From: Actinomycetes bacterium
GTDB taxonomy: Bacteria; Actinomycetota; Acidimicrobiia; Acidimicrobiales; JABEUL01
Assembly (NCBI GenBank): GCA_021790815.1
Contig: JAJYFT010000014.1
Location: 1 to 32,177, forward strand
Direction: 5' to 3'
DNA length: 32,177 nt
The notes under the pieces: model-generated
Databases searched by the model: none
The model's input: the letters and a program-made list of their open reading frames with translations, nothing else
What the model was told of the DNA's origin: nothing
Program-made: the position numbers and the translations under genes
Shown here: positions 1-32,177 of the stretch, piece by piece
Layout of the letters: each line of letters opens with the position of its first letter
How positions within the stretch are numbered: position 1 is the stretch's first letter

Positions 1-166
1 TGCATAATTAGGACACTACATTTGCAATTCTAAAACCCTCTAGCTCCTCTGCCAGGAATAATGTATTTGAGATATGCAGAAATAAGGCATTTTTAGTGAA
101 AATTACACAAATTCCGGTAACGTTGGGCCGAGAAAGGCATGGTGTTATTTCTCTAATGCAACCGAA

Positions 167-520
167 TTGACTGCTATTGAAGCGATACGCACTTACGCCC
201 ATCATGCTCCATCCTCTGAGGCCTCAGTAATACTAGGAGAACTTGCTCGCAATGACCCACACGAATCCGTTAAAGTAGGAGGTATTTCCTGTTTAACAGA
301 ACTTTGCGAAACTCAAGAGATATCTATGCTGGTAACTCTTCTTCAGGATCTCCCGGCAGTTACTTGGGCTGTTCATATTGAAGAACTCCATGCCCTCAAA
401 AAGTTAGGGATTAAACCACCGTCATTATTCAATCTAGCTGAAGTTGACAACTTAGAATTGAAAAATACATTAACTCAAACCGGGTGGAACCTTCAAAATC
501 AACTAGCAGATGGGATTTAG
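167..520 (+). CDS. HEAT-repeat-like protein fragment
   Basis: A 117-residue reading frame from a TTG. Its first half reads as alternating amphipathic helices (AIEAIRTYAHHAP ... SVKVGGISCLTEL) like one or two HEAT repeats, a fold used for protein contacts. The frame stays open upstream of the TTG to about position 86, and the HEAT-like pattern seems to begin before the TTG (NATELTAIEAI). I therefore suspect the 3' remnant of a longer gene rather than a complete one. No signal peptide or membrane segment is visible. It lies just upstream of a broken integrase, so it may be cargo or debris of an integrated element. The family is not recognised with certainty. Confidence 0.4.
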   Translation: MTAIEAIRTYAHHAPSSEASVILGELARNDPHESVKVGGISCLTELCETQEISMLVTLLQDLPAVTWAVHIEELHALKKLGIKPPSLFNLAEVDNLELKNTLTQTGWNLQNQLADGI

Positions 521-607
521 TTTCTTGATTTTCGACAGACTATTTGCCATGCTGAAAGCTTCACCTGCATTGAAGACAATCTCCTTACGTTATTCTCAAA
601 TCTAATA

Positions 608-1735
608 ATGGGATCGATTCGACGAGCACCACGAAATTTAAGTCGTTGGGAGGCAAGATACAGGGATTTAAGTGGGAAGCAACGCACAAAAACTTTCGAT
701 TCACGATCTTCGGCGAAAGCCTGGCTTGCTTCTAACGAGACATTAATGCAGACCGGCGCCTGGATTGATCCTCGCTTTCAAAGTATCAAGATCTCTAAAG
801 TAGCTTCAGAGTGGCTCTCGTCAGATCATAGAAAACGTGATGGATCTGTTGCGCGTGATAATAGCATTCTGACTAATCATATCTTGCCCGAAATTGGCGG
901 ACGGGCAATTGGTGGTATATCGAGAAGCAATGTCCAAGCTCTGGTGGATAAGTGGTCACTCAACTCTGCTCCATCAACTGTCCAACGCCAATATGCCTGC
1001 CTGCGAGGTCTTTTCTCTTTTGCTTAAAGAACCGATCTTATTTCTCGCTCGCCTTGCCAATCGATCAGGCTTCCGGAGTTTTTCCCTCGTGATTCTATTA
1101 TCTTGAATAAGGAGCAGCTTGAAGTTTTTTTCAACTCAATGGGTGAACATGGCCCAATGGTTTATTTAGCTGTAATGGGCTTGCGTTGGGGAGAAATCGC
1201 AGGGCTCAGGGTAAAGTCGCTCAATTTCGACGGCGAAACAGTTGCTATTATCATTCAGCGCACTCGTGGCTCTAAGGGCTCGATGGTTGAACAAGTTCCA
1301 AAGACTCGTAATAGCCGACGAATACTTAGTCTTCCGGCGTGGTTGATGGTAATGCTCAAGAACAGTCTTCAACAAAGAAACGTGCTGGGGGATGGTGATG
1401 CATTAGTATTTGTCTCGCCGTTGGGTGAGCCATTGCATTATTCGAATTGGAGAAGACGAATTTGGTTGAAAGCCTCTTCTGAAGTTGGTCTGTTGAATTT
1501 AACTTTTCATGATTTAAAACACACTGCGGCAACTACCCTTGTTGAGGAAGGTGTAGATATTAAAACAGCTCAGCAACGTCTCGGACATGCTAACCCTCAA
1601 ACGACTTTGCGCGTTTACGCTCAAGTCACCTCAAAAGCAGACAAAGCTGCCGCAAAAATAGTCGGAGACCGTCTGGGTCCAACCTCAATGGAGATAAGAG
1701 AAGCGCTAAAAGATCCCGGATTGAACACGGAATAA
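608..1735 (+). pseudogene. Tyrosine recombinase (phage-type integrase), interrupted by an in-frame stop
   Basis: The frame from ATG 608 encodes an N-terminal arm-binding domain (IRRAPRNLSRWEARYRD), then a SAM-like core-binding domain, and stops at TAA 1025-1027 (codon 140). The same frame continues without any shift (RTDLISRSPC...) into the catalytic domain, open to 1735. About 375 codons in all is a usual phage-integrase length. Catalytic residues visible are Arg193 (GLRWGEIAGLR), His301, His327 (RLGHANP) and Tyr337 (RVYAQV). The usual HxxR motif reads HDLKH, so the second Arg is Lys304. One nonsense codon in otherwise intact sequence suggests recent inactivation. TTG 1103 could restart a catalytic-domain-only protein. 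The gene points at the 3' end of tRNA-Ile, a common integration target. Confidence 0.85.
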
Positions 1736-1770
1736 TTAATGTTTTTTTCTTTTGTGGTGCAGAGAAGCTT

Positions 1771-1793
1771 TTTGACCGAGGTTTGAGGTCAAA
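1771..1793. repeat. Inverted repeat TTTGACC/GGTCAAA between integrase and tRNA-Ile
   Basis: Perfect 7-bp arms (1771-1777 and 1787-1793) are separated by 9 bp, just downstream of the integrase and about 30 bp from the tRNA 3' end. It could be an integrase core or arm site, or a terminator stem. No T-tract follows, so I lean to a recombination-related site. The function is inferred only from position. Confidence 0.35.
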
Positions 1794-1822
1794 TGGCACA
1801 AATAATACCAGGTCATAAGGGG

Positions 1823-1896
1823 TGGGGCTAACTGGACTTGAACCAGTGACCTCAGCATTATCAGTGCTGCGCTCTAACCAACTGAGCTATAGCCCC
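1823..1896 (-). tRNA. tRNA-Ile (GAT anticodon)
   Basis: Read on the minus strand, 74 nt fold into a standard cloverleaf. The acceptor stem is GGGGCTA paired with TAGCCCC, the D-arm is GCTC...GAGC, the anticodon stem is CAGCA/TGCTG around the loop CTGATAA (anticodon GAT), and the T-arm is ACTGG-TTCAAGT-CCAGT with discriminator A. CCA is not encoded. It lies directly downstream of gyrA, as ileT does in mycobacteria. The tRNA-Ala usually next to it is not seen; the broken integrase occupies that side. Confidence 0.96.
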
Positions 1897-1928
1897 AAAG
1901 ATTACTGGTAATCTACTTTATCAGGAAT

Positions 1929-6342
<4,414 letters not shown>

Positions 6343-6412
6343 TTACTAGTTTTCACAAGGGCTTTCCTTGTTATAAAACGATCGAACACTTTAATACTAC
6401 CAATAAAACTCC

Positions 6413-6787
6413 TTATTTGTTGAAAATTTCAGGTGTGTTCTCATTCTTTATAGCCTTTTGGTTTGTTTTTACGAAAACCGTCTTTATTGATCCAGGGCAC
6501 CCTTCGCCTAGAACGCTTTGAAGCACCCCCAGTAGTGCTTTTTTCTCGTATTTGCTCACGGCAAAGGCGTGTTGGTCGTTTGTTTCTAATATAAGTGTGT
6601 TGTTCTCTATTTTAACCGGGTTAAAATGTTGCCAAAGGTCTTTTTTTTCAAGATCATCCCATTTTGAAAATAGTACCGAGAACGTTTCATACCCAGTGAG
6701 TCCGAACTGTTTTATAAGCTCGTTTAATGAGCTTTTAATAACGTGAATATCTTGAAAATCGTAATTTTTTATCTTGTCGTCCGTGTC
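6413..6787 (-). CDS. dciA: DciA/DUF721-family protein, no canonical start codon
   Basis: The minus-strand frame from the stop at 6788-6790 down to TAA 6413-6415 is open for 124 codons. It reads as a DUF721/DciA protein: DIHVIKSSLNELIKQFGL, then LWQHFNPVKIENNTLIL and a C-terminal KTVFVKT strand. DciA homologues interact with the replicative helicase, and the gene sits between recF and gyrB as in other actinobacteria (Rv0004 in M. tuberculosis). No ATG, GTG or TTG precedes the conserved part; the first in-frame GTG is far inside. Candidates are ACG, ATA or ATT near 6784-6740. An ATG at 6839 in another frame gives only eight codons. So this is either a non-standard start, a 5' disruption or a sequence error. 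The family call is fairly sure; functionality is not. Confidence 0.72.
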   Translation of the reverse strand, partial: DTDDKIKNYDFQDIHVIKSSLNELIKQFGLTGYETFSVLFSKWDDLEKKDLWQHFNPVKIENNTLILETNDQHAFAVSKYEKKALLGVLQSVLGEGCPGSIKTVFVKTNQKAIKNENTPEIFNK

Positions 6788-6871
6788 TTATATTTTATCG
6801 CGGATTTGTTTGCTAGATCCGTTTTTGTAATTTAGTCATTTAGCAAACTTCGTTAGACGCTTATTGTTTTG

Positions 6872-7936
6872 TTAAATTACCTCTTCAAAAAAAATGTTAT
6901 TTGTAGAGTTTGATGGCGCTATTGGTGCCGTAGATGTAATTAACGTCTGTGACCCATTCGTAATTTCAAGAATTTTTAATACTCTTTCTTTGTCCAATTC
7001 GCTGGTTAAATCATCGAGTAAAAGAATTGGTTGATCTTTAAAATCATCTAATAAAATCTCATAACACGAAAGAATTAGAGAAATTGCTATACTTCGTTGT
7101 TCTCCTCTTGACGCCATACTTCTTGCGTCTCTGTTTTCTATGGTAATTTTTAAATCATCTCTATGGGGACCAACCGTGGTCATCCCTTTTTTAATGTCTT
7201 CTTGCTGCGCCTTTAGTAGTGCATCCGAATATGGCAACTTGGCACTTAGTTCATAGTCAAGATTCACCCTATCGTTTGTTGCGCTGATTGTTTTATAAAG
7301 GCTACAAACTTTTTCATTTAACTTATTAATTAAAGCTATACGCTCGTGAATAATGAGCTCTCCAGATGGAGCAAGTCTGTCATTCCACACGGTAAGTGTT
7401 GACTTATCATCTTCTTTTAACCTACCCCCAATCTGTTTTAGCAAAATATTTCTTTGCCTCAAGGCTTTATTGAAATAATTAAGGTGATAATTTAAAGTTG
7501 GTTTAAGGGATAGTAAACTTTTATCTAGAAACTCTCTTCTTTTTTCGGCTGGTCCTGAAACGAGGAGTGAGTCTCTTGTTGTAAATAATACGGTTTTAAT
7601 TAGATCGTCTTTTAAGCCATCTCGTTCCAAAAGTATTCTTGGTTCTCTATTAAATGCCATTTTCTCTTTTACAATTTTAACTTTTCCATTAAAAGTTGTG
7701 TCTTTATAGCGGGCTTCACCAATAACTAGGGCTTCGTTTTCGTCTGACATTAAGAGAGCACCCCTAGGAGTACCTGGGAACGTCTCACCCTTTAGTAAAA
7801 GTTCAATTGCTTCAAGAACCGTTGTTTTACCTATACCATTTTTCCCGTAAATAACTGTTGGGGTGCTGCTAGGAAATTGGAGTTTTAATGATTTTATGGA
7901 GCGTAGGTTTTTAATTACAATAAACTCAATATTCAT
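6872..7936 (-). CDS. recF: DNA replication and repair protein RecF
   Basis: RecF is an SMC/ABC-like ATPase that helps load RecA at gaps through RecFOR. At 354 residues it is close to the usual 360-370. Walker A is YGKNGIGKTTVLEAIE at about 31-46. The family motif GPHRDDLKI, the ABC signature region (SRGEQRSIAISL) and Walker B with the D-loop (ILLLDDLTSELDKER) all follow in order. The N-terminal IKNLRSIKSLKLQF is typical. It begins 12 bp after dnaN, so the two are probably co-transcribed. Confidence 0.96.
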   Translation of the reverse strand: MNIEFIVIKNLRSIKSLKLQFPSSTPTVIYGKNGIGKTTVLEAIELLLKGETFPGTPRGALLMSDENEALVIGEARYKDTTFNGKVKIVKEKMAFNREPRILLERDGLKDDLIKTVLFTTRDSLLVSGPAEKRREFLDKSLLSLKPTLNYHLNYFNKALRQRNILLKQIGGRLKEDDKSTLTVWNDRLAPSGELIIHERIALINKLNEKVCSLYKTISATNDRVNLDYELSAKLPYSDALLKAQQEDIKKGMTTVGPHRDDLKITIENRDARSMASRGEQRSIAISLILSCYEILLDDFKDQPILLLDDLTSELDKERVLKILEITNGSQTLITSTAPIAPSNSTNNIFFEEVI

Positions 7937-7948
7937 TAAGTTTGTTTT

Positions 7949-9055
7949 CTACACCCTTACTGGCATCAATAAGTATTTGTAATCCTCATTTTGGGTTGAG
8001 TGAATTAATGTAGGCTGGCCTTTTCCTGCAATTCTAATCAAAACTTCGTCACCTTCTGCCGCTTCTACTCCTTCAATGAAGTAATTAGGGTTAAATGACA
8101 ATTGGGTACTTTCGCCTGTTACTGATGCATCAATTTGCTCTTTTGCATTTCCTATTTCTGGCGTTACAACAGATAGTTCTACCATTCCATCGTCAGCTAG
8201 TAGTCTAACCGAAGACATGGTGTCTTTAACTAGAAGGCGCATCCGTTTGAACGCTTCAATTAATGAACTCTTTTTAACGGTAATTTCTTGTAAATAATCT
8301 TTTGGGATTAACTGCTCATACCTCGGGAATTTGTCATTTATTAGTTGGGTTGTTAGTGTTGTTTCACCAATACGAAAACTTGCATTTCCTTCTGTTAGGC
8401 GCACATATATCGTATCTATATTACTCCCGAGTGAATCATTAATTACTTTAACTTCTTCTAGCGCTCTTGCTGGAACTAGAACTGAGTTTGCTTCACTGAA
8501 TGACTTTGATTCTGCAACGTCTCTAATGGAAAGACGGTATGAGTCGGTTGCAACTAATCGGAGTCTGTCGTTGTGGTTGGTTACATATACTCCGGTTAAC
8601 ACTGGTCTAATTTCGTCATTTGACGCAGCTTTTGTTACTTGAGAAACAGCTGAAGAAAATTCATTCGCGGGAAGTGATAATTCTTCTCCTTCTAGTGGTG
8701 TTATTGGTGGATAAGCTTCAACTGGGTAAGTTGGGGTTTCAAATCTTGCTCTTCCCCCCTCAATTACGCCTAACTCATCTTCTACGGTAACAGTTACTTT
8801 TCCTTCAGGCATTGATTTAAAAATATCTACGAATAATCGCGCCGGAATTACAGATGTTCCATCTTTTATCCCAGATACTTCGATATTAGTTTCAATTGTT
8901 GTATCAATATCTGTTGCAGAAATGTTTAGTGAATTACCAAGAAGAATCATTCTTATCATAGTTCTTGATAGTGGGCCAGAGCTTTTTGACGGTATTGCTC
9001 TTGCAACAATACTAAAACTCTTTGCTAAGTATTCTTTTTCAGATGAAAAACGCAC
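7949..9055 (-). CDS. dnaN: DNA polymerase III beta sliding clamp
   Basis: This is the ring-shaped processivity clamp that tethers DNA polymerase III and binds many partners. At 368 residues it has three repeated clamp folds and ends in YKYLLMPVRV, the conserved C-terminal strand that helps form the partner-binding pocket. The start is GTG at 9055, with AGAGG nine bases upstream. It is separated from dnaA by 224 bp holding the origin, the normal actinobacterial dnaA-oriC-dnaN arrangement. Confidence 0.97.
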   Translation of the reverse strand: MRFSSEKEYLAKSFSIVARAIPSKSSGPLSRTMIRMILLGNSLNISATDIDTTIETNIEVSGIKDGTSVIPARLFVDIFKSMPEGKVTVTVEDELGVIEGGRARFETPTYPVEAYPPITPLEGEELSLPANEFSSAVSQVTKAASNDEIRPVLTGVYVTNHNDRLRLVATDSYRLSIRDVAESKSFSEANSVLVPARALEEVKVINDSLGSNIDTIYVRLTEGNASFRIGETTLTTQLINDKFPRYEQLIPKDYLQEITVKKSSLIEAFKRMRLLVKDTMSSVRLLADDGMVELSVVTPEIGNAKEQIDASVTGESTQLSFNPNYFIEGVEAAEGDEVLIRIAGKGQPTLIHSTQNEDYKYLLMPVRV

Positions 9056-9144
9056 AGCGGTTATCCTCTCTATAAATTTTTATTTAAATTCTTTATCAGT
9101 AATAATAAAGCATGTGGATTGTGGATATCTTTGTATATCACGAG

Positions 9145-9162
9145 GTAGAATCAGAATTCTAC
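9145..9162. repeat. 7-bp inverted repeat in oriC
   Basis: GTAGAAT (9145-9151) and ATTCTAC (9156-9162) are perfect arms with a 4-base loop. It lies between the reverse-oriented DnaA boxes near dnaN and the larger 11-bp repeat. No T-tract follows on either strand, so a terminator is unlikely. Confidence 0.5.
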
Positions 9163-9177
9163 TACCCTTAGATATAA

Positions 9178-9205
9178 TTGTTTTACACAATGGTGTGTAA
9201 AACAA
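9178..9205. repeat. 11-bp perfect inverted repeat in oriC
   Basis: TTGTTTTACAC (9178-9188) and GTGTAAAACAA (9195-9205) are perfect complements separated by 6 bp, lying 27 bp from the perfect DnaA box. The dyad looks like an operator for a dimeric protein or a cruciform-prone origin element. It is not a DnaA box. The binding protein is unknown. Confidence 0.6.
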
Positions 9206-9279
9206 AACAAGTTTAAAAAATTTGTTTGCGGTTATCCACAATTGTTAGTTTTTATCAACAAACTGTCCCTTACCAATTA

Positions 9280-10638
9280 CTAACCGTTATTACTCTTAAT
9301 TTTTACTACCAAAGCGGTCACCTGGTCGTAAATTGACCTCTTTTCACCCATTTTGTTTGCTATTTTGTCTACGGCATATATGACAGTTGTATGATCTCTA
9401 TTCCCAAACTCTTTTCCAATTGATGGATAGCTATAGTTAGTAAGTTCGCGGAATACATACATTCCAATTTGTCTAGCATGAACTAATGGTTTTCTCCGAC
9501 TTGGGCCTTTAATTTCTTCAATAGGAAACCCAAATGCTTCCGAAACGGCATCAAGGATCATTTTGGGAGTAATCTGCTTAGGTTCTGAGTTCGACAATAT
9601 ATCCACTAAAACAGACGCAGCTAAATCAGATGATACAACAAGATTGTTTAATGAGGCGTATGCACTGACCCGAATTAACGCACCTTCTAACTCTCTTATG
9701 TTTTCTTTGACGTTTGAGGCGATAAACTCAAGAACGTCGTCAGGAACCTGAAGTTTCGCCTTCTCTGCTTTAGATCGTAAGATTGCTAAGCGGGTTTCTA
9801 GCTCGGGTGGTTGAATATCCGTAATTAAACCTGACAGGAATCTACTTTTAAGCCGGTCTTCAATAGTAGCGAGGGCTTTAGGTGGACGATCCGACGTTAT
9901 AACCACTTGTTTTGAAGCCCCGTAAAGAGAGTTAAACGTGTGAAAAAACTCTTCTTGTAACTGTTCTTTTCTTTCCATAAACTGCACATCGTCAACTAGT
10001 AGGACATCACATTCGCGGTAACGGCGTTTGAAAGCGGTTGGTGTGTTAGATCTTAAAGAATCAACGAACTCATTCATAAAAGTTTCCGTCGAGACATAAC
10101 GAACGAGTAATGCCGGAAAATGTTCAAGAATATAGTTTCCTATAGCGTGAAGCAAGTGAGTCTTTCCTAATCCAGCATCACCGTGAATAAAGAGAGGGTT
10201 GTATGATTTTCCTGGAGATTCAGCTACAGACATAGCGGCAGCATGAGCGAACCGGTTGGATGGACCAATGACAAAAGAATCAAAAATGTATTGACGATTA
10301 ACAAGCTTTGTAGCATTTTGTGTAGAAGAATCAGTAGATTTTGGCATTTCAGAAATTGAATTTTCCGGAAAAATTTCTTTTATAAAAATGGTTTCTCGAA
10401 TTACCAATTGAACCTTTAGTGGTTTTTGATTACATTCAGCGACAGTTTCTTCGATTATTCCTAGGTATCTGGTTTCAACTCTATCTTTTACAAGTGAAGA
10501 TGGCACTGAAAGCTGAAGGAGTTCGCCGTCTATGTTTTTTGGTTCAATTCCAGAAAGCCACGTGTTCCAAGTAGCTTCAGAAACTTGACTTTTTATTAAT
10601 TCACTACATTCATTCCACAGACTAATATGTCTTTCCAC
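9280..10638 (-). CDS. dnaA: Chromosomal replication initiator protein DnaA
   Basis: DnaA is the AAA+ initiator that binds DnaA boxes, melts oriC and recruits the helicase. Domain I begins LWNECSELIKSQVS. Domain III has Walker A GDAGLGKTHLLHA, Walker B DVLLVDDVQF and the sensor region VVITSDRPP. Domain IV ends with the DNA-binding signature GNRDHTTVIYAVDKI. The frame extends to TTG 10653, but GTG 10638 has GGAG nine bases upstream and puts domain I at the usual distance, so I prefer 10638 (452 residues). DnaA-box-like sites upstream suggest autoregulation. Confidence 0.97.
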   Translation of the reverse strand: MERHISLWNECSELIKSQVSEATWNTWLSGIEPKNIDGELLQLSVPSSLVKDRVETRYLGIIEETVAECNQKPLKVQLVIRETIFIKEIFPENSISEMPKSTDSSTQNATKLVNRQYIFDSFVIGPSNRFAHAAAMSVAESPGKSYNPLFIHGDAGLGKTHLLHAIGNYILEHFPALLVRYVSTETFMNEFVDSLRSNTPTAFKRRYRECDVLLVDDVQFMERKEQLQEEFFHTFNSLYGASKQVVITSDRPPKALATIEDRLKSRFLSGLITDIQPPELETRLAILRSKAEKAKLQVPDDVLEFIASNVKENIRELEGALIRVSAYASLNNLVVSSDLAASVLVDILSNSEPKQITPKMILDAVSEAFGFPIEEIKGPSRRKPLVHARQIGMYVFRELTNYSYPSIGKEFGNRDHTTVIYAVDKIANKMGEKRSIYDQVTALVVKIKSNNG

Positions 10639-10665
10639 GTGCACTTTCTCCAAATTTCATCTATA

Positions 10666-10697
10666 TAATCCACAGGATTGTCCACAACTGTGGATTG
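10666..10697. promoter_or_regulatory. DnaA-box cluster upstream of dnaA
   Basis: Three near-consensus boxes are packed within 32 bp: TAATCCACA (10666-10674), TTGTCCACA (10678-10686) and, on the opposite strand, TGTGGATTG (10689-10697). The last two face each other, forming TCCACA-AC-TGTGGA. They lie just upstream of the dnaA start, where DnaA binding could repress its own transcription. That role is inferred from position. Confidence 0.6.
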
Positions 10698-10943
10698 AGA
10701 TCCTGTCTTTAGCTCACCAAATTATTTGACCGATAAAAAATAATCATAATTTATAGGGCCTTGATTAAAACCTACACCGTTTCAAAGGGTTTCGCTAGGG
10801 GCAAATTGGTGCTAAATTTGTGTAAAGGAAATTTGCCGACGTGTGGCAATTGGCACATTTGTGAGTCAAATGGCTTAAATTGCTGGGTATTTGCTAAAAA
10901 TCAGCTAATTCGCCTGCAAAGATAATTACCAATAAGGAAATTT
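10698..10943 (+). promoter_or_regulatory. rpmH promoter and leader region
   Basis: This is the rest of the 290-bp dnaA-rpmH divergent gap. TTGACC (10726-10731) with TTTATA 18 bp downstream (10750-10755) is a possible promoter toward rpmH. The following leader of about 180 nt has an 8-bp inverted repeat GGCAAATT/AATTTGCC (10800-10807, 10830-10837). It also has a hairpin CATTTG-tgagt-CAAATG (10856-10872). No small open frame stands out. The long leader may form structure affecting the L34/RnpA operon. Confidence 0.4.
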
Positions 10944-11078
10944 ATGAAGAGAACGTTTCAACCAAATAACAGAAAAAGAGCTAAAAAACACGGGTTTAGA
11001 CATAGAATGTCTACTAGAGCGGGAAGAATTATTTTAAAGACCAGGAGAAACAAAGGGCGGCAAAGATTGTCGGCCTGA
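10944..11078 (+). CDS. rpmH: 50S ribosomal protein bL34
   Basis: A 44-residue, strongly basic protein starting [19 protein letters not shown] and ending [11 protein letters not shown], which is the diagnostic pattern of bL34, a small protein of the large ribosomal subunit. AAGGAAA lies just upstream of the ATG. It opens the conserved rpmH-rnpA-yidD-yidC-jag-rsmG run, diverging from dnaA. Its TGA overlaps the likely rnpA start. Confidence 0.97.
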
Positions 11079-11449
11079 AAGGCTCAAGAAAGCAAATTCC
11101 CAACAAAGAGGCTTTTTTTAGGTTTAAAAAGTCGAAATATACTGCAAAAGTAGGATCAGTGAGAGTAGTCTATGTTGATTGTGCTAATGAAGTAAGAGTT
11201 GGTTTTGCGGTCGGAAAGAAAATCGGCGGAGCTGTGAAGAGAAACCGATTAAAAAGGCGTTTGCGAGAAATTATCAGACAAGTTAGCTCTGATGAAAAAA
11301 ATGGAAATTACCTAATAATTCCATCAAAAAAGAGCATAGATACTATTTTTAGTGAGCTAAAAAGTGAGGTTTATAAAGCTATGAATTTAGCCCATGAATC
11401 TTATAACAATGATAAGAACAATTGCGACACACGAGATACGAAGCGATGA
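11075..11449 (+). CDS. rnpA: Ribonuclease P protein component
   Basis: This is the protein subunit of RNase P, which helps the RNA subunit cut tRNA 5' leaders. The signature [24 protein letters not shown] is clear (the RNR motif). The only ordinary in-frame start is GTG 11159, which would remove about 28 residues, including [13 protein letters not shown], the segment corresponding to the conserved F..vF+.G.r region. I therefore extend upstream to CTG 11075, which overlaps the rpmH stop as CTGA and gives 124 residues, the usual RnpA size. ATT 11096 is another candidate. The TGA overlaps the yidD ATG. Confidence 0.88.
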
Positions 11450-11655
11450 AAACAATTTTAAAAGGATTAATAAGGATATACCAACTGGTGGCCGCATACA
11501 AACCGTCGCCGTGTAGATTTAGTCCGTCGTGTTCAAACTATGCACTCGAAGCAATTGAAAGGCACGGCAGCATAAAAGGAGTCAACCTTACTGTTCGTCG
11601 CCTTATAAAGTGCAGACCTTTTGGTTCTTACGGAAGTGATCCGGTACCAGAGTAG
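11446..11655 (+). CDS. yidD: Membrane protein insertion efficiency factor YidD
   Basis: A 69-residue protein with the family hallmark [19 protein letters not shown], followed by [19 protein letters not shown]. YidD sits at the inner face of the membrane and assists YidC. The start is ATG 11446, overlapping the rnpA stop; an in-frame TTG at 11422 is less likely. The stop TAG shares one base with the yidC GTG, so the order rnpA-yidD-yidC is tightly coupled. Confidence 0.95.
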
Positions 11656-12587
11656 TGTCAGCTTTAACCCAACTCCTTGGACCACTGTATACAATTATTG
11701 GGTACGTTTTAGCATTAATATACAAATTAATACCTAATTATACGGTTTCAATAGCTTTAATAACGGTCGTATTCTTGGTCCCATTTACACCGCTGGTGGC
11801 AAAAACAGTTAAATCTCAAGCCAAGATGCAGAAAATTCAGCCAGAGCTAAAACGTTTAAATGAGATGTATAAAACAGATCCTCAAAAACGTAATGAAGCA
11901 ACAATGGAACTGTTTAAAAGAGAGGGTGTAAACCCAGCTGGAGGGTGTCTTCCAATGCTGCCCCAGATGGTGGTCTTAATTGTTTTCTACTCTGTAATAC
12001 GTGGACTAACCCACTTTACAGGCGGCAAGAACTCAGTACCGAGACCGCTTTACATTCCTACTAACTCAACCCTTTTTGAAAATATCAAAAAAGGTAGCGG
12101 ACACCTTTACTCATTTGGGATGGATCTATCTACGAAGATTACTGCTCATCATGGAGGTTTTGGAAGCTCGTTACCCTATTGGGCTATTTTAATTTTGGGC
12201 GGAGTCTTACAGTACTTACAGGTTCAAAGGATGACAGGAAGGATGCCCCAAACAGCTCAGTTAAATGCTCAAGCACAGTTTGTGACACAGAAAATACTAC
12301 CTCTAGCGTTTTTAATTTTCTACTTAGTGCTTCCTACTGGTGTATGTATCTATTATTTAACTTCAACAATAATTAGAATATTTCAATATGAGTGGATTTA
12401 TTTTCGGCACCCAGGACTCCTCGTTGGTGATGTAGATGCACCCCCAAGGCCAATATTTGGTGCGGTCGTGATTAAATCAAATAAAGAAGACGGTGACCTT
12501 TTAAAGTCAGATGAAAGCGACGAAGATAAGAGCGTTTCTAAAAATCACCCAAGATCTAAGCAAAAAAAACAACGAAAGCGACGTTAA
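11655..12587 (+). CDS. yidC: Membrane protein insertase YidC/Oxa1
   Basis: This integral insertase helps membrane proteins enter and fold in the cytoplasmic membrane, alone or with SecYEG. The 310 residues fit the short Gram-positive type without the large periplasmic domain. Hydrophobic segments lie near 10-30, 33-52, 100-120, 170-190 and 215-235. The cytoplasmic coiled-coil hairpin (KSQAKMQKIQPELKRLNEMY) and GVNPAGGCLPMLPQM are family landmarks. The C-terminal tail is highly basic (RSKQKKQRKRR), suited to ribosome contact. The start is GTG 11655. Confidence 0.96.
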   Translation: MSALTQLLGPLYTIIGYVLALIYKLIPNYTVSIALITVVFLVPFTPLVAKTVKSQAKMQKIQPELKRLNEMYKTDPQKRNEATMELFKREGVNPAGGCLPMLPQMVVLIVFYSVIRGLTHFTGGKNSVPRPLYIPTNSTLFENIKKGSGHLYSFGMDLSTKITAHHGGFGSSLPYWAILILGGVLQYLQVQRMTGRMPQTAQLNAQAQFVTQKILPLAFLIFYLVLPTGVCIYYLTSTIIRIFQYEWIYFRHPGLLVGDVDAPPRPIFGAVVIKSNKEDGDLLKSDESDEDKSVSKNHPRSKQKKQRKRR

Positions 12588-13421
12588 ATGGATTGGATAG
12601 AAGCAACTGGTAAAACAGTAGAAGAGGCAATTGAGAAAGCCTCTGAAATTTTAAACATAACAAGAGATGACATTGAAACAACTGTCATCGAAGAGCCAAA
12701 AGTTGGTCTTTTTGGAAGAATTAAAACCGAGGCAGTAATAAGAGCTCGTGTGAGGCCAAAAGAACGGATAGCCAGAAACACAGGTGTGAAAAGGCAGCGA
12801 ACAAGACAGGAGAGGCCACCACACGATCGTAAAGTTAAAGCTTCTGGACAGGGTGCAACTAGAGCCGTTAAGGTCAAACCAAGCACCAAGGAAGTAAAAC
12901 CCAAGCAAGAAAGACAAAAAACTCCTAAAATGGCAGAAGAGCGAAAAGAGAGAACAATGGAACAACAACAACAAGATGAACTAGCAGTTAAAGGGTTTCT
13001 TGAAGGTCTAATAACTGCATTAGCAGTTGAAGCTGAGATAAGTATTTCAAGTGATGAGGAATCCACACTTGCAGAAATAGATGGAGAGGGTCTTGGGTTT
13101 CTTGTAGGACGAAAAGGTACTACCCTTCAAGCTATACAAGAGTTAGTGAGGCTAGCCGTAAGAAAACAAGGTATTTCTGGCGGCTCTCGCGTCGATGTGG
13201 ATATTGCTGGCTATAAGAAGAAGAGAGAAATCGCATTAGCCGAGTTTACGCGAACGCTTGCCGAAGAAGTTAAGAATACTGGAGTAGCAAAAGCTCTTGA
13301 ACCAATGAATCCTGCAGATCGCAAGACGGTGCACAACGCTGCAAGTGAGATAGAAGGAGTTATTACCGTCTCGTCCGGGCATGACCCCAGAAGGTATGTA
13401 ATAATACAGCCTGCTTCATGA
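12588..13421 (+). CDS. jag: Jag/KhpB RNA-binding protein (Jag-N, KH, R3H)
   Basis: A cytoplasmic RNA-binding protein encoded beside yidC in most Gram-positives and actinobacteria. The Jag-N domain is at about 1-50 (DWIEATGKTVEEAIEKAS, KVGLFGRIKTEA). A basic, glutamine-rich linker spans about 55-130. The KH domain has GFLVGRKGTTLQAIQELV, with the GRKG loop. The R3H domain near the end has MNPADRKTVHNAASEIEGV. It starts immediately after the yidC stop and its TGA overlaps the rsmG ATG. KhpB homologues influence cell division and envelope genes; the role here is inferred. Confidence 0.93.
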   Translation: MDWIEATGKTVEEAIEKASEILNITRDDIETTVIEEPKVGLFGRIKTEAVIRARVRPKERIARNTGVKRQRTRQERPPHDRKVKASGQGATRAVKVKPSTKEVKPKQERQKTPKMAEERKERTMEQQQQDELAVKGFLEGLITALAVEAEISISSDEESTLAEIDGEGLGFLVGRKGTTLQAIQELVRLAVRKQGISGGSRVDVDIAGYKKKREIALAEFTRTLAEEVKNTGVAKALEPMNPADRKTVHNAASEIEGVITVSSGHDPRRYVIIQPAS

Positions 13422-14083
13422 GTGTGGATCACGAAGGTGAATATGATGATGAGCGACTTGTTAGGTATTTAAAAGCAGCCCAAACAAGGGGCTTTGTCGG
13501 GAAAGCTAATTTAGAAAATCACCTGCGTCACTCAAAGGCATTTAATGAAGCAATAGATGCATTGTTCCAAGGACCAATTTTGAGAATTGGAGACATTGGG
13601 AGTGGCGGAGGAATTCCAGGTATTATGATTGCACAATACCGACAAAATGTCGAGGTAACGCTTATCGAGTCATCAAGACGGCGAGCTAATTTTCTTTTGG
13701 AATCAGGTAAAATCCTTGATCTTGCTGTAGTTGTCGTTCATTCCTCGGCAGAGTCTCTTGGCGTAAATTCAAAGTACCGTGAATCATTTGACATAGTAAC
13801 ATCAAGGCTATTTGGTCCTCTATCAGTTACCCTTGAGTGTTCATCCCCTCTGGTTAAAGTTGGTGGAATGATAGTAGTATCCTCGAAATCAACACACGAA
13901 GGACTGCAAAATGAGTATTGGCTGGGGGAACTCGGTCTAGCGATACCAAAAAGGATTAGCATTGAAAGTAATTTCTTTGATGGATATCTAAAGGTTACAA
14001 AATGTAAGCAGGAATACCCAAGAGATTCCTCGATAACCCGCAAGAAACTACTATTTGATGTTTCACGTGAAACATTTTCTTAA
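13418..14083 (+). CDS. rsmG: 16S rRNA (guanine-N7) methyltransferase RsmG
   Basis: This is an S-adenosylmethionine-dependent enzyme forming m7G527 in 16S rRNA (GidB). The SAM-binding motif is IGDIGSGGGIPGIMIA at about 57-72, followed by VTLIESSRRRANFL. ATG 13418 overlaps the jag stop. The last codons (FDVSRETFS) are encoded by a parS site, the well-known case of a chromosome-partitioning site embedded in coding DNA. Confidence 0.95.
   Translation: MSVDHEGEYDDERLVRYLKAAQTRGFVGKANLENHLRHSKAFNEAIDALFQGPILRIGDIGSGGGIPGIMIAQYRQNVEVTLIESSRRRANFLLESGKILDLAVVVVHSSAESLGVNSKYRESFDIVTSRLFGPLSVTLECSSPLVKVGGMIVVSSKSTHEGLQNEYWLGELGLAIPKRISIESNFFDGYLKVTKCKQEYPRDSSITRKKLLFDVSRETFS
14059..14074. other. parS: parS site 1, inside the 3' end of rsmG
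   Basis: TGTTTCACGTGAAACA is a perfect 16-bp palindrome identical to the bacterial parS consensus bound by ParB. It lies in the last codons of rsmG, about 1 kb before parA. Confidence 0.97.
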
Positions 14084-14954
14084 TTTTACTTGAGGCCAAT
14101 TTAAATAAAAAGATTGATCAATCCGAAAGCAAACACTTGAAGAAGTCCATGTTTATCAGAAAAAGATCAAGTTATGATAACGAATCTGTATGTTATCTCA
14201 ACCAATCCGCCAAAATCAATAAACCGGTTGGGTAGTTAAAAATAGCGCAATTTAGAATATGTCAAGTCCATACGCACTTTAAGATATGTTGTCCCAATCC
14301 CGTAATAAACGAAGAAAAAGGGTCAAAATACAGGCAAAATCCTTAGGGTTTAGCAGGTAAATAGAGAATCAATACTTTTGTTTATAGGACATACTCTGCT
14401 ATTCGAAATAGTTAATTATTGGGACCTGGTAAAGGATCTCACTAAGTGTGGACTTAAGTATAATGGTTTGATTAGATCAGGCTAGCTTCAGATGGGCTGA
14501 CTTGATAATTGTAATCTTCCTAAAAAACCATAAATGTTGATTAAATGCAAAGTAAGGCAATATTCGGGTTTTTGAATTACCACACGATCCATGTAGTTTT
14601 TTCACGACACTACCATTAAATCGGTGCGTTAACAACCTAAGTTGATGTTAAGTATTTTGACGCATGAAGTGGACAGAGTCTAGTTTATTGACAAATTCTG
14701 GTTGTAAAAGTAGTGGCCACTAAAAACTGTATTTGAAAGCCAGAATTTCAATTTAGCAACGCTAATGTGTTGAAACCACCTCTCTTGGAGATTAGACTGC
14801 ATTAAGTTGTATCCACAGAGCTAAAAGTTTTGCCTTGACGATAGTTTGTATTTCCGCTTTATGCCCATGTTAGTTAATGTGCTCAAATTGGAAACCGAAG
14901 CTCACTTTAAATTTCAAAATAAAATGAAGAAAATATCAATTAAATTGAGCCAAA
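14084..14954. other. Apparently non-coding 0.9 kb between the two parS sites
   Basis: I see no convincing gene on either strand; stops are dense in all frames. It contains a 12-bp palindrome GATTGATCAATC (14112-14123), an inverted repeat GATAAC...GTTATC further on, and one DnaA-box-like GTATCCACA (14809-14817). TTGACG (14835-14840) lies 17 bp from a weak TTTATG. In related genomes the rsmG-parA gap is usually shorter. It may be a ParB spreading or condensin-loading zone, gene debris, or an unrecognised RNA. Confidence 0.5.
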
Positions 14955-14970
14955 TGTTTCACGTGAAACA
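14955..14970. other. parS: parS site 2, upstream of parA
   Basis: A second perfect TGTTTCACGTGAAACA, 115 bp before the parA start and 896 bp from parS site 1. It probably overlaps the -35 region of the parAB promoter. Confidence 0.97.
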
Positions 14971-14980
14971 ATTATGTGTG

Positions 14981-14986
14981 TACAAT
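14981..14986 (+). promoter_or_regulatory. Candidate -10 of the parAB promoter (TACAAT)
   Basis: TACAAT is preceded by TGTG, like an extended -10. A -35 at the usual 16-18 bp distance would fall inside parS site 2, and no good TTGACA is visible there. ParB bound at parS could therefore occlude RNA polymerase. The leader to the TTG start would be about 90 nt. Confidence 0.45.
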
Positions 14987-15084
14987 GAAACTAGTGAAAG
15001 GTAGACAATCTCGAAAATTATTTACCGTTGGCAGTGGGCCTTGATCATATTTTCGGAAACCAAAGAAAGTGTTGAGGGTTTGTA

Positions 15085-15879
15085 TTGACAGATACAAGTG
15101 CAGGCGTAGGCGATCTCAAGCAGTCGCCTCGAATAATAGCAATCGCTAATCAAAAAGGAGGGGTGGGAAAAACTACTACGACAGTTAACCTGGGTGCAGG
15201 ATTGGCAGAACTTGATAGAAGAGTATTGATAATAGATTTAGACCCACAAGGCAATGCTACGACAGGATTAGGAGTGGAAGCAAGGAACTTTGAAAAGTCG
15301 ATGTACGACGTTTTAATGCAGGATACTGAACTTGATGACGCAATTGAGCCTACAAATGTTAAGAATCTTTTTATCGCTCCTGCAACAATTGATCTGGCGG
15401 GAGCCGACATCGAACTTGTGTCTGCTTTTAGCAGGGAACTTAAACTAAAAAGGGCAATTGAGCAGGTAGTTAATGATTTCGATTTTATTCTAATAGACTG
15501 CCCACCATCTCTAGGCCTTATAACAGTAAATGGACTTGCAGCAGCATCTGAGGTTCTTGTTCCTATCCAGTGTGAGTACTACGCTCTAGAAGGATTAGGT
15601 CAGCTGCTGAGAAATGTCCAGCTAGTTAAATCAAATCTTAATCCAAACTTAGAAGTTTCTACCATTGTAATGACTATGTACGATGCAAGAACAAAACTTT
15701 CAGACCAGGTGGTAGAGGAAGTCAGAAGTCATTTCGGCGATAAAGTGTGTAGGACAGTAATCCCGCGAACTGTGAGGATTTCCGAAGCACCTTCTTTCGG
15801 TCAACCCATTACGATATTTGATCCCTCGTCGAGGGGAGCGATTGCATACAGATCATTAGCCCAGGAGGTAAATAAGTGA
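15085..15879 (+). CDS. parA: Chromosome-partitioning ATPase ParA (Soj)
   Basis: A deviant-Walker P-loop ATPase that forms gradients on the nucleoid and moves ParB-parS complexes to segregate origins. The deviant Walker A is ANQKGGVGKTTTTVNL at about 21-36, with signature Lys24. IIDLDPQGNATTGLG and the Walker B region IDCPPSLGLITVNGL follow. The 264 residues fit chromosomal ParA, which lacks the extra DNA-binding domain of plasmid ParA. The start is TTG 15085 with GAGG seven bases upstream. The stop overlaps the parB GTG as GTGA. Confidence 0.95.
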   Translation: MTDTSAGVGDLKQSPRIIAIANQKGGVGKTTTTVNLGAGLAELDRRVLIIDLDPQGNATTGLGVEARNFEKSMYDVLMQDTELDDAIEPTNVKNLFIAPATIDLAGADIELVSAFSRELKLKRAIEQVVNDFDFILIDCPPSLGLITVNGLAAASEVLVPIQCEYYALEGLGQLLRNVQLVKSNLNPNLEVSTIVMTMYDARTKLSDQVVEEVRSHFGDKVCRTVIPRTVRISEAPSFGQPITIFDPSSRGAIAYRSLAQEVNK

Positions 15880-16790
15880 AAAAGACAGGTTTAGGAAAGG
15901 GACTCGGAGCCCTAATTCCACCGGAGGTTAGCAATTCACAAAACGATACGAAACTTAGGGAGATTCTAACCAGTGACGTTGTTCCTAATCCAAGACAACC
16001 GCGTAAGTATTTTGATGAAGAAAGTATTGCATCTCTTGCAGCTTCCATAAATGAGCTAGGGCTGTTACAACCTATATTAGTTAGGGAAATTGCTGGCAAA
16101 TTCGAATTAATCGCAGGTGAGAGAAGGTGGAAAGCAGCGCGTAGAGTCGGTCTTCAAACTATACCAGCTCTGGTTAATGAAAGCGATGACATTAGTTCGT
16201 TGGAGCAAGCTTTGGTTGAAAATCTCCACCGCCAAGATTTAGATCCTCTTGAGGAAGCATCCGCTTACCTCCAATTAATAGAAGAATTTTCAATGACACA
16301 TGAAAAAGTCGCGCAAAGAGTCGGGAAAAGCCGAGCCACTGTATCTAATACATTAAGGCTTTTGCAACTCCCACCTGGAGTTCAAAAAGCAGTACAATTG
16401 AAAACTCTCTCAGTTGGGCATGCTAGAGCGTTGCTTGGTACTCCAGACCGTTCTTTTCAAGAACAGCTTGCATTAAGAACCGTTGCTGAGGGGTTGACGG
16501 TAAGAGATGTAGAGGAACTAATCCGACTCCATGTTGGAGGTGAAGACGCAGAGCAATTAATTCAAAAAGTGCCAGAGAGTAAAAATGCTGGTTCTCAGCA
16601 AGAGAGAGATATTCAGCCAGCCCGACACCACCTCAGACCTCCTGGGTTTTTTGAACTTGAGGAACTGTTAGCCGAAAAGCTAAATACTCGAGTTAAGGTT
16701 GAAATGTCCAATAAAAAGGGTAAACTAATAATTGAATTTGCAACCTTAGAGGACCTCGAACGCATCTACAAAGAGATGTTTGCAGAGTAA
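15876..16790 (+). CDS. parB: Chromosome-partitioning protein ParB
   Basis: A CTP-dependent clamp that loads at parS and slides along DNA, recruiting SMC and ParA. The N-terminal domain has PNPRQPRKYFDEESI and the CTP-binding GERRWKAARR (81-90). The helix-turn-helix (VAQRVGKSRATVSNTLRLLQ) recognises parS, and a C-terminal dimerisation domain follows a variable linker (about 225-255). At 304 residues it has normal length. The start is GTG 15876. Confidence 0.95.
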   Translation: MKKTGLGKGLGALIPPEVSNSQNDTKLREILTSDVVPNPRQPRKYFDEESIASLAASINELGLLQPILVREIAGKFELIAGERRWKAARRVGLQTIPALVNESDDISSLEQALVENLHRQDLDPLEEASAYLQLIEEFSMTHEKVAQRVGKSRATVSNTLRLLQLPPGVQKAVQLKTLSVGHARALLGTPDRSFQEQLALRTVAEGLTVRDVEELIRLHVGGEDAEQLIQKVPESKNAGSQQERDIQPARHHLRPPGFFELEELLAEKLNTRVKVEMSNKKGKLIIEFATLEDLERIYKEMFAE

Positions 16791-17149
16791 AAAAGTCCGA
16801 CGTACTTCGGGCGGTTAAAACCGACGCATTTTTGGCGAGTTAAATGTGATATCTCTGTCCACAAGCGATGGTCTCGCAGCGCCAGAGTATCAGACCCCAT
16901 TACCGCCGCAGTTTAGCTAAAACAAGAGGCTTACCATTCGCTTTGGAGCAAGGAGCGATGCCAACACATCGTGCCCCTTCATCATACCGGCTGAGTACGT
17001 CAAGCCAATCATTCCCTGAGTAGCCCTTGACCCACGACCAAAGTCTCGGTTTGCGATTCGGTTTTGGTTAAATTACCCAAATCAAGTAATTAGTCTAAAT
17101 GTAGATAATCCACAACCTAATTAACAGGTTGTGGAGAACTAATCTTCTG
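16791..17149. other. G+C-rich intergenic region after parB
   Basis: This 359-bp gap is G+C-rich for the window; line 16861-16920 is 33/60 G+C by hand count. A small stem CGGTTAAAACCG followed by ATTTTT (about 16811-16834) could be a weak parB terminator. On the minus strand, 17067 down to the stop at 16900-16902 is open for 55 codons (NRKPRLWSWVKGYSGNDWL...) with no start codon. I do not recognise it, and it may be a coding remnant. A DnaA-box-like TAATCCACA lies at 17106-17114. Confidence 0.4.
17110..17134. terminator. Inverted repeat CCACAACCT/AGGTTGTGG between convergent parB and cwlM
   Basis: Perfect 9-bp arms (17110-17118, 17126-17134) with a 7-base loop lie 16 bp beyond the cwlM stop, in the gap between convergent genes. 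There is no strong T-tract on either side, so termination is plausible rather than shown. The left arm overlaps the DnaA-box-like sequence. Confidence 0.5.
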
Positions 17150-18112
17150 TTAAGATTTAGTCCAGTCAACCATAACTTTATATATAGATTGAGATATCAG
17201 GTCAATTGATTTTAACATTTTTGAAGTCGGCCCAAGTTTTAAAAAAATTGATGGCATTTTTGTTTCTCTGAGTATAGGCAATGCCATTCCGTTCAAAATA
17301 ATATTCTCAAATTGATTTTCTAAATTTGTTTGGAACAGCATCGCAAGTCGTTTTGCTGGCTCAGATATATATTGGTATCCGTGGTAGTAAAGTATAGAAT
17401 TGCTTTCATGTGGTGACACAAGTTGAAATACCATACAAATATCTACATCTAATAGGTTCGCTTCAGATGCTTGAGAACTTTGATCAATATTTGTTAATGT
17501 TTCGCACTTAATTCCTAATGCAATAAGCTTGCGTGACAATGAGGACAAGAAAGAAGGTGAGCTGCCGCAATCACCCAAACCAATCCGAAGGTTCTCCATC
17601 AGAGTATGGTTATTTAATTCCATCACCTTTTCTTTGACATCAATTATAAGATCTTTAACCTCATGTCTTGGAAGAACGTTATTAAGATTTTGAAAGGTTC
17701 TATGCCCAAAGATACCGTCAGGATTTAGACCAACGTTCATTTGAAATTCTCTAAGTGCAGTTACGGTATTGTTGCCGAATATTCCATCTAACCTGCCAGC
17801 ATTAAAACCAAGAGTGTTAAGCTTTCTTTGAAGTTCAGCTACGTCGTCACCCCTTAACATGGGATGTCTTAGATAAAGTGGTCTACTCCCAAGTACCCAA
17901 CTTGCCTCCACAATTGCTGCCCAAGTTTCTGGACCGCAAATTCCGTCTGGAACTACTCCTCTTTCCGTCTGGAACTTAATTAGGGCATCGTGAGTATCAA
18001 GACTAAAAGTTTTGTTCAAATGAGACGTGTCTAGGTAGCCCAGACTGACAAGTCTTGAATTTAAATCAGTTACTTCAGAACCTTCACTCCCAATCTTTAA
18101 AAGCAAGGCCAT
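17150..18112 (-). CDS. cwlM: CwlM-like pseudo-amidase with two peptidoglycan-binding domains
   Basis: Two PG_binding_1 domains lie at about 5-70 (KFQTERGVVPDGICGPETW) and 84-146 (EFQMNVGLNPDGIFGHRTF). A degenerate Amidase_3 domain covers about 174-318. The zinc ligands expected of active amidases are not visible: the DPGHGG strand reads LRIGLGDCGSSP, the SIHADA strand reads MVFQLVSPH, and the final VLVELG reads IFLKLG (Glu to Lys). There is no signal peptide. The position next to trxA-trxB matches cwlM of M. tuberculosis (Rv3915), a cytoplasmic regulator that activates MurA. A regulatory rather than hydrolytic role is likely. It lies 6 bp after trxA. Confidence 0.85.
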   Translation of the reverse strand: MALLLKIGSEGSEVTDLNSRLVSLGYLDTSHLNKTFSLDTHDALIKFQTERGVVPDGICGPETWAAIVEASWVLGSRPLYLRHPMLRGDDVAELQRKLNTLGFNAGRLDGIFGNNTVTALREFQMNVGLNPDGIFGHRTFQNLNNVLPRHEVKDLIIDVKEKVMELNNHTLMENLRIGLGDCGSSPSFLSSLSRKLIALGIKCETLTNIDQSSQASEANLLDVDICMVFQLVSPHESNSILYYHGYQYISEPAKRLAMLFQTNLENQFENIILNGMALPILRETKMPSIFLKLGPTSKMLKSIDLISQSIYKVMVDWTKS

Positions 18113-18118
18113 GTGTCA

Positions 18119-18448
18119 CTATAAATGCTCATCAATTAATTCTAGTAGCTGAGATTTTCCTTTTGCTCCTACAATACGAAGTACTGGTTCTGAGTCTTTA
18201 AATAAAATTAAGGTTGGAATACTTAGAACTTCAAAACGTCTCGTTACATCTAGATTCTCATCAACATTTAGTTTGGCAATTCTTAAAGCCCCAGTTTTTT
18301 CCAGAGCAATTTCATCTAAGATAGGAGAAATTGTTTTGCAGGGCCCACACCATTCCGCCCAAAAGTCCACTAAAACTGGACTAATGTCTTCTAACAACAC
18401 CTCATCAAAGGTTTTATCTGTAAGTTCTATCATGTTCTGTGACATCAT
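18119..18448 (-). CDS. trxA: Thioredoxin
   Basis: A small cytoplasmic disulfide reductase, reduced by TrxB. The 109 residues carry the active site WAEWCGPCKTISPILDE (Cys-Gly-Pro-Cys), the cis-proline region LSIPTLILFKD and the C-terminal VGAKGKSQLLELI. The start overlaps the end of trxB in an ATGA-type junction, so the pair is coupled. Confidence 0.97.
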   Translation of the reverse strand: MMSQNMIELTDKTFDEVLLEDISPVLVDFWAEWCGPCKTISPILDEIALEKTGALRIAKLNVDENLDVTRRFEVLSIPTLILFKDSEPVLRIVGAKGKSQLLELIDEHL

Positions 18449-19401
18449 GTCTCCACTAAATTCTCAATATATTTTTGTACATCTAATGCTGCCATACATC
18501 CGCTTCCGGCAGCGGTTATTGCTTGCTTATATGTGTGGTCTTGTACGTCACCACAGGCAAAGACTCCCTCTATGTTAGTCTGTGTCCCAACGCCGGTTTC
18601 AATATAACCATTTTCATCCATATCGATAATGCCCTTAAATACCTCAGTGCTTGGCGAATGACCAATTGCAATAAATACTCCGTCTAATTCAAGTTCAGTT
18701 GTTTCGTTCGTTTCAGTATTTAGTAGACTCAGTGATTTAACTGTTGACGCACCATTAACTGAGGTGACTTTTGTATTCCAAATTGGTACTATCTTTACAT
18801 TTGACCTGGCTCTTTCTTGCATAATTGGAGAAGCTCTCCACTCATTTCTTCTATGAATAAGGTAAACTTTATTTGCAAAACGAGTTAAAAATAGAGCTTC
18901 TTCTAAAGCAGAATCACCACCCCCTATGACTGCGATAGTTTTGTCCCGAAAAAAGAATCCATCACATGTTGCACAGGTCGATACACCGTGCCCAACTAGT
19001 TCTTGTTCGCCAGGGATATCAAGCATCAAGGACTTTGCTCCAGTAGCAATTATGACAGAATTAGCATAAATAATGTCGGTTTCATCCAAAGATGTCCAGA
19101 TTTTGTATGGCTTTTGGTCAAAAGAAACCCTGAAAGCCTTTTTTTGTTCTACTGACGCACCAAATTTAATGGCTTGATTTCGCATTCTATCCATAAGCTC
19201 AGGACCTTGAACACCTTCAGGAAAACCAGGAAAATTTTCAACTTCAGTAGTTAGCATTAGTTGACCACCAGGTTGATCGCTTGCGCTCGATGGCTCACCT
19301 TCGAGTACCAGTGGGCTTAAATTGGCTCGGCCAGTATAAATTGCTGCAGTTAAACCTGCTGGTCCAGATCCTAGAATTACAACTTCATAGGTTTTTGGCA
19401 A
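18445..19401 (-). CDS. trxB: Thioredoxin-disulfide reductase
   Basis: A homodimeric FAD enzyme that uses NADPH to reduce thioredoxin. The FAD-binding GSGPAGLTAAIYTGRANL is at the N-terminus, the redox pair is in CATCDGFFFRDK, NADPH binding is in VIGGGDSALEEA with HRRNEWRAS, and the C-terminal FAD motif is GVFACGDVQD. The frame extends to TTG 19416, but TTG 19401 has AAGGA about seven bases upstream and places the Rossmann strand at the usual distance, so I prefer 19401. It starts the trxB-trxA-cwlM group. Confidence 0.96.
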   Translation of the reverse strand: MPKTYEVVILGSGPAGLTAAIYTGRANLSPLVLEGEPSSASDQPGGQLMLTTEVENFPGFPEGVQGPELMDRMRNQAIKFGASVEQKKAFRVSFDQKPYKIWTSLDETDIIYANSVIIATGAKSLMLDIPGEQELVGHGVSTCATCDGFFFRDKTIAVIGGGDSALEEALFLTRFANKVYLIHRRNEWRASPIMQERARSNVKIVPIWNTKVTSVNGASTVKSLSLLNTETNETTELELDGVFIAIGHSPSTEVFKGIIDMDENGYIETGVGTQTNIEGVFACGDVQDHTYKQAITAAGSGCMAALDVQKYIENLVET

Positions 19402-19423
19402 CGTTTTTCCTTTCAATCGAAGT

Positions 19424-19750
19424 TTACTTGCGTTTTGCTAGGAAAATTATGCCTAAAACAATGAAAATAACTCCAATTAAACCCTCACTGATCCAAGTAT
19501 GACTAGCAAACGCATAAGTATCTAACACCCTTATCACTCCAATAATGCCCAAAATCAGAATTATTGGTGCTAAAAACATAATTCCGATTGATGCAAGCAC
19601 AATTCCAGCTATCTTTCCGATTGGCTTAAGAGCAACATTTCTTATTACTGTTGTTAATTGGTCAACCAGTCTGACTACTTTGCTTGGCAAGTCAGCAGTT
19701 TGGTCCTCTAAGACACTGCTTTGGTTAGGGTTGTCGAGTGCGTTTTCCAT
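19424..19750 (-). CDS. Small two-helix membrane protein, function unknown
   Basis: 108 residues with two hydrophobic segments: IAGIVLASIGIMFLAPIILI with its continuation (about 47-74), and GLIGVIFIVLGIIFLA near the end, followed by KRK. The N-terminal 45 residues are polar, suggesting a cytoplasmic tail and a helical hairpin. It lies 22 bp before trxB in the same direction. It resembles small actinobacterial holin-like or envelope proteins, but I do not recognise the family. In M. tuberculosis this position holds sigM and a membrane anti-sigma-type gene (Rv3912). Confidence 0.75.
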   Translation of the reverse strand: MENALDNPNQSSVLEDQTADLPSKVVRLVDQLTTVIRNVALKPIGKIAGIVLASIGIMFLAPIILILGIIGVIRVLDTYAFASHTWISEGLIGVIFIVLGIIFLAKRK

Positions 19751-19800
19751 AAATTACCTAATTAAGAATTGTAGTTCACAATTCTACTCGCTAAATTTAG

Positions 19801-20652
19801 TTACTTCTTTACAGTTTGGTAAGCAAACCCGACAGCACCCTGACCAACATGAGTTCCAATAATTGGACCGATATCTGCGTAAATAATATTTTGGCGATCT
19901 TTGATTGCTAACACTTTATTTTTAAAAACTTCAAAGTCTTGTGCTTCCCCATTTAAAAGAGCGAAACGCTCAACCTCATCAGGAATTGCAGCTTTCTCTG
20001 CAACATAGTCAAGCGATTTTCCTCTAGTTCTATGCTTAGATTCTCCAGCGACTTTACCGTCTCTAACTTCAACGATTGGTTTTATTGATAGCAAAGATCC
20101 TACTAAAGCAGCGCCAGATCCAATCCGACCACCTCTCTTTAAGTACTCGAGAGTATCTAGAGTTCCCATCAATACAGTTCTGCCAATCAATTCGTTAGCT
20201 AATTGAGCAACTTCTGACACATCCTTACCATCCCTAGCTGCCTCAGCTGCTCCCACTGCTATCAGACCTTGTCCTATGGAAACAAATTGGGAATCAACTA
20301 CCTCAACGGATATTTCATCTTTGACTAACTCTTTCGCCTGAAGAGCTGATTGAAAAGTGGAAGACACTCCCGACGAAAGAGTAACACATACGATTCCATC
20401 GTAGCCATCCTCTTTTGATTTCAAGAATGCTTCTTGAAAAGAACCAGGGGAGGGAGCAGCTGTCTCAGGAAGAGAGGATTGGGGCGAGTTCTTACACTTT
20501 TCCCAGAACTCACGCGGAGAAAGAGTCACTGTGTCGACAAATTCATCAGAACCAAACCTGACGGATAGCGACACAACTACAATTGAAAGCTCATCGACTT
20601 TTGATTTTGGTAAGTCGCTGCCACTGTCTGTTATTACTCGAACTTTTGCCAT
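19801..20652 (-). CDS. DegV family fatty-acid-binding protein
   Basis: A 283-residue protein of the DegV/FakB family, which binds a fatty acid and presents it to the kinase FakA. VRVITDSGSDLP at the N-terminus, the TAAPSPGSFQEAF segment, VTLSSGVSSTFQSA and EYLKRGGRIGSGAALVGSLLSIKPIV are family landmarks. A good ribosome-binding site (AAGGAG) precedes ATG 20652. No FakA is seen in the window, so the ligand pathway is inferred. It follows murJ by 14 bp. Confidence 0.93.
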   Translation of the reverse strand: MAKVRVITDSGSDLPKSKVDELSIVVVSLSVRFGSDEFVDTVTLSPREFWEKCKNSPQSSLPETAAPSPGSFQEAFLKSKEDGYDGIVCVTLSSGVSSTFQSALQAKELVKDEISVEVVDSQFVSIGQGLIAVGAAEAARDGKDVSEVAQLANELIGRTVLMGTLDTLEYLKRGGRIGSGAALVGSLLSIKPIVEVRDGKVAGESKHRTRGKSLDYVAEKAAIPDEVERFALLNGEAQDFEVFKNKVLAIKDRQNIIYADIGPIIGTHVGQGAVGFAYQTVKK

Positions 20653-20666
20653 ATGGCTCCTTAATT

Positions 20667-22280
20667 TTAAACTTTGGTATCCATCTTAACTGCACTACCG
20701 TTAGGTTTTGCAAGTATTCCAGCAAGTCCACCGTAAGTTACTATTCCAGCAACTACTCCTAGGATGACATCTGCAAGGTTTCCGATGGTGGTCGAAGTAG
20801 AAAAAACGGATGAAGCTGTAGCTGCTACTAATCCAGTAATAAGGGTTAAAATTAAGACTCGTAACGTTAATCGAAAGAGCCGTTTCAGCCCAAGTCCACC
20901 GAGCCTATTTCGCATTAGTACAATACTCAAAAATGCTGAAAGCGTGTAGGCAATGGATATTGACAAAGCAATTCCTCTAATACCCAAAGGGACTACAAGC
21001 ACTATTGCGAGTACCACATTAAGGCTATTCTCAACGACGTATATCCAAAAAACTGTTTTTGCGTTTTGCATGGAGAAAAAGGCGCGTGTTGTTAGCATAA
21101 AAATACAAAATCCGGGTAAACCAAGAGCTAAAAACCGAAGAGCCTGTGCAGTAAGAACGATTCCGGCAGTTGAAGCTGCACCATGATTTAAAATCAATGA
21201 AACTATTGACGTTGAAAGTACTAAATATCCAACAGCAGCCGGAAAGATCAAAGCATTTATAGATGAAATTCCACGACTTAAGCGTTTCTTAAAAGACTCT
21301 TTATCGTCTAACGTCCAAAGTTTAGATAGTTCAGGAGCTAATGTTACCGACACCGAAACAGCAAACATCCAGTACGGAAGCTGAAAGAAAGTATATGCAT
21401 AAGTATAAGCGGTCACTGTTCCCTTCGCACTCCTTGCTGCAAGAGATAGAATCACAAAAAGAGCAATTTGATTTATAGCCACAAATCCAAAAGTCCAGCC
21501 TGAGAGACGCCGAATCTCGCTAACTGCCTCATGCTTAGGGTTCCAATTCCATTTTAAATGCAGATTCGACTTTCGTAAACTTGGAATCAAAGCTAAAAAC
21601 TGCGCTGCCACTCCAGCAGAAGTTCCCAATCCGATTAGCCAAATGTAGCGACTATTTGAAAGAAGCAGGCTTGGGGATGGATGGTGTTCTAGAATTCCAA
21701 ACTCAATTAGGATAAAAATAACCATCACGTTGTTAAAAATTGGCGCTAATGTAACCGGAGTGAATTTATTAGATGAATTTAGAAGTGCTGAAGCAATACT
21801 TATAAAACCATAAAGAAGCAGTTGTGGAACGAATAGCCGCAAGAAATCAACTGCCAATGTGTGACTTTGACCGCTTAAATTAGAAGATGAACCAATAGTG
21901 TAGGCAGAAACAATGATGGGAGCAGCAAGTTCAAATATGAAAGTTGCAACGATAAGAACCACAGCTGAAAGCGTTACTACAGCGCTTATTCCTTCCCAAG
22001 CTTCATCTAGTGGCAGCGAGGTAAGTCGTTTTGTAAAAACAGGTACAAATGTAGCGGCAAGGACACCTCCTAGAACTAGATCATGGATTATGTTTGGAGT
22101 TGTATTAGCCAAGTTGTAGGCATCAGAAGTACCAGAAATTCCGAGAGCGTAACCTAAAGCAAAAATTCTAACTAAGCCTAGTATGCGCGAAATCATAGTT
22201 CCAGTAGCCATTTTTCTGAGCAGTGTAGTAAAATTTTGTGGTCTGTTGAGATTAGTAATTTCTTTTGATGAAGTGGTCAA
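20667..22280 (-). CDS. murJ: Lipid II flippase MurJ (MviN)
   Basis: A polytopic membrane protein of the MOP superfamily that flips lipid II for peptidoglycan synthesis. At 537 residues with about 14 hydrophobic helices it has the normal length. The N-terminal MATGTMISRILGLVRIFALG and SDAYNLANTTPNIIHDLVLGG are diagnostic. It starts at TTG 22280, which overlaps the stop of the upstream DUF6049 gene. The pairing of murJ with that secreted protein and pcnA is conserved in actinobacteria (Rv3910-Rv3909-Rv3907c). Confidence 0.94.
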   Translation of the reverse strand: MTTSSKEITNLNRPQNFTTLLRKMATGTMISRILGLVRIFALGYALGISGTSDAYNLANTTPNIIHDLVLGGVLAATFVPVFTKRLTSLPLDEAWEGISAVVTLSAVVLIVATFIFELAAPIIVSAYTIGSSSNLSGQSHTLAVDFLRLFVPQLLLYGFISIASALLNSSNKFTPVTLAPIFNNVMVIFILIEFGILEHHPSPSLLLSNSRYIWLIGLGTSAGVAAQFLALIPSLRKSNLHLKWNWNPKHEAVSEIRRLSGWTFGFVAINQIALFVILSLAARSAKGTVTAYTYAYTFFQLPYWMFAVSVSVTLAPELSKLWTLDDKESFKKRLSRGISSINALIFPAAVGYLVLSTSIVSLILNHGAASTAGIVLTAQALRFLALGLPGFCIFMLTTRAFFSMQNAKTVFWIYVVENSLNVVLAIVLVVPLGIRGIALSISIAYTLSAFLSIVLMRNRLGGLGLKRLFRLTLRVLILTLITGLVAATASSVFSTSTTIGNLADVILGVVAGIVTYGGLAGILAKPNGSAVKMDTKV

Positions 22281-24325
22281 TTTTGCACTTCTTTAAACTC
22301 GCTTTTTTTCACGCTATGCTTACCTTTTGAGAAGTTCTTCTTGCGAAAGTTCTTTATCCACCACCATAGTAAAAGAAGAGCAGCTCCAAGTGATAACACA
22401 ACTCCGATCCAAGAAATTGCTGACGAGTTGACATAATAACGTATTGTAAAAAGTTTGAGGTTTCCATCGCTCGAATATATGGTAACCGTTAAAGGCACCG
22501 TTCCATGACTCCGCGCTGAAACAGTGAAATAAGTGGTATTTAGATTCTTGTTTAGAGTTAAGTATTGAGTATTTCCATTAATAAAGCGGAGTCCACTGCT
22601 ATTAAGTATCAGCTTTACCTTAATTGGAACGGAAGAGTTTGAATACAAAATACTCAAGGGAATTTTTCCGCTTTGGGAAGTTAGTGTAATTGTTTGGGAC
22701 TTAGGCATAGATATTGATGAAGCATAATTTTTAATAGAGTTTAAAATAGTTTGCGCTACAGAACTATAGAATGATTCTGAACGACTAATGTTAGACTCTA
22801 AGACAAAAATTGCGTCTCTAATAGTTAGATTTGATTTTGAAATATAAGCATTATTGATACCCATGGATGACAAAGAGTCGAGGTCTTGGAGAAACGAGTC
22901 TATTTGTTTAGCGTTAAGGGTCGAGGATTTAGAAGTTTGGTTGAAGGCCCTTTTTGAGGGATTACTTAGTATTCCAATAGGTGCATCGAATGCTTTCGAC
23001 AAGGTAACGGTTGAAATTATCGGCGACGCGTTGAGTGCTGACAGTATATCTCCTAAAGTTGAACCAGCTACGTTGTTGAAAGTTGGTATAGCAACAACCA
23101 AACTTCTTAGGCTAGCTTCATTTGGATCGTCAAAAAAGACTTGAGACACTTCACCAACGAAAGTTTCTGCGGCGAGCATTTGATCGGTGCCATCTAAATC
23201 GTTTAGAAGAGCCGCGTCATCGGTTATTCCTAACGAAGAGTTGGCTAGCCCATCCAATTGAAAGGGTTGTGTAGCAGTATATCGAAGGGTCGAGGGTTTC
23301 ACAGCATTTGGATCTAAAATAAATTTGTTAAATCCCAGAGTGCTTAGATATCCTAATGATTGAGATGTATCAAAAGAGTTAGCTACGTAAGTTTTAGATA
23401 GAGCGTTCAAGTTTAAGCTGTGTTTTAGTTCAAGGTCACCGTAACTAATCTGATTCAGTATTTCCTCCCCAAGGCCTGCGCTCATTAGCGATTGAGATGA
23501 AATATCCGAGTATGTATTTGAAAGTGTTTCAATATTTGTTCTATGTGTAATTACCTTTAGGCTGCTTAGTAGAGATTGTCCTCGAGGTGTACTTGCTAAA
23601 AGAGACAGACCGTATGGCGAGATTTGGAGAGTCAGATTTGCAGATGGATTTGAAATAATGACATTTTCAATATTTGATACTTGATTAATAAAATTAGTGG
23701 TTGTTGGTCCAAGAGGCGAAACTAATGTTGAACTTGTTGGGTAAGCGACTGGAACTGTGAGACCGAGTTGCAGTTTTGTGGCAGGAGGAGCATTTGGGAC
23801 AATTACAACATGAGTAATTAGTGTTGATAAAACTTGTTCAGTGTTTGGTGGAATTAGTTGAACTTCCATAGGGTAGACGCCAGAGCATGATCCAGTAGAG
23901 CAGCCAAGATTCAGACTTTTAAAACCTGGTTGCGTTGATGCAGTTCCAAACTCTAAAAGAGATAGTGAGATTGAGACTTTATTTGAGGTTTCAATAGAGC
24001 TTGTAACCGAAAATGATCCAGTCGAGGCGAGTGGAAGTTGAGGGTTATTTATACTTTGGTCATATGCAGATCGACTTGAAAGTCGATGAAAAATAATGAC
24101 GTTAAGGTTATTGCCAATCAATGACAGGCCATTTGAAAGCTGAAAAGAGATATTGAATGTTTCTCCTGGCGACAAAAAGGAAGTTTGTGAGTCGAGTAGT
24201 AGTGATTCTGAGGATGAAGCGTACACCTTTCTATTGAATACAGTTAATAGGCTTGCAAAACACATCGCAACTATGATGGTGTTTGATATGTATTTTCGTA
24301 AGTTTGTATTTTTATTAGGTTTCAT
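22277..24325 (-). CDS. Secreted/membrane-anchored DUF6049-like protein (Rv3909 type)
   Basis: 682 residues with an N-terminal signal segment (about 12-36, IVAMCFASLLTVF ... VYASS) and one C-terminal membrane helix (ISWIGVVLSLGAALLLLWWWI) with a short basic cytoplasmic tail. The large outside part is Ser/Thr/Asn-rich, with beta-rich stretches at both ends. Its position between murJ and pcnA, and this topology, match the actinobacterial DUF6049 family, of unknown function. Translational coupling to murJ suggests an envelope role. The family call rests on context and topology more than on motifs. Confidence 0.78.
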   Translation of the reverse strand: MKPNKNTNLRKYISNTIIVAMCFASLLTVFNRKVYASSSESLLLDSQTSFLSPGETFNISFQLSNGLSLIGNNLNVIIFHRLSSRSAYDQSINNPQLPLASTGSFSVTSSIETSNKVSISLSLLEFGTASTQPGFKSLNLGCSTGSCSGVYPMEVQLIPPNTEQVLSTLITHVVIVPNAPPATKLQLGLTVPVAYPTSSTLVSPLGPTTTNFINQVSNIENVIISNPSANLTLQISPYGLSLLASTPRGQSLLSSLKVITHRTNIETLSNTYSDISSQSLMSAGLGEEILNQISYGDLELKHSLNLNALSKTYVANSFDTSQSLGYLSTLGFNKFILDPNAVKPSTLRYTATQPFQLDGLANSSLGITDDAALLNDLDGTDQMLAAETFVGEVSQVFFDDPNEASLRSLVVAIPTFNNVAGSTLGDILSALNASPIISTVTLSKAFDAPIGILSNPSKRAFNQTSKSSTLNAKQIDSFLQDLDSLSSMGINNAYISKSNLTIRDAIFVLESNISRSESFYSSVAQTILNSIKNYASSISMPKSQTITLTSQSGKIPLSILYSNSSVPIKVKLILNSSGLRFINGNTQYLTLNKNLNTTYFTVSARSHGTVPLTVTIYSSDGNLKLFTIRYYVNSSAISWIGVVLSLGAALLLLWWWIKNFRKKNFSKGKHSVKKSEFKEVQN

Positions 24326-24421
24326 AAAGTTTTTGCATAATTTTTCATCAGAGGCGCTAAATTTACGTCAAAAATGAAATAGTTGAACATAAACACTATA
24401 AAATAGAAATTCTTCCATCAC

Positions 24422-25801
24422 ATGATTTCAGATAGATTTAAGTCAATTTTAGGCACTGCAAGTAAGATAGCCGATAAGTTTAAAGAACATAACAAGGATC
24501 TTTACTTAGTGGGCGGTAGTGTTCGCGACATTTTAAACGATTCTGAGCAACCGCTTTACGACCTAGATTACACAACAAATGCCCGACCAAATGAGATAAG
24601 CAAGATTTTAAGTGAGCTAACCTGTTCTCTTTGGAAACAAGGAATTGAGTTTGGGACCGTTGGGTGTCTTTTTGAGGGAATTCGGCATGAAATTACTACA
24701 TTCAGGCAAGAAACATATATCCCGGAATCGCGAAAACCTGCTGTAATCTTTGGGGAGAGTCTAGAAGTTGATCTATCTAGGCGTGACTTCACAATAAATA
24801 CGATTGCTATGGATCTTTCAAATATGGAAATCATTGATCCATATAACGGACGTTATGATTTAGAAAGAGCCGTCTTAAAGACCCCTCTATCACCTGAAAT
24901 ATCATTTAGTGATGATCCATTGCGAATGCTTCGAGCAGCACGATTTATATCCTCTCACAACTTGGCACCTGTGGAGGAATTGGTTAGTGCAGTTCAAATG
25001 CTTAATGATCGCATAAATGTTGTGTCAAAAGAGAGAATTCGAGATGAACTCGATAAACTTCTTACAACAAATGATCCTTCAAATGGGCTGTGGTTTATGG
25101 TAGATAATGGCCTTACGGCGCATTTCTTGCCTGAACTTGACGCACTAAAGCTTGAGCAGGACCCCATTCATAAACACAAAGATGTGCTAGCGCACACTAT
25201 CGCGGTCGTTAGCAAGACGTCACCTAATAAAATAACACGCCTATCTGCACTTTTTCATGATATCGGCAAGCCAAAAACAAGGTCTTACTCTCCTCAAGGT
25301 GTAAGTTTTCACCACCATGACGTGGTTGGAGCAAAAATGACCAGAAAACGTATGGCCGAGCTCCACTATTCAAGGGAGGATACTGAAAAAGTTTCAAAAC
25401 TTGTTTTTTTGCATTTAAGATTTCATACTTACAGCTTTGGATGGACAGACAAGGCTGTTAGAAGGTATGCCAAAGATGCTGGGGACCTACTTTTAGAGTT
25501 GAATGAACTTACTAGGTGTGACTGTACTACCCAAAATGAGAAAAAGGCTAGAGAGTTAGCAGAAAGAATGGATGAACTTGAGCGACGGATAGATGAACTT
25601 GCAGAGAAAGAAGAACTTAGCAAATTAAGACCTGAAATTGACGGTCAAGAAGTAATGGAGATATTAGATCTCAAACCGTCTAAACAAGTTGGCATAGCTT
25701 TAGATTGGTTAATGGAGCTTAGATTAGATGAGGGTCTTCTTGGTTCAGATGAAGTTAAGCATCGATTAGTTGAATGGTGGAGTAAGGAGCAGCACTCTTA
25801 G
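24422..25801 (+). CDS. pcnA: CCA tRNA nucleotidyltransferase / poly(A) polymerase family, with HD domain
   Basis: A class II nucleotidyltransferase, probably adding or repairing the CCA end of tRNAs. The catalytic motif is LVGGSVRD (29-36) with metal-binding Asp47 and Asp49 in YDLDYTT. Motif [12 protein letters not shown] is at 120-131 and [12 protein letters not shown] at 164-175. An HD domain ([12 protein letters not shown], His279-Asp280) suggests added phosphohydrolase activity, as in related enzymes. The 459 residues fit the family. The mutT gene found beside pcnA in M. tuberculosis is missing. tRNA-Ile here lacks an encoded CCA, so CCA addition is needed. Confidence 0.94.
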
Positions 25802-25808
25802 AGTGCAA
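25794..25808. terminator. Hairpin GCACTC-TTA-GAGTGC across the overlapping pcnA and ino1 stops
   Basis: A 6-bp stem with a 3-base loop contains the stop codons of both convergent genes, which overlap by 4 bp. No T-tract follows. It could slow both transcripts, but it may simply be a by-product of the overlap. Confidence 0.4.
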
Positions 25809-26865
25809 ACTCCTCTATCATCTTTCTGGCCACATCGTCAGTAAATTGAACTGGTGGAGATTTCATGAAATAGGCACTGGGACCTTCAAGAGGACCAGAT
25901 AACCCTCTATCGAGCCCAATTCTTGCGCATCTTAATGCATCGATGATTACGCCCGCTGAATTTGGTGAGTCCCAAACTTCAAGTTTAAGCTCAAGATTTA
26001 GTGGAACGTCTCCAAAGTTCCTACCTTCCATCCGTATGTAAGCCCATTTTCTGTCTTCAAGCCATGGAATATGATCCGAAGGTCCAATATGAACCGAATC
26101 TTCTGGAAGTGGGTTTGTGAGTTGACTTGTGACTGCTTGGGTCTTCGAGATCTTTTTTGACTCAAGACGGTCTCTCTCAAGCATGTTTTTAAAGTCCATG
26201 TTGCCGCCGACATTTAGTTGATAAGTGCGATCTACCACTAATCCCCTATCTTCAAATAGGCGTGTAAGAACCCTGTGAACAATTGTGGACCCTACCTGGC
26301 TTTTTATGTCATCGCCAATAATTGGGACTCCAGCATCCTTGAATCTTTGGGCAAATTCGGGATCGGAAGCTATAAATACTGGAATTGCATTGATAAAAGC
26401 GACACCGGCTTCAAGACAAGCTTCGGCATAGTGACGCTGAGCCATCTCTGAACCTACTGGGAGGTAAGAAACCAATACTTGAGCCTCAGTTTCTTTTAGT
26501 ACTTTAACCACGTCAACTGGTTCTTCAGGGGATTCCTCTATTGTGGCCCGGTAGTACTTTCCTAACCCGTCTAGAGTTGGTCCTCGCATCACCGTAACAC
26601 CAGTGGCTGGTATGTCTGAAAATTTAATTGTATTGTTTTGGCCTGAAAATGCTGCCTTGGAAAGGTCTGTACCCACTTTTGTTGCGTCTACGTCAAATGC
26701 TGCAACTGGTACCAAATCGTTGATGTGGTATTGACCCAGTTTAACGTGCATCAAACCCGGAATCTCGAGATCAGGATCTGCATCTTTGTAGTAGTTCAAT
26801 CCTTGAAGAAGTGAGCTAGCACAGTTACCAACTCCTGCAATCGCAAATTTTATTTTATCAGTCAT
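25798..26865 (-). CDS. ino1: Inositol-3-phosphate synthase
   Basis: An NAD-dependent enzyme converting glucose 6-phosphate to 1L-myo-inositol 3-phosphate, the first step to phosphatidylinositol and, in many actinobacteria, mycothiol. At 355 residues it is the short bacterial type. The Rossmann motif [16 protein letters not shown] is at the N-terminus. Landmarks include [38 protein letters not shown] and [18 protein letters not shown]. The start is ATG 26865 with a strong GGAGGA just upstream. It is co-directional with padR upstream, as in M. tuberculosis (Rv0046c-Rv0047c). Confidence 0.97.
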
Positions 26866-26886
26866 CCATTCCTCCGTTCATGAATG

Positions 26887-27537
26887 TTAATCAGTTGCTA
26901 CAGCAGAGTTGAGAGGCTCAATCTGCTCATTTGTTTGCTCACCATTGTTTTTTTCCTCGTTATTAATGAGGTTTTCTAGCCATGTAAGCTCGGCTGTAAT
27001 GATTGCAAGAGACCTATCAATTAAGGTACTTTTGCAAACAGATTCTTTAGAATTTTGTTCGCTTTGAATTTGTTCCAACTTAGATTTGAGGCTGTACCTA
27101 TGCATATTAAGCAGTGCAAGTCGAGCCGAAGACGGTAGGAATTTAGAAAATGCCAATTTTACTAGAAACATCTTTGAATCACTGTGATTGTCATTTATAG
27201 GTTCGTTCAACATCTGAAGGAGAAGATTTTCACCAAATGGGGTAATTCTATATACCTTTTTGCTCCTTGACCGTTTAATTTCTTGGCTTTCTACATCTTT
27301 TCTTTTGTAAACGGCTTTTTCGCCAGAAAGAGAGCCGGGAGAAAAAGTAAGTTTTTCTTTCGGTGATGGTGAAATCTCTTCAACTGCACCAGTTTGAGAT
27401 AGGTGCTTTAAGGTTGGATACAAAGAACCGTAGGACGCGGTTAAGATGCCTCCGAGTTCTTCTCGAACCTTGCGTCTTATCTCGTAGCCATGAAGATCAG
27501 AATCTTTTAGTAATGCTAAAACTGCTATTTCAATCAA
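26887..27537 (-). CDS. PadR-family transcriptional regulator
   Basis: 216 residues. The N-terminal winged helix begins IEIAVLALLKDSDLHGYEIRRKV, with SYGSLYPTLKHLSQTGAV as recognition region, both diagnostic of PadR. An inserted polar stretch (about 55-90) precedes RSKKVYRITPFGENLL. The C-terminal Vir-type helical region (about 110-190) probably dimerises. The start is TTG 27537, with no clear ribosome-binding site, so the mRNA may be leaderless. It sits 21 bp before ino1 and probably controls it and itself through the TATATCG array upstream. Confidence 0.92.
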   Translation of the reverse strand: MIEIAVLALLKDSDLHGYEIRRKVREELGGILTASYGSLYPTLKHLSQTGAVEEISPSPKEKLTFSPGSLSGEKAVYKRKDVESQEIKRSRSKKVYRITPFGENLLLQMLNEPINDNHSDSKMFLVKLAFSKFLPSSARLALLNMHRYSLKSKLEQIQSEQNSKESVCKSTLIDRSLAIITAELTWLENLINNEEKNNGEQTNEQIEPLNSAVATD

Positions 27538-27583
27538 GTTTTATAAACACGCTTTCATTGTTGCTCAAACTAATAAACATAAT

Positions 27584-27626
27584 TATATCGCTAAAATATA
27601 TCGTTAAGTTATATCGTCTCGATATA
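27584..27626. promoter_or_regulatory. Operator-like TATATCG array between padR and DUF5318
   Basis: TATATCG occurs three times at exactly 13-bp spacing (27584-27590, 27597-27603, 27610-27616). The third copy forms an inverted pair with CGATATA at 27620-27626 (3-bp centre). The block lies 47 bp upstream of padR and 57 bp upstream of the divergent DUF5318 gene. A dimeric regulator, most simply PadR itself, is the likely ligand. Confidence 0.7.
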
Positions 27627-27670
27627 TCATATCACAAAATTATATATGTCTGTGCACTAAATTTTTTAGG

Positions 27671-27676
27671 TATTCT
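27671..27676 (+). promoter_or_regulatory. Candidate -10 (TATTCT) for leaderless DUF5318 mRNA
   Basis: TATTCT ends 6 bp before GTG 27683, so transcription would begin at or near the start codon. Leaderless mRNAs are common in actinobacteria. No good -35 is visible. Confidence 0.35.
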
Positions 27677-27682
27677 ATTAAA

Positions 27683-28081
27683 GTGCAAATATCGCCAGAT
27701 TTACGAACCGCAGGGAGTGTTTCCGGCGGAACTCTTGAGTTCAGTTTAAAGAAATCTCTATTATTAAATGACTATCGTTCAGGGAAGATACTTAAGAGTG
27801 ATATTTGCGATGCCCACCCCGAGCTTCTTCGAGCAGCTAAAAATGTTGGTCGGATTACAGAGGATGCATGTCCTATCTGCGAATCGGGAATACTTATTCA
27901 CGTTTTCTTTGCTTTTGGCAAAAGACTACCTTCTGGTGGTCGTTGCGTAACTTCTACGCATGAATTGGAGCAAATTGTCTCAAAAGATTCTTCTATATCG
28001 TGCTACGTCGTTGAGGTATGTGCAGAATGTGGATGGAACTACCTGCTTAGTTTACTGATGATGGGTAATAACAAGATTTAG
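27683..28081 (+). CDS. DUF5318 family protein with paired CxxC motifs
   Basis: 132 residues. Two zinc-binding pairs are visible: Cys63-x-x-Cys66 (DACPICESG) and Cys113-x-x-Cys116 (VCAECGWNY). The central LIHVFFAFGKRLPSGGRCV and VVEVCAECGWN are typical of the actinobacterial DUF5318 family, of unknown function. The start is GTG 27683. It diverges from padR-ino1, as its counterpart does in mycobacteria, where a penicillin-binding protein follows; here none does. Confidence 0.87.
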   Translation: MQISPDLRTAGSVSGGTLEFSLKKSLLLNDYRSGKILKSDICDAHPELLRAAKNVGRITEDACPICESGILIHVFFAFGKRLPSGGRCVTSTHELEQIVSKDSSISCYVVEVCAECGWNYLLSLLMMGNNKI

Positions 28082-28116
28082 AATAATAAAAAGGTTCTTC
28101 CAGTAAAAAGAAACTT

Positions 28117-28311
28117 TTAGACTTGATCTGCTTCGACAAGCACGAAAGGATAGTTTGAAGTGCAAGAATTACACCACTCTTCAATTTCATCCATCACCGT
28201 CTCTGAGCCAACACTATCCCAGCTTTCCGGGACAATGTACACTCGCCTTACAAGTGTTAGTGTGACTTCACTTGAACCACAATTCTCACAAGTACCTATC
28301 AACAATTTCAC
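28117..28311 (-). CDS. Small zinc-ribbon protein
   Basis: 64 residues with Cys8-x-x-Cys11 (TCENCGSS) and Cys47-x-x-Cys50 (EWCNSC), forming a likely single zinc ribbon around LVRRVYIVPESW. The start is GTG 28311, with a weak GAG just upstream. It is convergent with DUF5318. The pattern resembles a small conserved actinobacterial protein, but I cannot name the function. Confidence 0.7.
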   Translation of the reverse strand: MKLLIGTCENCGSSEVTLTLVRRVYIVPESWDSVGSETVMDEIEEWCNSCTSNYPFVLVEADQV

Positions 28312-28914
28312 CTCAATATTTGCCAGTAAGCCAAATTGATCCTACATATATTTCTTTGGATTTAAGTCTATATCCTTATTCTGTAAGGTTCCGTTGCCGT
28401 ATAGGATGTTTTTCATGCATTTATGCGTGTACTTTCTAAATATCCATACTGTTTATGTAAAAATTTAAAATTACTTTAGTGGCTTATTGTTGAAATGTAT
28501 TACCTGTATTGGTTTTATTGGAGATTCCTAACTTAATACGGATTGAGTGTTGATAAATAAAAATACATCATAAAAGAGATACTCACAAGAACTGAAGGAC
28601 GGAGAAGTTTGGATGATTTTACTTATATTAAAAACAGCGGAGCATAGAGCACTGTGGAAATAAGAAAAAGTTAGTTTTTAATAAAACCAATAGTTAACAT
28701 TGTGGTGTATTAAGTTTTCTTTTAGGCTTCACCAACTAAGACCTTTCCCATAATCCGAACTTAAGTAGTTCCCCTGTCTTTAGTTTCTATAAAAACATAT
28801 CTATTTATCATAAATTAGGCCACCAAAGGTAACCAAGAGTATTTAGTTGTAAAGTCTAAAGCTTCTAGTTAAGAATGCGAAAAAGATTTATTAAACAAAA
28901 AAATTGGAGTTTTT
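28312..28914. other. A+T-rich gap before the GH3 gene
   Basis: About 600 bp with no convincing gene on either strand, dense stops and no clear RNA. GGAG at 28906-28909 serves as the ribosome-binding site of the next gene. Confidence 0.6.
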
Positions 28915-31191
28915 TTGGGAGAAGTACGGAAGTCCGGACTAGCATTTTCTATTATGTCGACTACACCTGCAGAAACAAACAACTCCCAATTAAAAGGAAG
29001 TAGGCAAGATGCTGAGACATTTGAGAGGGGAGTACAGGCAGTGAGGGCGGGAAGTGATGCGAAAGCTGAGGCAGATAAGTTATATGAAAGTCTCACCGAG
29101 AGTGAAAAACTAAGCCTTCTTGATGGTGATACTCCTTTTTGGTTAGGACTCAGATCGATGGTCGTGGAAGGCTACAACACAAAGCCCTATATTCATGGAG
29201 AGGTTGCTCGACTTGGAATCCCAGGAACCCGATTTGTCGATGGACCTCGTGGATGTGTATCTGGACATGGTACTGCATTTCCAGTTTCTATGGCACGTGG
29301 TGCTACATGGGATGTTGCACTTGAAGAGGAAATAGGTGAGGCAATTGGTCGTGAGATCCGAGCCCAAGGAGGGAACTTTTTTGGAGGCGTATGTATCAAC
29401 CTTCCTCGTCACCCTGCCTGGGGTAGAGTGCAGGAAACCTACGGTGACGACCCAATTCACCTAGGTGAGTTTGGGGCGGCACTCACTCGCGGGGCTGAGC
29501 GTTACACAATGGCTTGTGTTAAACATTTTGCTCTTAACAGTATGGAAAATGCCCGTTTTAAAGTTAATGTGATGATTGATTACGAAACTCTTCATGATGT
29601 CTACCTTCCTCATTTCAAACGTTCACTCGGTGAAGGAGCCAGCGCCATCATGACTTCTTACAACTCGGTTAACGGCGAATGGATGGGCCAAAATAAATAC
29701 TTACTGACAGAAGTACTGCGTGACCTTTGGGGCTGGGGTGGCATTACCGTCACCGATTTTATCTGGGGGATTAGAGACGGTACTATTTCACTTGAAGCTG
29801 GGATGGATATAGAAGAACCATTTGCGCAGCAACGGACAGTACATTTAAGAAGTCAACTTGAAGCTGGAAAGGTATCCTGGTCGACTGTCAAGCATTCAGG
29901 TGTAAGAATCTTGGAGACCCAATTACGAAGTTATGCAACCCGCAAACCTATTGATCCAGATAAAAATGTCATGGCATGTGAGTCTCATAGGTCACTGGCC
30001 AGATTGGCAGCTGCAGAGTCGATGGTACTGCTTAAAAATAGCCAGGTAGACGGATCTCCCGTGCTTCCAATTAGTGAAAAGGTCAGATCAATTGCCGTTA
30101 TTGGTCGGTTGGCAACCCAAGCAAACCTTGGTGACCACGGTTCGTCAAATGTGCGCCCACCAAGTTTTATAAGCCCAATTGATGGAATCCGTTCAGCTTT
30201 CAAAAATGTCACCATTACACTTGTTGCTGATGATAACGTAAAAGCATGTGCGAAGGCTGCTTCCGAAGCGGATGTCGCTTTAGTAGTTGTCGGCTACACC
30301 GCTGAGGATGAGGGCGAGTATATTGGGGCAGATACAATGTCGCAACCTGAACTCGTGGGACTTTTCCCGCCATTGCCAGAGGGTTTCGATTTTTTGGACA
30401 CAAAGGATTTAGAGCCAAATGAGTCTATTCCTCCCGTTATGTCTGGAGGCCAAGGAGGTGATCGAACTTCACTTCGTCTCCGCCCAATCGACTCAGAAAT
30501 AATTGCTAGTGTGAGTGCAGCAAATTATCGGACGGTGGTGGCAATTGTTGCTGCGGGAGCGGTGATCACAGAAGAGTGGCGCCACAAGGTGCCTGCCATT
30601 TTGATTATGTGGTACGCGGGGATGGAAGGTGGTCATGCATTGGCTGATGTACTGAGTGGCAGGCAAAATCCAAGTGGAAGACTGCCGTTTTCAATCCCGA
30701 CTTCAGAAGATCACTTACCTACCTTTGACCCAAATGCTACGTCAATTACTTACGACAGATTTCATGGCCAACGCCTGCTAGATCGACTAGGTGTAAAAGC
30801 AGCGTTTCCACACGGTTTTGGACTTTCTTACACTACGTTTTCAATCCAATATGCAACTGTGACAGAGATTAAAGGCACCCGTGCTCGACTTCACCTAACC
30901 GTCCAAAACACAGGCGACCGAGATGGACGTCACGTTGTACAAGTTTATGGAAGGCGGCGGAGTGGCCGATATAGAGATGAGCTCATGCTGACTGGGTTTG
31001 GCACAATAAATATCAAAAGTGGTCAGACTGCCGAGTTAAACGTAGACATCTCTCTCATGGCACTTGCTGAGTGGGACCAAGAAAGCAAAACGAGAATAGC
31101 TCCCAATCCATCCGATGTCGTACTTGAAGTTAGTTCCTACGCCCATGATCCAGAAGCAATACAAATCGAGGTAGTTTTACCTACACCATGA
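28915..31191 (+). CDS. Glycoside hydrolase family 3 beta-glucosidase-like enzyme
   Basis: 758 residues hydrolysing beta-linked sugars from the non-reducing end with retention. The GH3 N-terminal barrel is at about 60-335. Landmarks are RFVDGPRG (106-113), KHFALN (203-208) and the nucleophile Asp281 in GITVTDFIWG. The C-terminal sandwich is at about 365-635, with YTAEDEGEYIG (461-471) and GGDRTSL (514-520), where the acid/base Glu is expected. A fibronectin-III-like domain ends the protein. There is no signal peptide, so it is probably cytoplasmic, and no sugar transporter is near. The start is TTG 28915 with GGAG 5 bp upstream; ATG 28954 is an alternative. G+C near 50% in sampled lines suggests acquisition. 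Confidence 0.93.
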   Translation: MGEVRKSGLAFSIMSTTPAETNNSQLKGSRQDAETFERGVQAVRAGSDAKAEADKLYESLTESEKLSLLDGDTPFWLGLRSMVVEGYNTKPYIHGEVARLGIPGTRFVDGPRGCVSGHGTAFPVSMARGATWDVALEEEIGEAIGREIRAQGGNFFGGVCINLPRHPAWGRVQETYGDDPIHLGEFGAALTRGAERYTMACVKHFALNSMENARFKVNVMIDYETLHDVYLPHFKRSLGEGASAIMTSYNSVNGEWMGQNKYLLTEVLRDLWGWGGITVTDFIWGIRDGTISLEAGMDIEEPFAQQRTVHLRSQLEAGKVSWSTVKHSGVRILETQLRSYATRKPIDPDKNVMACESHRSLARLAAAESMVLLKNSQVDGSPVLPISEKVRSIAVIGRLATQANLGDHGSSNVRPPSFISPIDGIRSAFKNVTITLVADDNVKACAKAASEADVALVVVGYTAEDEGEYIGADTMSQPELVGLFPPLPEGFDFLDTKDLEPNESIPPVMSGGQGGDRTSLRLRPIDSEIIASVSAANYRTVVAIVAAGAVITEEWRHKVPAILIMWYAGMEGGHALADVLSGRQNPSGRLPFSIPTSEDHLPTFDPNATSITYDRFHGQRLLDRLGVKAAFPHGFGLSYTTFSIQYATVTEIKGTRARLHLTVQNTGDRDGRHVVQVYGRRRSGRYRDELMLTGFGTINIKSGQTAELNVDISLMALAEWDQESKTRIAPNPSDVVLEVSSYAHDPEAIQIEVVLPTP

Positions 31192-31712
31192 GATGACCAT
31201 TTGTCTTGGATGATGTCAATATAATCTAGTCGAGAAGGAACCTTGATGTGACTTTAGTTTTAAAAATCCAGCGGTAGTTCTTTAGAAATTTTAAGGCACA
31301 ACGTTTAAGGAACCAAATTAAAGTCGTACTTTCAGATCCATGAGACAGTTATATTCGAAGGGGAAAACTGGTCAATGTTTTTGGTTCAGTTAGTCAAGTC
31401 ATTCCGGCCTATAATCAATTACCGGAATTGTATCCTTAATTCAACTACGAAACTTGGCGCGTCTATTGAAAAGGCCGACCAGCTCACTTTAATATCAACT
31501 TAAAGGTTTCACTTCGATTTTAAAACCAAAATATATTTAGAATCTGAAATACTCGAATAATCCTAAAGAGACTGGATTTCTGTGTCTAGGCTACTCAAAG
31601 CTTGAAAGACAATTTCAAATAATTTCAGTTAAATTGCGCCATAATTTCGCCATCGTCAAATTATTCATGATATACCGATATTTCTTATTGATCCTCTGTT
31701 TGTACTAATGTA
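31192..31712. other. Gap after the GH3 gene
   Basis: About 520 bp without a recognisable gene. A perfect inverted repeat ATTCCGG/CCGGAAT (31401-31407, 31422-31428) is present, without a T-tract. Otherwise I see nothing. Confidence 0.5.
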
Positions 31713-31740
31713 TGGAGCGAGCGACGAGAATTGAACTCGG
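31713..31740 (-). other. tRNA 3'-end fragment (tRNA-Gly-like), possible attachment-site remnant
   Basis: On the minus strand the 28 bases read CCGAG-TTCAATT-CTCGT, then CGCTCGC and TCCA: a T-arm, the 3' half of an acceptor stem, a discriminator and CCA. The matching 5' acceptor half (GCGAGCG), D-arm and anticodon arm are absent on the expected side. Such partial copies are typically left when an element integrates into a tRNA gene. The tRNA-Gly assignment rests on resemblance of the 3' end only. Confidence 0.6.
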
Positions 31741-32076
31741 TTGTCAACTTGGAACGCTAAAAGTAACGACTTAGGCTGAACGATGTCGAACCGTAATGGC
31801 AGCGTAGTTTGTATATGTGAACTTCAGTTATTCACTGCCATCATCACAATTGCGCAATAAATGCGCGATGGAAAGACTTTCGCTTTGAAATTGAGATGTA
31901 CGTTAGATTGGGAAATGAAAGCGTGGGACCCAGCAACCTGCTGCGTCAACTTTAATGACGTTGAGAAGGGTCAGTCATGTGAATTTCTCTAAAATCTTTT
32001 CGATTTATGTGCGCAGTGTTTCTAAGTTGTTTTCTATCACTCCCCATACGAGGGAAAGGTTGACAGTGGGGTATCC
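31741..32076. other. Hairpin-rich non-coding stretch at the window end
   Basis: Several dyads are visible: ATGGCAG/CTGCCAT (31796-31802, 31835-31841), GCGCA-ataaa-TGCGC shortly after, and a stem of 3+5 bp split by a C-C mismatch around an ACC loop (31927-31947, CAGCA-ACC-TGCTG at the tip). GAAATT and AATTTC flank the last hairpin at a distance. It could be a structured leader for the frame at 32077. I could not match it to a known riboswitch. Confidence 0.35.
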
Positions 32077-32177
32077 ATGAATCCAGAACTCCTGACCCAC
32101 AGTTATATATCCTCAGGTCAAGTAGTTGGTCAGAGAATCGTCTCTGAGATATTCAATGCAGAGGCGAGCCAGCTGTT
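32077..32177 (+). CDS. Possible 5' end of a gene running off the window
   Basis: From ATG 32077 the frame is open to the window end, encoding 33 residues (MNPELLTHSYISSGQ...). GTGGGG lies seven bases upstream as a possible ribosome-binding site. The peptide is too short for a family call. Confidence 0.35.
   Translation, partial: MNPELLTHSYISSGQVVGQRIVSEIFNAEASQL

Follow-up and report, generated by a model that had tools for sequence, protein, structure and literature searches.

In Escherichia coli, very few near-cognate start codons are known (those of infC and pcnB). DciA (DUF721, PF05258) is the ancestral loader of the replicative DnaB helicase. It is essential in Mycobacterium (PMC5720831) and in Pseudomonas (PMC5109545), and in most phyla its gene lies between recF and gyrB (PMC5109545). 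Near-cognate starts have been described as rare: infC starts with ATT in E. coli or with ATC in Streptomyces and is autoregulated by IF3, and Streptomyces sigR starts with GTC and is repressed by IF3 (PMC5472188). Since gene prediction generally assumes ATG, GTG or TTG (PMC5472188), genes with near-cognate starts can be lost or truncated in annotation.

The sequence-only reading of the window (the whole stretch of 32,177 nucleotides analysed here) had proposed a DciA-like frame of 124 codons between recF and gyrB, preceded by a TAA and lacking an ATG, GTG or TTG before the conserved part. Frame, place, lineage profile and fold bear out the first point, and our reading of the frame confirms the second. 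The features of the region are as follows.

6872..7936, minus strand: recF, upstream neighbour of dciA
6813..6839, minus strand: ATG-led frame of 8 codons (MTKLQKRI) in another phase, with no sign of function
6788..6790, minus strand: in-frame TAA closing the dciA frame upstream
6413..6787, minus strand: dciA (DUF721) open frame, 124 codons plus TAA, with no ATG, GTG or TTG before 6559
6782..6784, minus strand: ACG, alternative putative start of dciA, no Shine-Dalgarno (SD) sequence
6770..6772, minus strand: ATA, likeliest putative start of dciA, with a weak SD-like GGA at -10..-8
6746..6748, minus strand: ATT, less likely putative start of dciA, at the edge of the first helix
4372..6342, minus strand: gyrB, downstream neighbour of dciA

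The dciA frame extends from 6787 to 6416 and ends in the stop codon TAA 6415-6413; a spacer of 84 bases separates recF from dciA. ATG, GTG and TTG are absent before codon 77, the earliest being GTG 6559, from which 48 residues of DciA would be left. The near-cognate codons ACG 6784-6782, ATA 6772-6770 and ATT 6748-6746 are located 15, 11 and 3 codons ahead of the DciA domain, respectively. At the codon frequencies of the MAG (ATG, GTG and TTG together 4.25%), all three canonical codons would be absent by chance from approximately 4% of 76-codon coding stretches. The oddity of dciA is the absence of a canonical start in a conserved gene, not the absence as such. The short ATG-led frame reported at 6839 is real: it opens with ATG 6839-6837 and is terminated after 8 codons by TAG 6815-6813. 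A perfect 8-base inverted repeat, GTTTGCTA/TAGCAAAC (window 6848-6808, minus strand), flanks it. We rejected a structured dciA leader, as the leader folds no better than shuffled sequences (fold z -0.05).

Our analysis revealed that the frame is a real DciA, as judged by profile, fold model and place. Its match to Pfam PF05258 (E 3e-4, 21.3 bits) falls below the cut-off of 24; a lineage profile of 77 Acidimicrobiia relatives, built with the target gene excluded, matches residues 18-102 with 48 bits (E 3e-15 among the frames of the window), and a profile of 50 sequences with the target included matches the solved DciA domain of D. radiodurans, 7ykm (E 1.6e-12). The AlphaFold model (pLDDT 80, both ends less certain) adopts the KH-like fold of the DUF721 domain. 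DciA chains take the top three places among the Foldseek matches of this model (E 3e-3 to 7e-3, probability 1.00), the best being V. cholerae and D. radiodurans DciA. The gene is placed between recF and gyrB within the dnaA-dnaN-recF-gyrB-gyrA cluster. DnaB is present in the MAG, and a second DciA was not found there. The MAG also encodes a full-length IstB/DnaC-type AAA protein (G000:C165:447-1151), which is probably an IS21 helper; IstB proteins are common helpers of IS21 transposition.

GyrB relatives place the target MAG as a low-G+C (~41%) member of the Acidimicrobiales. A canonical start is located between the upstream stop and the DciA domain in 77 of the 78 genomes that have the gene, the target genome being the sole exception, and most low-G+C relatives have it 7-18 codons ahead of the domain. 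In five other genomes of the same GTDB family, dciA has an ATG or GTG start where one is expected. In the target genome, near-cognate codons stand where homologues begin, namely ATA (11 codons) and ACG (15 codons) ahead of the domain. Since all 77 comparable relatives have a canonical dciA start, this comparison of sequences suggests that the start was probably lost on the branch to the target genome. RecF identity within the family is only 31-39%, so that no relative is close enough to test the dciA codon itself; the GyrB search gave 80 relatives, the best 78% identical, none close enough for this purpose either. A RecF search of genome contigs found no match, and a search of viral contigs for the dciA start region found none. 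The earlier reading had regarded a clean ATG in sister genomes as grounds for rejecting its own observation. Such starts do occur at the family level; however, they show the ancestral state and not an error here, because the DciA proteins are only ~20-25% identical.

The initiator tRNA is ordinary, with a CAU anticodon and three G-C pairs, and IF3 is present in the MAG. An initiator tRNA with a CGU anticodon reading ACG was considered and rejected, since the sole initiator-type anticodon stem found carries CAU; tRNA-Thr(CGU) looks like an ordinary elongator. Genome-wide use of the SD sequence is weak (mean -3.7 at starts versus -2.4 at random sites), and a rough count of starts in the MAG gave 521 ATG, 283 TTG and 250 GTG. 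The weak SD use and the common TTG and GTG starts fit a relaxed choice of start codon.

We surveyed 1.51 Mb of the MAG, scoring 1146 coding frames that have a closed 5' end, and found further genes that show homology at the family level but lack a canonical start before the conserved part. This list rests partly on the reading of N-termini, the ROK and MFS genes being the least certain.

tlyA: TAA AAA ACG GTT CGG CGT CGT; no canonical codon until 107 codons in
pth: TAA AAA ACG TCT
TrmH/RlmB-type methyltransferase (rlmB-like): GAA CTA ACG GTT
ROK kinase: ATC or ACG, ATC in the better context
dapE: AAAGGAGCATTAA-ATT, an SD sequence and ATT
PRK07208-family flavoprotein: AGGTGAGTTTAA-ATT, an SD sequence and ATT
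MFS gene: less certain
infC: AAGGAGGTTGCCTA-ATC, ATC behind a strong SD sequence
11075..11449, plus strand: rnpA, a further gene of the window that lacks a usable canonical start, with CTG 11075-11077 as the probable one

The putative CTG of rnpA overlaps the rpmH stop TGA 11076-11078 as CTGA. In the rnpA frame (11018-11449, plus strand), the Pfam match opens at residue 29, which corresponds to profile position 9, and the first canonical codon, GTG 11159, would cut into this match. infC is located at L109 (the start of contig G000:C34), where ATC stands behind AAGGAGGT, as in Streptomyces. A coding frame of 337 codons at L116:1200-2213 (minus strand) belongs to no known family and has its first canonical start 52 codons in; it may represent another near-cognate start. 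ligA was rejected as a start-less gene, as a normal ATG is present. Within the window, a tyrosine-recombinase-like integrase lies in two frames at 608-1735 (plus strand; 608-1027 and 1103-1735) beside tRNA-Ile 1820-1897, and is perhaps a broken integrase belonging to an old element. We also rejected the idea that ACG is the organism's single special start: ATT is indicated by dapE and the PRK07208-family gene, ATC by infC and CTG by rnpA, and in the ROK gene ATC is the codon in better context. These differing codons are therefore better explained by near-cognates in general than by ACG alone.

Sister genomes show the same feature. tlyA has no canonical start before its S4 domain in five of the five family genomes that carry it, which are independent MAGs.

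L187:13156-13968 and L259-L262: tlyA loci without a canonical start

The putative tlyA start is ACG in the target MAG, CTG or ACG in G001 and G003, ATT in G002, and ATA in G005; in G001 and G003, the CTG overlaps the stop of the preceding gene. In both G001 and G003, a CTG behind GAGGA is the probable start of pth, and CTG is also the probable start of the rlmB-like gene in G001. For dapE, the relatives with a readable 5' end have ordinary starts. As a broader control across the Acidimicrobiia, target included, 70 of 72 recF, 83 of 83 gyrB, 78 of 78 gyrA and 62 of 62 dnaN frames have a canonical start. The two recF exceptions, L060 and L062, are similar low-G+C Acidimicrobiia loci upstream of gyrB that share a CTG behind GGTGAG, at which, judging from the sequence, recF probably starts. 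Codon counts at overlapping gene junctions carry too much noise for any excess of ATA or CTG to be seen. In our survey, which was confined to this order, the frequency of near-cognate starts seems to be of the order of 1%. Relaxed start choice may be a trait of the family, a proposal that we hold tentatively, with about 1% of genes (dciA, tlyA, pth, rnpA and dapE among them) starting at ACG, ATA, ATT or CTG, the codon drifting between genera, and perhaps a low, IF3-sensitive output. It is possible, to the same tentative degree, that replication, translation and cell-wall genes of this Acidimicrobiales family are among those affected.

We consider it likely that an intact dciA is translated from a near-cognate codon, its canonical start having been lost on this branch as part of a wider tolerance in the family. 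The ancestral ATG or GTG would have been lost and the gene kept at a presumably low initiation rate. Translation would begin at ATA 6772-6770, which takes about half of the probability, or else at ACG 6784-6782 or ATT 6748-6746, the ordinary initiator tRNA(CAU) reading the codon. Length and the weak SD sequence favour ATA as the candidate (-3.2 kcal/mol, versus +0.3 for ACG), and both codons have precedent since tlyA has a putative ACG in the target MAG and a putative ATA in G005. dciA would thus be one case of a wider near-cognate tolerance in the family. IF3 would hold down the dciA start and hence its output, by analogy with infC and sigR (PMC5472188); as IF3 represses the starts of those two genes, the amount of DciA made might track that of IF3. 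Several points stand against a near-cognate start: the canonical starts of 77 of 77 relatives, the weakness of the SD sequence at ATA and the lack of one at ACG, two changed conserved spots, and the modest coding score described below.

Of the three options offered by the earlier reading, the rare start gained ground, as genes of the same MAG and of sister genomes likewise lack canonical starts, while frameshift and gene loss did not. An error in the MAG consensus, or a strain difference, in which a single wrong base masks a normal ATG or GTG start (for example at 6772-6770), is unlikely. ATA and ACG are each one base off ATG, and every relative has a canonical dciA start; however, the remainder of the dciA frame is clean, and several unrelated genes of the MAG show the same absence. 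For tlyA, it recurs in independent MAGs, and therefore base errors are unlikely as a general cause. That dciA is a young pseudogene, or a fading gene whose role has been assumed by another loader, appears quite improbable. Its start is lost, its coding score, although positive, is modest (14th percentile when set against gene pieces of equal length), two spots conserved in relatives are altered (the VG that follows the first Trp, and the second Trp itself), and the IstB/DnaC-type AAA protein is encoded elsewhere in the MAG. In contrast, the gene has no stop or frameshift across 124 codons, and DciA evolves in step with RecF (median DciA/RecF tree-distance ratio 1.45 for pairs with the target genome versus 1.54 for other pairs). 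The open frame, the ratio resembling that of relatives, and the intact fold model oppose gene loss, and dciA shows little sign of decay. The common role of IstB proteins in IS21 transposition argues against a replacement loader, as does the essentiality of DciA in Mycobacterium (PMC5720831) and Pseudomonas (PMC5109545).

The existence of ATG 6839, and the fact that recF and dciA share a frame, would allow dciA to be read by frameshift or re-initiation from that ATG or by read-through from recF. This is very improbable: the frame of ATG 6839 closes after 8 codons, 28 bases short of the first near-cognate, and read-through would need to get past three stops, namely the recF TAA, TGA 6838 and TAA 6790. 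The DciA proteins of the family start at the domain, relatives beginning 7-18 codons before it, where the near-cognates stand, and the unremarkable folding of the leader offers no help. Initiation at the internal GTG 6559, the earliest canonical codon of the frame, is scarcely credible, since the 48-residue product would be missing the two N-terminal helices of the fold along with its first two strands, and the part upstream of the GTG is conserved. Translation of an intact dciA from a near-cognate codon is the reading that we prefer.

An essential replication gene may be scored absent through an assumption about start codons. The tlyA gene, non-canonical across several genera with a changing codon, offers a natural test of the limits to which start fidelity can be relaxed, and the lineage is also a natural test of whether IF3 couples the translation state to replication.

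The gene shares with known DciA proteins the recF-gyrB place, the match to lineage profiles, the KH-like fold, and the best structural matches in V. cholerae and D. radiodurans; it differs from them in lacking an ATG, GTG or TTG start, in scoring below the Pfam cut-off, and in the replacement of the second conserved Trp region. Like infC, dciA here is a conserved gene with a putative near-cognate start, and the MAG's own infC has ATC behind a strong SD sequence; in contrast, the infC codon is conserved across bacteria and serves feedback, whereas that of dciA has so far been seen only in the target genome and has no strong SD sequence. Like Streptomyces sigR, it is an actinobacterial gene with a non-canonical start, putative here, of a kind that annotation misplaces, although gene and codon differ and the sigR start was shown experimentally, while that of dciA is read from the sequence.

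Follow-up and report, generated by a model that had tools for sequence, protein, structure and literature searches.

The array of short AT-rich repeats in the 145-bp gap between padR and a divergently transcribed DUF5318 gene is very probably an autoregulatory operator of the adjacent PadR repressor, an ortholog of mycobacterial NapM that would repress the padR-ino1 operon, with extra half-sites in this lineage. The gap lies within a 32,177-nucleotide stretch of contig JAJYFT010000014.1 (an Actinomycetes bacterium of the Acidimicrobiales), referred to here as the window, and the relevant features are as follows.

25798-26865, minus strand: ino1, inositol-3-phosphate synthase (Pfam Inos-1-P_synth, E 5e-36), presumed second gene of the controlled operon
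26887-27537, minus strand: padR, 216 aa with a TTG start, a PadR-family winged-helix regulator (Pfam PadR, PF03551, E 2e-15), presumed binder of the operator
27581-27590, no strand assigned: outermost unit AATTATATCG, 26 bp before the core; weaker dyad at 27585-27599 (10/12)
27594-27603, no strand assigned: extra unit AAATATATCG, 13 bp before the core; weaker dyad at 27598-27612 (10/12)
27607-27629, no strand assigned: core operator AGTTATATCG-TCT-CGATATATCA, with perfect inner halves TATATCG-N3-CGATATA (27610-27626) and an inner dyad of 12/12
27683-28081, plus strand: divergent DUF5318 gene (Pfam DUF5318, E 3e-27)

The heptamer TATATCG occurs at 27584, 27597 and 27610 on the plus strand and at 27620-27626 on the minus strand, and the initial annotation was thus correct in describing three copies at 13-bp steps followed by one inverted copy. 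The window holds ten copies where 2.44 are expected, and four of them fall inside 43 bp. Among 20,000 dinucleotide-preserving shuffles of the gap none contained four copies, nor did any have three copies on one strand at equal steps; the repeats are genuine and well beyond what chance would give. The array is better read as four 10-bp near-palindromes with the consensus CGATATATCG, namely AATTATATCG starting at 27581, AAATATATCG at 27594, AGTTATATCG at 27607 and CGATATATCA at 27620, each step being exactly 13 bp, which turns one unit by about 86 degrees relative to its neighbour. The inverted fourth half-site that had been singled out as a special element is nothing more than the following unit of the 13-bp lattice, since the units are palindromic. 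In an alternative register the same bases form three tandem N3-centred dyads of the type ATATCG-N3-CGATAT (27585-27599, 10/12; 27598-27612, 10/12; 27611-27625, 12/12), and the two units nearest DUF5318 make up a perfect dyad, TATATCG-TCT-CGATATA. The outermost unit contains TATAAT on the minus strand (27587-27582), a possible -10 element of padR that was assigned by eye.

That such repeats arose by chance or by mutational expansion in AT-rich DNA, or that they are a transcription terminator, is scarcely credible. The gap is only 24% G+C, as this explanation would have it, but an identical motif at an identical step is found in genomes of 60-75% G+C, none of the shuffles reproduced the array, and conservation in itself refutes such an origin; base composition does not account for an AT-rich site in genomes that are for the most part G+C-rich. 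Examination of the gap showed no terminator-like structure, and the idea of a terminator or hairpin was dropped.

Orthologs of padR with the same neighbours are present across the order and the phylum, and an operator of the form CGATRTATCG-N3-CGATAYATCG lies upstream of orthologous padR-ino1 operons across the Actinomycetota. The initial annotation had called for a comparison of the gap in relatives, and there the repeats prove to be conserved: a core dyad matching at at least 10 of 12 positions is present in 97 of 100 gaps (0.95% of shuffles), at the position that the core operator occupies in the window. The spacing is equally characteristic, as 88% of 100 padR upstream regions carry a pair of CGATATATCG-like units scoring at least 16/20 at a step of 13, a score that no shuffle of these regions reached at that step. 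At other steps such pairs occur in 0-6% of the 100 regions, with the exception of a step of 26 – twice 13 – at 18%. Likewise, the mean best unit-pair score at 26 loci peaks at a step of 13, with 17.1/20 compared to 11.6-13.5 elsewhere.

The pattern of conservation also bears on where the dyad is centred. Across 98 loci the inner halves are kept at 9.5/10 positions and the outer halves at 8.1/10 (p 5e-13). The commonest change, A-to-G at -7 (34 occurrences), is mirrored by T-to-C at +7 (9 occurrences) around the 3-bp spacer and not around the unit centre, which would pair it with the changes at -6 (T-to-C, 4) or +6 (A-to-G, 6), and in four mycobacterial-type genomes the operator is reduced to RTATCG-N3-CGATATA. 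With the inner halves best kept, and with only these remaining in the mycobacterial sites, the dyad TATATCG-N3-CGATATA put forward in the initial annotation is the right core. These same observations argue against an arrangement in which every 10-bp palindrome CGATATATCG takes up a dimer of its own and successive dimers stack at 13-bp intervals. We consider this rather unlikely notwithstanding the perfect palindromy of the consensus unit, the existence of arrays of three to four units, and the presence of three units at 13-bp steps upstream of a different PadR gene (L111, below).

In the window the two additional flanking units are both on the padR side. The right half of the flanking unit at -1 scores 2.24/5 on the 13-bp lattice versus 0.9-1.7 off it, and the left half of unit +2 scores 1.95/5 versus 1.1-1.5; partly conserved flanking half-sites of this kind suggest that more than one dimer may bind. 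The wrapped or multimeric assembly envisaged in the initial annotation is no more than a possibility. A direct comparison of flanking dyads at offsets of ±13 and at other offsets (46% vs 0.6%) is inflated, because each flanking dyad reuses half of the core units, and the independent half-site scores are the safer evidence. Covariation between flanking half-sites, a possible prediction of a stacked-dimer model, was not seen. We note that L004, L005 and L006, which belong to the window's family, have a symmetric 2+2 array (TATAGCG, TATATCG / TGATATA, CGCTATA or close variants) where the window has 3+1, and unit number thus varies within the family.

The operator occurs about once per genome. The exact core TATCG-N3-CGATATA is found at one place in the 2.44-Mb draft genome, and it is likewise unique in four mycobacterial-type genomes of 5.6-7.5 Mb, where it lies upstream of napM. 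With up to three mismatches allowed, the 23-bp operator gives 72 sites in 68 of the 148 genomes of the order, and a reversed control pattern gives none in the same 148. Two other candidates in the organism's own genome, a near match at the 3' terminus of an argJ-like coding sequence (C53:12599) and a core match inside dnaN at window position 8407, were put down to chance. Genome-wide, single CGATATATCG units show no enrichment over a control (58 and 57), and a large regulon of single units was therefore dropped from consideration.

Where the operator occurs, it nearly always adjoins padR. This is so in 65 of the 68 site-bearing genomes of the order, where the median distance to the gene is 31 bp; a strong padR ortholog is present in 80 of the 148 genomes, and of the 68 that lack one just 2 carry a site (Fisher p 5e-25). 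The 18 aligned PadR proteins differed too much from one another to serve for a search of the wider collection, and the DNA pattern was scanned instead: across 84,980 species genomes the perfect 23-bp site is found in 38 stretches, 36 of which adjoin a PadR gene, with 34 of the 38 preceding a padR of the padR-ino1 type. At L124, where the stretch is cut off, the sequence adjoining the perfect site reads by eye as the beginning of a PadR gene. A conserved dyad at the padR promoter that is specific to padR makes the array a probable member of the autoregulatory operators of PadR proteins. Another of the 38 stretches, from a Gemmatimonadetes metagenome-assembled genome, carries three CGATATATCG units in 13-bp steps ahead of a PadR-type gene of a different kind (L111:688-760); this operator type may extend to other subfamilies of PadR, or misbinning of the contig may explain the finding.

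An alternative is that some other regulator – an inositol or zinc sensor, or a homolog of the LacI-type regulator IpsA – reads the site and that padR is merely among the genes controlled. IpsA is a known regulator of ino1 in corynebacteria (PMC3899939), but the site is found with padR and not elsewhere, including upstream of the unrelated PadR genes of L111 and L124, and the known IpsA site of M. tuberculosis lies inside the Rv0047c reading frame and not upstream of it (PMC3899939). We regard this alternative as very improbable.

A second question is whether the operator also serves the divergent DUF5318 gene, such that one array coordinates both transcription units. The site does lie in a shared divergent gap in most genomes, and an alignment of DUF5318 proteins reveals five invariant cysteines (C42, C63, C66, C113 and C116), suggestive of a likely zinc site in a zinc-ribbon-like protein. 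In mycobacteria the padR-ino1 pair responds to zinc, both genes falling together upon its addition to M. smegmatis (PMC7174638), and in combination with the cysteines this hints at a link through zinc. The site, however, tracks padR and not DUF5318: it stays at padR in spite of intervening genes (L040, L041, L046, L034, L093 and L122) and where DUF5318 is 640-910 bp away, it is absent from 11 DUF5318 loci that have no adjacent padR, and its distance to DUF5318 in directly divergent cases is a loose 58-243 bp. Coordination of inositol synthesis with DUF5318, as proposed in the initial annotation, is thus not supported in that form, and joint control by the one array is a possibility that we hold to be doubtful. 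Directly after DUF5318 and converging on it, a 64-aa ORF at 28117-28311 on the minus strand (MKLLIGTCENCGSSEV...CNSC) has two cysteine pairs and is also zinc-ribbon-like.

The PadR protein is an ortholog of mycobacterial NapM (Rv0047c), as judged from its fold and from conserved synteny. An AlphaFold model (mean pLDDT 84) has M. tuberculosis Rv0047c (8JXK) as its best PDB match (E 6e-9, TMt 0.82), followed by BsPadR and Rv1176c, and shows the PadR fold with C-terminal dimerisation helices, as in subfamily 1 (about 180 aa or more). Tyrosines Y18 and Y40 are invariant in the PadR alignment and correspond, as read from alignments, to the PadR signature tyrosines Y20 and Y42 of BsPadR (PMC6457526). 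As with NapM orthologs, padR is directly upstream of ino1 – which follows after 21 bp on the same strand – with DUF5318 nearby; at L034 the PadR, which also precedes ino1, gives a full-length match to 8JXK (E 8e-110). The ino1 product matches the NCBIfam family mycothiol_INO1 with E 3e-180 at 599 bits, slightly under the cut-off of 638. The presence of recF-like, dnaN and dnaA genes at 6872-10653 on the minus strand places the window near the replication origin, and the gene numbers Rv0046c-Rv0047c suggest the same proximity in M. tuberculosis.

We envisage that a PadR dimer would bind directly to TATATCG-N3-CGATATA (27610-27626), the dyad at the padR promoter, and would, we infer, repress rather than activate the padR-ino1 operon in this organism, the repressor thereby setting its own level together with that of inositol-3-phosphate synthase, until some signal releases it from the operator. 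The two further half-sites at 13-bp steps would probably load additional dimers side by side for tighter repression. Mycobacteria transcribe padR and ino1 together, and control of ino1 by this regulator had been suspected before (PMC3899939). When napM is deleted in M. smegmatis, ino1 expression goes up and no pathway is de-repressed more strongly than inositol phosphate metabolism (PMC13340245), which supports the inositol link drawn in the initial annotation. Its proposal of a PadR array controlling inositol synthesis is well supported, as a predicted binding, by conservation linked to padR-ino1 and by the occurrence of about one site per genome.

Several observations stand against autorepression. 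Deletion of napM could alter ino1 merely because napM is the upstream gene of the same operon; the window PadR is just 28% identical to NapM; and a scan for the padR promoter found nothing above chance level. Two perfect 23-bp operators, furthermore, have no PadR gene nearby, one in Micromonospora rubida between methyltransferase-like and MFS-like genes (L100:4391-4413) and one inside a longer perfect palindrome in an 'Oleiphilus' metagenome-assembled genome (L114:6077-6099). A regulator with a single target also does not fit the 573 places that NapM is reported to bind in M. tuberculosis, as cited in PMC13340245. Descriptions of NapM as a nucleoid-associated, DNA-bridging protein that antagonises DnaA come from mycobacteria only (PMC6377630, PMC13340245); the protein is scarce, about 800-fold below the abundant nucleoid proteins (PMC13340245). 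We consider the odds evenly balanced that NapM and its orthologs act fundamentally as local repressors of their own operon, napM-ino1, with a single high-affinity operator on a 13-bp lattice in each genome, and that the genome-wide, 'nucleoid-associated' effects are secondary or of low affinity.

Inositol from Ino1 feeds mycothiol and the inositol lipids of the actinobacterial cell wall, and ino1 is reported to be essential for mycobacterial viability (PMC3899939). The regulator beside it has been a suspected controller with no known binding site in the papers found, studied in mycobacteria as a nucleoid-associated and general chromosome-binding protein, whereas the present data point to one specific site per genome. 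An operator found throughout the phylum at about one site per genome is a directly testable target and a probe for gel shifts and reporters, and it offers a means to separate specific repression from general DNA binding. A literature search that included the motif letters together with PadR found no earlier report of this operator in searchable papers.

The operator belongs to a known family, the PadR operators, and is not categorically new; its architecture, near-single occurrence and link to NapM go beyond the routine. Canonical PadR-family operators, such as those of LmrR, PadR and bcPadR, have the form ATGT-N8/10-ACAT (PMC3506622) and, as here, are inverted repeats at the promoter of the PadR gene. 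The present operator differs in its extended palindromic units on a fixed 13-bp lattice – a lattice of two to four units being unusual among described PadR operators – and in its core, TATCG-N3-CGATA rather than ATGT/ACAT, with a spacer of 11 and not 8-10. The window core, TATATCG-TCT-CGATATA, therefore falls outside the canonical ATGT-N8(-10)-ACAT form, and relatives come at best to ATGT-N11-ACAT, which is contained in the frequent variant CGATGTATCG-N3-CGATACATCG.

The operator of cdPadR1 from Clostridium difficile, TACT-N11/12-AGTA in two copies in its own promoter (PMC5050560), matches in half-site separation, and cdPadR1 is likewise an autoregulatory PadR: two inverted repeats with an AT-rich core precede its gene, and several shifted complexes are seen. 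The operator differs in sequence, in its flexible spacing and in having about 200 motif matches per genome, as compared to about one here. NapM (Rv0047c, MSMEG_6903; PDB 8JXK) is the orthologous PadR upstream of ino1, and in the four mycobacterial-type genomes napM is preceded by the core operator, although the protein is described as nucleoid-associated and as a DnaA antagonist; a text search of PMC13340245 (2026) found no DNA motif or binding site for NapM. A mechanistic analogy, though not a relative, is provided by the (GGTATA)3 operator of E. coli NanR (PMC8012715), in which three phased short repeats, cooperating repressor dimers and a repressed promoter are combined; NanR is of the GntR family, has another effector domain and uses direct repeats only. 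NanR (PMC8012715) and cdPadR1 (PMC5050560) provide precedents for arrays of the kind described here.
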